44,159 bases of DNA. It comes from a virus. Positions 1-44,159 of the stretch are shown here, in pieces. Each line of letters starts with the position of its first letter. The first letter of the stretch is position 1. The translations under genes and the position numbers were made by a program. The notes beneath the pieces are model-generated. The model saw only the letters and a list, made by a program, of their open reading frames with translations. It was not told where the DNA came from and made no database searches. Where the stretch lies: the IMG/VR virus record IMGVR_UViG_3300027733_000083, positions 1 to 44,159 of that record. The stretch is one strand, 5' to 3'.

Positions 1-235
1 CCATTTTGAACAATCTTTAAAATAATTTAAAATAGTGCTTGACATTAGTAATTTTATGATTCATAATATGTCTAACGAAATAAATTTAATTTGTTTCAAA
101 TATTAACTCAAATAAAAAAATATGAAATTATTCGCAATTATCATCACTTCAGTAGCATCACTTCTTTTAATGTATTTATGCTTACATTTTGCTTTTGAAT
201 CATCTAAAGACAATTTTTTTAAATCAATTGCTTTT
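1..235. repeat. Terminal direct repeat, left copy
   Basis: This stretch recurs at 43924-44159 and is identical except that C109 is replaced by TT in the right copy. It holds a sigma70-like promoter, an untranslated leader and the first 38 codons of the first gene. The repeat shows that the contig closes on itself, through circular assembly overlap or terminal redundancy. The single difference lies inside the leader motif upstream of the first start codon. Confidence 0.95.
39..67 (+). promoter_or_regulatory. Early promoter, sigma70 type
   Basis: TTGACA at 39-44 and CATAAT at 62-67 are separated by 17 bp. An A/T-rich block ending in TTTAAAATAGTGC precedes the -35 box and resembles the blocks upstream of the promoters at 9391 and 14226. 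It would drive the rightward cluster of small early genes. Confidence 0.8.
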
Positions 236-301
236 ATCAATTTTTGGTTTGTTTTATTTCAAAGTCAAAAATTAATTAGATTTTTACTTGATGCAAAATA
301 A
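122..301 (+). CDS. Small membrane protein, 59 residues
   Basis: This is the first gene behind the early promoter. The product has a hydrophobic N-terminal segment (about residues 3-25) and a second hydrophobic stretch (about 36-48), so it is likely an inner-membrane protein. No family is recognised. The start lacks a Shine-Dalgarno sequence and instead has TATTAACTCA 21 nt upstream and an A-rich run next to the ATG. Its first 38 codons are repeated at the right end of the window. First place in the early transcript is compatible with a host-takeover role, but that is inference. Confidence 0.7.
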   Translation: MKLFAIIITSVASLLLMYLCLHFAFESSKDNFFKSIAFINFWFVLFQSQKLIRFLLDAK

Positions 302-342
302 TTTTTCTATTAACAATAAATATTAACTCAAAAAAACAAAAT

Positions 343-600
343 ATGAACAAACTATATTCAAAAATAAACAATTTACAAGATTCATATCATCTTGAGCAAG
401 CTATCGAACGCGATGAAGAAATAATGACTTTAAAAAATGGAGTTCATGATTTTTATGATAATCTATGTCTATATTGTTCGAACAACGATATTGATTTAAA
501 AGATGTATCAGATGATGAATTTAATGCTTGCAAAGAATTGTTGCAAGATTTTGCAAAAGCATCTGAAACAAATTCAATAACATTTTCAATTTCAAAATAA
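343..600 (+). CDS. Small acidic early protein, 85 residues
   Basis: The product is soluble and rich in Asp, Glu and Asn (for example EQAIERDEEIM), with no recognised domain. The start codon has the TATTAACTCA leader 22 nt upstream and no Shine-Dalgarno sequence. It sits between other tiny early genes on the same strand. Small acidic early phage proteins often bind host proteins, but nothing here shows a target. Confidence 0.7.
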   Translation: MNKLYSKINNLQDSYHLEQAIERDEEIMTLKNGVHDFYDNLCLYCSNNDIDLKDVSDDEFNACKELLQDFAKASETNSITFSISK

Positions 601-605
601 AAAAT

Positions 606-827
606 ATGAAAAACGAAAATACATTAGAAAATTTAGGTAAAAAAGTTATTTTTGGAGATTTAACAAAAGTTGATTTGTTAATTGACACAAAAATTTTAGT
701 TCAAGCGGGTATTGATTATTATAAAAATAACGATCAAGAATATTTAAACGAGCAACTAAATAAAAATTGGTTTGAAGTTTGCACTATAAACCATATTTTT
801 CAATATATTAATCAAATTAAAAATTAA
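606..827 (+). CDS. Small early protein, 73 residues
   Basis: The gene starts 6 nt after the preceding stop. The protein is soluble, mixed in charge and probably mostly helical; no family is recognised. There is no clear Shine-Dalgarno sequence, only AAAAT before the ATG. The TATTAACTYA leader is absent here, so this gene may be translated from the same message as its upstream neighbour. Confidence 0.65.
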   Translation: MKNENTLENLGKKVIFGDLTKVDLLIDTKILVQAGIDYYKNNDQEYLNEQLNKNWFEVCTINHIFQYINQIKN

Positions 828-850
828 CATTAACTCAAAATAAAAAAAAT

Positions 851-1084
851 ATGGAAAATGCAATAAATAACATTCAATACATTTTTGAAGAAAAAAAAAT
901 AATAGAAGATTTCGAGCATCTTAAAAATAATTCAAAAATAAAAATTAAAGTTTTTCACAGCAATAATTTTGAACACATTGAACATTTTTACGAAAAGTCA
1001 AAATCTTTTAATATGCAAATTGCATTTTTAGAAAGACAACTAAAAAATAAATTAATAAAAAAATACGAAATCATTGAAAATTAA
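851..1084 (+). CDS. Small early protein, 77 residues
   Basis: This soluble, Lys- and Glu-rich protein has no recognised domain. The start codon is preceded by CATTAACTCA 23 nt upstream followed by an A-rich run, the leader used by several neighbours. The helical, charged sequence could form a coiled coil (roughly residues 40-70). Confidence 0.7.
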   Translation: MENAINNIQYIFEEKKIIEDFEHLKNNSKIKIKVFHSNNFEHIEHFYEKSKSFNMQIAFLERQLKNKLIKKYEIIEN

Positions 1085-1107
1085 TATTAACTCAAAATAA
1101 AAAAAAT

Positions 1108-1257
1108 ATGAAAAAATCAAAACTCGAACGATTACAAGAAATTCGCTTCAAACTTCGTTTTCGTTGCTTATCGCAATTTAAATTTACTGAAGCAAGATTA
1201 TTCAAAGTCAATGAACAAATCTTTATCGCGCAATTCGAACAACTTAATTTAAAATAA
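1108..1257 (+). CDS. Tiny basic protein, 49 residues
   Basis: The frame runs from ATG at 1108 to TAA at 1257. It carries the TATTAACTCA leader at 1085-1094, 23 nt upstream. The product is basic and helical, rich in Lys, Arg and aromatic residues (KLRFRCLSQF near residues 16-25). No family is recognised. It abuts the next gene by one nucleotide, which supports its being real. Confidence 0.55.
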   Translation: MKKSKLERLQEIRFKLRFRCLSQFKFTEARLFKVNEQIFIAQFEQLNLK

Positions 1258-1258
1258 T

Positions 1259-1507
1259 ATGCTAAAAATATTTACAAAAAAACCAAAAAAACCTGTTTTT
1301 TATCGCTACACAGTCGAAGCGATAAATCCAAAAAATGAAGCTAAAACAATATTAGCTTCTTACACATGCGAGCGTGATTATCTAAGCGAAAATATTGACT
1401 CTCTAGTTTTTAGAGTCTTATTTAAAATCAAAAAAGGCAAAATTAGTAATAAAATGATTTTCGCTAAAACTAAAAGAATCGTAAAAAAGGATGCAATTTA
1501 TGTATAA
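1259..1507 (+). CDS. Small basic protein, 82 residues
   Basis: ATG follows the previous stop by one base (TAATATG), which implies translational coupling. The product starts with a Lys-rich stretch (KKPKKP) and looks like a small beta-rich domain. No homologous family is recognised. The 3' end overlaps the next gene by 8 nt. Confidence 0.65.
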   Translation: MLKIFTKKPKKPVFYRYTVEAINPKNEAKTILASYTCERDYLSENIDSLVFRVLFKIKKGKISNKMIFAKTKRIVKKDAIYV

Positions 1508-1658
1508 ATTATTTTTACTTATTGCATTAATCGCAATCTTTTTATTCAAGCAATCGCATGATGCAAAAAAATACAAAGTTGAATTTGAAAATAAATTAGA
1601 ATTCAATTCTAAAAAGCTTCACGCAGTAATTGCGGATGTTTGGAATATTAACAATTAA
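1500..1658 (+). CDS. Signal-anchored small protein, 52 residues
   Basis: ATG at 1500 lies inside the end of the upstream gene. Residues 1-18 are strongly hydrophobic (LFLLIALIAIFLF) after one Lys, like a signal anchor. The rest is hydrophilic and probably periplasmic. No family is recognised. The topology resembles small phage membrane proteins that alter the cell envelope, but the function is unknown. Confidence 0.55.
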   Translation: MYKLFLLIALIAIFLFKQSHDAKKYKVEFENKLEFNSKKLHAVIADVWNINN

Positions 1659-1668
1659 CTTTAAAAAT

Positions 1669-1842
1669 ATGGAAAAATATATAGGATATAAAAATAAAAT
1701 AACGGGTCAAGAAGTACTGGTTAGAAAAATACCAAAAATTTTAACTCATCCAAAAGTTTTTTACGAAGTGAGGTTTGAAAACAAAGTCGGATACATTAAT
1801 TTGTCCGATTTTAAAAAAAATTATGAAAAAATTAATAATTAA
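1669..1842 (+). CDS. Small protein, 57 residues
   Basis: The start at 1669 is preferred over upstream ATGs because it carries the short form of the leader (AATTAACTTTAAAAAT directly before ATG). The product looks like a small beta-strand-rich domain, with KVFYEVRFENKVGYINL near residues 29-45. It resembles KOW/SH3-type small barrels only by eye, and no family is asserted. Confidence 0.6.
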   Translation: MEKYIGYKNKITGQEVLVRKIPKILTHPKVFYEVRFENKVGYINLSDFKKNYEKINN

Positions 1843-2017
1843 AATTATGAAACAAGAAATTAAAAAACTTCCAATCAATACTGTAGACGAAGCGGGAGCA
1901 GTAGCGGTTAAAATAAACTTAAAAATTATGAAACAAGAAATTTCACAACAAAAAATACAAGAAATTAAAAAACTTCCAATGAATACTGCGGACCAAGCGG
2001 GAGTAGTAGCGGTTAAA
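1841..2017 (+). repeat. Partial tandem duplication of a gene start
   Basis: Copy A (about 1841-1912) and copy B (about 1922-2017) both hold an ATTATGAAACAAGAAATT start followed by AAAAAACTTCCAAT and a GCGGGAG-AGTAGCGGTTAAA segment. Copy B has about 21 extra bases after the fifth codon. Scattered substitutions show that the copies have diverged. Confidence 0.85.
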
Positions 2018-2110
2018 CTATGTGAGATTGCATGCGAAAAGCATACAGCTAACGAAGAAGCTTTCTTTATTGCGGGCTTTATTGAATGCTTTAAATTTTT
2101 AAAAAATTAA
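1847..2110 (+). CDS. Small protein with internally duplicated N-terminus, 87 residues
   Basis: The frame holds two copies of one beginning: ATG at 1847 and ATG at 1928 both encode MKQEI and later IKKLPxNT-D-AG-VAVK. Starting at 1928 gives a 60-residue protein, which may be the original gene; starting at 1847 gives an 87-residue fusion. The C-terminal part (CEIACEKHTANEEAFFIAG) looks helical. The ATG at 1928 has a leader-like AAACTTAAAAATT. No family is recognised, and which start is used cannot be decided from the sequence. Confidence 0.55.
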   Translation: MKQEIKKLPINTVDEAGAVAVKINLKIMKQEISQQKIQEIKKLPMNTADQAGVVAVKLCEIACEKHTANEEAFFIAGFIECFKFLKN

Positions 2111-2120
2111 CTTTAAAAAT

Positions 2121-2306
2121 ATGAAAAATCAAAATAAAAAAATAATAAATCAAAATTACTACAAAAAAAACAAAGACATAATCAGCGAAAGAAATAAACA
2201 AAATCGTAAACGCAAGCAACAAGAAGACAAATTTCACTTTTACGGCTTTTGGCTTTTACTTACCGCTGTTCTAGTCGACACATTTATTAACCAAATTTTA
2301 AAATAA
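2121..2306 (+). CDS. Basic single-pass membrane protein, 61 residues
   Basis: Residues 1-38 are very basic and Asn/Lys-rich; residues 41-57 form one hydrophobic helix (FYGFWLLLTAVLVDTFI). The basic side is expected in the cytoplasm. The start carries the short leader form AATTAACTTTAAAAAT. No family is recognised. Confidence 0.6.
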   Translation: MKNQNKKIINQNYYKKNKDIISERNKQNRKRKQQEDKFHFYGFWLLLTAVLVDTFINQILK

Positions 2307-2307
2307 T

Positions 2308-2517
2308 ATGATTATAAAAATAAAAAAAGACTCGTCTCTATATCGTAAAATTGAGCAAGAAGTTTTGGAATCTTTTAAACTTCGCGGAACAATTACGGGG
2401 ACTAAGTCCCGCATTGATGAAGTTAACTTTATCGATTTTAAAATAACTTTAAAACAAATAAAAAAAATATTAACAAAAAATAAAATATCAATTCCAAAAA
2501 GGGGGAAAAATGGCTAA
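2308..2517 (+). CDS. Small basic protein, 69 residues
   Basis: ATG follows the preceding stop by one base (TAATATG). The product is Lys-rich and soluble, with no recognised domain. Its 3' end overlaps the next gene by 8 nt, and its last codons supply the GGGGG ribosome binding site for that gene. Confidence 0.6.
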   Translation: MIIKIKKDSSLYRKIEQEVLESFKLRGTITGTKSRIDEVNFIDFKITLKQIKKILTKNKISIPKRGKNG

Positions 2518-2695
2518 TATGTCTTACTGCAGATTTCAGAATACTTTTTGGGATTTTAAAGACTGTGTCGAATCTTTAGAATACGAAGTCGATATTAATG
2601 ATTTAACAAAAACAGAGAAAGATTATGCTTTAAAAATGCGTGAACTTTGCGAGCAATATTTAAAATTAACAGAAATAAAGGAGGAAAATGTCTAG
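2510..2695 (+). CDS. Small conserved phage protein (MANMSYCRF type)
   Basis: The N-terminus MANMSYCRFQNT followed by a short helical segment with KTEKDYALKMRELCEQYL matches, from memory, a small protein family common in phages of many hosts. Its function is unknown. It has a true Shine-Dalgarno sequence (AGGGGG), unlike the leader-type genes upstream. It is the first gene of an SD-type run, with YopX next and overlapping by 8 nt. Confidence 0.75.
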   Translation: MANMSYCRFQNTFWDFKDCVESLEYEVDINDLTKTEKDYALKMRELCEQYLKLTEIKEENV

Positions 2696-3029
2696 AGAAA
2701 TTAAATTTAGGGATTGGAATCCCGAAGCCAAAGAAATGCAATATTTTAATTTAGATGGATATGATAGAGAAGTGCATGACGCTTACGGCAATATAATGCA
2801 ATTCACAGGCTTACTCGATAAAAACGGGAAAGAAATTTTTGAGAGTGATGTTATTAAAATAATAATGAAAGATTGTGTATTATTAGATGAAGTTTATTGG
2901 AGCGAGTCTGATGCTATGTTTTGCTTAAAAAAATTAAGTCGAAATATGCTTACTCTTCAAACGCATAATGTTGAAATTGTTGGCAATATTTACCAAAATC
3001 CTGAACTACTCGGAGGTGAAAATGAGTAA
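2688..3029 (+). CDS. YopX family protein
   Basis: The sequence shows the YopX pattern: MSREIKFRDWN at the N-terminus, MQFTGLLDKNGKEIFESDV in the middle and VEIVGNIYQNPELLG at the C-terminus. YopX proteins are small beta-rich phage proteins of unknown role. The length (113) is a little below the usual 120-140. A strong Shine-Dalgarno sequence (AAAGGAGG) precedes ATG. It overlaps its neighbours by 8 nt on both sides. Confidence 0.85.
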   Translation: MSREIKFRDWNPEAKEMQYFNLDGYDREVHDAYGNIMQFTGLLDKNGKEIFESDVIKIIMKDCVLLDEVYWSESDAMFCLKKLSRNMLTLQTHNVEIVGNIYQNPELLGGENE

Positions 3030-3204
3030 ATATGATTCTTTTGAATGGACTCTTTTATTTGCGGTATTGTTAGGCTTTGTTTTACTGTGTTTTACTGCAG
3101 TTTTTGACGGATACTATAGTCCTAAGCTTACAGAACAAGATTATTATAACAAATTTTGCAAAAAAAATTTTGATGTTTCTTGTGACAATATTAACTTAAA
3201 ATAA
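3022..3204 (+). CDS. Single-pass membrane protein, 60 residues
   Basis: ATG at 3022 has a strong Shine-Dalgarno sequence (CGGAGG) inside the end of the YopX gene, so I prefer it to the upstream in-frame ATG. Residues 10-29 form one hydrophobic helix (LLFAVLLGFVLLCFTAVF). The C-terminal part holds two Cys and is probably outside the cytoplasm. No family is recognised. Confidence 0.65.
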   Translation: MSKYDSFEWTLLFAVLLGFVLLCFTAVFDGYYSPKLTEQDYYNKFCKKNFDVSCDNINLK

Positions 3205-3211
3205 ATAAAAT

Positions 3212-3511
3212 ATGAAAATTTCAAACAACAACAAAAAAATTATAATTTTTGGTGCCGTGCTTTTTTCAATAATTCTCGCACTTTACATTTTTAATCTTCA
3301 AAAATACAAAACTAATTGTAAATCGCTCGAAAATATCGATAAAATCGAATTAGAAACACGATTAAGAGAATTAAGCGATAAAAATGAGCAATTAGCAAAA
3401 CAAATTGAAAATGATGCTGTAGCAATTAAACACGCACAAAATCAAATTAACGAATTTAAAGTGAAGTGTAAAAATTGCACTTATCATTTATCAACAAACT
3501 GGGAGAATTAA
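3212..3511 (+). CDS. Membrane-anchored coiled-coil protein, 99 residues
   Basis: Residues 9-27 form a membrane helix. Residues 40-80 are a likely coiled coil (ETRLRELSDKNEQLAKQIEN), and a CKNC pair follows near residues 91-94. The topology resembles an inner-membrane spanin, but a better spanin pair lies in the late arm, and this gene sits among early genes. The start has the TATTAACTTA leader 23 nt upstream and no Shine-Dalgarno sequence. Confidence 0.65.
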   Translation: MKISNNNKKIIIFGAVLFSIILALYIFNLQKYKTNCKSLENIDKIELETRLRELSDKNEQLAKQIENDAVAIKHAQNQINEFKVKCKNCTYHLSTNWEN

Positions 3512-3512
3512 T

Positions 3513-3833
3513 ATGCAAGAGTTAAAAAAAATACAGATCCAGCTCAAGAAAGAACTGGGCGGGGCGAGTTTAAATCATTTGATTAATTATGCTTCTTTAG
3601 TTTATAAAGAATACATAGATTTTCACTTTTCTGTTTTTCCATCTTTTGATAAAACAAAATTTGAAAATAAAGTTAAATTAATCTTCGCTCTCAATGACCA
3701 AAATATATTTAAATCTTATTTTATCTTACTTAACGACCAAAACCAAGCACTTAACATTTTCGGGCAATCTGAAGAGTTCCAAAGAAAACTTTACGATGCA
3801 ATACAAATTATTAAAAATATTAACAATAAATAA
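3513..3833 (+). CDS. Hypothetical protein, 106 residues
   Basis: This soluble, mostly helical protein has no recognised domain. The ribosome binding site GGGAG lies in the last codons of the upstream gene, and ATG follows the stop directly, so translation is probably coupled. Confidence 0.65.
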   Translation: MQELKKIQIQLKKELGGASLNHLINYASLVYKEYIDFHFSVFPSFDKTKFENKVKLIFALNDQNIFKSYFILLNDQNQALNIFGQSEEFQRKLYDAIQIIKNINNK

Positions 3834-3838
3834 AACAT

Positions 3839-4018
3839 ATGCACAAACTTTATTTAACAATCATTTTATTATTATTTGGCACGGCTCTAGCATTTACGAA
3901 CCATGTTTTATTCATGGTTTTTATATTTATTTGCTTTTGTTTTATGCTAAATATTTTAATCAATTGTATTTCATCAATTATTTTAAACGAAAAAGAAGAT
4001 ATTGACATTGACAAATAA
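3839..4018 (+). CDS. Two-helix membrane protein, 59 residues
   Basis: The frame runs from ATG at 3839 to TAA at 4018. Residues 5-19 and 24-47 are hydrophobic, separated by a short turn (FTNH), with an acidic tail (EKEDIDID). This hairpin topology is found in holins and other small phage membrane proteins. No family is recognised. It is the last gene before the folded intergenic stretch at 4019-4352. Confidence 0.5.
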   Translation: MHKLYLTIILLLFGTALAFTNHVLFMVFIFICFCFMLNILINCISSIILNEKEDIDIDK

Positions 4019-4126
4019 ATTTGGATTTTATAAATTTGTAAAAAATGATTTTTTATTGTTTTTTTCATAAAAAGAAAAAGTTAATATTTGAGCAAGAGGG
4101 GTTTCATATCCCCTCTTCGCTTACTT

Positions 4127-4161
4127 GTGATAATGATTTTTTGGTTGCTAATCATTATCAC
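4127..4161. repeat. Perfect 12-bp inverted repeat
   Basis: GTGATAATGATT at 4127-4138 is the exact reverse complement of 4150-4161, with an 11-base loop. No T-run follows, so it does not look like an intrinsic terminator. It may be a hairpin in RNA or an operator or origin in DNA. Confidence 0.85.
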
Positions 4162-4305
4162 TGGGTAGCGAAAAGCCAAGCGGTTCGATAAGATACAACT
4201 GCGAGAAACGAAGTATGCTATCCTTTTAAATTTAAATCTGGTGGATCAGGTTTATATTCACTCCACACATGAGTTCAAATATTTTAAAAAAATAAATTTT
4301 TATGG

Positions 4306-4349
4306 GGTCAAGAATCCACGCTTGACCTCGCCAAAATCAAAGCGTGGAG
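4306..4349 (+). promoter_or_regulatory. Possible SD-sequestering pseudoknot before the gene at 4353
   Basis: A 7-bp hairpin (GGTCAAG 4306-4312 with CTTGACC 4321-4327) has the loop AATCCACG. Loop bases TCCACG (4315-4320) are complementary to CGTGGA (4343-4348), which overlaps the ribosome binding site GGAG (4346-4349) four bases before ATG 4353. This is the geometry of an H-type pseudoknot that hides a ribosome binding site, as in some small riboswitches. No known aptamer consensus is recognised. Confidence 0.5.
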
Positions 4350-4352
4350 CAT

Positions 4353-4562
4353 ATGAAAAATCTATACATTACAAATATAATTTTTGTCACAATTATATTA
4401 ATTATTACTATACTATATAATTATTGGTCAGTATTTGTAAAAATTGCCCTCGCTCTTGTTTTTTTAATTTGCGGTATTGGTGCATTTGTTGCATTAAGTT
4501 TTTTTATTTTATTAGCAATAGTAGTAATTAAAGAAAAATTAAATTTGACTAATAAAAATTAA
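4353..4562 (+). CDS. Two-helix membrane protein, 69 residues
   Basis: ATG 4353 with GGAG upstream is preferred over the GTG at 4344. Residues 6-24 and 31-62 are strongly hydrophobic, with a Lys/Asn-rich cytoplasmic-type tail. No family is recognised. Its ribosome binding site lies in the possible pseudoknot, so expression may be regulated at translation. Confidence 0.65.
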   Translation: MKNLYITNIIFVTIILIITILYNYWSVFVKIALALVFLICGIGAFVALSFFILLAIVVIKEKLNLTNKN

Positions 4563-4570
4563 TAAATATT

Positions 4571-4819
4571 ATGAAAGAGCAAAATTTTTTTGCAAATATA
4601 GGAAATCGGAAAATGGAAAACATCTTTATAAATTCACTAAAAGAAGAAATTGAAAGACAAAAAAACAGACAGATAGCTAGACTGTTTGATGATTTAAAAG
4701 GCTTTCCAATGCCCCCTTTGGTTGAAAAAAGAATTAAAGAGGCTGTTTACGAAATTCAAAACGAATTAACAAAATTTATACAGGAAAACGGTTATGACAA
4801 CTCAAATACAACAAGATAA
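4571..4819 (+). CDS. Hypothetical helical protein, 82 residues
   Basis: The product is charged and helical (SLKEEIERQKNRQIARLFDD near residues 23-42). No family is recognised. The start at 4571 is chosen for its AAATATT-ATG context; an in-frame ATG at 4613 is possible. It overlaps the DUF1376 gene by 26 nt, which places it in the replication operon. Confidence 0.6.
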   Translation: MKEQNFFANIGNRKMENIFINSLKEEIERQKNRQIARLFDDLKGFPMPPLVEKRIKEAVYEIQNELTKFIQENGYDNSNTTR

Positions 4820-5615
4820 ATTTATATATTTTCCAATATATTTAACTGATTATGTATCAGATTCAAGAAAATTAACAATGCTTCAAAGAGGGGCGTTAAT
4901 CGATTTATCAGTATTATATTTTCAAGAAGATTTAAAAATTAACTATACAAAAGAACAAATTTATAGACTTGTTTTTGCATTTTCAAAAGAAGAGCGGGAA
5001 GCAATTGACTTTATATTAGAAAATTATTTTACTCAAAGCGAAAATAAACCTATGGGTTTTTATTGGGTTTCTAGTAAACTAAATCAATTAGGCGATAAAA
5101 TATTGAAGCGATTGAATTCAAGCAGGGAAAACGGGAAAAAAGGAGGGAGGGGAAAGAAAAAAGAAATTAAACCCATGGGTTCAAATCCGCTTAACCCAAA
5201 ACATAACCTAGATGAAAGCATACTAAATGAAACTAAATTAAATGAAACTAAATTAAAAGAAATTAATCCAATTTATAAAAAACTATCAGATGGTTTATTA
5301 TTTATCTTAGAAGCAAAACTTCAAAGAAAATTATCTTCTAAAAATTGGGAAGACGAAATTAAAAAATTAATAGAGAAAGATTTATCAGTTAGACAAAATC
5401 CAATCGAAGATGTAGTGCAAGCAATACAAACAATAGCAAATAATTATGGTAAAGAATATTTTCCAGTAATTCAATCAGCTAAAAGCCTAAGAGAAAAATT
5501 TACTAAAATTGAGGATTATGTCAAAAGAAACTCGCAAGGTAAAAATAATCAATCATCAGCATTAGACCAATACAATTCAATATTAAACGATTTAAATGGA
5601 GATTTTAATGAATAA
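4794..5615 (+). CDS. DUF1376 replication-associated protein
   Basis: Residues about 9-100 match the DUF1376 pattern (YFPIYLTDYVSDSRKLTMLQ, RGALIDLSVLYFQE, then a Gly/Lys-rich SRENGKKGGRGKKK linker). Such phage proteins resemble the lambda O/DnaT class of replisome organisers, with a winged-helix-like N-terminus. The middle holds two NETKL repeats. The C-terminal third (about 180-273) is helical and may contact helicase or loader. It lies directly upstream of a possible loader and the DnaB-like helicase, which supports a role in initiation. Confidence 0.75.
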   Translation: MTTQIQQDKFIYFPIYLTDYVSDSRKLTMLQRGALIDLSVLYFQEDLKINYTKEQIYRLVFAFSKEEREAIDFILENYFTQSENKPMGFYWVSSKLNQLGDKILKRLNSSRENGKKGGRGKKKEIKPMGSNPLNPKHNLDESILNETKLNETKLKEINPIYKKLSDGLLFILEAKLQRKLSSKNWEDEIKKLIEKDLSVRQNPIEDVVQAIQTIANNYGKEYFPVIQSAKSLREKFTKIEDYVKRNSQGKNNQSSALDQYNSILNDLNGDFNE

Positions 5616-5946
5616 TTTACTTGAAACTAAAAACGATATACTCAAGCCATTGGAAGAAAATGAGCTTAAAGAAAAACTAAATAAAAAAGTTGTTTTAAAA
5701 TATGTTTCACAAATGAGAATCGACCAAAATGTTTCTATTACCGAATCAGATTTTAAAATTAAGCTTCAATTGATTTTCGATGAGTGCGGTAATTTAACAA
5801 ACAATCAATTTATTGATAACTGCAAGACCCTTTCAAGAAAAGATTTATATAATAAAATACCTCCTGCATTTAGGTTTAAAGACCCACACGCAGACGGCAA
5901 CAAACCTAGTTTTTTAAGTCAATATAGACATTTATTGGACAAATAG
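5608..5946 (+). CDS. Possible helicase loader, 112 residues
   Basis: No domain is recognised. The position between a DUF1376 initiator and a DnaB-like helicase, overlapping the former by 8 nt, is where phages often keep a helicase loader or its adaptor. ATG 5608 is chosen because GGAG lies 7 nt upstream. The protein is helical and ends in a basic, aromatic segment (PPAFRFKDPHADG). No Walker motif is present, so it is not a DnaC-type ATPase. Confidence 0.6.
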   Translation: MNNLLETKNDILKPLEENELKEKLNKKVVLKYVSQMRIDQNVSITESDFKIKLQLIFDECGNLTNNQFIDNCKTLSRKDLYNKIPPAFRFKDPHADGNKPSFLSQYRHLLDK

Positions 5947-5947
5947 C

Positions 5948-7255
5948 ATGGAACAAGAAAATTTTAATCAAGAGATAGAAGAAGCTTTATTAGGCACCAT
6001 TCTTTCAAATAACATGTATTTGTTAAAATCACCAAACCTTGAAGCTAAACATTTTTACTTTGATGATTATCAAAAGATTTTTGAAGAAGCTATTAAAAGA
6101 ATTGGAGCTGGTGAGGTTGTTGACTTTAGAATTATTTCAACATTTGTTAAAAACAATGGAATTGATTTTAAAATTATAAAAAACCTGTCTAACGCAACTG
6201 CTGGATTAGCTGATATGGAATCTTATTCAAATGAAATAATTAGATTGTGGCAAATAAGAGAGTTAAAAAAGATATTAACTTCAATAATAAGCGATAAAAC
6301 TTCCGATTTTAATGCTATTAAAACAAAATTAGAGGGAGATATAGCCGACATATCAATAAATATGTCTAATCAGCCTAAAAAGATTGACAAAGTTATTGAT
6401 GATGTTTTATCAAATCATCAAAAAGAATTAATCTTTACAGGCTTTGATAAATTAGATATTCTAACTGGAGGCTTTGAGCTTGGTAATCTAGTTATTATCG
6501 GTGGCAGACCATCAAGCGGAAAGACTACATTTTGTTTAAACTTTGCTAAAAATGTTTCTTTGAGCCATGGAGTTTTATTTTTTTCAATGGAAGTATCGGA
6601 CAAAAGCCTAGCAAGAAAATTTTTAAACGAAACAACGGGGGCAAGTGCTTATAGATTAAAAATCGGAGCAACAACCGAAGCGGACAAGCTATCAATAGAA
6701 AATAATAGACACACTTGGAAAGATTATAATTTAATACTCGATCAAGAAAATGGCATAAATCTTTTAACGATCAGAAGCAAGATTAAACGGGCAATGCTTA
6801 AAAATGATATTAAAATGATTTGTATCGACTATTTGCAATTAATCGCAAGTTCTGGTAAGGAATTTTCAAGAGAACAACAAATATCAAGAATTGCTGAGGG
6901 TTTGAAGAAAATAGCAAAAGACTTCAATATTGTTGTTGTCGCCTTGTCCCAATTATCAAGAGCGGGTGATTCGAGAGAAAATAAAAGACCAATTCTAAGC
7001 GATTTAAGAGACTCAGGAGCTATTGAACAAAATGCGGATATTGTAATGTTTACGCATAGAGAAGAATATTTCTTAGAGCGAGAAAAAGTTCCTGAACACT
7101 CAAAGCATTATGGCGATTGGCTTAAATGCTACAATAATGTAAAGGGCAAAGCAGATATAATTGTTTCTAAGAATCGTGAGGGCGAATGCGGAGACATTTT
7201 ATTTAACTTTAACGGCAAACAAAGCAAATTTTGGGAGGCAAATGATTCATATTAA
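5948..7255 (+). CDS. dnaB: DnaB-like replicative DNA helicase
   Basis: This 435-residue protein has the DnaB layout: an N-terminal domain (about 5-110, EEALLGTILSNN), a linker, and a RecA-like ATPase from about 160. Walker A is GGRPSSGKTT (185-194) and Walker B is ICIDYLQL (291-298). The SQLSR (334-338) and SDLRDSGAIEQNAD (351-364) motifs follow. It unwinds the phage chromosome at the fork and would be loaded by the two upstream products. Length and motif order are typical of full-length phage DnaB. Confidence 0.95.
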   Translation: MEQENFNQEIEEALLGTILSNNMYLLKSPNLEAKHFYFDDYQKIFEEAIKRIGAGEVVDFRIISTFVKNNGIDFKIIKNLSNATAGLADMESYSNEIIRLWQIRELKKILTSIISDKTSDFNAIKTKLEGDIADISINMSNQPKKIDKVIDDVLSNHQKELIFTGFDKLDILTGGFELGNLVIIGGRPSSGKTTFCLNFAKNVSLSHGVLFFSMEVSDKSLARKFLNETTGASAYRLKIGATTEADKLSIENNRHTWKDYNLILDQENGINLLTIRSKIKRAMLKNDIKMICIDYLQLIASSGKEFSREQQISRIAEGLKKIAKDFNIVVVALSQLSRAGDSRENKRPILSDLRDSGAIEQNADIVMFTHREEYFLEREKVPEHSKHYGDWLKCYNNVKGKADIIVSKNREGECGDILFNFNGKQSKFWEANDSY

Positions 7256-7463
7256 CCACATACTTGCACAAAATATCGCAAATGCAAGTAAAGCAAAATT
7301 TTATCATCAGAATAGAGATATTTTTCTTAAATATTTCGACAGCATTAAGCAATACGAAGCCTTAATATCAGCGGGTAATTTTAAGAAAATCGACGAGATT
7401 ATAAAACAAAATTCATCTTTTAACTTAGATGAGTTTATTATTAACTTTAATAAAAAAATATGA
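7242..7463 (+). CDS. Hypothetical protein, 73 residues
   Basis: ATG 7242 with GGGAGG just upstream, inside the helicase gene, is preferred over the earlier in-frame ATG. The protein is helical and soluble (DIFLKYFDSIKQYEALISAG). It overlaps the helicase stop by 14 nt and the next gene by 4 nt, so it belongs to the replication operon. No family is recognised. Confidence 0.65.
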   Translation: MIHINHILAQNIANASKAKFYHQNRDIFLKYFDSIKQYEALISAGNFKKIDEIIKQNSSFNLDEFIINFNKKI

Positions 7464-7672
7464 AAAAAGAAATGTCAAAATGGTTTATATCTTATAATTT
7501 TAAGAATTGGGAAGGTATGGGATTTGGTCAAGTATATTACACAATAAATGGCAAAGAAATTGGAACTAAACACTTAAACACCTTAAGAAAAGATTTAGAA
7601 CAAACACACGGATTAAGTGCTTCAATAGTAATATTAAATTTTGTCAAATTAAAATATGAAGGAGAGGCTTGA
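7460..7672 (+). CDS. Hypothetical protein, 70 residues
   Basis: ATG overlaps the previous stop (ATGA), indicating coupled translation. The product looks like a small alpha/beta domain with aromatic residues (WFISYNFKNWEGMGFGQVYY). I recognise no named family. The last codons supply the ribosome binding site for the receiver gene that follows. Confidence 0.65.
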   Translation: MKKEMSKWFISYNFKNWEGMGFGQVYYTINGKEIGTKHLNTLRKDLEQTHGLSASIVILNFVKLKYEGEA

Positions 7673-7998
7673 AAATTCTATTAATCGAAGACTCGGAAAT
7701 ATTAACATTGTTATTAAAACATCAAGCTAAAATATTAAAAGTTAATTTAACTTGTGTTGATAATTTTGTTGATGCAATTATTGAGCTTAAAAATAATATT
7801 TTTAGTTTTATCATACTCGATAATTTTCTTGAAAAAGAAGATATAAAGGGGGTTGATAAAGCCGAGACATTAAAAGGCTATTCGCAAGCGAAGATTATTC
7901 TCTCAAGTGCGGATAGCTGTATTATTAAGAATGAGTGGATTGACGAAGTAATTCCGAAATCACAATTAGAATTAGTAAATGTTATTAACTTAAAGTAA
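7669..7998 (+). CDS. Stand-alone response-regulator receiver domain, TTG start
   Basis: The 109-residue product matches the CheY-type receiver fold: KILLIEDSE at the N-terminus with an acidic pair E7/D8, phosphoacceptor position D51 in FIILDNFL, Ser79/Ser80 in KIILSS, and Lys97 in EVIPKS. No output domain follows. The start is TTG, overlapping the upstream TGA, with GGAGAGG just before it. A phosphotransfer partner would have to come from the host. It may divert a host kinase, but that is inference. Confidence 0.75.
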   Translation: MKILLIEDSEILTLLLKHQAKILKVNLTCVDNFVDAIIELKNNIFSFIILDNFLEKEDIKGVDKAETLKGYSQAKIILSSADSCIIKNEWIDEVIPKSQLELVNVINLK

Positions 7999-8004
7999 AT
8001 ATTT

Positions 8005-8097
8005 ATGGAAGACGATATTATTTTAGCAATTTTAATAATTATGAGTGGATTGTCTTTGTTTTTGTGGATTGTCTCTGCTTTTATGGTCTTTATTTAA
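8005..8097 (+). CDS. Tiny membrane peptide, 30 residues
   Basis: ATG 8005 carries the TATTAACTTA leader 22 nt upstream. The product has an acidic start (MEDD) and is then one continuous hydrophobic helix. Leader use supports translation although the gene is very short. No family is recognised. Confidence 0.45.
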   Translation: MEDDIILAILIIMSGLSLFLWIVSAFMVFI

Positions 8098-8138
8098 ACT
8101 TATTGTAATTTATTTTTATTATTAAAAAAGGAGAGATC

Positions 8139-8207
8139 ATGTTAACGGTTATTATAGTTTTGCCCTGTTTATTTGTAACAGTGGGGGTTTTTGTAAATTG
8201 TTTATGA
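8139..8207 (+). CDS. Tiny membrane peptide, 22 residues
   Basis: ATG 8139 follows AAGGAGAG, one of the best Shine-Dalgarno sequences here. The product is a single hydrophobic helix ending in NCL, and its stop overlaps the start of the next gene (ATGA). It may be a leader peptide whose translation couples to that gene. Confidence 0.4.
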   Translation: MLTVIIVLPCLFVTVGVFVNCL

Positions 8208-8485
8208 GAAAAATATTTAATTTTATAGTGTTATGGTATTTAATTAAGACTAATAATATTAATGAAGACTATAAACTTTCTAATTCAAAACTTTGTTATA
8301 TTCGCATCAGTTATTATTTTGACGAAAAAGTTTTTAATAGTAAAATCTTTTTTTGTCGAACAATAATGAAAGGTTCTATACATTATGAAGTGATAGAGGG
8401 CGTATGCAAATTCAATCTTTCAAATTGGCAGGCAAAGTTTTTATATAAAATGGCTAAAAATAAATATTTAAAATCATGGAAATAA
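8204..8485 (+). CDS. Hypothetical protein, 93 residues
   Basis: ATG 8204 overlaps the stop of the upstream peptide. The product starts with a hydrophobic stretch (IFNFIVLWYLI), followed by a basic, aromatic-rich region with three Cys. No family is recognised. Confidence 0.55.
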   Translation: MRKIFNFIVLWYLIKTNNINEDYKLSNSKLCYIRISYYFDEKVFNSKIFFCRTIMKGSIHYEVIEGVCKFNLSNWQAKFLYKMAKNKYLKSWK

Positions 8486-8694
8486 AACTTACCGCAGAAA
8501 ATATTGAACAAATAATAAAGATTAAAAAACTTATTAAACTTGAGGAGGACTTAATAGATTTTAATGCAGAACATGATGATATAACAACCGAAAAAATAAG
8601 GTCTTGTGGGGTTATTTTGGAAAGAGAAGTTAAAAATTTTTTCAATAACTTCGAACTTGAAATAAAAAATATAATTATTTTTAAAAAAACATGA
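8476..8694 (+). CDS. Hypothetical acidic helical protein, 72 residues
   Basis: The gene overlaps both neighbours (10 nt and 4 nt), as expected within an operon. The product is acidic and helical (KLEEDLIDFNAEHDD). No family is recognised. It directly precedes the methyltransferase gene. Confidence 0.6.
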   Translation: MEIKLTAENIEQIIKIKKLIKLEEDLIDFNAEHDDITTEKIRSCGVILEREVKNFFNNFELEIKNIIIFKKT

Positions 8695-9371
8695 ACAAAC
8701 AAGAGTTTTTAAACGGGCAAATAGTTTTGTTTAATTGCGATTGCATCGATGTTATGCGAAATTTAAAAGACAAAGAAATTGATTTGGTTTTGACTGATCC
8801 GCCTTATGGGATTAATTTTGGAGTTTTTAACAGAACTAATAAATTAAATAACGGACAAAGAATTAAAGCAAATAAATATCACAATGCAAATTGGGATAAT
8901 AATATCCCAGATAATTGTGTTTTTGATGAGCTTTTAAGAATTTCTAAAAATTCAATAATTTGGGGTGGAAATTATTTTCCAAAATTATGGCAAGTTGCAG
9001 GAAGGTGCTTTATTTTTTGGAAAAAAAACAATCCAGTCCCCAATTTTGCAGACGGAGAATTGGCTTGGACTAGTTTTGATAAAGTAGCAAAGTGCTTTGA
9101 TTTTAATTACTATGGAAACCAAGAAGGAAAAACTCTTGCCGAAAGCAAAATCCACCCAACTCAAAAACCAGTGGCTTTAATGAGCTGGTGCTTAAATAAT
9201 TATAGCCAAGAAAATGATCTAATTTTTGATGGTTTTTTAGGCTCGGGAACAACTGCAATTGCTTGCATTAGAACAAAACGGCGATTAATTGGTTGCGAAC
9301 TTGACAATGAATATTTTGATAAAATGTGTAAAAGAATTGAAGAGGAATTAAGGCAAGGAAATTTATTTTAA
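8691..9371 (+). CDS. DNA methyltransferase (N6-adenine or N4-cytosine)
   Basis: The catalytic motif DPPY is at residues 36-39 and the SAM-binding motif FDGFLGSGTT at 179-188, with HPTQKP at 155-160. Motif IV precedes motif I, which is the beta-class order. DPPY favours adenine-N6 methylation. The specificity region (about 45-150) is short and its target cannot be read. No restriction endonuclease gene is nearby, so this is an orphan enzyme that may protect phage DNA. Confidence 0.9.
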   Translation: MNKQEFLNGQIVLFNCDCIDVMRNLKDKEIDLVLTDPPYGINFGVFNRTNKLNNGQRIKANKYHNANWDNNIPDNCVFDELLRISKNSIIWGGNYFPKLWQVAGRCFIFWKKNNPVPNFADGELAWTSFDKVAKCFDFNYYGNQEGKTLAESKIHPTQKPVALMSWCLNNYSQENDLIFDGFLGSGTTAIACIRTKRRLIGCELDNEYFDKMCKRIEEELRQGNLF

Positions 9372-9390
9372 TTATTTTTAAAAATAATGC

Positions 9391-9418
9391 TTGACACATT
9401 AAAACACTTGTATAGTAT
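9391..9418 (+). promoter_or_regulatory. Promoter for the tRNA and structured-RNA locus
   Basis: TTGACA (9391-9396) and TAGTAT (9413-9418) are spaced by 16 bp. The upstream block TTTTTAAAAATAATGC is nearly the same as before the promoter at 14226. It lies 55 nt before the first tRNA. Confidence 0.75.
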
Positions 9419-9472
9419 GAGTTGCGAAGGTTGATAAAAAGACTTTTAAAAATATAAATCGTAAATATAAAT

Positions 9473-9549
9473 ATCAGATTAGCTCAGTAGGTTAGAGCAA
9501 AACACTCATAATGTTTGGGTCGGTGGTTCAAATCCATCATCTGATACCA
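9473..9549 (+). tRNA. tRNA with CAU anticodon (Met or Ile2)
   Basis: The cloverleaf is complete: acceptor ATCAGAT/ATCTGAT, D stem GCTC/GAGC, anticodon stem AAACA/TGTTT with loop CTCATAA, T stem GGTGG/CCATC with loop TTCAAAT, discriminator A and encoded CCA. The anticodon stem lacks the three G-C pairs of initiator tRNA. It is therefore an elongator Met tRNA or a lysidine-modified Ile tRNA reading AUA; AUA is a plausible need in so AT-rich a genome. Confidence 0.93.
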
Positions 9550-9550
9550 T

Positions 9551-9627
9551 TGGTAGGTAGCTCAGCTGGATAGAGCAACAGCCTTCTAAGCTGTAGGTCG
9601 TGGGTTCAAATCCCTCTCTACCAACCA
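9551..9627 (+). tRNA. tRNA-Arg (UCU anticodon)
   Basis: Acceptor TGGTAGG pairs with TCTACCA, the anticodon stem is ACAGC/GCTGT with loop CTTCTAA, and the T loop is TTCAAAT, followed by A and encoded CCA. It reads AGA, which is frequent in these genes. It is separated from the first tRNA by a single base, so both probably come from one precursor. Confidence 0.95.
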
Positions 9628-9644
9628 AAATCGTAAATATTTAA

Positions 9645-10140
9645 ATGGCTAGTGTTGTGGCGGAATATAGACGCGGTTAAACAATGCGCAAAATAGTGGT
9701 CGAACACAACGCTAGAAATAGCTTGAAAGGTAGAGGACGCTTCTCGGAAAGTTTGCTTGCAAAGGTGTAAGTCCTTTGCCAACGCTAGCTTTATAAATAC
9801 TTATTCGGTGGGTCGCACCCGCAAGTGGTTTTTGAACGAAGTAAAATTCGCACCAGTCAAAAACTGCTATACAGCTGGGAAAGACCGCACAACTCGGCAC
9901 GGGTAAAGAAGAGTGCAGAAATATTAGACAACGCAAGTTGAGCTAGTTAAATTGCTCGAAAGAGCTTCATTAATCAAGCGGTTAAGTTTAGTTAATTATA
10001 TTTAATACTAAACCTCTGGGACGAGCAAGCTAATTACCATCATCGCTTTGGTAAGTTCCAAGATTAGCAAGTGGGGAATGTCTAAGAAAGTTCCACTTTA
10101 AGGCACAGTTAGACCAGTTAGCCTTCTGTAAAAAGGCAAA
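9645..10140 (+). ncRNA. Large structured non-coding RNA candidate, about 500 nt
   Basis: The interval has no plausible gene and is richer in G+C than its flanks. Helices by eye: 11 bp 9649-9659/9705-9715; 7 bp 9759-9765/9773-9779; about 12 bp 9824-9835/9857-9868; 7 bp 9986-9992/10007-10013; 7 bp 10029-10035/10062-10068; 6 bp 10069-10074/10093-10098; 5 bp 10121-10125/10133-10137. Three hairpins carry GNRA loops (GAAA 9715-9718, GCAA 9933-9936, GAAA 9958-9961). Size, phage setting and position behind tRNAs recall ROOL and GOLLD RNAs, but I cannot confirm either. It shares the promoter at 9391. Confidence 0.7.
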
Positions 10141-10162
10141 TATTAACTTAAAATTAAAATAT

Positions 10163-10519
10163 ATGAGCAATCAACTAAATGAATTAACAATTGGACAATT
10201 TAAAGAATTATCGAATCTATTAAATAATAAAACCGAGCTTAATAAACCACACCCTTTTGAAATCGGTAAAAATTATTTCATCAGAACTGTGACTATGTCG
10301 CATGTAGGTAAACTTGAGGCTGTTTATGATGATACTTTTGTGCTATCATCTGCAAGTTGGGTTGCGGACAGTGGTAGATTAAATGATGCAATGAAATTAG
10401 GATTAGAAGCAATTAGTTCTTCAGAATTAGAGCCTTTCGTTAATAATCTTATTATCGGTCGCGGAGCTTTAATTGACATGACTATATATAATTTTCCCCT
10501 CCCAACCAAACAAAAATAA
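10163..10519 (+). CDS. Conserved phage protein of unknown function, 118 residues
   Basis: The core HPFEIGKNYFIRTVTMSHVG, then VLSSASWVADSGR and LIIGRGALIDMTIYN, matches a small beta-rich protein type that I recall from other phages, without known function. The first 30 residues are a helical extension. The start has the TATTAACTTA leader 22 nt upstream. The Ser-X repeat gene begins 4 nt downstream, so the two are probably translated together and may act as a pair. Confidence 0.75.
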   Translation: MSNQLNELTIGQFKELSNLLNNKTELNKPHPFEIGKNYFIRTVTMSHVGKLEAVYDDTFVLSSASWVADSGRLNDAMKLGLEAISSSELEPFVNNLIIGRGALIDMTIYNFPLPTKQK

Positions 10520-10523
10520 TTTT

Positions 10524-10685
<162 letters not shown>

Positions 10686-10736
10686 TAATTAAATTTACAC
10701 CACATAACCTAAATATTAACTTAAAACAAAAAAAAT

Positions 10737-11315
10737 ATGAACATTAAAATTTTTAAGACAAGAGAGCAATTTAAGCAATATGCTAATGAACTTATTGATG
10801 ATAATTTTTGGGATATTAAAAATTGCTCACCCTTTAAGTCTAATCCTAATATTCCTTATGTCGCCTACGCACGCTACATTAAAAAAACAATCCATGGCGA
10901 AGATGCGAGCGAATTGAGAGGATTTAAACCAAGTCAAAATCAAAAGATTACTGATAGATTACAAGAGGAATTGATTAAGCTTTTAACAAAAGATGCTGAA
11001 GAAATTGTTTTAGAAAATGATTTGTTTCAGGTTGTTGTTGAAAAGTCAGATGGAAATTTGCAAACAGCAATAATTAGATTAATTGATTATAGTGCGAATG
11101 CTTTAATCACGCACGAAAAGAAACACATCGACCCAAGCGAAAATATTTTTCTTTACATAAACGATCACGAAGTTTATTTGTCAAAAAGACAAACGATAAA
11201 AATCAACCAAGCAATTCAAGATAAACTCGATGAATATTGGGCAGAAAATCAAACAGAAGACGAGAAAGAAGCGACTAGAGCTGAAAAGCTTTGGGAAATG
11301 AATGAGGGGAGATAG
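10737..11315 (+). CDS. Hypothetical protein, 192 residues
   Basis: This soluble alpha/beta protein has no recognised domain. The C-terminal 60 residues are helical and acidic (WAENQTEDEKEATRAEKLWE). The start has the TATTAACTTA leader 23 nt upstream and no Shine-Dalgarno sequence, so it begins a new translation unit after the repeat gene. Confidence 0.7.
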   Translation: MNIKIFKTREQFKQYANELIDDNFWDIKNCSPFKSNPNIPYVAYARYIKKTIHGEDASELRGFKPSQNQKITDRLQEELIKLLTKDAEEIVLENDLFQVVVEKSDGNLQTAIIRLIDYSANALITHEKKHIDPSENIFLYINDHEVYLSKRQTIKINQAIQDKLDEYWAENQTEDEKEATRAEKLWEMNEGR

Positions 11316-11316
11316 T

Positions 11317-12012
11317 ATGACAAAAACATTACAAGAAATCCAAGAATTTAACCGCAAAAAAATCATTTGTGCGGTTAATGGAACTGAGAATTATGAGGAG
11401 GGGAAAATGAGTAAAGGAAAAATATTCACAGCAGAAGAGGTGCAAACAATAATTGCGGGGAATAAAAGAATGTTTAGGGAAGTGATTAAGCCACAACCAA
11501 ACAGTAAAATAAACCCTGTTCATTTGAAAGAATGTAATTCTTGGCAATGGGCAACAAAAGAAAGTCGCAGAGAATGCCCCTACCAAAAAGGACAAAAGAT
11601 TTTTGTGAAAGAAAGTTTCAATATATTTGCTGGACAAGTTGCTGACAAACAAAGTTTAGCTAATGCTGAAAAATATATTTGGAAGCCAGCTAAACACATG
11701 AAGCAAGAACACTCACGCTTAACTTTGCAAATAAAAGAGATTAAGGTTGAACGCTTGAAAGATATTAGTAAAGAAGATGCGATTGCAGAGGGAATGTTTT
11801 TTACTGATCATGGAAAGAATTGTTATGGTCAGCAAGAAGCTGGGTGGAGCTGGAAAGAAAATAAGTCGCTTTCTGAATGTTTAGGTTCTGCTTATTGGGC
11901 TTTTGCAAATAAATGGAACTCAACTCACAAAAAAGAAGAACATAAATGGGAGAGCAATCCCTTCGTCTGGTCAATTCAATTTGAGGTAGTGAGTCAATTC
12001 AATTTGAGGTAG
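11317..12012 (+). CDS. ASCH-like phage protein with an extra N-terminal segment
   Basis: From residue 31 the sequence follows the ASCH-like phage pattern: IFTAEEVQTIIAGNKRMFRE with VIKPQP, CPYQKGQKIFVKESF, IWKPAKHM, LTLQIKEIKVERLKDISKED with AIAEG, and NPFVWSIQFEV. ASCH domains are thought to bind RNA. The first 30 residues (MTKTLQEIQEFNRKKIICAV) look like the head of a different phage protein. An internal ATG at 11407 has a strong GAGGAGGGG site, so a 201-residue form may be the main product. The C-terminus is altered by a 23-bp duplication. Confidence 0.7.
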   Translation: MTKTLQEIQEFNRKKIICAVNGTENYEEGKMSKGKIFTAEEVQTIIAGNKRMFREVIKPQPNSKINPVHLKECNSWQWATKESRRECPYQKGQKIFVKESFNIFAGQVADKQSLANAEKYIWKPAKHMKQEHSRLTLQIKEIKVERLKDISKEDAIAEGMFFTDHGKNCYGQQEAGWSWKENKSLSECLGSAYWAFANKWNSTHKKEEHKWESNPFVWSIQFEVVSQFNLR

Positions 12013-12016
12013 TGAA
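11971..12016 (+). repeat. 23-bp tandem duplication at a gene junction
   Basis: Positions 11971-11993 are repeated at 11994-12016 with at most the last base different. Each copy contains GAGGTAG, the ribosome binding site of the next gene. The extra copy replaces a likely EVVK-stop ending by EVVSQFNLR-stop and removes the ATGA overlap with the next gene. Confidence 0.9.
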
Positions 12017-12364
12017 ATGAGTAAAAGATATTATTATACAAATGCTATAGTTGCTCTTTACATGATGAAAGAGTTCGGAGTTGAGTTTGATATAAGAGGA
12101 ATAGATAATTTTGTAGCTTATATGAAAAATCCAGTTGATGGAGCTAGGATTAATGTAGCCACAAAATCACAAAAAATATTTAAACCTAGAAATTATGATT
12201 TAGCTGGATTCACTAGGGGTGATGGTATTTCAACCGTAGCTCAATATGATGAAAGAAAAAAAGCTTTCATAAACGGAAATTTTAGGATTTTAAAAAAATA
12301 TAATCCAAAAATCATCATGCGAGACAACAAACAATTTTTTATGCCAGAGGTAGAAAATGAGTAA
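12017..12364 (+). CDS. Hypothetical protein, 115 residues
   Basis: The protein begins MSKRYYYTNAIVALYMMKEF and may be a small alpha/beta domain; no named family is recognised. GAGGTAG precedes ATG. It ends KQFFMPEVENE and overlaps the next gene by 8 nt through a junction repeated at 12552-12583. Confidence 0.65.
   Translation: MSKRYYYTNAIVALYMMKEFGVEFDIRGIDNFVAYMKNPVDGARINVATKSQKIFKPRNYDLAGFTRGDGISTVAQYDERKKAFINGNFRILKKYNPKIIMRDNKQFFMPEVENE
12329..12360 (+). repeat. Repeated gene-junction module, copy 1
   Basis: These 32 bases recur at 12552-12583 with one mismatch (A/T). They encode KQFFMPEVEN at a C-terminus and also hold GAGGTAG and the ATG of the next gene. Confidence 0.9.
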
Positions 12365-12587
12365 AAAAAACGATGTAATGATTGAGTTAGCTTACTGCGA
12401 TGGATTTAGAGCGGGACACAAAAATGCTTACCTTTGTATGTCAAAATGCAACTATGAAAGAAAAATAGCTTTTTCATTTGAAAAATTAATTAAATATAGA
12501 AGAGATGAGGCTTTAAAAATTATAAAACCTGAAAAGAAATTACCAAAATATAAACAATTTTTTATGCCTGAGGTAGAAAATGACTAA
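12357..12587 (+). CDS. Hypothetical protein, 76 residues
   Basis: A soluble basic protein with three Cys (AYLCMSKCNYER). No family is recognised. It ends in KQFFMPEVEND, the same tail as the upstream protein, and its ATG overlaps that gene by 8 nt. Confidence 0.65.
   Translation: MSKKNDVMIELAYCDGFRAGHKNAYLCMSKCNYERKIAFSFEKLIKYRRDEALKIIKPEKKLPKYKQFFMPEVEND
12552..12583 (+). repeat. Repeated gene-junction module, copy 2
   Basis: Second copy of the 32-base junction at 12329-12360. It again serves as C-terminal codons, ribosome binding site and next start codon. Confidence 0.9.
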
Positions 12588-12906
12588 AACAACAAATTAT
12601 ATGAACGAAACTATGCAAAAAGAAATAAGAGATAAATTAATAAAAATAGGATATACTGGAAAAACAGATTTAGAGACTTTGCTTGATGCTTTGCCTAGCT
12701 CTATTCCATATAAAAATGAATATTATTATTTTTTTTTATGGGGTAACACATTAGGTTATTATTATGAGAATAGCGAATATCGAGACAATTACAATATGGG
12801 CGATGGTCTTTATGAATTTTCTAAATTATCTTTAGACGAATCACTAGCAGACACTGCTGGGCGATTGATTATTGAACTTCACGAAAAAAACTTAATTAAA
12901 TTTTAA
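12580..12906 (+). CDS. Hypothetical protein, 108 residues
   Basis: The protein has an aromatic centre (NEYYYFFLWGNTLGYYYE) and the C-terminal motif LADTAGRLIIELHEKNLI, which I associate loosely with small phage proteins. Its function is unknown. ATG overlaps the upstream gene by 8 nt with GAGGTAG as ribosome binding site. Confidence 0.65.
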   Translation: MTKTTNYMNETMQKEIRDKLIKIGYTGKTDLETLLDALPSSIPYKNEYYYFFLWGNTLGYYYENSEYRDNYNMGDGLYEFSKLSLDESLADTAGRLIIELHEKNLIKF

Positions 12907-12907
12907 T

Positions 12908-13150
12908 ATGAAAAAATATATAGCAGTAATTGACAAAGATTTTGGCGTAGTATTCCCCGACTTTGACGGTTGCGTAAGTGTTGGTAAAGACCTTAATGAC
13001 GCAATTAAAATGGCACAAGAAGCTTTAAAATTTCATGTTGAGGGCATGCGAGAAGACGGTGAGGAATTGCCTGAGCCTACAACATTGGAGCAGGTTAAAA
13101 AAGAATATCCTGATAATGTTTTTAAATATCAACCTATATACATAAAATAA
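12908..13150 (+). CDS. hicB: HicB-like protein without a HicA partner
   Basis: The 80-residue sequence has the HicB N-terminal fold: KKYIAVIDKDFGVVFPDFDG, CVSVGKDLNDAIKMAQEAL, then EDGEELPEPTT. HicB proteins neutralise the HicA RNase toxin, and many also carry a DNA-binding tail, which is missing here. Neither flanking gene looks like HicA (about 60 residues with a dsRBD-like fold). A solo phage HicB could disarm a host HicA, which is inference. Confidence 0.8.
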   Translation: MKKYIAVIDKDFGVVFPDFDGCVSVGKDLNDAIKMAQEALKFHVEGMREDGEELPEPTTLEQVKKEYPDNVFKYQPIYIK

Positions 13151-13151
13151 C

Positions 13152-13340
13152 ATGACAACAGTTGAACAAGAAATGATTATTATGATAATAGCTTATGTTT
13201 GTGCTTTTATTTTAGTTATTTATGGAGAAATTTCTGAGGCAAAAATAAAAAAAGAACAAAAACAAATTTACAAAAAATTAGACGAAGAACTAACTAAATT
13301 TATAATTCTTGAAAAATATCCAAACAAAAAAAATAAATAA
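13152..13340 (+). CDS. Single-pass membrane protein, 62 residues
   Basis: Residues 8-26 form a hydrophobic helix (MIIMIIAYVCAFILVIYG), followed by a Lys-rich helical tail. ATG lies one base after the HicB stop. No family is recognised. Confidence 0.55.
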   Translation: MTTVEQEMIIMIIAYVCAFILVIYGEISEAKIKKEQKQIYKKLDEELTKFIILEKYPNKKNK

Positions 13341-13341
13341 T

Positions 13342-13644
13342 ATGAAAGAAACCAAAACAGCTTATATTTTAGCTAAAATTAAAATAAAAGGTTTTGTTAA
13401 GGCAAAAAACATTAATCAATTAGCTTTGAAACTTGATATTAAGCCCGAGAATTTAAGACATATAATTGACGCTATCGAAGTTGCAAATGCAGTTGATGAT
13501 AAAGCTAGGCACAATTATCATGATTATTATTTTAGGGGTAAAGGTAAAAAGAAAAAAGGAACATTGATTTTATGTTATAAATGGGCTGATGAAACTAAAA
13601 GTGTTTTGTCAGATAAAATGAACGAAATTTTGGGGGTTAAATAA
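13342..13644 (+). CDS. Small basic protein, possible helix-turn-helix, 100 residues
   Basis: ATG 13342, directly after the upstream stop (TAATATG), is preferred over the in-frame ATG at 13309. Residues about 16-45 (GFVKAKNINQLALKLDIKPE followed by NLRHIIDAI) look like a helix-turn-helix, and a basic stretch follows (RGKGKKKKG). DNA binding is plausible but not certain. It stands just upstream of a membrane protein and the iteron array. Confidence 0.6.
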   Translation: MKETKTAYILAKIKIKGFVKAKNINQLALKLDIKPENLRHIIDAIEVANAVDDKARHNYHDYYFRGKGKKKKGTLILCYKWADETKSVLSDKMNEILGVK

Positions 13645-13645
13645 T

Positions 13646-13825
13646 ATGATAACATATTTACTTTTAATAATTTTATTAGTTGGCTTTCATAGCTATTTTT
13701 TTTATAGTTTGTGGCTTTTGTGGAAAAAAGGAGCTGATAAACTGAGCTGGTATCAAGGGCTTTATTTTGCAATATCGGCAAATGTTGTTGTTAAATTTTG
13801 GATTAAATTCTTTAATTTTATCTAA
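13646..13825 (+). CDS. Two-helix membrane protein, 59 residues
   Basis: The frame runs from ATG 13646 to TAA 13825, with ATG directly after the upstream stop (TAATATG). Residues 3-25 are hydrophobic and aromatic, and residues 40-58 form a second hydrophobic segment. No family is recognised. Confidence 0.5.
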   Translation: MITYLLLIILLVGFHSYFFYSLWLLWKKGADKLSWYQGLYFAISANVVVKFWIKFFNFI

Positions 13826-13830
13826 TAAAA

Positions 13831-13874
13831 ATATGGTAAAAATAGGGTAAAAATAGGGTAAAAATAGGGTAAAT
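13831..13874 (+). repeat. Iteron-like array: four 11-bp direct repeats
   Basis: Units of ATAGGGTAAAA stand at 13842, 13853 and 13864 (the last ends AAT), preceded by a variant unit at 13831 (ATATGGTAAAA). The 11-bp period is close to one helical turn. A gene-free stretch follows to 14059. Confidence 0.9.
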
Positions 13875-14059
13875 TAGTAGTAAAACCCATTTCAACCCTT
13901 GAAAACATTAAATTCGCGAAAATTCCGATTTTTTTTAATTATTAGTAAAACTCAATCCTTGATTTTGTAGGCTTGCAACCATTTTACTTTTACAATTAAT
14001 CTTTTTTTAAACCTAGACGCCGTATGTTCGCGATTATATTTAAACTAAAAATAAATAAT
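13875..14059. other. AT-rich gene-free stretch, candidate replication origin
   Basis: Next to the iteron array lie two similar blocks (TTAGTA-TAAAACCC...CCCTTGA near 13876-13901 and ATTAGTAAAACTCAATCCTTGA near 13940-13962), an inverted TTCAACCCTTGAA, and the palindrome TTCGCGAA near 13913. T-rich runs suit DNA unwinding. This is the usual composition of an iteron origin, but activity cannot be seen from sequence. Confidence 0.4.
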
Positions 14060-14206
14060 ATGGATAAAACTGAAAACGAATTGAAAGAAAAAACACTGCA
14101 AGATTTAAATAAATTGATAGACAATTATTACAATTATGAAAAAAGTTTTTCGCCAGCTGCTTTAAAAATCTTAGCAGAAAATTGTATAAAACTAATAAAT
14201 AAATAA
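14060..14206 (+). CDS. Small helical protein, 48 residues
   Basis: ATG 14060 with AAATAAATA upstream is preferred over the ATG at 14024. The product is acidic at first and helical (ELKEKTLQDLNKLIDNYY). No family is recognised. Confidence 0.5.
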   Translation: MDKTENELKEKTLQDLNKLIDNYYNYEKSFSPAALKILAENCIKLINK

Positions 14207-14225
14207 AGATTTTTAAAAATAATTC

Positions 14226-14254
14226 TTGACTATTAATTTAGCCCCTATTATGAT
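14226..14254 (+). promoter_or_regulatory. Promoter before the recombination genes
   Basis: TTGACT (14226-14231) and TATGAT (14249-14254) are spaced by 17 bp. The upstream block TTTTTAAAAATAATTC matches the one at the tRNA promoter. The next gene starts at 14310. Confidence 0.75.
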
Positions 14255-14309
14255 ACTTCCACGCACCACATAAAAACCTTTTTAAAAATATTAACTTAAC
14301 TTAAAAAAT

Positions 14310-14501
14310 ATGCAAAAGCAAGAAAAATTTATTCAAGATTCTATAAGTAATTTAATGTTTAATTGTGGGAGATTAGATGTTTTAATAGACAGATTAGATG
14401 GCAATGAAGAACATAAAGAACTAAAAGTGATGTTACAAAGAATCAAGCATTCTCTAGAAATTAATGCTGACCAATTATGGCAATTTCCGATTGACAAATA
14501 A
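14310..14501 (+). CDS. Small helical protein, 63 residues
   Basis: The product is helical and charged (LKVMLQRIKHSLEINADQLW). It has the TATTAACTTA leader 21 nt upstream and is the first gene after the promoter at 14226. No family is recognised. Confidence 0.65.
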   Translation: MQKQEKFIQDSISNLMFNCGRLDVLIDRLDGNEEHKELKVMLQRIKHSLEINADQLWQFPIDK

Positions 14502-14547
14502 TTGAAAATAAAACTTTAAAAAATAATATTAACTTAATTTAAAAAAT

Positions 14548-15117
14548 ATGAAAAACGAAAAAGAAAAAACTCATTGGTTGCAAAATCAAAACAAAAATTA
14601 TTTAGGTCATTTTGATTTACCAAATGGCGATGATGTTATTCTTACAATTGCCAAAGCAGATTGGGAAATTGTTAAAAATCCAAAGACAAAAGAAAAACAA
14701 AACAAAAGAGTTGTAAGATTTGTCGAAACTCATGATTGGGTCAAGCCTTTCATTTGTAATGAAACAAATGCTAAAATGATTTTTAAGATGATTGAAAAAA
14801 AATACATGGAAGATTGTGCTGGTGAGAAAATAAAAATTGGTCTTGATAAAACAAAAATTATGGGCGAAGAAGTTGATTGTTTAAGAGTTAGGCAAGTTAA
14901 ATCATCATCGTTAACTGGTTCTAATATTATTTCTGAGCAAGAGTTAAGAATTAAAAATCTTTGCAAACAAAAAGGCATAGAAATTGCCACAATATGCAAA
15001 GCTTTTAAAATCAACTCAATCATTGATTTACCAGCTTCTAAATTTGCAAAAGTTATTGAAACTTTAAATTCAAAACCTGATGCGGTAAAAGATGAGGTAG
15101 TAAATGCAAATAATTAA
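14548..15117 (+). CDS. Phage protein linked to recombination genes, 189 residues
   Basis: The N-terminal half is beta-rich (WLQNQNKNYLGHFDLPNGDD, RVVRFVETHDWVKPFICNET). It resembles phage proteins found beside exonuclease and single-strand annealing genes; I do not know a proven function. The C-terminal part is helical. It has the TATTAACTTA leader and overlaps the YqaJ nuclease gene by 14 nt, so a role as DNA-binding partner of the nuclease is a fair guess. Confidence 0.65.
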   Translation: MKNEKEKTHWLQNQNKNYLGHFDLPNGDDVILTIAKADWEIVKNPKTKEKQNKRVVRFVETHDWVKPFICNETNAKMIFKMIEKKYMEDCAGEKIKIGLDKTKIMGEEVDCLRVRQVKSSSLTGSNIISEQELRIKNLCKQKGIEIATICKAFKINSIIDLPASKFAKVIETLNSKPDAVKDEVVNANN

Positions 15118-15718
15118 AGATATAGAACAGGGAAGCGATGAATGGCTAAAATTAAGATTAGGGGTTGCCACAGCCTCTAATTTTGATAAAATCATCACAA
15201 TTACTGGCAAGGAATCCGAAAGTTTGAAAAAATACGCTTTACAATTAGCAACTGAGTTAATGCTAGAAACGCCTGAGCCATCTTTTAAAAATGATGTTAT
15301 GGCAAGGGGTAATGAGTTAGAATCATTAGCAAGAGATGCTTATCAAGAACAAACTTTTAATGTTGTTGAGCAAATAACAATGTTTAAAAGCGATTGTGGT
15401 AATTTTGGATATTCTCCTGATGGTATTATTGGCGATGATGGTTTAAATGAAATAAAATGTCCAATAGCTACAACACATTTTAAATATTTACTTGATAACA
15501 AAATGCCAACTGATTATTGGCAACAAGTTCAAGGTGGTCTTTGGGTTAGTAAAAGAAAATGGATAGATTTCGTTTCGTTTAACTCATATTTTAAAGATAA
15601 GAAATTATTTATTGTTAGAGTTGAAAGAGACGAAGAATATATTGCAAAGTTAGCGGAACAAGCAAATAAAGTTATTTTGTTAAGGGATGAATATTTAAAC
15701 AAATTAAAGGGGAAATGA
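15104..15718 (+). CDS. YqaJ-type phage exonuclease
   Basis: This 204-residue protein shows the YqaJ/lambda exonuclease pattern: GSDEWLKLRLGVATASNF (10-27), MARGNELESLAR (66-77, with E71), GYSPDGII (102-109, with D106) and LNEIKCP (114-120, with E116 and K118). The family digests double-stranded DNA 5' to 3' to make single strands for annealing. Length is typical. No RecT/Beta annealing protein is recognised beside it; a neighbour may replace it. Confidence 0.9.
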   Translation: MQIIKDIEQGSDEWLKLRLGVATASNFDKIITITGKESESLKKYALQLATELMLETPEPSFKNDVMARGNELESLARDAYQEQTFNVVEQITMFKSDCGNFGYSPDGIIGDDGLNEIKCPIATTHFKYLLDNKMPTDYWQQVQGGLWVSKRKWIDFVSFNSYFKDKKLFIVRVERDEEYIAKLAEQANKVILLRDEYLNKLKGK

Positions 15719-16254
15719 CTAAATTTATCTTCACCCCCGAATCCGATAAAATGCAATTTAGCGACTCGGTTTATTTACATACTAAAAATTTAATGCAAAA
15801 AGGCAAAGAATTTGAGGTTGAGTTTAAACCGTTCGTTAAGTCTAAATCTTACGACCAGCTTAAGGGAATTCATAAGCTTTGCGAGATTTACGGGAATTAT
15901 ATGTCGGAAAGCTTGGGATTTAAAGTTAGCTTTGAGAATGCTAAGGAAAGTCTTAAATATGCTATTGATTATATTCGATTGGCTAATAAAGATGAGTCAA
16001 CAGCGGAAGCATTGAGAAAGAAAAGAGAAAAACAATTGCTTGGCGAAAATATGACAATTAAAGAATTTAATTCTTTAGTCGAGGGTTTGCAAAAACATTT
16101 TCCAGTCCCAGCTTCATTTGGCGATGCTACTCTTGAACAAATGCAGGAGTTAATCGAAAAGGTTCATGAACTTGGGCGAGAAAGAGGTTGGCATAACTTG
16201 ATTTTAACGAATCAGGAAATGCAAGAAATGGTTAATTATTATGAACAAAAATAA
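15715..16254 (+). CDS. NinB-like recombination protein (tentative)
   Basis: KSKSYDQLKGIHKLCEIYG (about 42-60) followed by helical segments with ENMTIKEFNSLVEGLQ resembles the NinB/Orf family of phage recombination mediators. The match is by pattern only. The gene overlaps the YqaJ gene by 4 nt (ATGA), which supports a shared function in DNA recombination. The C-terminus is helical and ends in MVNYYEQK. Confidence 0.5.
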   Translation: MTKFIFTPESDKMQFSDSVYLHTKNLMQKGKEFEVEFKPFVKSKSYDQLKGIHKLCEIYGNYMSESLGFKVSFENAKESLKYAIDYIRLANKDESTAEALRKKREKQLLGENMTIKEFNSLVEGLQKHFPVPASFGDATLEQMQELIEKVHELGRERGWHNLILTNQEMQEMVNYYEQK

Positions 16255-16256
16255 AT

Positions 16257-16616
16257 ATGCAATTCTGGAAAAAATACAAAGCTAAAAAAGAATTAAGAAA
16301 GAAGCTTGAAAAAGCTAGATTTATTAATTTTTATGGCCATAAAATTGATTTAAGTCTTGGTCAAATTATAAAAACTATTTGTTATACTAATACAATTACT
16401 ACAGTTCCTATTTTCGATGATGAATACGACACAGAATATTGCTATATTGTGTTAAGATATCAACTTTTCTTTGAAAAAAAGTTATTTATTGGCGAAAATA
16501 TTAGAAGCGTTCGGGACGAATATTGCATTGAACTTAATGATTTTATTAACTCTGGTAAATTTACGGAACGCTTAAACGAATATGAACAATTAAAAAAAGA
16601 ATATGAACAATTATAA
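16257..16616 (+). CDS. Hypothetical protein, 119 residues
   Basis: A basic N-terminal helix (KKYKAKKELRKKLEKARF) precedes a mixed alpha/beta region. The C-terminus repeats NEYEQLKKEYEQL. No family is recognised. It lies between the NinB-like gene and the VRR-NUC gene and overlaps the latter by 14 nt. Confidence 0.6.
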   Translation: MQFWKKYKAKKELRKKLEKARFINFYGHKIDLSLGQIIKTICYTNTITTVPIFDDEYDTEYCYIVLRYQLFFEKKLFIGENIRSVRDEYCIELNDFINSGKFTERLNEYEQLKKEYEQL

Positions 16617-17208
16617 AAAAAAACCAGTTATAGCAAATAAAACAACCGAATATATTGATTTAAAAAATATCGATAAATTAGTGCCAAAAGAATTATTGCA
16701 CAAAATTAATTTTTTGTTTAATAAAGATATACCAAAAGAGCCAAAAACTGCTAATGACTTGCTTATTTATAGATTATCGCAATTAAAAGAAAGCGATATG
16801 CAACAACATTTTTATAAACAGGCAGTATTATTACAATACGAATTAAAGCAATTAAATAAATTTAATGAACTTGAGTTCGTGCAAAATGACAATGGCGATA
16901 GTTCTGCTGGTCATTTAACTCAAATTCAAAGAATGGCTTTATTTAAGAGAAAAAAAGCGGAAGGTTCTAGGAGGGGATTTCCCGATGTCTCAATATATTT
17001 GTATAGTGCAAAACTAAATTTAAGAGATACCGCTTTTTGCGAGGTAAAAAGAATTGGCGCACCAAGTGAGATACATTTAACTAAAGAGGCGTTAGACTGG
17101 TTTTTAAAGCTAAATTCAATGGGTTTTGATGCTTATATTACTAACAATCCTATTTTCTTTAAAGATGTGGTTCTTAAAGAAATTAAAAGCAATTTTATAG
17201 AGGTTTAA
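16603..17208 (+). CDS. VRR-NUC-like nuclease
   Basis: The C-terminal half holds the PD-(D/E)XK signature of VRR-NUC proteins: AEGSRRGFPDVSIYLY (119-134, with D128) and CEVKRIG (146-152, with E147 and K149), then a helix typical of the fold. The N-terminal 60 residues are extra. This family includes Holliday-junction and flap nucleases, so it may resolve recombination or replication intermediates before packaging. Confidence 0.8.
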   Translation: MNNYKKKPVIANKTTEYIDLKNIDKLVPKELLHKINFLFNKDIPKEPKTANDLLIYRLSQLKESDMQQHFYKQAVLLQYELKQLNKFNELEFVQNDNGDSSAGHLTQIQRMALFKRKKAEGSRRGFPDVSIYLYSAKLNLRDTAFCEVKRIGAPSEIHLTKEALDWFLKLNSMGFDAYITNNPIFFKDVVLKEIKSNFIEV

Positions 17209-17346
17209 ATGTTATTTATTTTAGTTTTTATTTTTATTTTTTCTTACAGTTTTATGTTTAAATACTCAAAAGAAAAGAAAATTGATTATGCTTTTGGTTA
17301 CATAATGTGCATGATTATTTTTGTTTATTTGATTTTTTATAATTAA
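17209..17346 (+). CDS. Tiny membrane protein at the convergence point, 45 residues
   Basis: The frame runs from ATG 17209, one base after the VRR-NUC stop, to TAA 17346. Two hydrophobic stretches (2-17 and 29-44) flank a basic middle (KYSKEKKIDY). The 3' end overlaps the opposing nuclease gene by 4 bp. No family is recognised. Confidence 0.45.
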   Translation: MLFILVFIFIFSYSFMFKYSKEKKIDYAFGYIMCMIIFVYLIFYN

Positions 17347-17780
17347 TCGCACCAGCTTTTTTTCTTATCACCATTATAAGCCCTTGCAAGTCCTTTTTTA
17401 AGTAATTCTTGAGCAATATCAACACCACCGACTTTAACATTAGCAATAAGTCTTCCGCCGTATTTATCCCATTTTATTGAAGTTAAAAGCAATTCTTTAT
17501 TGCCAACTAAATCAGTTGTGAATTTAGTTGCCTGCAATGCTAATTCGTTTTCTTTGCTACATTTAGCCCTTGAGCCTTTTTCTGGCGTATCAATGCCGTT
17601 GATTCTAACACTTAAACCAAGCTTTTTAATTAAAGGTGATTCTTTAGAAACATCAATTTTAATAGTGTCTCCGTCGGTTACCTTTAATGGTTTATAGACA
17701 TACATTTGCTCTTGTGCTTGTGCAGTTGAAGTAAATAAAATAAAAATTAAAAATATTAGCATATGTTTATAATTAAGCAT
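17343..17780 (-). CDS. Secreted thermonuclease (SNase family)
   Basis: The 145-residue protein has a signal peptide (hydrophobic 7-18, likely cut after AQA at 22). The SNase core follows: KVTDGDTIKID (33-43), VRINGIDTPEKG (58-69) and DKYGGRLIANV (105-115). Catalytic R59, E67 and R110 are present. It would act in the periplasm or outside the cell as a DNA/RNA nuclease. It follows the endolysin with an 8-nt overlap, so it is made at lysis. It could digest released DNA or exclude rivals; both are inference. Confidence 0.88.
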   Translation of the reverse strand: MLNYKHMLIFLIFILFTSTAQAQEQMYVYKPLKVTDGDTIKIDVSKESPLIKKLGLSVRINGIDTPEKGSRAKCSKENELALQATKFTTDLVGNKELLLTSIKWDKYGGRLIANVKVGGVDIAQELLKKGLARAYNGDKKKSWCD

Positions 17781-18297
17781 TTTTAATAACCCATTGGTTG
17801 TTTATTAATTCGGCAAATCCGACAAACTTTTCGTCTTTTTTTTCTTCTAAATTAAATTGAATATGAATACAGTTTTTTTCAATTAATATTCTATCAAAAC
17901 TAATTTTGTTTTCTTTTAAAATATCTATAAGTAATTTTGCTCCATCTTTAGGAGCCATCTCTTTTTTATTTTCATCAATAATATTTATATCGCTAGCCAA
18001 ACCTTGCATATGCTTAGATGTCGGGCTTCCACCAACTTTTTGATTAACAGCTGGTGATCTGTAAGCACTATTTAATTTAATTTTTGCTTTATATTTTTTT
18101 AATAAAGCATCATTGCATAAATTAATTTTCTTTGATGTATGAAGTAAGCAAGTCAATATTCCTAGCTTTGGAGTATTATCTAAACCAGTGTCAGTTTTAA
18201 ACCACTCTTCTTTTTTGAAGTTTTTAGTTTCTAAATCATCAATAGTTATAATTTGTGTAGTTATAACAAAGTCTTTTATTTTTTTTAAAATTCCCAT
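17773..18297 (-). CDS. Endolysin, M15 peptidase family
   Basis: Residues 74-150 carry the M15 (D,D-peptidase) signature: NSAYRSPAVNQKVGGSPTSK, then H96 in SKHMQGLASDI with D103, and H145 in CIHIQF. These residues bind zinc in the family. It would cut peptide cross-links in murein. No signal peptide is seen, so it needs a holin. It lies directly downstream of the spanin genes. Confidence 0.88.
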   Translation of the reverse strand: MGILKKIKDFVITTQIITIDDLETKNFKKEEWFKTDTGLDNTPKLGILTCLLHTSKKINLCNDALLKKYKAKIKLNSAYRSPAVNQKVGGSPTSKHMQGLASDINIIDENKKEMAPKDGAKLLIDILKENKISFDRILIEKNCIHIQFNLEEKKDEKFVGFAELINNQWVIKNA

Positions 18298-18300
18298 AAA

Positions 18301-18552
18301 TTATTTTTTACATTCGTTAAATTTAGCACATTTATAAAGCACTAACATTTGTTCAGCCCAAATTTTGAAGCGAACGGGTGTTGATGCTATTCTTTTTTGT
18401 TCTTCTTTACTAAAAGTATTACGCTTCGGATATTCTGGAAGCGTGTTAATATATTCTTGCAGTTGTTCTTGCGATAAACTTTTACTCAAGGGCTTTGAGC
18501 AAGAAGTCATCATCAAGATTGCCAGACTCATTATAATCAATTTTTTTAGCAT
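18301..18552 (-). CDS. Outer-membrane spanin lipoprotein (Rz1-like)
   Basis: A lipoprotein signal ends at Cys18 (MMTSC). The mature part is short and hydrophilic, with Pro-containing TLPEYPKR. The gene overlaps the i-spanin gene by 71 nt in another frame, the hallmark Rz/Rz1 arrangement. Together they would fuse inner and outer membranes in the last step of lysis. Two further Cys lie near the C-terminus. Confidence 0.78.
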   Translation of the reverse strand: MLKKLIIMSLAILMMTSCSKPLSKSLSQEQLQEYINTLPEYPKRNTFSKEEQKRIASTPVRFKIWAEQMLVLYKCAKFNECKK

Positions 18553-18766
18553 TTTTAGCTTTATTAAGAGTTGTTTTTAATTCTTGAATTTTTTCTTGGT
18601 GAAATTCTTTAGTTTCTTGCTCAATTCTTTTATACTCTTTAACTTTGTCCTGAGCTTCAAAATAATTGTCAATAAAACTAATAAGAATTAAAAAAACAAT
18701 AATTATTGCAAATCCTATTGCAAAATTTTTGGATTTTAATATTAAAGATATAACAAAATTAAACAT
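18482..18766 (-). CDS. Inner-membrane spanin (Rz-like)
   Basis: Residues 14-33 form the membrane helix and residues 38-75 a coiled coil (KEYKRIEQETKEFHQEKIQE), giving N-in topology with a periplasmic rod. The 3' part overlaps the lipoprotein gene. Sequence identity in spanins is low, so the call rests on topology and the overlapping arrangement. Confidence 0.75.
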   Translation of the reverse strand: MFNFVISLILKSKNFAIGFAIIIVFLILISFIDNYFEAQDKVKEYKRIEQETKEFHQEKIQELKTTLNKAKNAKKIDYNESGNLDDDFLLKALE

Positions 18767-18770
18767 TATT

Positions 18771-18971
18771 TTAAAAATTTACTGTCATTTTTAATATTGA
18801 TTTATCATCATTTTCATTTAGATAATATTTGTTGTATTCTTTTAAATTATCTTGGTAAGAATCGTTTAAATTACATAATTTAAATACGCAAACATAAAAT
18901 AAAGTTACACAAAAAATTATATTAAAAATTGCCATAACAAGGTTTTTTTGTTTTAAAAATATTGATAACAT
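18771..18971 (-). CDS. Single-pass membrane protein in the lysis cluster, 66 residues
   Basis: One hydrophobic helix (about 13-32) is followed by a hydrophilic Asn/Tyr-rich tail. No family is recognised. Its place between the holin candidate and the spanins suggests a lysis role such as a pinholin or antiholin, without direct evidence. Confidence 0.55.
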   Translation of the reverse strand: MLSIFLKQKNLVMAIFNIIFCVTLFYVCVFKLCNLNDSYQDNLKEYNKYYLNENDDKSILKMTVNF

Positions 18972-18976
18972 AAAAT

Positions 18977-19192
18977 TTACTTTTTTAATAATCCTGTTAA
19001 TAAATTAATATTTCTTAAACCAATAATAGCAAAGAAACCACTACCAGCATAAAATAGGAACTTTCCCAAATACTCAAATGTTTCTTTTTTTAGTGGCGTA
19101 AAAATATCAATCCAAATAAACATTGGGTAAAATAAAAAAGCAAGTAAATAAATAATTGAATAAACTTTTGCTCCATTTTCTTTTGTTAACAT
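18977..19192 (-). CDS. Holin candidate, two-helix membrane protein
   Basis: The 71-residue product has two hydrophobic segments (about 10-30 and 42-60) with short charged ends (MLTKENG, LLKK), similar in size and topology to class II holins. It is the best holin candidate because the endolysin, which lacks a signal, and the spanins follow. No family motif is recognised. Confidence 0.6.
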   Translation of the reverse strand: MLTKENGAKVYSIIYLLAFLFYPMFIWIDIFTPLKKETFEYLGKFLFYAGSGFFAIIGLRNINLLTGLLKK

Positions 19193-19195
19193 ATA

Positions 19196-19627
19196 TTAAA
19201 GTTTGTTGTTTGTTGTTAGTTTTTCTAATACTAATTTCATAGTTTTTCTTGATTCTTCAGTTTCAGTATCTTTACCATGTTTTATGTCTCTGTAAACTTT
19301 TAAAAAACTTAAATCTTTTTCTATTTTTAATATTCTTTTTTCAGATTCAAACATCGATTGTTTTATTAATTTATGTGTTTCTTCGTCTCTTTTTTCATTT
19401 GCTAAATTTGCTTTATTAAAAGTTTCTTTAAATTCTTTAAATTCTTTTTGCGATTCTTCATAGTTGTCTTTTTTTTCTTTAACTGCAAAAATAAATTTTA
19501 AAAGTTCTTTAAACCCTTTAAATAGAAGTTTTAAAAAATAAAAAGCAATAGCGAGCTTGGCAATAATAGCAAATACTGCGGGGTCGGCTAATTCTTTAAT
19601 TTGGTTTATAAAATCTTTAAAGTCCAC
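19196..19627 (-). CDS. Membrane-anchored coiled-coil protein, 143 residues
   Basis: A hydrophobic segment (about 17-50, AVFAIIAKLAIAFYFLKLLF) is followed by a long charged helix (52-120) with heptad-like spacing (EESQKEFKEFKETFNKA). It overlaps the preceding gene by 11 nt. No family is recognised. It resembles the next protein in layout, and the two may form a hetero-oligomer. Confidence 0.6.
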   Translation of the reverse strand: MDFKDFINQIKELADPAVFAIIAKLAIAFYFLKLLFKGFKELLKFIFAVKEKKDNYEESQKEFKEFKETFNKANLANEKRDEETHKLIKQSMFESEKRILKIEKDLSFLKVYRDIKHGKDTETEESRKTMKLVLEKLTTNNKL

Positions 19628-19910
19628 TTTTTAAATCTTTAAATTTATGGTCAATATAATCTTTCATTCTTATTTCTAAAAAACTAATTTGCTCTATGGC
19701 AAAATGCTTCATATTTTCCTGCAATCTATTTTCCGAATCTTTTATTTTTTCAGCAAAAAAATTCTCCATCTTTTCTTTATGCTTGTTGTCTCGTATTATA
19801 AAAAAACTCTTATTTTTATCGTATATTAAATAAATAACAAAAGCACCAATTATTACCGAAAATTCTGGTGCTTGCTTCATTAAATTAAATATGTCAATAA
19901 AATCATTCAT
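19617..19910 (-). CDS. Membrane-anchored coiled-coil protein, 97 residues
   Basis: ATG 19910 with GGAGG just upstream is preferred over a GTG at 19925. One hydrophobic segment (about 17-32) is followed by a charged helical tail (KMENFFAEKIKDSENRLQEN). No family is recognised. The layout matches its downstream neighbour. Confidence 0.6.
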   Translation of the reverse strand: MNDFIDIFNLMKQAPEFSVIIGAFVIYLIYDKNKSFFIIRDNKHKEKMENFFAEKIKDSENRLQENMKHFAIEQISFLEIRMKDYIDHKFKDLKSGL

Positions 19911-20305
19911 TTTTTTTTCCTCCACTTGCTACCGCCCCAGATTAGAACGGCAATATAGAAAGCTTTTGCTTTCCACTCTTCTAAGCTACTTGACCTTAAA
20001 CCGCTATAAAAAGCCATGTCAGCGTCTCTTCTAAACATATCAAAAGTTCTCAGCTCTGAATATAAAAAGTCGTGGGCAATTGCATTTTCAACGCCAACAT
20101 CGAAGTTGGAAAAAAAAGGTTTAAAAATAAACGGAATCGTAAAGCCGTTAGATTCAAAACCTGCGGGAACAACATAAAGCTCAGGAAGTCTTTGACCCGC
20201 AAAATTGATATAAAATTTTAAATCTTCAATAAGAACAATTTTATCTTTTTTATTTTTTTTTGGCGTATAAACTGGCTCGTCTATAAATTCAAATCCTGAT
20301 CTCAT
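19907..20305 (-). CDS. DUF1353 protein
   Basis: The sequence shows the DUF1353 pattern: YVVPAGFESNGFTIPF, AIAHDFLYSE and FRRDADMAFYSGL. DUF1353 proteins occur in phage tail and lysis regions, and their function is unproven. ATG 20305, one base after the upstream stop, is preferred over a start inside the preceding gene. The C-terminus carries an aromatic helix (AFYIAVLIWGGSKWRKKK) that could touch membrane. Confidence 0.8.
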   Translation of the reverse strand: MRSGFEFIDEPVYTPKKNKKDKIVLIEDLKFYINFAGQRLPELYVVPAGFESNGFTIPFIFKPFFSNFDVGVENAIAHDFLYSELRTFDMFRRDADMAFYSGLRSSSLEEWKAKAFYIAVLIWGGSKWRKKK

Positions 20306-20306
20306 A

Positions 20307-20933
20307 TTATTCAAATTTAATTGCTTCAACTTCCTCAACAGTTTTACAAGCATTGATTTCGTATTCTTTTATTTTAAAAAACTTATTATTATCAATTTCT
20401 CTTTGTTGTATGTGATTAGCCAATGTTAATACTACAGGAAAGATATTTACTACACCCGCAACTTGTTTATCATTTTTAGTAATTTGGGTGCTATAAGGAA
20501 CAATTTTTTGCTTTATGTAATTAGCATAATTTGTTTTAAATGATGCAAAATCAGCACTGTTATTAATAGCATTGTTTATACAATCAACAGTATCTAATGT
20601 GCATTTATTCAAAATGCTTTCAGGTGTTAAATTGCTATTTGGTATAGCGTCAACAAACCAAACAAATTGAACATCAGCTCCAAAAACATAAGGATTAACT
20701 CCTGTAATTTCAGGTGCTTTATGAGTAGTAAATGGTGCTGTTTTTTTAGATAAAATAAATGCTTCAAGTTTAGCAAGTTTTTCGTCTTTTGCTTTTTGAA
20801 GCAAATAAATTTTTGCCTCTTCTGTATCTGTAATATTAGAATATTTTTGAGTGTCAAAAAAAATAGTTCCTATTTGTTCTTGACTAAAAAATTCTAAAAT
20901 TTTATTTGTTTCTTTATTTTTGTATAAAATCAT
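20307..20933 (-). CDS. Fibre-linked protein with a DUF4376-like C-terminus
   Basis: The final third (about 150-208: IVPYSTQITKNDKQVAGVVN, HIQQREIDNNKFFKI, ACKTVEEVEAI) resembles the DUF4376-type domain of phage fibre-assembly proteins. The N-terminal part is mixed. It follows the fibre gene by 9 nt, the usual site of a fibre chaperone or fibre tip. Confidence 0.6.
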   Translation of the reverse strand: MILYKNKETNKILEFFSQEQIGTIFFDTQKYSNITDTEEAKIYLLQKAKDEKLAKLEAFILSKKTAPFTTHKAPEITGVNPYVFGADVQFVWFVDAIPNSNLTPESILNKCTLDTVDCINNAINNSADFASFKTNYANYIKQKIVPYSTQITKNDKQVAGVVNIFPVVLTLANHIQQREIDNNKFFKIKEYEINACKTVEEVEAIKFE

Positions 20934-20942
20934 AAATTTTCC

Positions 20943-22139
20943 TTAATATTTTAAATTAATGTCTTGCCAACCAAATGTCATAATAATGACATTTGTCGAA
21001 CTTGCTGAGTTATTGCATCTTATGCCAATCTGAGTTGATTTATTTGTAATTCTTGAAATTTCCGTATTAGAATTATAGGAAATATTACAAACCATTGTGT
21101 AAAATCCTGAGAGAGAAACGGGGTCAATATCAGTTGTAGCTAGATCAGAAACATAAGTTGATGATGATCCGCCCACATTTTTATTCACGCTTCCGTAGAT
21201 ATTTGCAAGCGTTTTAATACCCAATGGAACATCAACTGCGTAAGCACTTCTAGTATTTGTGCTTAAAGTTAAATTTTGTGAAATTAATGGGGTTGTTAAA
21301 CTAAAAAATTTTCCATTTTGAGTAAAAGCTCTTATGTTTCCGCTTGCATCTGTCAATACAGATCCCACTCGTTCAAATTTTGTATACCCACTCGGCAATA
21401 CACTTGTTGGATTTGGATCTGTATTTGCGACGCCAAGCAATGCACCGTAATCGGTAGTTCCATCGGTTTTACTGATAGCATAAAGATGATAAGTTGAACT
21501 ATTCGCTCTTGCACCAGTTAGAAGCAAATTACCAGCAGCTCCAGCACTCCATGCACCACTTGATTGCAATCTTTTGGTTAAAGCTGAAGCAATTGCTTGC
21601 CCCGAACCATCGCTAAAATCAAACTTACCACCACTAAAATCAATGTCTGTGTTCGGGGTTGAAGCATTATTAGCAATGGTGATTGGGTTGTTAAGATAAG
21701 CAACGCCTTGGTTGGTGGTGGTGGCTAATCTATCTTGAAGAGCCATTGTTCCGCTTCCTGTAAAATAAGGAATTTTGTCTGCTGAACCTGATAATCCTGC
21801 AAAAGCAGTTAAATTATTGTTTAAAGGTTGTGCATCTAAAACAGACCTGCCAGAAGCAGTTGTAATGGCTTCAAAAACTTGTCTACCAACTATTCCTCCG
21901 CCAATATTTTGCTGCGCTGATGCGGTTGTTATTGCAGTAAATAAATTGTTGCCAACAGTTCCAGCTTCCAACAAACTTCTAACGCTTGTTGCTGTAGATG
22001 CGCTTACCAATGATCTACCAAAATTACTGGTATCTTCATAAAATAAAGCACTATCAATAAAATCACCAAATTGCGATTCGGTTGGTTTATCGCCAGTGTT
22101 AAAATATGTTTTTGCAGTTGTTCTATTTACAATAGCCAT
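20943..22139 (-). CDS. Tail fibre or spike protein
   Basis: This 398-residue protein starts with the virion-binding type head NRTTAKTYFNTGDKPTESQF followed by GDFIDSALFYED. A repeat region follows, holding copies of ITTASAQQN/ITTASGRSV. The rest is beta-rich and Ser/Thr/Asn-rich, as in trimeric fibres. It likely binds the host surface. Its N-terminal pattern recurs in the 325-residue virion protein at 28056-29033, suggesting a common attachment mode. Confidence 0.75.
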   Translation of the reverse strand: MAIVNRTTAKTYFNTGDKPTESQFGDFIDSALFYEDTSNFGRSLVSASTATSVRSLLEAGTVGNNLFTAITTASAQQNIGGGIVGRQVFEAITTASGRSVLDAQPLNNNLTAFAGLSGSADKIPYFTGSGTMALQDRLATTTNQGVAYLNNPITIANNASTPNTDIDFSGGKFDFSDGSGQAIASALTKRLQSSGAWSAGAAGNLLLTGARANSSTYHLYAISKTDGTTDYGALLGVANTDPNPTSVLPSGYTKFERVGSVLTDASGNIRAFTQNGKFFSLTTPLISQNLTLSTNTRSAYAVDVPLGIKTLANIYGSVNKNVGGSSSTYVSDLATTDIDPVSLSGFYTMVCNISYNSNTEISRITNKSTQIGIRCNNSASSTNVIIMTFGWQDINLKY

Positions 22140-22141
22140 AA

Positions 22142-22240
22142 TTATTTTTTAACTTTAATTTTAATATTTTCTTGTTTATTTTTGCGTGATGGTTGTTTAA
22201 TTTGGTTTTCTTTTTTCTTTGTTTTTTTTGTTATATACAT
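22142..22240 (-). CDS. Tiny Lys-rich protein, 32 residues
   Basis: The frame fills the gap between the ejection protein and the fibre gene. The product is almost entirely basic and polar (MYITKKTKKKENQIKQPSRK). It may be a DNA-associated virion peptide, or the frame may be chance in A-rich sequence. Confidence 0.4.
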   Translation of the reverse strand: MYITKKTKKKENQIKQPSRKNKQENIKIKVKK

Positions 22241-22241
22241 G

Positions 22242-23699
22242 TTATTCCTGTTGTTGAGGTTGTTGATAAATTGAAGTTGCACCTATTTTTTGTGCTATAA
22301 TAGATTTTAATAAAGAATCTTGATTTTTTGGCATAGGAATTTTGCCAGCAATAATTGCTTCCGCTATTTTTTCAGCTTTTGCTAATTGCATTTTAGATGC
22401 TATTCCTCTTGAAGCTGTGCTTGAAGCCATACCAGCCATTGCCGAAGGTAAACCTCCGCCAGCTACAATTGATCCAATTGGAATTAAACGACTTCCTAAA
22501 GTTCTAAAAGAATCTGATATTATTCCTGATTGAGCAGCATTTTTTATTAATTTGCGTTCACCTTCATTAAAATATTTTAATTTATTATCATTATTAAATA
22601 ATGTTCTAAATCCTGATTTTATTGCTGTTGCGGGATTGTCGCTCATTTCTGCTCTAGTAATAATTTTTTCAATATCTCTTAATTTTGCAGATTTAGCCCA
22701 TAATTGCCTACCTTGTTTTAAAGCTTCAAAACCTTCTTTATTGCCTTCAACCATATTTGGATTTACTTCTTCTACTAAATTTCTTAAATGTTGCTGTAAT
22801 TTTAACAAAGGTAAACCTTCTTTGGTTATTCTACCATTTTCAACAAAATTATCTATTTTATCACCTAAAGCTTCATCTAATTCTTGCAATCCTTGTAAAT
22901 TTAATTTTTGATCTTTAAATTTAGATAAAGTTTTTCCAATTTCATTTATAGCTGTATTGCCTGATATTGCTTTACCAATTTCTGTTTGTTTATCTAATTC
23001 TTTGGTTTTTTGTGTTAAATTATTAATAAATTGTTCTTTTAAAATTCCACCTTTTTCATCGGCAGTTTTATATGCTTGTCCCGCCATTTGCTTTACTTCA
23101 TCTGCTGTCATTTTTTGAACTTTAGGAGCGCCAATATATTTTTCATAACCTTTTCCTAAACTTTTTAATAATCCATAAGATCCAGCGCTTATTAAACCAC
23201 CACCTAATCCTTGAGTGGCTACATCGCCAATATCAGTTAAATCTTTACTTTCTCCTATTGATTGTAAAGCACCCATTCCAGCAGCTCCAGCCATTCCAGC
23301 TGAAAAAGGCAATGCGGGAGCCGCTAAAACGCCTCTAGCAATTTCAGTTGTTAATGATTGCGCGGGATATTGTTCTCTAGCTTGCCCTAATTTTGTTAAT
23401 TCATTTTGAACGGCTTCGTTGTATAAATCTTTTGCTGAATCTTCAACTCCAGCTAATTTAGCAACTCCAGTAGCAATTCCAGCTTTAATTCTTGGAGCAA
23501 AAGGAACCGCATTAGTTAAAGTAGTTAAAGCTGCTTCACCTCGTGAAATTGGTTGGGTTTCTGATTGCGTTTGTTGTTCTTTTTGTTGATTGCCTAAATT
23601 ATTATCAATATAATCTTTAGCAAATGAGTGCAAAATTTCGTCTGGTGTATCTTTTGGAAATTGTGCTGTTTTACCATCTGGTAATTTTACTTCTCTCAT
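22242..23699 (-). CDS. Internal virion / DNA ejection protein, 485 residues
   Basis: The N-terminus (VKLPDGKTAQFPKDTPDEIL) is a type often seen in phage ejection proteins. Gly/Ala-rich hydrophobic stretches (about 120-180 and 405-430) could insert into the host membrane, separated by a helical region. The C-terminus is Gln-rich. Its place after the nozzle and two other candidate internal proteins fits a podovirus ejection complex. Confidence 0.7.
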   Translation of the reverse strand: MREVKLPDGKTAQFPKDTPDEILHSFAKDYIDNNLGNQQKEQQTQSETQPISRGEAALTTLTNAVPFAPRIKAGIATGVAKLAGVEDSAKDLYNEAVQNELTKLGQAREQYPAQSLTTEIARGVLAAPALPFSAGMAGAAGMGALQSIGESKDLTDIGDVATQGLGGGLISAGSYGLLKSLGKGYEKYIGAPKVQKMTADEVKQMAGQAYKTADEKGGILKEQFINNLTQKTKELDKQTEIGKAISGNTAINEIGKTLSKFKDQKLNLQGLQELDEALGDKIDNFVENGRITKEGLPLLKLQQHLRNLVEEVNPNMVEGNKEGFEALKQGRQLWAKSAKLRDIEKIITRAEMSDNPATAIKSGFRTLFNNDNKLKYFNEGERKLIKNAAQSGIISDSFRTLGSRLIPIGSIVAGGGLPSAMAGMASSTASRGIASKMQLAKAEKIAEAIIAGKIPMPKNQDSLLKSIIAQKIGATSIYQQPQQQE

Positions 23700-24817
23700 T
23701 TTATTTCGTACGAATAACCGTTATAAATATTATTATTTTCTTGTTTAATTGAACTTGGGCGATTTACATAATTAGTAATATCAAGCGGATTTAATCCATA
23801 ATTTTTTCTAATTTGATTTAGGTTTAATTGTTGTAAATCAGATGCTCTTTTGTTAATTTTTTCAATTTCTTCTAATCTTTGTTTGACTAGTTCTTTATCA
23901 TTTAGATTATTAAATAATTCATTCCAAGCTCTTTTTGCGTCTCCTTCGGTTTGCGTTCCTTTGTTTAACCGCAAAGAATCATTTCTTATTTTTTCTAAAT
24001 TAGCTTTAAATGATGCATAATTTCTTGACTGTTCATCGCTTTTGCCTGCAAAATTTTTAACTCTTGCTTGAACATTTGTTATTGGTCCTAAATTTAATTT
24101 ACCTGAATCAATTAATTGTTTTGTAGCTTTTAAATCAGCATTTATGCCTCCTGCAATACCAATTGTTTCTAATCCTTGGTTTTGTAACTCTAAAGCTTTA
24201 AACTCTAAAGCTTTAACTGGTAAATTTCCTTTTGAATTTCCTGCATTTACAACATTTCCATTTTCATCAACAAATGTATTTGTTCCTAAACGTCTATTTT
24301 TTTCTGCTTCTGAATTTAATTTATTAATTTCTGCTTTAGTTTTTTGTATTGTTAATTTTTCACCTTCAGCAGCAAGTGGTTTATATCCCATTTGTGAAGC
24401 AACTTTTGAAGCTAAAAATGTTGCGTTATTTTTGTGAATTGGTTCGGGTGAATTATGAAGTTGTGAAGCAATTTTTTGATAAGCGTTAATATCATTTCCT
24501 GTTATATCTTTTATAGCTTTGTCAACAGCCATAGCATCTTCATTGCCTTGTTTAACTTCATCTTGCATTAAATTGTAAAGATCGTGTTGTCCTTTTAATT
24601 TATTGCCAAATTCTTTTTGTCTTTGTTCTTTAATTTGTGCCAAAGCTTGATCAACACCTGCCGCACCAGTATTAGATGATAAGGCACTTAAAAAAGCACT
24701 TCCTATATCTAAACCACTTTGCAATTTTGATTGCGGTTGAGTTTGTTGAGTAAGTAATTGGGTTATTCTATCCCTTTGACTTGCTAAATTATTTCTTGCT
24801 TGAGAATTATCTAACAT
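23696..24817 (-). CDS. Internal virion protein, helical, 373 residues
   Basis: The protein is Gln-rich and largely helical, with no enzymatic motif. It contains KNFAGKSDEQSRNYASFKAN and LNKGTQTEGDAKRAWNEL, a motif I associate with phage internal or tail-associated proteins. It overlaps the next gene by 4 nt. A role in DNA ejection is inferred from its position. Confidence 0.65.
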   Translation of the reverse strand: MLDNSQARNNLASQRDRITQLLTQQTQPQSKLQSGLDIGSAFLSALSSNTGAAGVDQALAQIKEQRQKEFGNKLKGQHDLYNLMQDEVKQGNEDAMAVDKAIKDITGNDINAYQKIASQLHNSPEPIHKNNATFLASKVASQMGYKPLAAEGEKLTIQKTKAEINKLNSEAEKNRRLGTNTFVDENGNVVNAGNSKGNLPVKALEFKALELQNQGLETIGIAGGINADLKATKQLIDSGKLNLGPITNVQARVKNFAGKSDEQSRNYASFKANLEKIRNDSLRLNKGTQTEGDAKRAWNELFNNLNDKELVKQRLEEIEKINKRASDLQQLNLNQIRKNYGLNPLDITNYVNRPSSIKQENNNIYNGYSYEIK

Positions 24818-24842
24818 TGTAAATTTTTTTAATTTTTAAAGT

Positions 24843-25313
24843 TTATATAAATAATCCACCAGTTTTAACTCCGCTATTTAATAGCGCAAGAATTGATTGT
24901 CTTTGTTGATCATTTCTTTGATTTGCCAATCCAGCTAAACCTAGATTTGCTTGTGATTGATTTTGCAATTGAGAAATTGATTGATTTATTCTATTTAAAA
25001 GATTTCCTCGAGCTTCTTGTTGAGCTTGCATTCCTGCTTTATTTACAGCCGAAAACATTCCTTCATCTCTTCTTTCGGGGTCAAATATTTGTTGCCTACC
25101 CATTAAAGCTTGTCTGCGGTTAGCTTCTATCATATCGCGCAAATTTTGCAAATATCCACCCCTAACATTTTGAGTTTCTGCTTGCAACATATTTTTAAAT
25201 CTTGGGTCATTTGGATTTAACATTAAATTTGTTAAATCATTTGCTTGATTTAATAATGCTTGGGATGTTTTTTCCGCACCCGATTTTTTTGTTGAAAATA
25301 ATGGTAAAGCCAT
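24843..25313 (-). CDS. Internal virion protein, Gln/Asn-rich, 156 residues
   Basis: A helical protein rich in Gln, Asn and Ala (NRINQSISQLQNQSQANLG) with no recognised domain. It lies between the nozzle-like protein and the helical ejection candidate, where podoviruses keep small ejection proteins. Confidence 0.6.
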   Translation of the reverse strand: MALPLFSTKKSGAEKTSQALLNQANDLTNLMLNPNDPRFKNMLQAETQNVRGGYLQNLRDMIEANRRQALMGRQQIFDPERRDEGMFSAVNKAGMQAQQEARGNLLNRINQSISQLQNQSQANLGLAGLANQRNDQQRQSILALLNSGVKTGGLFI

Positions 25314-25315
25314 GT

Positions 25316-27355
25316 TTATTGCGCTCCTAAAGTTTCGCCGTATATTGTAAAATCTGATATTAAATCCCTACCTTTAACATCATCAGTTTCAAAAGCAATT
25401 CTAAATTGCTTTCCCCGCCAAGATAAAGGTAATTTTGGATTAATTGGTGTTATGCCCCCTACAGGAGCTTGTCCTATTGTTGCTCTTCCTATTACACCCG
25501 CACCAACTGTTGTATAATTAGTTGAATTTTGCGAAGTTCTTGTAAAATCGCCTATAACTGATATAGTATAGGTTATATTTGCTCCAGTTTCAAAAGTAGG
25601 GCGTATATATTTGCCTTTTTTTAATGTAACTGAATTTGTCGGTTCTTCTAATGTTAACCAAGCTGATTCTATTTTGGTAATAATTGAATTACCATCATCA
25701 TCAAAATTACCTTGGTCAAATTTATATATTAAACCATTATCACCGCAACAAATTAATTGTCCAGAACTATTTACAAAAAATGCGTTCATTTCTGCAAATT
25801 TACCATTAAATTTTGTAAAAGATCCATTATTAACCATTTCTCCGTTAATATACATTGGAGTATAATTATAATTATAAACAGTTGAACCAATTTTACATAA
25901 AACCCAATTTCTTTTTGGGTAATGCGTTAATTGTAAAGCTTGATCATTACCTATTTGCGTGTTAATATTTGATTGAATTTCTGTTTTTATCGCTTCTGAT
26001 ACATTTAAAGTTTCTACTGCAGCTGAATCGTAACTTGATTTAAAAGAGCGTAAACCATCAAAAGCTAAATAAAGCATGTTAGAGCCAATATTAACTAATC
26101 CATATTTAGTAACACATCCTTGAGTAAAGTTACCAACTGGGGTAAGATTAATTGATTTTCCAGAAGTATCTGCTATTGGATCTTCTCCGCTATCAACAAA
26201 TACTTGACCAACTCCTCCAGCAACTAAATATTTGCCGTAAGTTGATAATGTTTTTAATCCAGCACCTTTACCATAACGTGTTCCATAATCAATTGTTGAT
26301 GATTTTAAAGTTTTAGTTTCCGTTGTCATATCTTGTGGATCATTTGGTCCAGATACTCTTATTTTTGTTGTATCTCTAGCATCTATAAAATAACCTCTTC
26401 CATAATGAACATGAAACCAAGAAGCAATAGGCATGGCTTTTTTATGAAATGCAATGGTATCGCCAGCAATTTGGGAAGCTACAGTTGTTACTACAATATT
26501 TGCAGAAACGGATTGCACTTGAGTTAATGCATTTCTTGTGGTATTATAAACAAAATCTCCAGTTTTTATTTCTGTTGCAGAAAAATCAACTCCCGAAACT
26601 GCAATTACATTTGAATTAGTTCCAGTGGTAGTTAATGCAACGTTATCTTTTTGCACCGATCCTGTAATAATGTTTAATTCTACATTATCCCAAATTTGAT
26701 ATTTATCGCCAACTTTATTAGCATTTGTAGCAAATCCAATTCCAGTTGCTGCCGATCCAGTTGGAGAAATATCTAAATCTGTCGTTCCAATGCTTGTAAT
26801 TATTGCGTCGGCTCCAGTTATAGCATTATATACAATGTCATTTACTGCTACATAGGTTTGACTTGCCCAATTTGTAATTTTAGAATCTGTTAATTTTGTT
26901 GAGCTTGTGCCAGCACCCATTGTTCCAACATTAATTAAAGGTTGCAATTCTTGAAAAGTATTTCCACCATCATCGGTATAAAAATTTCTATCTACACCAT
27001 TAATAAAAATTAATTTTTCTTGCATCATTCGACTAATTAATGTTGCACTAGAATTTTTGCCAGATAAAATTAAATCCCAATTATCAGTAGTTGCATTATA
27101 ACGCCATATTTTACCTCCACCGCTTACTAAAATAGTAGATGTTCCAGTGCTATTAATATATTCGTGAACTCCTGTTAAATTAGGTTGAGATGATATTTGA
27201 TTTCCAAATCTTTTAATACCCTGTCTTTTTTCAGCTTGACCAAAAACATTTACAAAGCGATTAGTAAAATTACTTGCATATTCTATAGGTTGACCTGATT
27301 GAGAAAATTCAGTTCCAAGTCCTCTATATGGTATATTATATTTGACAAATTTCAT
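25316..27355 (-). CDS. Tail nozzle / packaged-DNA stabilisation protein, 679 residues
   Basis: The beta-rich sequence has a gp10-like opening: NIPYRGLGTEFSQSGQPIEY, then AEKRQGIKRFG and GVHEYINSTGTSTILVSGG, typical of tail nozzle or stabilisation proteins of short-tailed phages. Later parts include WFHVHYGRGYFIDARDTTKI and repeated beta blades. It overlaps the adaptor gene by 4 nt. It would plug the portal-adaptor channel and form the tail tip. Assignment is by pattern and position. Confidence 0.75.
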   Translation of the reverse strand: MKFVKYNIPYRGLGTEFSQSGQPIEYASNFTNRFVNVFGQAEKRQGIKRFGNQISSQPNLTGVHEYINSTGTSTILVSGGGKIWRYNATTDNWDLILSGKNSSATLISRMMQEKLIFINGVDRNFYTDDGGNTFQELQPLINVGTMGAGTSSTKLTDSKITNWASQTYVAVNDIVYNAITGADAIITSIGTTDLDISPTGSAATGIGFATNANKVGDKYQIWDNVELNIITGSVQKDNVALTTTGTNSNVIAVSGVDFSATEIKTGDFVYNTTRNALTQVQSVSANIVVTTVASQIAGDTIAFHKKAMPIASWFHVHYGRGYFIDARDTTKIRVSGPNDPQDMTTETKTLKSSTIDYGTRYGKGAGLKTLSTYGKYLVAGGVGQVFVDSGEDPIADTSGKSINLTPVGNFTQGCVTKYGLVNIGSNMLYLAFDGLRSFKSSYDSAAVETLNVSEAIKTEIQSNINTQIGNDQALQLTHYPKRNWVLCKIGSTVYNYNYTPMYINGEMVNNGSFTKFNGKFAEMNAFFVNSSGQLICCGDNGLIYKFDQGNFDDDGNSIITKIESAWLTLEEPTNSVTLKKGKYIRPTFETGANITYTISVIGDFTRTSQNSTNYTTVGAGVIGRATIGQAPVGGITPINPKLPLSWRGKQFRIAFETDDVKGRDLISDFTIYGETLGAQ

Positions 27356-28053
27356 TTTCTACGATATTTTCCATAACCTGGTCTAAAATAAGAATCCGAA
27401 CCGCTATCAGCGTGAAAACGGTTGTATGCTTCTTTTAGTTTTTGTTGATATTCTTGATAATAAGCCGCATATTGTTGAGTTGGCGTGCCTCCGGATTCTT
27501 CTAATGATTTTTTAGCAACTAATCCAGCAACTAAAACTCTTGATGGAAAAAAAGGCACTGCCGACACGTCTGCGGTTGTGTAAAGTCTAGGTTTTTTGTA
27601 ATATGTTATTTTAAAAACTTTATTGTTTTCTGTAGTGCTAGGAATTGGAAAAACTCTAATTTTTGGATTAGCATTATCATCAACTCCTACAACCGCCCAT
27701 TGTCTTGGACGGCTATACATTTTAATTCTATTTAATCTTAAAATATCATCAAAAGTTGTTAACCACATTGGCGAAATGTCGGTATCAAACGCAATTTCAT
27801 GAATATTTTTAACTAAAGCACTAGTTTCAAAGCTATAATCTGCAACTGATGATGATGCTGTTGCTTCAATTTCTCTAATTGCTTCTTTCCAATCACCATA
27901 ATCAGATACTTCGTCAATAACATCATTAAGTATTTCAACCATTAATTCTGCTTCAGTATCTGCCGTTAAAGATGATGCACTGCTTATTGCAAATTTTTTT
28001 CTAGCTTCGTTTACAATTCCTAAAATATTTTTTCTAATATCTGTTGATGCCAT
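27352..28053 (-). CDS. Head-to-tail adaptor (gp4-like), 233 residues
   Basis: A helical protein starting with IRKNILGIVNEARKKFAISS and later EAELMVEILNDVIDEVSDYG, the pattern of adaptor proteins that dock under the portal ring. The tail end is basic (FRPGYGKYRRK). It stands directly upstream of the nozzle gene and overlaps it, the same order as in P22-like modules. Confidence 0.75.
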   Translation of the reverse strand: MASTDIRKNILGIVNEARKKFAISSASSLTADTEAELMVEILNDVIDEVSDYGDWKEAIREIEATASSSVADYSFETSALVKNIHEIAFDTDISPMWLTTFDDILRLNRIKMYSRPRQWAVVGVDDNANPKIRVFPIPSTTENNKVFKITYYKKPRLYTTADVSAVPFFPSRVLVAGLVAKKSLEESGGTPTQQYAAYYQEYQQKLKEAYNRFHADSGSDSYFRPGYGKYRRK

Positions 28054-28055
28054 AA

Positions 28056-29033
28056 TTACCTGCTTGTTCTTGAAGTGAAATATTGAGCCGATGTTATATG
28101 ATAAACTGCTAAAGTTGTTCTATCTGGTATATCATAAGCAACGCCATTAGATAATTGATTAAATTTAGATGCGCTAGTTGGAAAAACTCTTGCACTAGCA
28201 GAAGCATCATTTACAATATAAGTAATCATTCCGGGGCGACATTTACCAATAATTAAAGCTTCATTTGCGCCACTAGTTGCTGTTTTTACAACATTAATTG
28301 ATTCAAATAATTGTTTAGCTGCCGCCGTAGTAGTTCCTGTTGCTGCAACGCTGGAATTTACCGATCGTTGCAAAGCACTAACAATAACATTACCTGTAAA
28401 TGTGGCGTCACCATCACTATTTAACGTTAAAGAAGCTGTAGGGTTTACGGATGATTTTTTTGTAGTATTAAATATAATTCTACCAGGTGATGCACTATCT
28501 GAAATTATTCCATTTGTATCAGCTCCTATGTTTATTGAACCAAATAATTTATAATTAGTTCCCGCCCATCCAGCACCGTAAATTGTAAAAACATTTTGTC
28601 CACTAGTAAGAGTAGCATGTGATGTAGTATCAGAATTTGATCTAGCGCCAACAATTAAAGGCTCGAAAGATGTTGAGTGTTTGTGTAAAATTGTTTGTGC
28701 CACATTAGTGCCGCCAATATCAGAAACTTTAAAACTTGATTGATAAGTAGTGCCATTAATATTTACACCACCAACTTCGCTTCCCATGTCTCCAGCATGT
28801 ACAAAGTTTGATGCTACAAGTGAAGCTGAAACTGAATCAGCTAACAAATTTGTTGTTCTTATATTGCCTGAAGCGGTAAAATCACCGTTAATAGCTAAAG
28901 AAATATCAAGAGTTTGTTTTCCTGTTGCGGTAATTGGTAAAAAAGAATCAAATATATCGCCATAATCTGCTTGTTGCGGTATATCGTTATTTTCAAATAA
29001 AGTTTTTAAATATGTCGGCGTTCTTATTGTCAT
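28056..29033 (-). CDS. Virion fibre-like protein, 325 residues
   Basis: The N-terminal 40 residues (TPTYLKTLFENNDIPQQADY, GDIFDSFL) resemble the start of the tail fibre at 20943-22139, which also has F-G-DFIDS-L. Beta-rich Ser/Thr/Asn repeats follow. It may be a head fibre or an accessory tail fibre. It lies between the small capsid-region genes and the adaptor. Confidence 0.6.
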   Translation of the reverse strand: MTIRTPTYLKTLFENNDIPQQADYGDIFDSFLPITATGKQTLDISLAINGDFTASGNIRTTNLLADSVSASLVASNFVHAGDMGSEVGGVNINGTTYQSSFKVSDIGGTNVAQTILHKHSTSFEPLIVGARSNSDTTSHATLTSGQNVFTIYGAGWAGTNYKLFGSINIGADTNGIISDSASPGRIIFNTTKKSSVNPTASLTLNSDGDATFTGNVIVSALQRSVNSSVAATGTTTAAAKQLFESINVVKTATSGANEALIIGKCRPGMITYIVNDASASARVFPTSASKFNQLSNGVAYDIPDRTTLAVYHITSAQYFTSRTSR

Positions 29034-29392
29034 ACATGTTCTGGGTAAATAATAAAACTACAACCGATTGACATATCACCTATGCCACTAGCTTCAAATA
29101 AATGGTCGGCTGGACCATTTCTATTTGCGGTTACGCTAGTATTGCCAATAAAAACCGAAGAATAATTACAAATGTGACCAGCCCTGTAAATTGGGTGGCT
29201 ATAAGGTAAAGGTTTAGGGTCGTTTAAACCTTTAACAAAATCTTGTGGATGCTCTTTATCTGCATATTGTTTTCTAGTAAAAAAGCCACGATAATCACGA
29301 ACCAAATCTTTAGCATAACAAACTTTGCCAGATTCTTCATCTTGCATAAGCCAAGTTCCCGCTTTCCATTTTTTTTGCCCGCTTTTATACAT
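29030..29392 (-). CDS. Virion-region protein, 120 residues
   Basis: The protein has a basic start (MYKSGQKKWKAG) and a Gly-rich, beta-type C-terminal half (HICNYSSVFIGNTSVTANRN). No family is recognised. It overlaps the fibre-like gene by 4 nt and belongs to the structural operon. Confidence 0.6.
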   Translation of the reverse strand: MYKSGQKKWKAGTWLMQDEESGKVCYAKDLVRDYRGFFTRKQYADKEHPQDFVKGLNDPKPLPYSHPIYRAGHICNYSSVFIGNTSVTANRNGPADHLFEASGIGDMSIGCSFIIYPEHV

Positions 29393-29405
29393 AGCTTTTT
29401 TACTA

Positions 29406-29756
29406 TTAAATTATGCCAGCTATTGTTGCTGAACCTGAAGCGTTTACTTTAACCACTCTAACGTGAGTTAAAGGCGTTTCAATAGTGCAATTAAAATTAG
29501 TTCCAGCACCTGAAGCAAAAGTTGTTACTGTTGCCGTTGCTTCTATTGGAGTTGCGAGTAATCCATTAGAATCAAATTGTGGCACTTGAATTTTTCCAAA
29601 AACATGTATTTGTGAATCTTTATCAGTTCTTTTGCCAAAAATTGATCTATTTTGAACTCCGCTATACCCAAAAGTAACCGGAACCCATTCAGTAGTTGTA
29701 ATAGCACTTAAATTATTAATAAAACTATGTGTTTTTAAAATTATATTGTTGCTCAT
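29406..29756 (-). CDS. Virion-region protein, 116 residues
   Basis: A beta-rich, Ser/Thr-rich protein (TEWVPVTFGYSGVQNRSIFG) of unknown function. It overlaps the upstream gene by 4 nt. Head-completion or decoration roles fit the position between capsid and adaptor but are not shown. Confidence 0.6.
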   Translation of the reverse strand: MSNNIILKTHSFINNLSAITTTEWVPVTFGYSGVQNRSIFGKRTDKDSQIHVFGKIQVPQFDSNGLLATPIEATATVTTFASGAGTNFNCTIETPLTHVRVVKVNASGSATIAGII

Positions 29757-30184
29757 ACATTTCCGTCTTGAGTAATAATAAATGGAATAAATATAGTTGC
29801 TCCACCAGCAGTTGGATTTGCACCCGAAACTGCCGAAACAGCAATAACAATATCTCCGCCAACACTACGCATATTAACAGCTGAAACGTTCATAACAGTT
29901 GCTTGAACAGCGTTTAATCCAGTTAAAGATGCATATTTTGTAATGTTTCCCGGTGAACCAAAACCAATTCTAGTTCCAGCAGAAACCGCAAAAGCAGAAC
30001 TCATTATTACATAAGGTGCTCTAGTTAAAGAAGCATTAGCGGGTAAAGCGGCAGAAACTAATTTAGAACCACCAGTAACTTCAATTGCTTTGATTAACTC
30101 AACTTCGGCACGAGTATCTTGGGTTATAACGCCATTATCAGTGCCAACTCTAATTCTACTACCAAAACCTGTAAAACCAGTCAT
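29753..30184 (-). CDS. Virion-region protein, 143 residues
   Basis: An Ala/Val/Ser-rich beta-type protein (AVNMRSVGGDIVIAVSAVSG) directly downstream of the major capsid gene and its hairpin. No family is recognised. It may be a capsid decoration or head-completion protein. Confidence 0.6.
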   Translation of the reverse strand: MTGFTGFGSRIRVGTDNGVITQDTRAEVELIKAIEVTGGSKLVSAALPANASLTRAPYVIMSSAFAVSAGTRIGFGSPGNITKYASLTGLNAVQATVMNVSAVNMRSVGGDIVIAVSAVSGANPTAGGATIFIPFIITQDGNV

Positions 30185-30200
30185 AAAATCTCCTAAATTG

Positions 30201-30219
30201 AGAGGGGAAAATCCCCTCT
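30201..30219 (-). terminator. Stable hairpin behind the major capsid gene
   Basis: AGAGGGGA (30201-30208) pairs with TCCCCTCT (30212-30219), 8 bp with a 3-base loop, 8 nt after the capsid stop. No T-run follows in the direction of transcription, so it may act as a partial terminator or a 3' stabiliser rather than a full stop. Confidence 0.6.
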
Positions 30220-30226
30220 ATTATTG

Positions 30227-31129
30227 TTAAGCGCCTGCAGAACCATATACGGCACGAGGGTCAGAAGGAATACCAGTTGCAAAACGTTTAGTAATAATGA
30301 TGTTTAGATTTTGAGTTCTATCATCAGAAAACTTATCAGTTTCAACTTCACGTCTTACATATGATGTTAATCCACCAGCAGTAATGTCGTTAATTAAAAA
30401 CCAAGCATCTTGATCTGTTAAAAAGTTAGTGCAAACAAGTTCTAATTTCATATTCGATAAAACATTTATGTCATTATTATTTGAACCAGTAGCATATTTA
30501 GTTTCAAGAATTTTTGTTGCAATAAAGTATAAACTTCTTGGAATAAGAAGTTGTTTAGGCATAATATTTAACCTTTTACCTTGATCATCTCTAAAATCCA
30601 TAATGTCAATTATGGCGTTTTCTAATGAAGTTTGAGTTAAATCTGCCGAAACAGCTGGAACGTTTGAAAAAGTTCCGCCAGCAACAAGAGGGTGAGCATT
30701 TGAAAATAAAATTTGCCCGTCTGCTCCAGTATAATTTGAATTAAACCCATTGTTAAAAACGTTAGTGTGAACAATTTCTTCTTGATGAATCATTGAACGT
30801 GCTGCCATTTCTGGAATTTGTTTAATAATGTTATATTGATCATCCTCAGCCATTTCACGAGTAATAGTCACACCTAAACCATAAGTATTGTGGACATATT
30901 CTTTTTGATAGCCTTGAAAAATATCGGTGAATGCTATTTCATCACCTTGTTCTTTAATAGCGGCAGTTGGAAGCGAAGTAATGCCTTGTTCTTTTTCAAA
31001 AGATTTTGTTGATTTTTTAATATCAAAAAACTTTTTGTACATTACGTCATGTTCTTTATATTTGTTAGCAAAAATTGTTGCAATACCAGGATATAATAAC
31101 TCCGCTAATTTTGAAGTTGCTATTGTCAT
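30227..31129 (-). CDS. Major capsid protein
   Basis: The 300-residue protein has features of a short HK97-fold capsid protein: an N-terminal arm (LLYPGIATIFANKYKEHDVM), SFEKEQGITSLPTAAIKEQG, HNTYGLGVTITREMAEDDQY, and a late LIPRSLYFIATKILETKYAT segment. It lies downstream of the scaffold and small virion genes and upstream of a hairpin, as expected for the most expressed virion gene. No protease gene is seen. Confidence 0.85.
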   Translation of the reverse strand: MTIATSKLAELLYPGIATIFANKYKEHDVMYKKFFDIKKSTKSFEKEQGITSLPTAAIKEQGDEIAFTDIFQGYQKEYVHNTYGLGVTITREMAEDDQYNIIKQIPEMAARSMIHQEEIVHTNVFNNGFNSNYTGADGQILFSNAHPLVAGGTFSNVPAVSADLTQTSLENAIIDIMDFRDDQGKRLNIMPKQLLIPRSLYFIATKILETKYATGSNNNDINVLSNMKLELVCTNFLTDQDAWFLINDITAGGLTSYVRREVETDKFSDDRTQNLNIIITKRFATGIPSDPRAVYGSAGA

Positions 31130-31152
31130 ATTATAAAATAATTAAATTAAAA

Positions 31153-31728
31153 TTAAGAAAGAAGTGGGTTAGCTAATTTAACAACAACCCCAGCATCAGC
31201 AGGAATATCAGTATTTCTACCATAAATTGCTGTTTCAAAATCAGAAATTCCAACAACTTGGAATTGACGACTTGAAGTATTAGCAGCGGTTGCTGAAGAT
31301 GCTTTTAAACCATATCCACTTTGACCTGATCTTTGATTTGGAGCTCCTGCAGTTACTGCAAAGAATTTACCAATTAAACCAGCAGATGCAGAAGAATCTA
31401 TTGCAGTAATATATCTAACTCTAGGGTCAGTAATTACTTCAACAAAACCCGCTTGACCTGAGGTTAGGTAAGGACCATTTGTTGGCTGTGAATGGGTTAA
31501 AGGACGCTTATTATTATCTCCATTATTTTTATATGAAGCAATAACAACACCTAAAAGAACAGCAGAAGAAGCTGTTACTCTTTCAGCTAAACCTGTATTG
31601 CCTTCAAGTTTTACAGGATCGTTATTATAATAAGCATTATTAGCGGTGGCGACTACTTTAAAAGTTTTAGTAGCGTACGGCGCACCTTGAGACTTTACTG
31701 GAATAAAGCCATTACGATATATTGACAT
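31153..31728 (-). CDS. Head decoration-type protein, 191 residues
   Basis: A beta-rich, Ala/Ser/Gly-rich protein (NDPVKLEGNTGLAERVTASS, VLLGVVIASYKN, QAGFVEVITDPRV) similar in style to capsid decoration proteins encoded just before capsid genes. No family is firmly recognised. The spacing of 23 nt to the capsid gene supports co-expression. Confidence 0.6.
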   Translation of the reverse strand: MSIYRNGFIPVKSQGAPYATKTFKVVATANNAYYNNDPVKLEGNTGLAERVTASSAVLLGVVIASYKNNGDNNKRPLTHSQPTNGPYLTSGQAGFVEVITDPRVRYITAIDSSASAGLIGKFFAVTAGAPNQRSGQSGYGLKASSATAANTSSRQFQVVGISDFETAIYGRNTDIPADAGVVVKLANPLLS

Positions 31729-31751
31729 ATTTGTTAAAAAATTTGGTTAAT

Positions 31752-32192
31752 TTATTCAATTACCAAATCTCCAGTTGTAGGATCAACAGAATGAACATTA
31801 TTTTTAAGAATTTTTTTGCCTTCAGTATTTTTTAGATAATTATTAGTTCTATCAGCAGTTTCTTGCTCATAATAAGATTTGCGTTCTTCTGCAATCTCAT
31901 CTGGCAAAATCATAGCCACTAATTCATTTCTTTTCATTACTGTAGATGTTAAACCTTTAGAATCATTTATTAAATGTTCATATTCTGTAATACTAGCATC
32001 AGGAAATTTGTTTGTATCTAAAATTTCCCAACCTTCAGCTTTCTTTTTAGCAATATTTTCTGCAGTATCGTGACACCAACGAACCCTATAACCTTCAGGA
32101 GCTTTTAAAATTCCTGTTCGACTAGCGGGTTTCCAACGTACTGGTTTTCTAACTGGTGCGTTGCGATTTTGTTTTTTTACAATTGATTTCAT
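31752..32192 (-). CDS. Virion-region protein, 146 residues
   Basis: A basic N-terminus (MKSIVKKQNRNAPVRKPVRW) precedes YRVRWCHDTAENIAKKKAEG-W and MKRNELVAMILPDEIAEERK-SYY. I associate this pattern with a small protein encoded between scaffold and capsid in several phages. The function is unknown; an assembly role is likely. Confidence 0.65.
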   Translation of the reverse strand: MKSIVKKQNRNAPVRKPVRWKPASRTGILKAPEGYRVRWCHDTAENIAKKKAEGWEILDTNKFPDASITEYEHLINDSKGLTSTVMKRNELVAMILPDEIAEERKSYYEQETADRTNNYLKNTEGKKILKNNVHSVDPTTGDLVIE

Positions 32193-32206
32193 ATATTTTA
32201 AAAATA

Positions 32207-33247
32207 TTACTTAAAGTTATCCAAAGAGATGGGTCCACTGCTACTAAGTTTTCTCATACGAGCATAGTCTTTTTCACTGACTCCTAGTTTAGAAGCATAA
32301 GAGCGTTCTAGGTCGCTTAATTTGTTTGCTTGATTATCCGATCCTGCATTTAGCGTTGCATTGCTTGACAATACTGGCGCATGCCTAAGTGTATTTTGCG
32401 AATTGTTTTTATTTTGTCCTAAACCCATATATTTGTCAACTTCATTCATAACAATTGACAAAGATGGTCTTTGATTTTTTCTTATATATTTATTTGCTAC
32501 CGCTGCAACCATATCCACAACATTTTCAAATTCTGGATGTCCTTGTTGCAACCAAGGTCTTTTTATTTCTCCATTTTCGTCTTTTTCCGATGTTAATTTA
32601 TTAGCATCAGCAATATCTTGTGGATCTGAATAAAAATCTTGTTTAACAGGAGTTTTTGGTTTAATATTTTGCTCTTGTTTTGTAGCAGGAATTTTATTTA
32701 TTAAGCTATTTAACTTTTGTTCCGTTTTAAAGTCAAGTATTTTTTCATTTATTTGTAAAGCTTTGTCATATTCAAAATTTTCAATAGCTTCTTTGTACTG
32801 ATTTCTTAATTGACTTAATACTTGATTTTCATCTTGCTCATTAAATCTTCCTTGTATTTGTTGTAATTGAGTTTGTAATTGATTTTCTTTTACTTCAAAA
32901 TTTTCAGTAATTCTTAACAATTCATCTCTTAATAAAGCATTTGTTTCTTCTGCGGTTTTTTGTTTTTTATACAATTCGCTTATTCTTTGTTGGACTTCAG
33001 GATCTTCAGTTTTTACAAATTTATCTTTTTGAGGTAATTTTAATGTTTCCCTTTCTTTTACCTCATCTTTATTAATTTCTGTTTGTTGATTTTCTTTTTC
33101 ATTTTGCGTAAATTCATTTTCTTGAATTTCGTTGCTTTCTTCAGAAATATTATTGTTTTTAATACTAGCAATAGCATTATCTAATAATGATTCGGGATTG
33201 GAGGTATCTATACCATCAATTCCATTAATTTTTACTTCATTTGTCAT
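32207..33247 (-). CDS. Scaffolding protein
   Basis: This 346-residue protein is acidic and Gln/Glu/Asn-rich. It has a disordered start (about 1-80) and a long coiled coil (about 85-190, EETNALLRDELLRITENFEV). A basic C-terminal end (KDYARMRKLSSSG) fits the capsid-binding tail of scaffolds. Its position between portal and capsid genes is standard. Confidence 0.75.
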   Translation of the reverse strand: MTNEVKINGIDGIDTSNPESLLDNAIASIKNNNISEESNEIQENEFTQNEKENQQTEINKDEVKERETLKLPQKDKFVKTEDPEVQQRISELYKKQKTAEETNALLRDELLRITENFEVKENQLQTQLQQIQGRFNEQDENQVLSQLRNQYKEAIENFEYDKALQINEKILDFKTEQKLNSLINKIPATKQEQNIKPKTPVKQDFYSDPQDIADANKLTSEKDENGEIKRPWLQQGHPEFENVVDMVAAVANKYIRKNQRPSLSIVMNEVDKYMGLGQNKNNSQNTLRHAPVLSSNATLNAGSDNQANKLSDLERSYASKLGVSEKDYARMRKLSSSGPISLDNFK

Positions 33248-33262
33248 ATTTTATAATATTAT

Positions 33263-33565
33263 TTAAACGTATAATTCACCTAAAATATCTTCATCAGAAC
33301 ATAAATAATATTCTTTTTCGATATTTGGTATTTTAATCCAATCGCCAGCAAAACGGCTAAACATAACCTTTTTACCTATAAGTTCTTTAACTGGTTGATC
33401 GCATTCAGTACCAGCATCTAAAACAATTCCAATTGTTGGAGCATTTATTTTAGGGTCTTTTGTGTGTAAAATAATTCCTCCTTTACTTTTTTCTTCTGCG
33501 GTTTCTCTTTCAATCAAAACACGATTAAAAATTGGTCGCAGTGGATAAGGATATTTTTCTGTCAT
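33263..33565 (-). CDS. groES: Phage GroES-like co-chaperonin
   Basis: The 100-residue length and the motifs match GroES: LRPIFNRVLIERETAEEKSK, GGIILHTKD (mobile-loop region), TIGIVLDAGTE, VKELIGKKVMFSRFAGDW, and EYYLCSDEDILGEL at the end. It would cap host GroEL to fold a phage protein, most likely the capsid, as gp31 does in T4. It sits between the scaffold and a portal-adjacent gene. Confidence 0.9.
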   Translation of the reverse strand: MTEKYPYPLRPIFNRVLIERETAEEKSKGGIILHTKDPKINAPTIGIVLDAGTECDQPVKELIGKKVMFSRFAGDWIKIPNIEKEYYLCSDEDILGELYV

Positions 33566-33590
33566 ATTATTATGATATAAGTGTTAATGG

Positions 33591-34397
33591 TTAAAAACCG
33601 CGCAGGGCATTTATTAAAGAATTCCCTCTAAGATTATTATTAATATTATTTTGACTTAAATATTGAGATTCTACAGGAAGCAAATTAGCTTGTGGATTAT
33701 CTCTAATATTTCTCTGCAATAAATTTATATAATAATCTCTTGATGAACCACCCAATCCTTCACCTTGCGCCCCTTGCGTTGCTAAATAAGAGCGTTTTTG
33801 TTCATCTGTTAAACCACCAAGTTCTTGTAAAGAACCAGGTAATGCCATATCTCCTATGCTGTTATTTGCAATTTGAGTTCCCGCTTCATATCCTGCATTA
33901 TATCCACCAGCTTTATTTTGTAAATCTGTTTGTTGGCGTTGTACACCAGAATAACCGGAATTTCCAGCCATAGCACCTGGAATAGCCCCAAATATTCCTA
34001 AAGGCGCACCAGCTGCAAATCCCGTTCCAATTGCTGCCGCTCTACCAAGTGATTTACTACCAGTTAATCCGCCAACAGCTTGACCGATATTTCCAGTAAA
34101 TTGTTTTATTTTTTTAATAAATCCAAATTCAGGCGATCCAGTTTCGGGGTTTATATTTTCAAAACCTGAACCAACCATATGAGAACGATAATCTTCATTT
34201 TCATCGCTCATTACTTTTTTTAATTTAACTAAAAAATCGGGATGTTGAACTAAAATATCTTTTGGAATAACATAATCACCAGGCGTTACATGTGCCATCA
34301 TTGTATCACCTTTTCTGCCCGTCGATGCCATCGCATCAATTTCAGGATTTTGTGATGGTATAGTTTGCGCTAATTCAGTTTGTTGTTGCGGTCTCAT
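33591..34397 (-). CDS. Virion-associated protein next to the portal, 268 residues
   Basis: The N-terminus includes GDTMMAHVTPGDYVIPKDIL, a motif found in phage virion proteins near portal genes. The centre is Gly/Ala-rich (GRAAAIGTGFAAGAPLGIFG) and could cross a membrane. The C-terminal part is Asn/Gln-rich. It may be ejected with DNA or sit inside the head. Confidence 0.6.
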   Translation of the reverse strand: MRPQQQTELAQTIPSQNPEIDAMASTGRKGDTMMAHVTPGDYVIPKDILVQHPDFLVKLKKVMSDENEDYRSHMVGSGFENINPETGSPEFGFIKKIKQFTGNIGQAVGGLTGSKSLGRAAAIGTGFAAGAPLGIFGAIPGAMAGNSGYSGVQRQQTDLQNKAGGYNAGYEAGTQIANNSIGDMALPGSLQELGGLTDEQKRSYLATQGAQGEGLGGSSRDYYINLLQRNIRDNPQANLLPVESQYLSQNNINNNLRGNSLINALRGF

Positions 34398-34400
34398 AAA

Positions 34401-36584
34401 TTATTGATTTTTAGTTAAATATTTTAAATATTCTTTTGGGATTGGGAGCGTTTGGTCAAGAAATCCTGTCTCTGACCCTTGACGATTTGGGACAAGTGAT
34501 TCAGGATTTTCCATTCCCCTTGCAATTCCCTCAAATCCCCCAATTCCTTGATTGTCATAGCTTTCTCCTGCGGGCGATACATTTTCGTTAGCTCCTCCAA
34601 CATTTTGATAGTAATTGGATTCTTCCGCCATAGCTCGTAGTCGTCTTGCATTTTCTAATTTTTCCTCATTTTGTTTATATAAATAAGCAACATGTTTTTG
34701 TCTATGTGCCATAATTGCTGACATAGTTTCTTTATCAATTTCTTCCGCAAATGGTCCTTTTAACAATTCATCAATTACTTGGATATGTGTTTTATGATCT
34801 TGATCTTCAAAAACATCAAATAAAGGACGTTCGTTTGCTGGCATTAAGAAAAAAGTGTTTTCTTGTCTTTGATCATCTATTTTTTGCGGTTGTTGTTGCT
34901 CTTCGGGGTTTGGTAACATATCTTTTATGTCTTCTATTTCCATAGCTTCTAACATTTTTTTAGAAACTTCGTATAAAGATTTTGGATTATTTGCCATTAA
35001 AGGGTTTTGAAACGCAAATTGATATAAAGATTGTGCTTTAGCTATTTTTTGTTGTTTAGTAATGTTTCTAGGATCAAAAATAGGAATTATTTTTAAATCT
35101 TCTTGATAATCTTGTTTAGTAATTCCAAATAATTTACCATTTTCTACAAAATAAGCATCATCTTGAAGATATTTGCGATTTAAATTATATAATTTTTCTA
35201 ATTCATCTTGAAATGAACTTGCCATTTGCTCCATTACGCTGGTTGGCATTTGCAATGATTGTTCGAGCATGGTGGTAATAGTGACGGGCTGGTATACTTT
35301 TTCTACATCACCAGTAACGGCATCTGTTACCGAAGTTAAACTTCTTGCATAATTTTCTAAACCTTGCATTAAATTTATATAGGCTGGATTTGGTCCAGCA
35401 AATTGCAATTGATAAAATTTATCGCTTATTCTGCCGTCGCCAAAACCTGAAGTTTTAACAAATTTACCCATTGACATTTCAATTTCACCGCCTTTAACAT
35501 CTAAAGTTTCATCCATAAAACCTGAAGCAGTATTGGCAAGTTCACCAGCATTGACAGATTGTCTTAACATTTTGTTAATTGCAATGTTTAATTTACCCGC
35601 TAAATGTCCTATACCATAACCATAAAATCCATCTGGATTTTCTAAAAATTTATAGTGAGTAAAATATTCAATAGGTTCTTTGTTTCTTAAAGGTTTTCCA
35701 GTTTCATCAATTTCGTAACGAATTTGTATTCTTAAAACTTTTTTACTTTGATAGTCAACGGTAATAATATATGGCTCTAATATACCATCGCCATCTAAAT
35801 CATAAAGGGTGTGGCTTTCTAATATTTTAGCGTATTCTATACTATTATCGCCACTTGGTTTTATACCTTGAAAATCTATTTCAACTTCTTCAAATTCGTT
35901 TTCTGTGCCGATTTCATATTTTTCAGCTACATCTATAAAATATTCACTATTTTTAAGTATTTTTGTTTCATTTATAGTTTTATATATTACATGCGTTTTT
36001 CTCGGAACTTTTTCTATTGCTACTGGTCCAATGGTATAAGGAACTACCAAATCAACAGCCCTAACTCTTTCAACTACATTTTCACGTATTACTGGGTCAT
36101 AATATGTTTTAGTAAAATCAGATCCATTTAATGGGGTTGCTAAAAACATTGCATTTTTTTCTCGTTTGTAATTTTTATTTAACAAACCCAATTGAAATGA
36201 CATGTGTTTAGCAATTTTTTCAGCTCTTTCAACGGTTTCAGAATTTATATTGTTGCCAACAGGAATTGCGTCAAGAAAATTGCGAGTTGGAAAAAACGCT
36301 TTGTAAGCACGGGATTGAAAAGAATTACAGGCTTCTGTTACAATTGGAACACCATCACGGCTTGAGCCATCCCAAGGTTCGTTATCAGGTTCATCGGTTT
36401 GATTATATAATTTTTTCCATTCAGTATGTTTTGCTAACCAATCGGATCGCGAAGCAAGATCGGAACTAAAATCGTTATATATTGATAAACCTATTTTTTC
36501 TAACTCATCTTTGTCTAATTTTGACGCTAGATTAAGTTGTTCCACATTTAACCCTTGTGATATTAAATCATCAATTTTTATCAT
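34401..36584 (-). CDS. Portal protein
   Basis: This 727-residue protein matches portal proteins of P22-like size: EWKKLYNQTDEPDNEPWDGS, GSSRDGVPIVTEACNSFQSR, a wing and stem region (YGYGIGHLAGKLNIAINKML, RQSVNAGELANTASGFMDET) and a Gln-rich helical C-terminus (about 560-727) that could form a barrel. It makes the dodecameric DNA entry ring and anchors terminase and adaptor. Confidence 0.88.
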   Translation of the reverse strand: MIKIDDLISQGLNVEQLNLASKLDKDELEKIGLSIYNDFSSDLASRSDWLAKHTEWKKLYNQTDEPDNEPWDGSSRDGVPIVTEACNSFQSRAYKAFFPTRNFLDAIPVGNNINSETVERAEKIAKHMSFQLGLLNKNYKREKNAMFLATPLNGSDFTKTYYDPVIRENVVERVRAVDLVVPYTIGPVAIEKVPRKTHVIYKTINETKILKNSEYFIDVAEKYEIGTENEFEEVEIDFQGIKPSGDNSIEYAKILESHTLYDLDGDGILEPYIITVDYQSKKVLRIQIRYEIDETGKPLRNKEPIEYFTHYKFLENPDGFYGYGIGHLAGKLNIAINKMLRQSVNAGELANTASGFMDETLDVKGGEIEMSMGKFVKTSGFGDGRISDKFYQLQFAGPNPAYINLMQGLENYARSLTSVTDAVTGDVEKVYQPVTITTMLEQSLQMPTSVMEQMASSFQDELEKLYNLNRKYLQDDAYFVENGKLFGITKQDYQEDLKIIPIFDPRNITKQQKIAKAQSLYQFAFQNPLMANNPKSLYEVSKKMLEAMEIEDIKDMLPNPEEQQQPQKIDDQRQENTFFLMPANERPLFDVFEDQDHKTHIQVIDELLKGPFAEEIDKETMSAIMAHRQKHVAYLYKQNEEKLENARRLRAMAEESNYYQNVGGANENVSPAGESYDNQGIGGFEGIARGMENPESLVPNRQGSETGFLDQTLPIPKEYLKYLTKNQ

Positions 36585-36659
36585 TAATTGCCATATCTAA
36601 ATTAAATTGCTTTTGCAATAGATAAGGCTTTTTTAAAGCTTCCAACATTAAATAAATAA

Positions 36660-36785
36660 TTATTTTTTCTTTTTTACAAGCTTTTTTGCTCCAGCTTTAT
36701 CAGCTTTCATGTCAGCTTTTGAATTTTCATATTTTTTCAAAGCACTTTTAGGATTAGTTGCTTTTTTAATTGATTTTTTTGGCAT
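36660..36785 (-). CDS. Tiny Lys/Ala-rich protein, 41 residues
   Basis: The frame runs from ATG 36785 to TAA 36660 and overlaps the glycosyltransferase gene by 20 nt. The product is histone-tail-like (MPKKSIKKATNPKSALKKYE), with Lys and Ala dominating. It could bind packaged DNA or act in assembly. A 75-base gap with nothing notable separates it from the portal gene. Confidence 0.5.
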   Translation of the reverse strand: MPKKSIKKATNPKSALKKYENSKADMKADKAGAKKLVKKKK

Positions 36786-38406
36786 ATTTTTGTAAATAAT
36801 GATTAATATTAACAGATTTGGAATATATTTTATTATTTTTATCTTGCAAGTATTTTTTATTTAATTTTAAATTTTTATGCAACCAAGGAATTATACCTTC
36901 GCCGTAAACCTCAAAATTATTTAAACCGGAATGTTTAAAAAAATCTCTTAATTCCTGCACTTGTGCTAAAAATTCACCTTTTGTCCAAAAAGTTCTTCTA
37001 ACTTCTTTTTCATTGTAAGATTCACAAGATAAAGTAGTTTCTAACCAAATTGGTCTTTTGTTTTCACCCTCACCTTTTGTCAGTTTTAAATCTGGTTTTT
37101 CTAAACTGCATAAATCATAAGCAAATAAATGGAATTTTTTAAAACCAAGCATATCTAAAACCGCAATTCCTCTTGTGCAAGTAGCGGAACCGCCACAAAC
37201 CATTTTATGATCTTTAGGTAATATTTTATGTTCTTCTGCACCAACATAAGCATTATATCCCCATATTTCACAACCCTGTTCTAAAAGATTTTTAGTTACT
37301 TCGGGATTAACCATAGACGCAACAAACCATTTTATTTGATTTGCTTTTGGATGATTAACAAAATCCTTTACATGTTCTCTAGGGTCTAACAATATACAAG
37401 CCCAAGGAAGAATATCAGCATCTAACAATTTTTCTAGTGCGTGTTTTACGGCTACAATTTTAATTCCTTTTTCATAAAAAGGTCGAATTTCTTCAGGACA
37501 TAATGAAGGACCAGCATTTGCAATAACAATTTCTTCTTGATTCGGCTCGCAAATATCTAACCAGTTTTCAATTAATTCTAAATTACCTTTAATATTTTTT
37601 TGTATTATTTCATGATCTACGCAATTTTTAGTTTGAACTTTTAAGTTTTTTAAATCAACAACTCCACTTTCTTTTAGTTTTTTTGGTCCTTTGTGGTGAA
37701 CCATAAATTCTGCTAAAGTAGTTTTTTCAAAAACATCTCTACCCTCTATTCCTTTGGAAATATTTAAGAAAACATCTTTGCCATTAGCGTGATTAAAATC
37801 TTGTGCAATAACATCAAACACAAAACTGTCATGCCATTGTGCTAAGGTTAAAACTTCATCATTGATATACATCGATACCATTTTGTCTAAAAATTCTTTA
37901 CCACCTTTTTTAAGATTAAAAATCATAAAACCACATTCGCTATGATCCCAATCTTTTCTTCCTAAATAACTTGTAACTTGTTTTTTTGGTAACCATTGAT
38001 TAAAATTTTCTATTGGTTTTTTTATTTCAATATCAGCATCCATCCAAATAAGATATTCTTTACCTTCCGCTAAAGCGAATGTCATGGCTTGATGCAAAGC
38101 AAAAACTTTAAAAGAAAATCTGCGGTAGTCCATGCGATAATCTTTTTCGTCTTTTAATTTATGACGCTTTAAAAATTCTAATTGCTCAGGTGGAAATTCC
38201 CTTGAAATAAAAATAATATTTTCGTCTCTAGCTTTTTCAGTTAAAGGTAATAACCATTGCTCCGTTTCTTGTAATTGTGGGCAAGGGTCTAAGCCAATTA
38301 AAATGGTTAAATCTTTTGGCAAATTATTAAGCCAAGTTGGTATAGTTTTTTGTGGATATTCTACCCAATTAGGAAAAGTAGTGCAAAGAGCTATGTTTTT
38401 ATTCAT
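36766..38406 (-). CDS. Glycosyltransferase fused to a DUF115 (MAF-like) domain
   Basis: The N-terminal half (to about 240) is GT-A-like: LCTTFPNWVEYPQKTIPTWL and the metal-binding DAD (123-125) in YLIWMDADIEI. The C-terminal half (about 292-435) carries the DUF115 pattern: IVIANAGPSLCPEEIRPFYE, AVKHALEKLLDADI, PWACILLDPREHV. DUF115 occurs in Maf proteins that add nonulosonic acids to flagellin. A second ATG at 38415 is possible. It ends the six-gene glycan cassette. Confidence 0.72.
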   Translation of the reverse strand: MNKNIALCTTFPNWVEYPQKTIPTWLNNLPKDLTILIGLDPCPQLQETEQWLLPLTEKARDENIIFISREFPPEQLEFLKRHKLKDEKDYRMDYRRFSFKVFALHQAMTFALAEGKEYLIWMDADIEIKKPIENFNQWLPKKQVTSYLGRKDWDHSECGFMIFNLKKGGKEFLDKMVSMYINDEVLTLAQWHDSFVFDVIAQDFNHANGKDVFLNISKGIEGRDVFEKTTLAEFMVHHKGPKKLKESGVVDLKNLKVQTKNCVDHEIIQKNIKGNLELIENWLDICEPNQEEIVIANAGPSLCPEEIRPFYEKGIKIVAVKHALEKLLDADILPWACILLDPREHVKDFVNHPKANQIKWFVASMVNPEVTKNLLEQGCEIWGYNAYVGAEEHKILPKDHKMVCGGSATCTRGIAVLDMLGFKKFHLFAYDLCSLEKPDLKLTKGEGENKRPIWLETTLSCESYNEKEVRRTFWTKGEFLAQVQELRDFFKHSGLNNFEVYGEGIIPWLHKNLKLNKKYLQDKNNKIYSKSVNINHYLQKYAKKIN

Positions 38407-38408
38407 AA

Positions 38409-38717
38409 TTACCATTTTAAATTACTAATTCTTTTAATGTCATTTTCTATATTTACCCCAAATTGGAATTCAATAAAATTAGCATGACCGCTAAAACTAT
38501 GAATAACTTTTTTAGGAATGTAAAAAAATAAATTATTATTGCTAAATTTACCGTTTAAATAAAACTTTCCGTTACCTTTTAATTTTATCCAAAATTCACT
38601 TCTTAATTTGTGTTTTTGAAATGAAAGTGACCCATCAAATTTTAAATATTTAATTTTTAAAAAAGGTAAATTAATTAATGTAATGTAATAACCCCAGTTT
38701 CTATATACTTTTTGCAT
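38409..38717 (-). CDS. Cupin, phosphomannose-isomerase-like
   Basis: The 102-residue protein follows the type II mannose-phosphate isomerase cupin: NWGYYITL, LSFQKHKLRSEFWIKLKGNG, then YIPKKVIHSFSG. Metal ligands would be H36, E41 and H73. It may isomerise a sugar phosphate or only bind a sugar. It overlaps the nucleotidyltransferase gene by 17 nt. Confidence 0.75.
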   Translation of the reverse strand: MQKVYRNWGYYITLINLPFLKIKYLKFDGSLSFQKHKLRSEFWIKLKGNGKFYLNGKFSNNNLFFYIPKKVIHSFSGHANFIEFQFGVNIENDIKRISNLKW

Positions 38718-39108
38718 AATTGTTTAATAATTCACTACTTGATTGAATTTTATTGCCACCAATATTAAAAAGCGGTTTTATTCCTAATTCTAAACACAAT
38801 GTTAATTCTGGCGTATTATTTTCTTTGCGATCGCCACCATTTGCAAAATAATCAGGTTTTAATTTTAATAAAGCATCACAAACAGAGTTATCTTTGTCAT
38901 TAACTGCAATAACATCATCAACATTTTTAATATTTAAAAGAATTTTAGCCCTTTCATGCCAATTCATAAAATATTTGCCTTTTTTGCAAACAAGCCAATC
39001 ATCAGAATTAAGAATAACAACAAGTTTGCCATATTTAGAAGCTTCGTTAATCATGTCAATATGCCCGCTGTGTATTGGATCAAACCCTCCTGATATTGCA
39101 ATTACCAT
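38701..39108 (-). CDS. Cytidylyltransferase-like sugar nucleotidyltransferase
   Basis: The motif AISGGFDPIHSGHIDMINEA holds the HxGH signature (13-16) of RfaE2/TagD-type enzymes, and DYFANGGDR follows. It would activate a sugar phosphate or polyol phosphate with CTP or ATP. ATG 39108, overlapping the FkbM stop, is preferred because the fold begins there and AGAGG precedes it. The 135-residue length is typical. Confidence 0.82.
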   Translation of the reverse strand: MVIAISGGFDPIHSGHIDMINEASKYGKLVVILNSDDWLVCKKGKYFMNWHERAKILLNIKNVDDVIAVNDKDNSVCDALLKLKPDYFANGGDRKENNTPELTLCLELGIKPLFNIGGNKIQSSSELLNNYAKSI

Positions 39109-39740
39109 CCTAATATTACCTCTTTGTGAATTTTTTCTAACACTTTCATGCCAAGACTTTGGCAATATTCGGTGGCTTGTAAATCTTCTTTACCATTTAA
39201 CCACTGTTCAACAATTATAATTGGTTTGTATTCTTTAATAAAATTAGTCATTCCTTTAACAACTTTATGCTCGTAGCCTTGAACATCAATTTTAATTAAA
39301 GTTTGTTTAGTTAAATCAAACTCACTTTTAATTGATAAAAATTCATCATCAAAACAATAAAGCGTTACATCGTCACCTTTTTCTAAATGCATTGCACCAG
39401 AATTGTTTAAATTATCAATAATAATTTTTGAGCTTTCTCGGCAATCTGATAAACCAAAATTAGCAAGATAAAAAACAGGATTATCTAAATTTTTATTTAA
39501 ACATTCAAAATTTTTTTGATTTGGTTCAATAGCTAGTATTTCTTTAAATCCTGCTTTTTGCGCCATTCTACTCCATAAACCTACATGGGCACCTACATCA
39601 ATAAATAAACCCCTATCTTTTGGTTCAATGTATTTTAAAACAGCATCAAATTGTTTTTTTTGATAATTACCTTCATCATCCATTATATTTTCAAAATGAG
39701 TATCAGTATCAGGTAACCAAGTATTTTTTACAAATTTCAT
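39102..39740 (-). CDS. FkbM family methyltransferase
   Basis: The SAM-binding segment LFIDVGAHVGLWS (45-57), IEPN (71-74) and KIDVQGYEHKVVKG (150-163) are diagnostic of FkbM enzymes, which O-methylate sugars or related hydroxyls. The length (212) is normal. It overlaps the GT8-like gene by 4 nt. It may cap or mask a glycan built by its neighbours. Confidence 0.85.
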   Translation of the reverse strand: MKFVKNTWLPDTDTHFENIMDDEGNYQKKQFDAVLKYIEPKDRGLFIDVGAHVGLWSRMAQKAGFKEILAIEPNQKNFECLNKNLDNPVFYLANFGLSDCRESSKIIIDNLNNSGAMHLEKGDDVTLYCFDDEFLSIKSEFDLTKQTLIKIDVQGYEHKVVKGMTNFIKEYKPIIIVEQWLNGKEDLQATEYCQSLGMKVLEKIHKEVILGW

Positions 39741-40420
39741 AATTTATATTGCATTGAGTATTCAGTGTAAATTCTTTCTTTGTGCCATTTATCCGCCATT
39801 GGCGTAGTAGCAAAATCGTGAAAACAAGGCGTGCCAAGCGTATAATGTAATAATTTAGCATTGTCATTAAAACCAAGTTCATCAGGTAACCAATTCCATT
39901 CAATCGGTAACTCACCAATCAAATCATCGGCTAGCCAAGTAAATCTATGTAATTGTGCGCCAGTAGCATTTTCAATAAAATCTGCTGTTAAAACTTTGTT
40001 AGCTTGATGTCCGCAATTCCAAAGAATAACACTAGACCAATTTTTGCGGGGATAATCTTCATTTTTAGCGCCAAGATATTTTTGATTAAACTTGGTTTTG
40101 TAATTATGTTTTACAACCATGACCGCTTTTGATTCATCTTTTAAATCAAATAATTTAGATATATCATCGCATAAAATCATATCACCATCAATAAACAAAG
40201 CCCAACCTTTATAATCAGTGAGACTTGGCACTAAAAATCTTGAATAAATAAATTGATTGCTTCCATCTTGATGCTTTTCTTGATAATTTTGTAAAGTATT
40301 AAGAGCAATTGGTATAATTGATATTGGTTTAGTTGCGTGCCTTACTATGCTATTAACGCAAGTATGATATGCAATTGCCTCTCTTTTATCGTAACCAATA
40401 AAAATTTGATTAATAGCCAT
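39737..40420 (-). CDS. Glycosyltransferase, GT-A fold (GT8-like)
   Basis: The metal-binding DGD (78-80) lies in WALFIDGDMILCDDISKLF, typical of GT8-like enzymes. YDKREAIAYHTCVNSIVRHA at the start and FNDNAKLLHYTLGTPCFHDF near the end also fit. It uses a nucleotide sugar; donor and acceptor are unknown. It overlaps neighbours by 4 and 11 nt. Confidence 0.8.
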   Translation of the reverse strand: MAINQIFIGYDKREAIAYHTCVNSIVRHATKPISIIPIALNTLQNYQEKHQDGSNQFIYSRFLVPSLTDYKGWALFIDGDMILCDDISKLFDLKDESKAVMVVKHNYKTKFNQKYLGAKNEDYPRKNWSSVILWNCGHQANKVLTADFIENATGAQLHRFTWLADDLIGELPIEWNWLPDELGFNDNAKLLHYTLGTPCFHDFATTPMADKWHKERIYTEYSMQYKL

Positions 40421-41219
40421 TTTGTTCTCTCATTTTTTTTATAATTGCACAAGCTAACCCCTTTTCAATTTCTTTTAGCGTGAATTGATGATACGAAATA
40501 AACCGCAACAATTTTAATCTATCAAGCTCTTTAGACCGAGTAAAACAATCATCAAGATTTGACATGTTTAAATTATTCCAATCTCTAACAATAGAATGCT
40601 GTGAAGTCGCAATAACTGGTATTCCTGCAAGTGTAGCGTCTAATGCTATGTTTGAGTTAAAAGTAATGACGCATTTTGCACCAAGTAAATCATCTTCCAA
40701 TCTAACTGACACATCGTTTTTATCTCTAATTTTATATTTTCTGTTGCCAAGTTTTTGAATTGTTGTATTAATCCATTTGTCGCAGTCAATGCCATAAAAT
40801 ATACATATTGCATCAGTGGGTGGGCAAATTAGAAAATAACCATGTTCGTTATTTTGCCAATCCTGCATTTTGTAATTAAGTTTGTCTATTCTATCTGACG
40901 GAAGGTTAACATCTTTATATCTTGCTTGCGTATCGTTGAGTGAAATTCTGTAATATCCATCAAATTGCCCTTTGTTATGTAAACTTCTATCAATATAACC
41001 GAGGTCTAAATGTAAATAATCTAAATTGTTTCTAAAGTTGTGATGAATGACATCGCTACACCCGCGCAAAATCCCGTAGAGTATAGATTCATCTTTAAAC
41101 ATACCTTTTTTTGCACCCTCTTTAAATAAAGAAGTGTCTTTAGCTATGCATCTAAAGCCAATTGCAACCGACCTCATTATTTTTTGCGAAATGAAGTGAT
41201 TTGTGTACCAAGCGATCAT
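40410..41219 (-). CDS. Capsule-type glycosyltransferase-like protein (GT-B-like)
   Basis: The C-terminal segment VITFNSNIALDATLAGIPVI (185-204) matches the nucleotide-sugar-binding part of capsular polysaccharide transferases. Upstream, residues 124-141 (NEHGYFLICPPTDAICIF) also fit. The N-terminal half is divergent. It is the first gene of the glycan cassette behind the large terminase, after a 73-base gap with nothing notable. Confidence 0.6.
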   Translation of the reverse strand: MIAWYTNHFISQKIMRSVAIGFRCIAKDTSLFKEGAKKGMFKDESILYGILRGCSDVIHHNFRNNLDYLHLDLGYIDRSLHNKGQFDGYYRISLNDTQARYKDVNLPSDRIDKLNYKMQDWQNNEHGYFLICPPTDAICIFYGIDCDKWINTTIQKLGNRKYKIRDKNDVSVRLEDDLLGAKCVITFNSNIALDATLAGIPVIATSQHSIVRDWNNLNMSNLDDCFTRSKELDRLKLLRFISYHQFTLKEIEKGLACAIIKKMREQNGY

Positions 41220-41292
41220 GTATTATTACACTGTATTAAATTAAAACAATTTATAAAAATAAATTAAAATATTAAAAATTAAATTGCAAGCA

Positions 41293-42888
41293 CTATTTTT
41301 GATTAGCCTTTTTAGCCAATCTATGCGATTCTTTTAACTCAACTCTATTTCTGTCTAGCTCTGTCATTATAAACGGACGACTAGCACAAGCATAAGCCAC
41401 GCAATCCCAAATATGATCTTCTTGATCACTGTCAGGTCCTTTTTCGGGGTGCAACTCATCAAGCTGTAAACTTGGCACAGTCCGCCAAAAGTGTTTGCAA
41501 CCCTGTAATGCGTAGAACGCTGGTAAATCCTCACCCTGTAATCTCGCTCTAAATTCTTGATAATTTTGAGCTTTACCTTTGCGACTTTGCACCATTCTAA
41601 ATACATTGCCCGTTGAACGATACATACGTTCCGCTACACTCATGCCATCATGCTCTCCCCACATTGCTGCATCGCCAACACGATAATCAATTGTTTCGCC
41701 CGTTTCTTGTTCTACCGCCAAGATTCTTCTAGCGACATCGGGGCTTTCTAACCTACACCCAACGTTGGGCTGTCCGCTCCACCCGTAGAACTCACGATAA
41801 AGTATTAAAGAATTAGCGGGAATTAATTTATCTTCGTAATTATCCTTAGCTTTGATTAAAGTATCAGCATCAGCAACCGCAAACCAACCTACAGCGAATG
41901 GCTTAGCCGTACCCCAATCAATTACCATAAACTTAGTCCAATAATCGGGTATTGCAAAGTTACGCACCAAATGACGCTCTCTGCTTAGCTTCTCAAATGC
42001 AAGTCCAAGCGTACTAGCTTCAAATGCTTCTTCCCAAGTGCACGGGTATTCTTGTCTAAATTCATCTTCACCGCGTAAACCAGCGCTTGACAGTTCAGCA
42101 ATCTTTTTGCGTCGCCATGCTATTTGTTCAACATCAAGCTTATAAAGCTTCATTAATTCCATCTCTTCTTTAGTCGCAATCATTGTATCGCTTGGCTTTG
42201 TACGATATTCTTTTTGCCAAAACCACGGTATAAATATTGGTATATAATCGCTTTCCCCACTTTGTGCTAGCATCCACTGCTCGTAGAACCAGTTAAGCTT
42301 TCCATTCGCTGTACTCTCAATGAATATTTCAGTTCCAAATTCATCCGGCACCGCTTGTAACGCACCTTTCGCTATATCTGAAGCATTGTCCCAGAAAGCG
42401 GCTTCCGAGCCATGAAAGTATTGTATTGTTGATGAACGACCAGTGTTTTTGTTGCCAGCTGTTCCGACTCTATATCCCGAATCAATTAAATCAAAACTTA
42501 ATTCTCTTTGTGATGACGCCCCAAGCTTAGGCTTGAAAGGTTCGGGACATAACTGATAATATCTATCAGCCATTTCAAATAAGTTGTTTGTAGCTTCTGC
42601 TTCATGTGTTAAAATAAACGCTCTACGACCAGCATTATTAGTGATTCGCCAAAATAAACGCCCTTCGATGTAAGTAGATATGCCCTGCTGCCGCCCCTTT
42701 AATATTATCGCTCTTACTCTCCCAGTCTTTTTAAGCTGTTCTTCTGCTGCCGAGTTTAAATATTGTTGAGCCGAATTTAATTCAAATTCTTCTATTGTTC
42801 CGCTTTTTGTTCTAATTTTGAGACAATTTAAAGCGTACAATTCAAAATCTTGTGATAATTCTTGACGAGCTTCTGAGCTTACTAACAT
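41293..42888 (-). CDS. terL: Large terminase subunit
   Basis: The ATPase has Walker A KGRQQGIST (64-72) and a Walker B-type FHGSEAAFW (158-166, with E162), then FIESTANG (189-196). The nuclease half has FMVIDWGTAKPF (320-331, D324), YRVGDAAMW (402-410, D406) and DHIWDCVAYA (491-500). The 531-residue length is normal. It packages DNA through the portal. Its base composition is visibly richer in G+C than that of neighbouring genes. Confidence 0.95.
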   Translation of the reverse strand: MLVSSEARQELSQDFELYALNCLKIRTKSGTIEEFELNSAQQYLNSAAEEQLKKTGRVRAIILKGRQQGISTYIEGRLFWRITNNAGRRAFILTHEAEATNNLFEMADRYYQLCPEPFKPKLGASSQRELSFDLIDSGYRVGTAGNKNTGRSSTIQYFHGSEAAFWDNASDIAKGALQAVPDEFGTEIFIESTANGKLNWFYEQWMLAQSGESDYIPIFIPWFWQKEYRTKPSDTMIATKEEMELMKLYKLDVEQIAWRRKKIAELSSAGLRGEDEFRQEYPCTWEEAFEASTLGLAFEKLSRERHLVRNFAIPDYWTKFMVIDWGTAKPFAVGWFAVADADTLIKAKDNYEDKLIPANSLILYREFYGWSGQPNVGCRLESPDVARRILAVEQETGETIDYRVGDAAMWGEHDGMSVAERMYRSTGNVFRMVQSRKGKAQNYQEFRARLQGEDLPAFYALQGCKHFWRTVPSLQLDELHPEKGPDSDQEDHIWDCVAYACASRPFIMTELDRNRVELKESHRLAKKANQK

Positions 42889-42891
42889 TGA

Positions 42892-43080
42892 TTATTGTTT
42901 GTAGATTGTAGTATATTGAAGCGTGTTATAGTCAAATTGATGTAAATTACCAAATTCATCTTCGCGATACTGTATATTGTTATTAGTATCTATTATTGAA
43001 TAATAATTATCAGCAAAGCCATTTTTTGCAAAGCAAGAAAAAAATATTGATATTGCCAAAAAAATTATTTTATGTCTCAT
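42892..43080 (-). CDS. Secreted small protein between terminase genes, 62 residues
   Basis: A signal peptide (MRHKIIFLAISIFFSCFAKN, likely cut after GFA at 24) is followed by about 38 Tyr/Asn/Asp-rich residues (DNNYYSIIDT-type sequence). ATG 43080 is preferred to the earlier in-frame start because the signal peptide begins there. It overlaps the small terminase gene by 11 nt. No family is recognised; an exported protein at this site is unusual. Confidence 0.6.
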   Translation of the reverse strand: MRHKIIFLAISIFFSCFAKNGFADNYYSIIDTNNNIQYREDEFGNLHQFDYNTLQYTTIYKQ

Positions 43081-43498
43081 TTTGAGTTGATTTGCGTTTA
43101 ACATTTTTTAAAACGAAATTATCTTGTTCAAGTTTTACAGTAGTATTATTTTCAGTTTGAAGCTTCTCACTGTAAGCGTGAGGATTCTTTTTAGCAGCTA
43201 ACCAACGATAATGATGAGCTAACTCTCGAGCTCTAGCAATTTCTGCATTATCGCAACCTTTTTTTAGATTTTTAAGCACTCTTTCTGCTTTATCTGTGAT
43301 TATATCAGCACTCTTTTTTTGTGCTTCACGACATCGCGCGGAATACTCTGATGTAGAGATGAAGCGCGCTATAGCATCATGACTCACTTCATATCTCTTT
43401 TTTATGTCATTGTAGCTTTTCGCTTCAACAATCATCTCAATTACATCATCAGCATTTTCACAAAGATTTTGTAAATGTGTTTTTCTTTTTTCTTTCAT
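43070..43498 (-). CDS. terS: Small terminase subunit
   Basis: The 142-residue helical protein has an N-terminal HTH-like part (SYNDIKKRYEVSHDAIARFI). The C-terminal pattern ARARELAHHYRWLAAKKNPH-AYSEKLQTE is typical of small terminases. It recognises phage DNA and hands it to TerL. It is the first gene of the late transcript. Confidence 0.85.
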   Translation of the reverse strand: MKEKRKTHLQNLCENADDVIEMIVEAKSYNDIKKRYEVSHDAIARFISTSEYSARCREAQKKSADIITDKAERVLKNLKKGCDNAEIARARELAHHYRWLAAKKNPHAYSEKLQTENNTTVKLEQDNFVLKNVKRKSTQNET

Positions 43499-43528
43499 AA
43501 ATTAAAAAAAATTGTTTTAAATTTCTTA

Positions 43529-43557
43529 AAATTAATTATGTAAGCTTATTTTGTCAA
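43529..43557 (-). promoter_or_regulatory. Weak late promoter candidate
   Basis: On the minus strand TTGACA (43557-43552) is followed after 17 bp by TAATTT (43534-43529). The -10 box is poor. One 14-bp direct repeat lies in the spacer, as an operator would. Confidence 0.45.
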
Positions 43558-43588
43558 TAGATTTCTTTTAATAGATTATGTAAACTTA
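43535..43588. repeat. Paired 14-bp direct repeats, operator-like
   Basis: ATTATGTAAGCTTA (43535-43548) and ATTATGTAAACTTA (43575-43588) differ at one base and start 40 bp apart. They flank the -35 box at 43552-43557. Regulator binding is plausible. Confidence 0.6.
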
Positions 43589-43599
43589 ATTTATAGTTA

Positions 43600-43627
43600 A
43601 TGCTAGCAAATGCTAATTTTGCTAATA
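43600..43627. repeat. Three TGCTAR repeats at about 10-bp spacing
   Basis: TGCTAGC, TGCTAAT and TGCTAAT lie one helical turn apart between the two late promoter candidates. This looks like a small array of protein-binding sites. Confidence 0.55.
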
Positions 43628-43747
43628 AAAAAAAAGTAGCAAAAAAAAATTATGATGTATGAGATGAAGAAAGAGCTTTTTATTTTTTCTTTTGTTTAAC
43701 TAAACTATTTTTTGTTTAGTTTATTTATTTTGTTTTTGTTTTTTTGT

Positions 43748-43775
43748 ATCTTATAACATGATTCCGCTTTGTCAA
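43748..43775 (-). promoter_or_regulatory. Late promoter candidate
   Basis: On the minus strand TTGACA (43775-43770) and TAAGAT (43753-43748) are 16 bp apart. Transcription would run leftward into the small terminase gene about 250 bp away. Confidence 0.55.
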
Positions 43776-43961
43776 CTTATTATATTATATATCTTTTATT
43801 AACTTCTAATAATCTACTAATTTTAATCACATTCAAAATCATTTTATTCACAAATCTTTTTTAATCTTTTTTTTCTTATTATTTCTTAATATTCCCCTAA
43901 ACCCTTGTCTCTCTAGTCTTATCCCATTTTGAACAATCTTTAAAATAATTTAAAATAGTGC

Positions 43962-43990
43962 TTGACATTAGTAATTTTATGATTCATAAT
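43962..43990 (+). promoter_or_regulatory. Early promoter, right copy
   Basis: Same TTGACA-17-CATAAT promoter as at 39-67, inside the terminal repeat. Confidence 0.75.
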
Positions 43991-44045
43991 ATGTCTAACG
44001 AAATAAATTTAATTTGTTTCAAATATTAACTTTAAATAAAAAAAT

Positions 44046-44159
44046 ATGAAATTATTCGCAATTATCATCACTTCAGTAGCATCACTTCTTTTAATGTATT
44101 TATGCTTACATTTTGCTTTTGAATCATCTAAAGACAATTTTTTTAAATCAATTGCTTTT
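44046..44159 (+). CDS. Partial copy of the first small membrane protein
   Basis: The first 38 codons of the gene at 122-301 reappear here and are cut by the end of the window. This is the wrap-around of the same gene rather than a second gene. Confidence 0.8.
   Translation, partial: MKLFAIIITSVASLLLMYLCLHFAFESSKDNFFKSIAF

Follow-up and report, generated by a model that had tools for sequence, protein, structure and literature searches.

A structured RNA with co-varying kissing loops and start-site strand ahead of the replication operon of uncultured phages

Here we report a structured RNA of uncultured phages, in which two mutually complementary hairpin loops and a third strand next to a start codon co-vary in sequence. 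The element occupies positions 4090-4352 on the + strand of a 44,159-base phage contig from IMG/VR (this whole stretch of DNA is referred to as the window), and at least 20 contigs of related phages have a homologue in the corresponding position. The family is new and well supported, its parts are of known kinds, and the fold has been maintained while both its sequence and the downstream gene changed many times. With moderate confidence, we propose that 4090-4352 serves as a structured 5' leader that each phage carries once; competition between its kissing loops and a start-site pseudoknot would control translation of the first gene of the early operon. The loop-loop-start-site triple has been rebuilt in at least four sequence versions, and evolutionary evidence that pairings compete is seldom so direct.

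The element is flanked on its 5' side by a promoter-like site and on its 3' side by the ORF that opens the replication operon (Table 1), with genes for a primosomal-type protein (4794-5615) and a DnaB-like helicase (5948-7255) as further downstream neighbours. Judging from the promoter-like site, a transcript would start near 4043. In most relatives, a TTGAC site with TAnATT or AAAAAT as the second hexamer is found 50-130 bases 5' of H1, the first hairpin of the element; no TTGAC-type site was detected 5' of H1 in L009, L011, L014, and L166. A TTTTTCATA-like motif, also 5' of H1 (about 4060-4071), is kept even in L022 and L176/L188, and L022 carries just 5' of its element (3640-4735) two ORFs with pentapeptide-like repeats (GANL/GADL). 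The stretch had initially been annotated as gene-free, and this holds: there is no ORF of at least 80 aa within 4090-4352 and no conserved frame. An ATG frame of 48 aa at 4045-4191 has no counterpart in the relatives, several of whose leaders lack any ATG frame of at least 15 aa, and a coding role for the leader was rejected since the reading frame is not conserved across relatives. The only terminator-like site in 3600-4800 lies at 3898-3920, with none inside 4090-4352 or just behind the element, in agreement with the earlier remark that its helices are not followed by a T-run.

Table 1. Features of the element and its flanks in the window; H1, H2, D, and the a/a' and b/b' helices were compared in segments cut by hand, which favours pairing.
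Feature	Position	Strand	Observation
Promoter-like site, TTGACA-17-TAAATT	4008-4036	+	10 of 12 consensus matches
H1 hairpin, 8 bp (4094-4101 with 4110-4117)	4094-4117	+	double-sided changes at all 6 pair positions compared; each of 7 distinct versions is paired
Strand a, TTCGCTT	4116-4122	+	4116-4120 (TTCGC) pairs with a' (4168-4172, GCGAA) across H2
H2 hairpin, 12 bp (4127-4138 with 4150-4161)	4127-4161	+	double-sided changes at 10 of the 11 pairs compared; 96.6% of cells paired
Strand X = b (4163-4167, GGGTA) + a' (4168-4172)	4163-4172	+	b pairs with b' across D
Helix B, 7 bp, encloses D	4163-4169 with 4217-4223	+	found in the fold
D hairpin, 6 bp (4180-4185 with 4197-4202), loop CGATAAGATAC	4180-4202	+	double-sided changes at all 6 positions; 41 of 47 cells paired
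Strand b', GCTATCC (TATCC = 4219-4223)	4217-4223	+	pairing compared with b
P1 hairpin, 8 bp (4233-4240 with 4247-4254), loop 1 GTGGAT (4241-4246)	4233-4254	+	97.9% of cells paired; 3 double-sided pairs
Spacer between P1 and P2	4255-4303	+	about 49 bases in the window versus 4-12 in relatives
P2 hairpin, 9 bp (4304-4312 with 4321-4329), loop 2 AATCCACG (4313-4320)	4304-4329	+	95.4% of cells paired; 7 of 9 pairs double-sided
Start-site strand k, CGTGGAG	4343-4349	+	CGTGGA has the loop 1 word and forms a pseudoknot with TCCACG of loop 2
First ORF after the element, 69 aa, membrane-like	4353-4562	+	no family match

The predicted fold of 4090-4352 has an energy of -76.7 kcal/mol, compared with -56.6 +/- 4.7 kcal/mol for dinucleotide shuffles (z -4.27; none of 200 shuffles was as good). 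With z -4.07, the fold of the minus strand is almost as good, and thus the energy alone cannot assign the strand, whereas one-sided wobbles do. In 54 distinct helix versions read on the + strand, cut by hand with wobbles allowed and hence favouring pairing, we counted 404 Watson-Crick, 28 G·T, 1 A·C, and 3 other pairs; since a structure of the other strand would give the reverse ratio of G·T to A·C, the paired molecule is RNA of the + strand. GNRA tetraloops occur in relatives, namely GAAA in H1 of L176, and GAAA and GCAA in two extra hairpins of L018-type cores. All six helices of the initial annotation were recovered at their places on the + strand, and its suggestion of a non-coding RNA or long regulatory leader gains support from compensatory changes, RNA-like strand-specific pairing, and the position before the replication operon. 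The fold it described had missed the pseudoknot helix a/a', as well as the loop-loop and loop-start-site complementarities. No Rfam 15 family, including the ROOL, GOLLD, OLE, and IGR IRES models, reached its gathering threshold in 4090-4352, and the best match of a search at lax thresholds was sub-threshold and not credible (RsaF, 25.4 bits versus 60). The likeness of one domain to part of a tRNA gained no support: ARAGORN placed tRNA genes in the window only at 9473-9549 and 9551-9627, as did Rfam, and conservation of a D arm is not seen in the enclosed arm, which has other sequences in L022, L028, L176, and L207.

Relatives were gathered by scans with the DnaB-like helicase and the primosomal-type protein, and further copies by pattern scans. 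The most distant elements share little sequence with that of the window and retain the same order of parts; they are found in L022 (DnaB 84% identical) and in L176 and L188 (the L176 DnaB is 45% identical to that of L022). When eight element-bearing records were searched with a covariance model of the 3' domain, each contig gave one strong copy, always at this place. L022, L176, and L188 were left out of model R2, which nevertheless finds all three at the syntenic place, weakly (E 0.01-0.13 in 73 kb). The homologues maintain the pairing through compensatory changes, and a loss of both sequence and pairing was not what the comparison found. Among the relatives, H2, D, and the 3' domain recombine freely as modules. 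A blastn search against cultured phages returned chance matches only and no homologue, a pattern scan of genome contigs revealed no host or prophage copy, and a TerL scan of genomes gave no match. The 15-mer TCGCCAAAATCAAAG alone is too common, as nearly all of the matches listed lack the element; L156 and L209, which match it and weakly match model R1, look like chance occurrences in genes of other phages and were set aside.

The 5' core comprises hairpins H1, H2, and D and two helices formed across H2 and D. The order of strands a-b-a'-b' makes it an H-type pseudoknot, and both a and b' reach into the shared bases TAGC, so that the two helices partly compete. The b/b' helix is paired in 100% of cells (16 of 16 sequences) with double-sided changes at 3 of 5 pairs, and the b versions GGGTA, GGATA, GGAAA, GGCAA, and AGTAA are each matched by their partner. 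The a/a' helix is paired in 96% of cells and shows one double-sided change, from G-C to A-U, in 5 of the 16 sequences. Overall, 97.3% of the core cells are paired and 14 of 21 pairs have double-sided changes; the covariation score, computed on segments cut in the pairing-favouring manner described above, is 0.658, compared with 0.237 +/- 0.023 in shuffles (0 of 500 as high) and at most 0.133 when the partners are slid. The loop word GGTTGC of H2 (4143-4148) is conserved within the close group, and the D loop CGATAAGATAC in most relatives, though not in L022, L028, L176, or L207. Two further loop contacts were considered and dropped: the H1 loop TTTCATAT is perfectly complementary to the start region ATATGAAA in the window and does not co-vary with it, and a pairing of the D loop with AGTA is broken in L010.

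The 3' domain connects the fold to the start codon. Across 12 sequences, 93% of its cells are paired, 14 of 23 pairs show a double-sided change, and the covariation score of 0.491 exceeds the 0.212 +/- 0.022 of shuffles (0 of 500 as high). In every intact relative, loops 1 and 2 are complementary over 5-7 bases. The terminal base pair of the kissing interaction co-changes between GTGGAT/ATCCAC in the window and GTGGAG/CTCCAC in L011, L005, and L036, and further loop pairs are GTGCG/CGCAC (L014, L159, L166, L021), GGGGGG/CCCCCC (L022), and CTTGCTC/GAGCAAG (L176). When loop 1 and loop 2 are compared across types, the best partner of each loop is the one from its own type. In each type, the loop 1 word recurs in the strand 5' of the start codon (CGTGGA, CGTGCGG, GGGG, TTGCT), and the three partners co-vary in four types: GTGGA, GTGCG, GGGG (L022), and TTGC (L176/L188). 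In the window, CGTGGA ends 4 bases 5' of the ATG at 4353, and the spacer word CTCCAC (about 4262-4267) is likewise complementary to the start-site strand. Since only 11 of the window's 50 genes have a Shine-Dalgarno-like motif, the start-site strand is more than an ordinary ribosome-binding site.

The two contacts of loop 2 differ in strength of support. For loop 2 with loop 1, the empirical p-values are at most 0.0023 each and about 1e-9 combined, which makes the kissing pair firm. For loop 2 with the 15 bases 5' of the start codon, p is 0.003 in the window, 0.0003 in L014, 0.02 in L022, and 0.10 in L176, combining to about 3e-6; support for the start-site pair is thus good in the near types and weak in the most distant one, and in L188 the pair amounts to 4 bp only. 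Calculated as isolated duplexes, the rival pairings have nearly equal energy in the window (-8.5 and -9.0 kcal/mol) and are unbalanced in L014, L022, and L176, and either may be the stronger in relatives. In L016 and L004, the 3' half of P2 and strand k are gone, which indicates that the P2/start-site part can be lost.

The gene behind the element is not constant. The first ORF starts 2-9 bases 3' of the start-site strand, and comparison of 23 loci sorted the first ORFs into 12 unrelated groups. In L002, L159, L166, and L167, the second gene is preceded by another copy of the element's 3' end, CGTGGAGCATATG, suggesting gene exchange at this boundary. A constant leader followed by an ever-changing first gene marks a spot where phages take up new early genes. 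Repeats of CGTGGAGCAT(AT)ATG were also seen before second genes, without hairpins, in L002 (145-375), L159 (9221), L166 (9399), and L167 (3202).

Translation control is favoured by the three-partner co-variation at the start codon, and a possible course of events can be outlined, in which transcription, the on and off states, and the signal are inferred. The + strand would be transcribed, probably from the promoter at 4008-4036. The core would fold during transcription, and P1 and P2 would form next, able to kiss through GTGGAT and ATCCAC. Kissing of loop 1 with loop 2 would leave the start region open and translation on; the emerging start-site strand could then take the place of loop 1 on loop 2, so that the start region closes and translation is off. 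Kissing and the start-site pseudoknot are mutually exclusive. Their balance might be set by co-transcriptional folding, by a bound phage or host protein, or by a ribosome on a short frame at P2. In the window, a frame of 7 codons (MGSRIHA, 4302-4325) begins with an AUG at the 5' base of P2, and ribosomes on this frame would be expected to melt P2. The AUG is present in all relatives except L176 and L188; the length of its frame varies, and in L005, L011, and L022 it runs into the next gene.

The same two loops could instead pair between molecules. The element would then be a free-standing RNA that acts in trans or assembles into homo-oligomers, and the start codon would be incidental, since two fully complementary loops are equally fit for intermolecular pairing. 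ROOL and GOLLD are phage RNAs joined via kissing loops (PMC12286853), and the free variation of downstream genes would also fit. This alternative nevertheless appears unlikely to us: a third copy of the loop sequence, co-varying with the other two, stands directly 5' of the start codon, no terminator was found in or just behind the element, and the element is shorter than ROOL, GOLLD, and OLE and matches no Rfam family.

A location right after a promoter-like site and ahead of the replication genes, together with independence of the following gene, would suit an antitermination element of the put/nut kind, whose nascent RNA binds RNA polymerase and allows read-through of early-operon terminators. 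We regard this as decidedly unlikely, since it leaves the three-way complementarity at the start codon unexplained, known put elements consist of two hairpins of about 70 bases, and L022 and L176 have lost the best-conserved loops (GGTTGC, GATAAGATAC). The element may be a portable phage RNA module that directs ribosomes to any gene behind it, its kissing-loop/pseudoknot fold ending 2-9 bases before the start codon and replacing the usual start signal in a phage with few Shine-Dalgarno sequences, a proposal that we consider a long shot; if it is true, early genes that the phage newly acquires would land at the element.

A replication origin or priming site, acting through single-stranded DNA hairpins or a primer transcript, had been among the initial suggestions. 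In its favour are the location beside the primosomal and DnaB-like genes and the single copy per contig; the one-sided wobbles and the GNRA tetraloops of relatives point to RNA, the coupling to the start codon also speaks against an origin, no iterated sites were recognised on reading the stretch by eye, and GC skew has no clear switch at 4000-4400. An origin is very improbable, with a primer transcript still conceivable. Hardly probable at all is a riboswitch with the pseudoknotted core binding a small ligand and the 3' domain as its expression platform: the aptamer-like core is followed by mutually exclusive pairings at the start codon, but it has no invariant unpaired bases, and its loops are entirely different in the related L022 and L176, unlike those of ligand aptamers.

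For the translational leader that we favour, the closest known mechanism is most like that of the plasmid repZ-type leaders, by analogy and not by membership. In the repZ/repA leaders of I-complex and IncL/M plasmids such as ColIb-P9, a start-region pseudoknot is described as a translation switch (Asano and Mizobuchi 1998, cited in PMC10724649). As in those leaders, a loop of the phage element has its partner strand beside the start region (the co-varying pair is loop 2 and 4343-4349), and a rival pairing competes at the same loop. The rival of the repZ pseudoknot is an antisense RNA, and the pseudoknot activates; in the phage element, by contrast, the rival is a second loop of the same RNA, and the pseudoknot would block. 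The downstream gene here is also not a fixed initiator gene, and we found no sequence relation. There are no minus-strand promoter-like sites inside the element; two lie at 4441-4412 and 4401-4374, in the downstream ORF, which differs between relatives. Leaders of the repZ type also have a translated leader peptide overlapping the structure, and the frame to compare with it here is the one opened at P2, of 7 codons in the window and of other lengths or fused in relatives.

Other structured RNAs share single traits with the element. The intergenic IRES of dicistroviruses has a pseudoknotted domain followed by a hairpin loop that pairs with the strand just before the first codon, an order of parts that recurs here, although the element has no Rfam match. 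The put antiterminators of phage HK022 are, like the element, structured RNAs early in a phage operon; they are smaller and have no start-site pairing, and the element matches no family. Kissing loops and pseudoknots are shared with ROOL, GOLLD, and OLE, structured RNAs of phages or bacteria (PMC12286853), which differ in being larger and not tied to a start codon. Elsewhere in the window, about 500 gene-free, GC-richer bases at 9640-10140, directly 3' of tRNA-Met and tRNA-Arg genes, contain many helices (z -1.95) with no Rfam match, in a setting that resembles that of ROOL and GOLLD RNAs. Farther on, at 10524-10685, a small ORF built of GGAGC(A/G/T) repeats encodes an Arg/Ser-Gly-Trp repeat peptide.

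Follow-up and report, generated by a model that had tools for sequence, protein, structure and literature searches.

Comparative sequence support for an array of exchangeable RNA cassettes behind the tRNA genes of a bacterial virus

Comparison with related sequences gives good support to the view that the gene-free stretch behind two phage tRNA genes is a noncoding array of at least six separately folded RNA cassettes (A–F), exchanged as units among both related and unrelated phages. The window analysed is 44,159 nt long and corresponds to the 44-kb virus record IMGVR_UViG_3300027733_000083 of IMG/VR; the virus infects bacteria. The cassettes lie end to end behind tRNA-Met and tRNA-Arg, with spacers of 0–10 nt, and an ORF follows (Table 1). 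A sequence-only reading of this DNA had called attention to about 500 gene-free bases after two tRNAs and a strong promoter, and the description is borne out by ARAGORN, by the ORF list and by the promoter, the best match in the region. Relatives retain a TTGACA...TATAAT promoter region. No forward ORF of at least 60 aa lies between 9371 and 10163, where the sole frame of that size is a 74-aa reverse one starting with TTG; a conserved protein frame across the interval, which the same reading had named as counter-evidence, was looked for and none was found. The G+C content, correctly read as higher than in the flanks, is 41.7% in the array stretch versus 30.4% in the window and ~32.5% in the flanking genes.

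Table 1. Features of the tRNA/RNA region of the window, followed by the arrays of four related contigs with the window positions of the blocks they share with it (L plus a number denotes a contig or locus of the comparison set)
Feature	Position	Strand	Parts or order	Evidence
Promoter	9391–9418	+	Sigma-70-type, TTGACA-16 nt-TAGTAT; predicted to drive the tRNA/RNA array	10/12 consensus positions
tRNA-Met(CAT)	9473–9549	+		ARAGORN; Rfam tRNA (pair scores 68.8 and 67.5 bits)
tRNA-Arg(TCT)	9551–9627	+		ARAGORN; Rfam tRNA (pair scores 68.8 and 67.5 bits)
Module A	9638–9799	+	Helix-closed slot, putative degenerate tRNA-like; closing helix 9648–9657/9780–9789; flanks TATTTA/TAAATA; D-arm-like 9658–9674; GAAA hairpin 9711–9722; T-arm-like 9759–9779	Closing-helix pairs in relatives; homologous tRNA-scoring modules
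Module B	9803–9890	+	Hairpin 9808–9822; long helix 9824–9835/9857–9868; conserved UAUAC; hairpin X 9874–9888 (GAAAGA loop)	10 homologues; 95.1% of cells paired; compensatory change at 10/23 pairs; 0/500 shuffles for covariation score
Module C	9892–9916	+	H-type pseudoknot; S1 9892–9895/9901–9904; S2 9897–9900/9913–9916; linker AAAGAWGA	17 sequences; 96.3% of cells paired; compensatory change at 5/8 pairs
Module D	9920–10068	+	Five helices (GCAA and GAAA hairpins among them) and a terminal stem, 10029–10034/10063–10068, with conserved loop AUCAUCGCUU	8 homologues; 98.0% paired; compensatory change at 9/26 pairs
Module E	10069–10114	+	Pseudoknot; S1 10070–10074/10093–10097 with 10077–10078/10091–10092; S2 10080–10085/10109–10114; invariant GGGGAA and AAGAAAGUUCC	9 gapless homologues; 98.3% of cells paired; 7/13 pairs compensatory, changed on both sides; 0/500 shuffles for covariation score
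Module F	10115–10137	+	H-type pseudoknot CAG-UUA-GCCUU-CUG-UAAA-AAGGC	S2 complementarity in 53/69
Downstream ORF	10163–10519	+	First ORF 3′ of the array, 118 aa, no known family	55 relatives in IMG/VR
L086 array	9786–9923 (B + C); 10115–10166 (F + leader)		tRNA-Met, tRNA-Asn, A (79 nt), B, C, T3, F	
L091 array	9789–9892 (B)		Two tRNAs, A (192 nt), B, ORF	
L102 array	9902–10169		Q, A (171 nt), B, T2, D, E, F	97.8% identity, though the next gene differs
L095 array			Q, tRNAs, T4, T1, A (229 nt), T3, F	

When IMG/VR was scanned using segments of the RNA, the tRNA-Met and neighbouring genes as probes, about 20 related contigs emerged that carry the same cassettes in other combinations, together with tRNA-like modules (T1–T4) and an additional block (Q) that are all absent from the window. 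Automatic mapping of the modules in more than 20 contigs gave differing orders and contents. In Blast comparisons, the blocks shared with the window begin and end at cassette edges. Shared modules are mostly 88–98% identical, often above the neighbouring protein genes (80–86%), with single flanks reaching 95% (L092). A close RNA relative found by protein search with the downstream ORF (L003; 84% identity over 9801–10072) lacks exactly module E. Moreover, B stands alone before an ORF in L091, E occurs without A–D in L183–L191, and F is solitary in 5′ UTRs. Since the parts occur singly and reordered elsewhere, we read the 500 bases as an array of independent cassettes, and on account of this shuffling of modules we reject one large RNA. 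Nor is the array bound to its downstream gene: most of the 55 relatives of that ORF are without an array, and arrays precede different genes in different relatives. These comparisons of sequence demonstrate both structure and modularity.

The sequence-only reading had favoured a large structured RNA, either a divergent member of ROOL or GOLLD or a class of its own. A structured, covarying noncoding region beside phage tRNAs is indeed present, and it belongs to no known class; the single large molecule and the ROOL/GOLLD assignment fall away. ROOL and GOLLD are noncoding, phage-borne RNAs of 500–800 nt that contain pseudoknots and occur near phage tRNA islands (PMC12286853). The array is likewise noncoding, phage-borne, tRNA-adjacent, pseudoknot-bearing and of a similar size class, but it consists of independent swappable modules, as opposed to one conserved fold. 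Searching 9380–10170 against Rfam 15 to E = 10 returned nothing besides the tRNAs and chance matches, the ROOL and GOLLD covariance models found nothing in the window that reached gathering score, and none of A–F matched any Rfam 15 family; identity with any of these is rejected. A weak YrlA score (18.5 bits; gathering 69) sits on the genuine tRNAs. A group I or II intron within a tRNA is also rejected, as neither the window segment nor the tRNA-like loci matched an intron family. Thus, although size, tRNA neighbourhood and phage origin would all suit a single ornate RNA of the ROOL/GOLLD type with one fold, known or new, the lack of an Rfam match, the solitary occurrences of B, E and F, and the variable order and content of the modules largely refute it and leave it very improbable.

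How strong is the case for RNA structure? Folded as one molecule, 9629–10162 gives z = −1.65, with 7 of 100 shuffles equally good, and we set this single-sequence energy aside as too weak to serve as evidence; the weakness stems in part from three of the modules being pseudoknots, which the energy model cannot see. Given this weak folding energy and the lack of an Rfam family, the case depends on relatives, and here the comparative evidence from aligned sequences is strong. The sequence-only reading had named covariation among homologues as the test, and covariation was found in the alignments of the modules: for each of B, C, D, E and F it lies above all 500 shuffles, a control that ignores the relatedness of the sequences, so that such figures are not probabilities. 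The weight of the covariation evidence lies in the slid controls, which for E all scored far lower, and in the distance between the phages that bear E. Exchange at cassette edges, with recurrent spacers AAAATCGTRAATATTTAAA between cassettes, could also be read at the DNA level, the inverted repeats then serving single-stranded DNA as sites of recombination or packaging. Against this stand the G-U pairs that count among the covarying cells of B, C and D, the restriction of the cassettes to one strand, the tRNA scaffolds and the position of F at transcript starts, and we consider it highly unlikely.

For slot A, nine closing-helix pairs of 8–13 bp were found among relatives, with six different 5′ strands and the fixed flanks TATTTA and TAAATA, and the helix shows compensatory change from allele to allele. 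A different first helix had been proposed from the sequence alone, at 9649–9659/9705–9715. This pairing is possible only because the window has two copies of CAACGCTAG (at 9707 and 9780); all other slot-A alleles carry the distal copy alone, which makes the closing helix of Table 1 the conserved pairing instead. The GAAA hairpin at 9711–9722, with which the first helix was proposed to compete, recurs within the tRNA-like module of L003; the competition itself is probably peculiar to this window. All three of the GNRA hairpins counted by eye were found (GCTA-GAAA-TAGC, 9711–9722; CAAC-GCAA-GTTG, 9929–9940; GCTC-GAAA-GAGC, 9954–9965).

Two relatives have modules that score as tRNA far beyond the curated Rfam gathering score of 29 bits, namely L003 (2530–2639, 49.6 bits) and L104 (2643–2765, 40.5 bits), the latter homologous to module A. 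In both, a long insert takes the place of the anticodon arm, with the acceptor, D and T arms left intact. Module T1 in L095, L099 and L100 keeps CCA and has a GAAA tetraloop capping the anticodon-arm position. The window's own module A falls below the threshold of the tRNA covariance model, being too degenerate, so that its designation as tRNA-like rests on homology to L092, with which it has D-arm-like and T-arm-like sequences in common. Artificial tRNA scaffolds stabilise recombinant RNA, and the modules resemble them. As in such scaffolds and in phage tRNA arrays, tRNAs lead the array and the tRNA-like modules have retained their acceptor, D and T arms; here, however, long inserts or GAAA-capped stems replace the anticodon arm, and the modules are mixed with unrelated pseudoknots. 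The stable RNAs C and D of T4 are noncoding RNAs inside a tRNA cluster, and bacterial Y RNAs (YrlA) carry a tRNA mimic; the likeness to these is one of tRNA-cluster location or tRNA mimicry, their sequences having been compared via Rfam only.

Module B was found in L140, L144 and L184, contigs fetched with F or E; the B model includes all three, and L140 and L144 had come up first in a profile search. In the form of B present in close relatives (window 9803–9890; L086 2876–2962), the first hairpin can pair with hairpin X in the minimum-free-energy fold, which is not the case in L140 and L144; a two-state fold is therefore possible in the close-relative clade only. Module C served as no probe before its collection scan, and the scan of 2.9 million viral contigs with its core returned nine, all previously obtained through other modules. 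Across 35 array contigs, the C descriptor was found 22 times on the array strand and never on the opposite strand, compared with 0–3 times in shuffles. L100, L098 and L111 also have the terminal stem of D, built from an entirely different sequence. The gapless alignment of E comprises the window, Vibrio phage MS02, Vogesella and six further IMG/VR contigs. Another 28 loci, which are unrelated, were used solely as background.

Module F differs from the others in its relation to transcription. Among 69 distinct sequences picked by the invariant core alone, S2 is complementary at its three free positions in those counted in Table 1, in ten or more combinations. Of these 53 distinct paired copies, 15 start 6–9 nt past a −10 box or a T4-late-type promoter box, versus a background of 2.3%. 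To judge from this spacing, the transcripts of the promoter-adjacent copies would begin with F's first base or very slightly upstream of it. Most of them lie upstream of small phage genes, and one (L118) precedes a four-tRNA operon. In the window and many relatives, F closes the array ~25 nt upstream of a start codon; it also occurs inside arrays, remote from any promoter. In six loci (L123, L131, L147, L154, L175 and L182), F forms the 5′ UTR of a family of small late phage proteins beginning MFNTF, 6 nt past a CTAAATA or ATAAATA box; this family is possibly phasin-like.

Function we can only infer. Most likely, the cassettes give phage RNA resistance against nucleases or serve to decoy host enzymes. 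Our preferred reading, held with moderate confidence, is that of a co-transcribed and processed array of nuclease-resistant RNA domains in which F acts as a 5′-end shield, with transcription, processing and stability all deduced from sequence. The promoter would give a single transcript across the tRNAs and the array, which RNase P and other tRNA-processing enzymes may cleave near the tRNAs and the tRNA-like domains. Closed helices, tRNA scaffolds or tight pseudoknots would then let the cassettes persist, with the tRNA-like modules acting as natural tRNA scaffolds that present a variable RNA insert at the former anticodon arm. The shield role is suggested by the presence of F at transcription starts in other phages. 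Given its place at the array end, just before the start codon, an upstream cut would again make F a 5′ end, here of the downstream mRNA, which it might guard against 5′-end-dependent decay. Several points count against the preferred reading. The shield idea offers no account of the strong conservation of B, D and E; F copies lie within arrays, off promoters; and the tRNA model fails to recognise the degenerate module A of the window.

It is also possible, though less likely, that the cassettes are anti-defence decoys. The tRNAs would replace host tRNAs cut by defence nucleases, the tRNA-like modules would be uncleavable baits for these enzymes, and C, E and F would mimic type III antitoxin RNAs or occupy other host RNases. 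Rapid turnover of content between close relatives and the tRNA mimics without an anticodon fit this main rival, and there are precedents: phage tRNAs oppose tRNA-cleaving defences (PMC11555353, PMC10264068), and the pseudo-ToxI pseudoknots of phage PhiTE suppress ToxIN (PMC3475682). Like ToxI and pseudo-ToxI, the pseudoknots described here are small, phage-encoded and of the H type, with A-rich loops; but ToxI is a tandem repeat beside a toxin gene, whereas here differing pseudoknots are present in single copies, there are no direct repeats of at least 12 nt in 9629–10162, and no toxin gene was found. A search of the record for the ToxN family (PF13958) gave no match, with control genomes likewise silent, and the neighbouring ORFs belong to no toxin family. 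Furthermore, the Rfam search gave no ToxI match, and the position of F at mRNA 5′ ends suits a role in cis better.

Such a role might be that of a leader whose modules influence RNA polymerase or the translation of the operon that follows, for instance by antitermination across the long untranslated region in the manner of HK022 put, a known RNA-only phage antiterminator (PMC9378689). The array does sit between promoter and operon, hairpin X is found close to the repressor in early regions of temperate phage genomes, and put RNA, too, is made up of short stem-loops, located in the early leader of a phage (PMC9378689). However, the HK022 segment compared, 27.5–34.5 kb, has no X-type hairpin, which speaks against put as the identity of hairpin X, and the arrays precede different genes. 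We regard a cis-acting leader as improbable.

Elements of the array reach well beyond its close relatives. E is present in Vibrio phages, Pseudomonas phages and Vogesella. In Pseudomonas phage Cruim01, E (27 bits, E = 5e-6) and hairpin X share a 916-nt gene-free gap, and this E has a new, perfectly paired S2 (CGCUGC/GCAGCG). Gene-free gaps with hairpin X are also present in Medea1, mEp390, ESP2949-1 and P7641, and BUCT708 has several copies. The bare hairpin-X descriptor is barely enriched (92 versus 62 in shuffles), so X was counted only within its TGACAGC...ACC context. Phages that infect E. coli, Klebsiella, Cronobacter and Stenotrophomonas carry X, and cultured Pseudomonas and Vibrio phages carry E, which opens the question to bench work. 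Among bacteria, only the Vogesella genome matched the exact E pattern, the E model found none in 398 further genomes of that phylum, and E was not found in E. coli. Across these genomes E is rare, and we reject a bacterial reservoir and take E to be phage-borne.

In the open-access literature searched, subscription papers and preprints lying largely outside that scope, no description of such arrays was found. With coverage of this kind, the novelty is provisional: no RNA system in the papers covered is arranged in this way, with interchangeable beads, insert-bearing tRNA scaffolds and a pseudoknot placed precisely where transcripts start. Five clearly covarying motifs are missing from Rfam 15. 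If the modules protect or camouflage RNA, many long gene-free phage gaps would be explained and ready-made RNA stabilisers gained. Tentatively, and with rather low confidence, we suggest that a common kit of small structured RNA cassettes, comprising B, C, D, E, F and hairpin X at the least along with natural tRNA scaffolds, passes horizontally among phages, which string the cassettes together in gene-free islands and use them in trans against host RNases or tRNA- and RNA-based defences, as an RNA counterpart of protein anti-defence islands.

Finally, several further observations concern the loci compared. A further domain 3′ of E in Vogesella is common to the P. aeruginosa phages phi297 and AUS531phi. 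A helix-closed RNA domain of ~200 nt occurs in phages of both P. aeruginosa and P. syringae as well as in Vogesella (L192–L195, ~2990–3200; L191, ~2320–2520; L201, L203), and in Cruim01 and Medea1 its apical loop resembles a tRNA anticodon arm (CCUGA-CUCGUAA-UCAGG). Gene-free gaps in ESP2949-1, P7641 and ep3 (L206, L207, L208) contain hairpin X, a variant of it in ep3, and then a long ACAAC...GTTGT hairpin; these gaps probably hold further RNA cassettes. The RNA island of Stenotrophomonas phage BUCT708 includes an RprA-like stretch (L204:1207–1326) that, at 50.2 bits, does not reach the gathering score of 70, and coliphage mEp390 (L202) has sequence similar to it (TGCTGTGTGTAGTCTTGGC).

In the window itself, a small ORF (MNQAILFRGYLLSRSRSGSRSGSWSRS...; 10524–10682) encodes chiefly Ser-Arg/Gly/Trp dipeptides; its relatives in L002 (3351–3703) and L003 (3390–3517), compared by eye, keep the MNQAIL start with quite different DNA repeat units. 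The terminase large subunit (41293–42888, − strand, 531 residues) is related to Pseudoalteromonas and Vibrio phage terminases across its first 292 residues. Its best phage matches span only residues 4–292 or 13–369, and from where they stop we take the C-terminal part to be divergent or rearranged. A 549-aa protein in the structural gene region (36766–38415, − strand) has an MptE-like domain (PF01973, 53 bits), an unexpected location for it.

Follow-up and report, generated by a model that had tools for sequence, protein, structure and literature searches.

A tightly overlapping glycan-assembly cassette in the head operon of a marine podovirus-like phage, with a virion protein as possible acceptor

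Why does a phage carry six genes for glycan enzymes between its large terminase and portal genes, and which molecule would receive the glycan? The window, i.e., the whole stretch of 44,159 nt that was analyzed, contains six tightly overlapping open reading frames (ORFs) on the minus strand between positions 36766 and 41219. Their presence and their flanking genes, as given in the preliminary description, were borne out by the ORFs and the profile matches. From the terminase to the portal, the features are:

41293..42888, minus strand, large terminase (phrog_2, E 3e-28), upstream border of the insert
40410..41219, minus strand, capsGT, soluble transferase of the GT-B type whose predicted fold resembles those of KpsC and WbbB (AF2 model, pLDDT 82)
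39737..40420, minus strand, GT8-family glycosyltransferase (PF01501, 31.5 bits, cut-off 24.3; phrog_28018, E 2e-35)
39102..39740, minus strand, FkbM-type O-methyltransferase (TIGR01444, 71 bits, cut-off 37.7; PF05050, 54.8 bits, cut-off 22.7)
38701..39108, minus strand, cytidylyltransferase-like protein of the HldE-C/TagD type (PF01467, 49 bits; motif GGFDPIHSGH)
38409..38717, minus strand, mannose-6-phosphate-isomerase-type cupin (MannoseP_isomer, PF01050, 40 bits)
36766..38415, minus strand, fusion of 549 aa, GT-A glycosyltransferase (about residues 1-250) and DUF115/MptE-like domain (about 255-549) (PF01973, predicted fold)
36660..36785, minus strand, Lys-rich small ORF of 41 aa in the cassette/portal interval (read from the sequence)
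34401..36584, minus strand, SU10-type portal protein (SU10_portal, PF23899, 54 bits, E 1e-14; phrog_1216, E 1e-18), downstream border

Successive cassette ORFs overlap by 11, 4, 7, 17, and 7 nt, assuming that the cytidylyltransferase starts at the ATG at 39108. This is probably the true start, and the listed TTG at 39165 is probably wrong because the overlapping stretch encodes the FkbM C-terminus in another frame. The gaps are 73 nt between the terminase and the cassette and 181 nt between the cassette and the portal, the latter filled in part by the Lys-rich ORF; the relative L002 has a comparable small ORF ahead of its portal gene. The capsid protein gene of this phage is at 30227-31129. 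The cassette lies within one co-directional block on the late strand, and its genes would be expressed late, together with the head genes. No terminator-like site was found at either cassette border, and a promoter scan gave a result no better than that for shuffled sequences.

Pfam backed the family assignments of five of the six ORFs (GT8, FkbM, cytidylyltransferase, MannoseP_isomer cupin, and DUF115/MptE-like). The sixth, which had been called capsule-type, had no match in Pfam, NCBIfam, or PHROG and no meaningful match by sequence to solved structures. The best structural counterparts of the capsGT model were the Kdo transferases KpsC and WbbB, with Z values of 11-12 and rmsd values of 4.4-5.4 Å over about 220-240 aligned residues (KpsC: Z 12.1, 5.2 Å over 235 residues; WbbB: Z 11.7), while unrelated chains reached Z 9.3 or less. 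When KrkA is included, the Z values of this group range from 9 to 12. In contrast to these enzymes, capsGT has 269 aa and shows no sequence match to them. Asp72, which is invariant, and Asp96, which is present in 18 of 32 sequences, are at most candidate counterparts of the catalytic Asp of the Kdo transferases. The capsGT family was found at 68 of the 75 GT8 loci of group A.

The DxD motif of GT8 (FIDGDM) is invariant across the GT8 alignment. Relatives with 64-72% identity occur in at least 75 viral contigs and also on some bacterial chromosomes (Oxalicibacterium, Roseibium, and others, 61-72% identical). A weak capsGT lies near two of the more distant bacterial copies; apart from this, the bacterial GT8 genes had no member of the other core families as a neighbour, and no chromosomal donor cassette was detected around them. 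One bacterial copy is situated, as judged by eye, among NeuB/NeuC/CMP-synthase look-alike genes.

The cytidylyltransferase and the cupin align to residues 1-140 and 145-252, respectively, of a fused protein of T4-like phages, and the His/Arg/Glu motif of the cupin is retained. In T4-like viruses, the fused form is encoded immediately upstream of GT8 (66 of 75 loci, in one of two T4-like neighbourhoods), and therefore, the window carries a split version; the same split was observed in L001. The fused homologue scored 72.9 bits with TIGR02199 (HldE heptose), under the equivalog cut-off of 181.5. The equivalog level of the HldE-C heptose-phosphate nucleotidyltransferases is thus not reached, and the match is to the general CTP_transf_like family only. 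The position of the fusion just upstream of GT8 offers a handle on the identity of the sugar that would be made.

For the GT-A/DUF115 fusion, PF01973 matched residues 273-437 with 53.2 bits (cut-off 34.6), and a sequence comparison with solved structures yielded no meaningful match. The structure prediction that had been proposed for this protein was partly successful: a GT-A fold was recovered for the N-terminal half (Z about 14-15), but the model of the DUF115 half was unreliable (pLDDT about 25-80, with only two full-length sequences in the alignment), and its fold was not interpreted. The GT-A half is common to T4-like phages, the Pelagibacter phage Mosig EXVC030M, and MW202713. The DUF115 half was found, among viral contigs, in this clade only; tblastn against phages gave no match, and of 398 genomes sampled from a single bacterial phylum, 2 had weak matches (three in all), in a neighbourhood that was not telling. 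These searches did not support the idea that the DUF115 half derives from a Maf-type protein.

Proteins of the DUF115 type also occur outside flagellin glycosylation. The preliminary description had argued from the Maf enzymes, which add glycans to proteins in the cytoplasm (PMC4065374). This argument carries little weight: the fusion has a DUF115 domain, but a GT-A domain precedes it in place of the Maf N-terminal domain (Maf_flag10_N, PF20157), and the neighbours are phage head genes, with no flagellin context. A Pfam scan of the fusion at E values up to 1 retrieved PF01973 alone; a search of the record with PF20157 gave no match, but the control search was equally silent. A literature search for phage DUF115 proteins or an FkbM/GT phage cluster retrieved nothing.

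Next, the conservation of the cassette was analyzed. The order terminase-capsGT-GT8-FkbM is kept in four metagenome relatives (L002-L005) with 64-82% protein identity (71-82% for capsGT in L002-L004), and the two among them that read further also add GT-A(-DUF115). The two relatives that span the junction, L002 and L004, lack the cytidylyltransferase and the cupin. The unit that had been described as comprising six genes thus has four constant genes in this clade, and the cytidylyltransferase and cupin are accessory and form one fused gene elsewhere. The dN/dS values were about 0.07-0.25 for capsGT, GT8, and GT-DUF115, 0.25-0.5 for FkbM, the least constrained cassette gene, and 0.06-0.09 for the terminase. 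By this measure, the cassette core is under purifying selection. The N-terminal half of the terminase is 56% identical to that of Pseudoalteromonas phage H6/1, and in H6/1 and other cultured relatives the terminase lies directly beside the portal. None of the cassette families was found in 77 distant terminase relatives, and therefore, as far as these comparisons reach, the cassette is an insert specific to a single clade of marine phages that resemble podoviruses.

Clusters of these families also occur in hundreds of contigs from uncultured, aquatic T4-like viruses, where they have two kinds of gene neighbourhood. Many of these contigs have them in the DNA-metabolism region (beside gp32/UvsX, or NrdA/NrdB/RuvC) and not with virion genes. 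In an unrelated podovirus lineage with a P22-type portal, the head operon contains a methyltransferase-GT8 pair, placed between the gene for the capsid protein (PF13252) and the neck genes. MW202512 has FkbM-GT8 inside the virion operon, and MW202713 has GT-A, methyltransferase, capsGT, and aminotransferase genes immediately before the terminase. In one cyanophage, the GT8 gene has KdsA and KdsB in its vicinity. In Mosig, genes for FkbM, GT-A, GT8, and two capsGT form one run with a sulfotransferase-like gene; however, this run adjoins ribonucleotide reductase/RuvC genes outside the head operon and lacks the DUF115 fusion and the split cytidylyltransferase/cupin. The CcrColossus-type Caulobacter phages have DUF115-like, capsGT, GT8, and GT9 genes between the tail and lysis genes, but their genomes are giant, capsGT and GT8 are only 23-29% identical, the DUF115-like protein (PF01973, 31.8 bits, slightly under the cut-off of 34.6) has no GT-A fusion, and no FkbM, cytidylyltransferase, or cupin was seen in the run. 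Because the core order recurs in close relatives and clusters occur in unrelated phages, the set is coherent and not a collection of random host pieces, and the cassette is, on sequence grounds, a travelling phage module. The outcome that the preliminary description had named as refuting, relatives with single genes or random host-derived pieces, did not arise. The earlier statement that no described phage system has this set was too strong in view of the T4-like contigs and of the published GT8 and rfaE genes of pelagimyophages (PMC7029224).

Which acceptor could such a module serve? We tentatively favour a virion protein over the host surface, the cassette being a soluble cytoplasmic glycan-assembly module that would be made late with the head genes. 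A virion protein seems the likeliest acceptor because membrane transferases, flippases, polymerases, and lipid-carrier enzymes are all missing from the cassette; no hydrophobic segment was detected in any of its products (Kyte-Doolittle maximum over 19 residues, 1.23 or less). The supply of an activated sugar would fall to the cytidylyltransferase and the split-off cupin. Three transferase units (GT8, the KpsC-like enzyme, and the GT-A domain) might lengthen a short chain, and FkbM could cap it with a methyl group. The DUF115 half may then attach the chain, or extend it with an acidic (ulosonic-type) sugar. The order of these steps is presumptive. The acceptor would be glycosylated in the cytoplasm, as proposed by analogy with mycobacteriophages, for which glycans on capsid and tail proteins are reported (Freeman 2023, as cited in PMC12619734); the acceptor was shown there, whereas here it is proposed from the genes. 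The head-operon placements in the P22-portal lineage and in MW202512, the MW202713 run before the terminase, and the CcrColossus tail/lysis run were counted in support, and the T4-like copies in the DNA-metabolism region and the restriction of the Maf likeness to one domain were counted against. A further point against it was that surface polysaccharides are the usual setting of GT8 and of KpsC-like folds.

A somewhat less probable alternative is that a host surface glycan (LPS core, O-chain, or capsule) is modified from the cytoplasmic face during infection, for example so that competing phages are blocked or progeny are kept off the debris of lysed hosts. It fits the resemblance of capsGT to CMP-Kdo-using transferases, the frequency of GT8 in LPS synthesis, the similarity of the fused cytidylyltransferase homologue to the HldE heptose domain (73 bits), the cyanophage GT8 near KdsA/KdsB, and the bacterial copy among NeuB/NeuC look-alikes. 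In a survey of pelagimyophages, in which GT8 was the commonest family and rfaE was also found, the authors' reading was LPS modification (PMC7029224), which was likewise counted against virion glycosylation. However, the late-operon position would be late for superinfection exclusion, the missing membrane and lipid-carrier functions are unfavourable, and head-operon placement recurs in the unrelated podovirus lineage. Lysogenic conversion is unlikely because no integrase (PF00589) was found, with a positive control search; a temperate serotype-conversion (gtr) cluster would be expected to include a membrane transferase/flippase and a prophage, and the cassette, with neither hydrophobic segments in its products nor an integrase in the search, does not fit this type.

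It is improbable that the genes are recently acquired, host-derived cargo of no settled role that is being lost. The weak constraint on FkbM, its interruption in L002, and the absence of the cytidylyltransferase and cupin from L002 and L004 would agree with this, but order and position are constant across about 80% protein identity, dN/dS is low, and the set recurs in unrelated phages. Glycosylation of phage DNA (T4-like or TET-like hypermodification) is very improbable: phage glycosyltransferases are known for it (Pyle 2024, as cited in PMC12619734) and T4-like relatives hold the cluster near UvsX, but the thymidylate-synthase-family hydroxymethylase (PF00303) of T4-type DNA glucosylation was absent from the window (the record may be incomplete), from 20 virus contigs bearing cassette families, and from Mosig, CcrColossus, MW202512, and MW202713, with a control search positive in 9 of 14 known genomes; Tet_JBP gave no match, but its control was equally silent, and several transferases plus a methyltransferase exceed the needs of a one-sugar base modification.

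Taken together, virion glycosylation remains our preferred reading, and a broader proposal can be put forward with greater reserve. A transferable virion-glycosylation island, with a core of GT8, KpsC-like transferase, GT-A, and methyltransferase and a sugar-supply part formed by a cytidylyltransferase-cupin, either fused or split, could have spread across unrelated aquatic phages; in this clade, it might have moved into the head operon and acquired a GT-A/DUF115 fusion by which the glycan would be linked to a virion protein. Clusters of phage glycosyltransferase genes abound in aquatic viral data and are often filed, untested, as LPS-modifying auxiliary genes. The compact phage described here, with its core in the head operon and soluble enzymes only, makes virion decoration directly testable. 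If it is true, sugar coats would be a widespread feature of phage particles and would have effects on their adsorption, stability, and recognition.

The window is an entire IMG/VR virus record, comprising 44,159 bases with a G+C content of about 30%. Replication and recombination genes lie on the plus strand within approximately the first 17.2 kb; the virion genes form a long co-directional block on the minus strand, which reaches 43.5 kb. The order in this block is small terminase, large terminase, capsGT, GT8, FkbM, cytidylyltransferase, cupin, a GT-A/DUF115 fusion, a small Lys-rich ORF, portal, a GroES-like ORF, and head genes. All members of the six-ORF glycan cassette proposed in the preliminary description stand at exactly the coordinates given there, and five of them are backed by Pfam, NCBIfam, and PHROG matches. 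The capsGT matched no family in these three collections, but its predicted model was confident (pLDDT 82.5), with the Kdo transferases KpsC and WbbB as the nearest predicted folds, clearly above unrelated GT-B chains. Two further ORFs of the block are:

36660-36785, minus strand, Lys-rich ORF of 41 aa that overlaps the fusion gene's end
33263-33565, minus strand, GroES-like ORF two genes past the portal, recognised by eye

The metagenome relative L002 carries several small basic ORFs of this kind at the position of the Lys-rich ORF, and GroES is annotated after the portal in Alcaligenes phage QDWS535 as well. Elsewhere, a higher-G+C patch (8691-9627) contains an N6/N4 DNA methyltransferase gene followed by genes for tRNA-Met (CAT) and tRNA-Arg (TCT).

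In the nearest cultured relatives, Pseudoalteromonas phage H6/1 for the terminase and QDWS535 for the portal, the gap between the two genes is only 5 nt and 1 nt, respectively. Of 77 uncultured loci whose terminases are more distant (43–60% identity), none was found to contain any cassette family, and roughly half of those that could be read have a portal-sized ORF next after the terminase. By contrast, capsGT, GT8, and FkbM occur at the same position and in the same sequence in all four relatives whose terminases are 80–87% identical (L002–L005). GT-A is present in both relatives that reach further, with DUF115 if the contig extends far enough. The cytidylyltransferase and cupin genes also occur in L001, a contig nearly identical to the window, but are absent from L002 and L004, the two contigs spanning the FkbM/GT-DUF115 junction; the pair is therefore accessory to the window's lineage. 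The dN/dS values, which are rough because synonymous sites are near saturation, were low for capsGT, GT8, and GT-DUF115, whereas FkbM had higher ones. In L002 the FkbM gene is interrupted and reads as two ORFs (L002:2734-3390), perhaps through a genuine break, perhaps through misassembly; its counterpart in L005 shows no interruption over the part that the contig covers.

A search with the GT8 of these relatives confirmed at least 446 viral stretches, and the best 80 were read, 75 of them outside the clade. These 75 were mostly T4-like, judged by a gp17-type terminase and by neighbouring UvsX and gp32-like genes recognised by eye. They contained capsGT in 68, GT-A in 38, and FkbM in 30 cases. 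The cytidylyltransferase directly preceded GT8 in 62, with an overlap of 4 nt in 50, and was fused to the cupin in 66 (e.g., L014:7234-7995); no phage-collection record matched 80% of the length of the fused protein. The two short ORFs of the window align end to end with its two halves and retain the motifs, indicating that they are a split bifunctional enzyme.

The GT8 of MW202512 retrieved 80 loci, mostly T4-like contigs with GT-A (68 loci), GT8, capsGT (61), and FkbM (28) after putative ribonucleotide reductase and RuvC ORFs, identified by eye and against the Mosig annotation. A cytidylyltransferase was found in none of the 80. Seven loci from this search represent an unrelated lineage of podoviruses that has a P22-type portal. 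Here three genes separate the one for the major capsid protein from the neck genes:

L141:8146-10717 (also in L143, L146, L169, L190, and MW202512), TPR protein, methyltransferase, and GT8

The C-terminal part of the TPR protein looks GT9-like; a relative with 25% identity directly precedes GT8 in a Polynucleobacter chromosome (L111).

Among named phages, Mosig carries FkbM, GT-A, GT8, and two capsGT. In CcrColossus, the stretch from the tail genes to the lysis genes encodes a DUF115-like protein with a sialyltransferase-like annotation, capsGT, GT8, and GT9. The terminase of podovirus MW202713 is immediately preceded by GT-A, methyltransferase, capsGT, and aminotransferase, and Stenotrophomonas phage DLP_6 has methyltransferase, GT8, and a GT29-like protein. 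In Synechococcus phage S-SCSM2R (L013:7995-11520), a GT8-like gene lies close to genes annotated KdsB and KdsA, which suggests that a Kdo-type sugar is supplied in the vicinity of a phage GT8. As the locus counts include related genomes and truncated contigs rather than independent events, the separate gene contexts, at least five, are the safer measure of recurrence. The window's GT8 is 70–72% identical to the copies in the 75 mostly T4-like loci found with the clade's GT8 and to some bacterial chromosomal copies, whereas capsGT and GT-A reach only 24–32% and FkbM up to 41%. The families therefore recur as a set but, given their unequal divergence, probably did not move in one recent block.

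Pelagimyophages are known to carry glycosyltransferase clusters, with GT8 and rfaE among their genes (PMC7029224), and in one large lineage of aquatic phages glycosyltransferases belong to the core genes (PMC12619734). The open papers searched contained neither glycan genes inserted between terminase and portal, nor a GT-A/DUF115 fusion, nor a conserved fusion of cytidylyltransferase and cupin immediately upstream of GT8.

Modification of the host surface is a quite plausible role, in line with the published reading of the pelagimyophage genes (PMC7029224), the predicted KpsC-like fold of capsGT, and the placement of the families in the DNA-metabolism region of T4-like phages. The reactions could then take place on the cytoplasmic side of the inner membrane, with an LPS precursor as acceptor. 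Carriage as cargo is unlikely, and phage DNA is a very improbable acceptor, as the hydroxymethylase family is missing in the window as well as in 20 virus contigs and the records of four named phages. Against host surface modification, the late position and the head-operon placement in separate lineages point to a virion acceptor, and virion glycosylation is therefore the reading that we tentatively adopt. The cassette is devoid of lipid-linked initiation, flippase, and polymerase genes, and none of the six products has a membrane segment. Virion glycosylation in mycobacteriophages is cited in PMC12619734, and flagellin is glycosylated in the cytoplasm by Maf enzymes (PMC4065374). All steps of the cassette could run in the cytoplasm, with a protein as acceptor.
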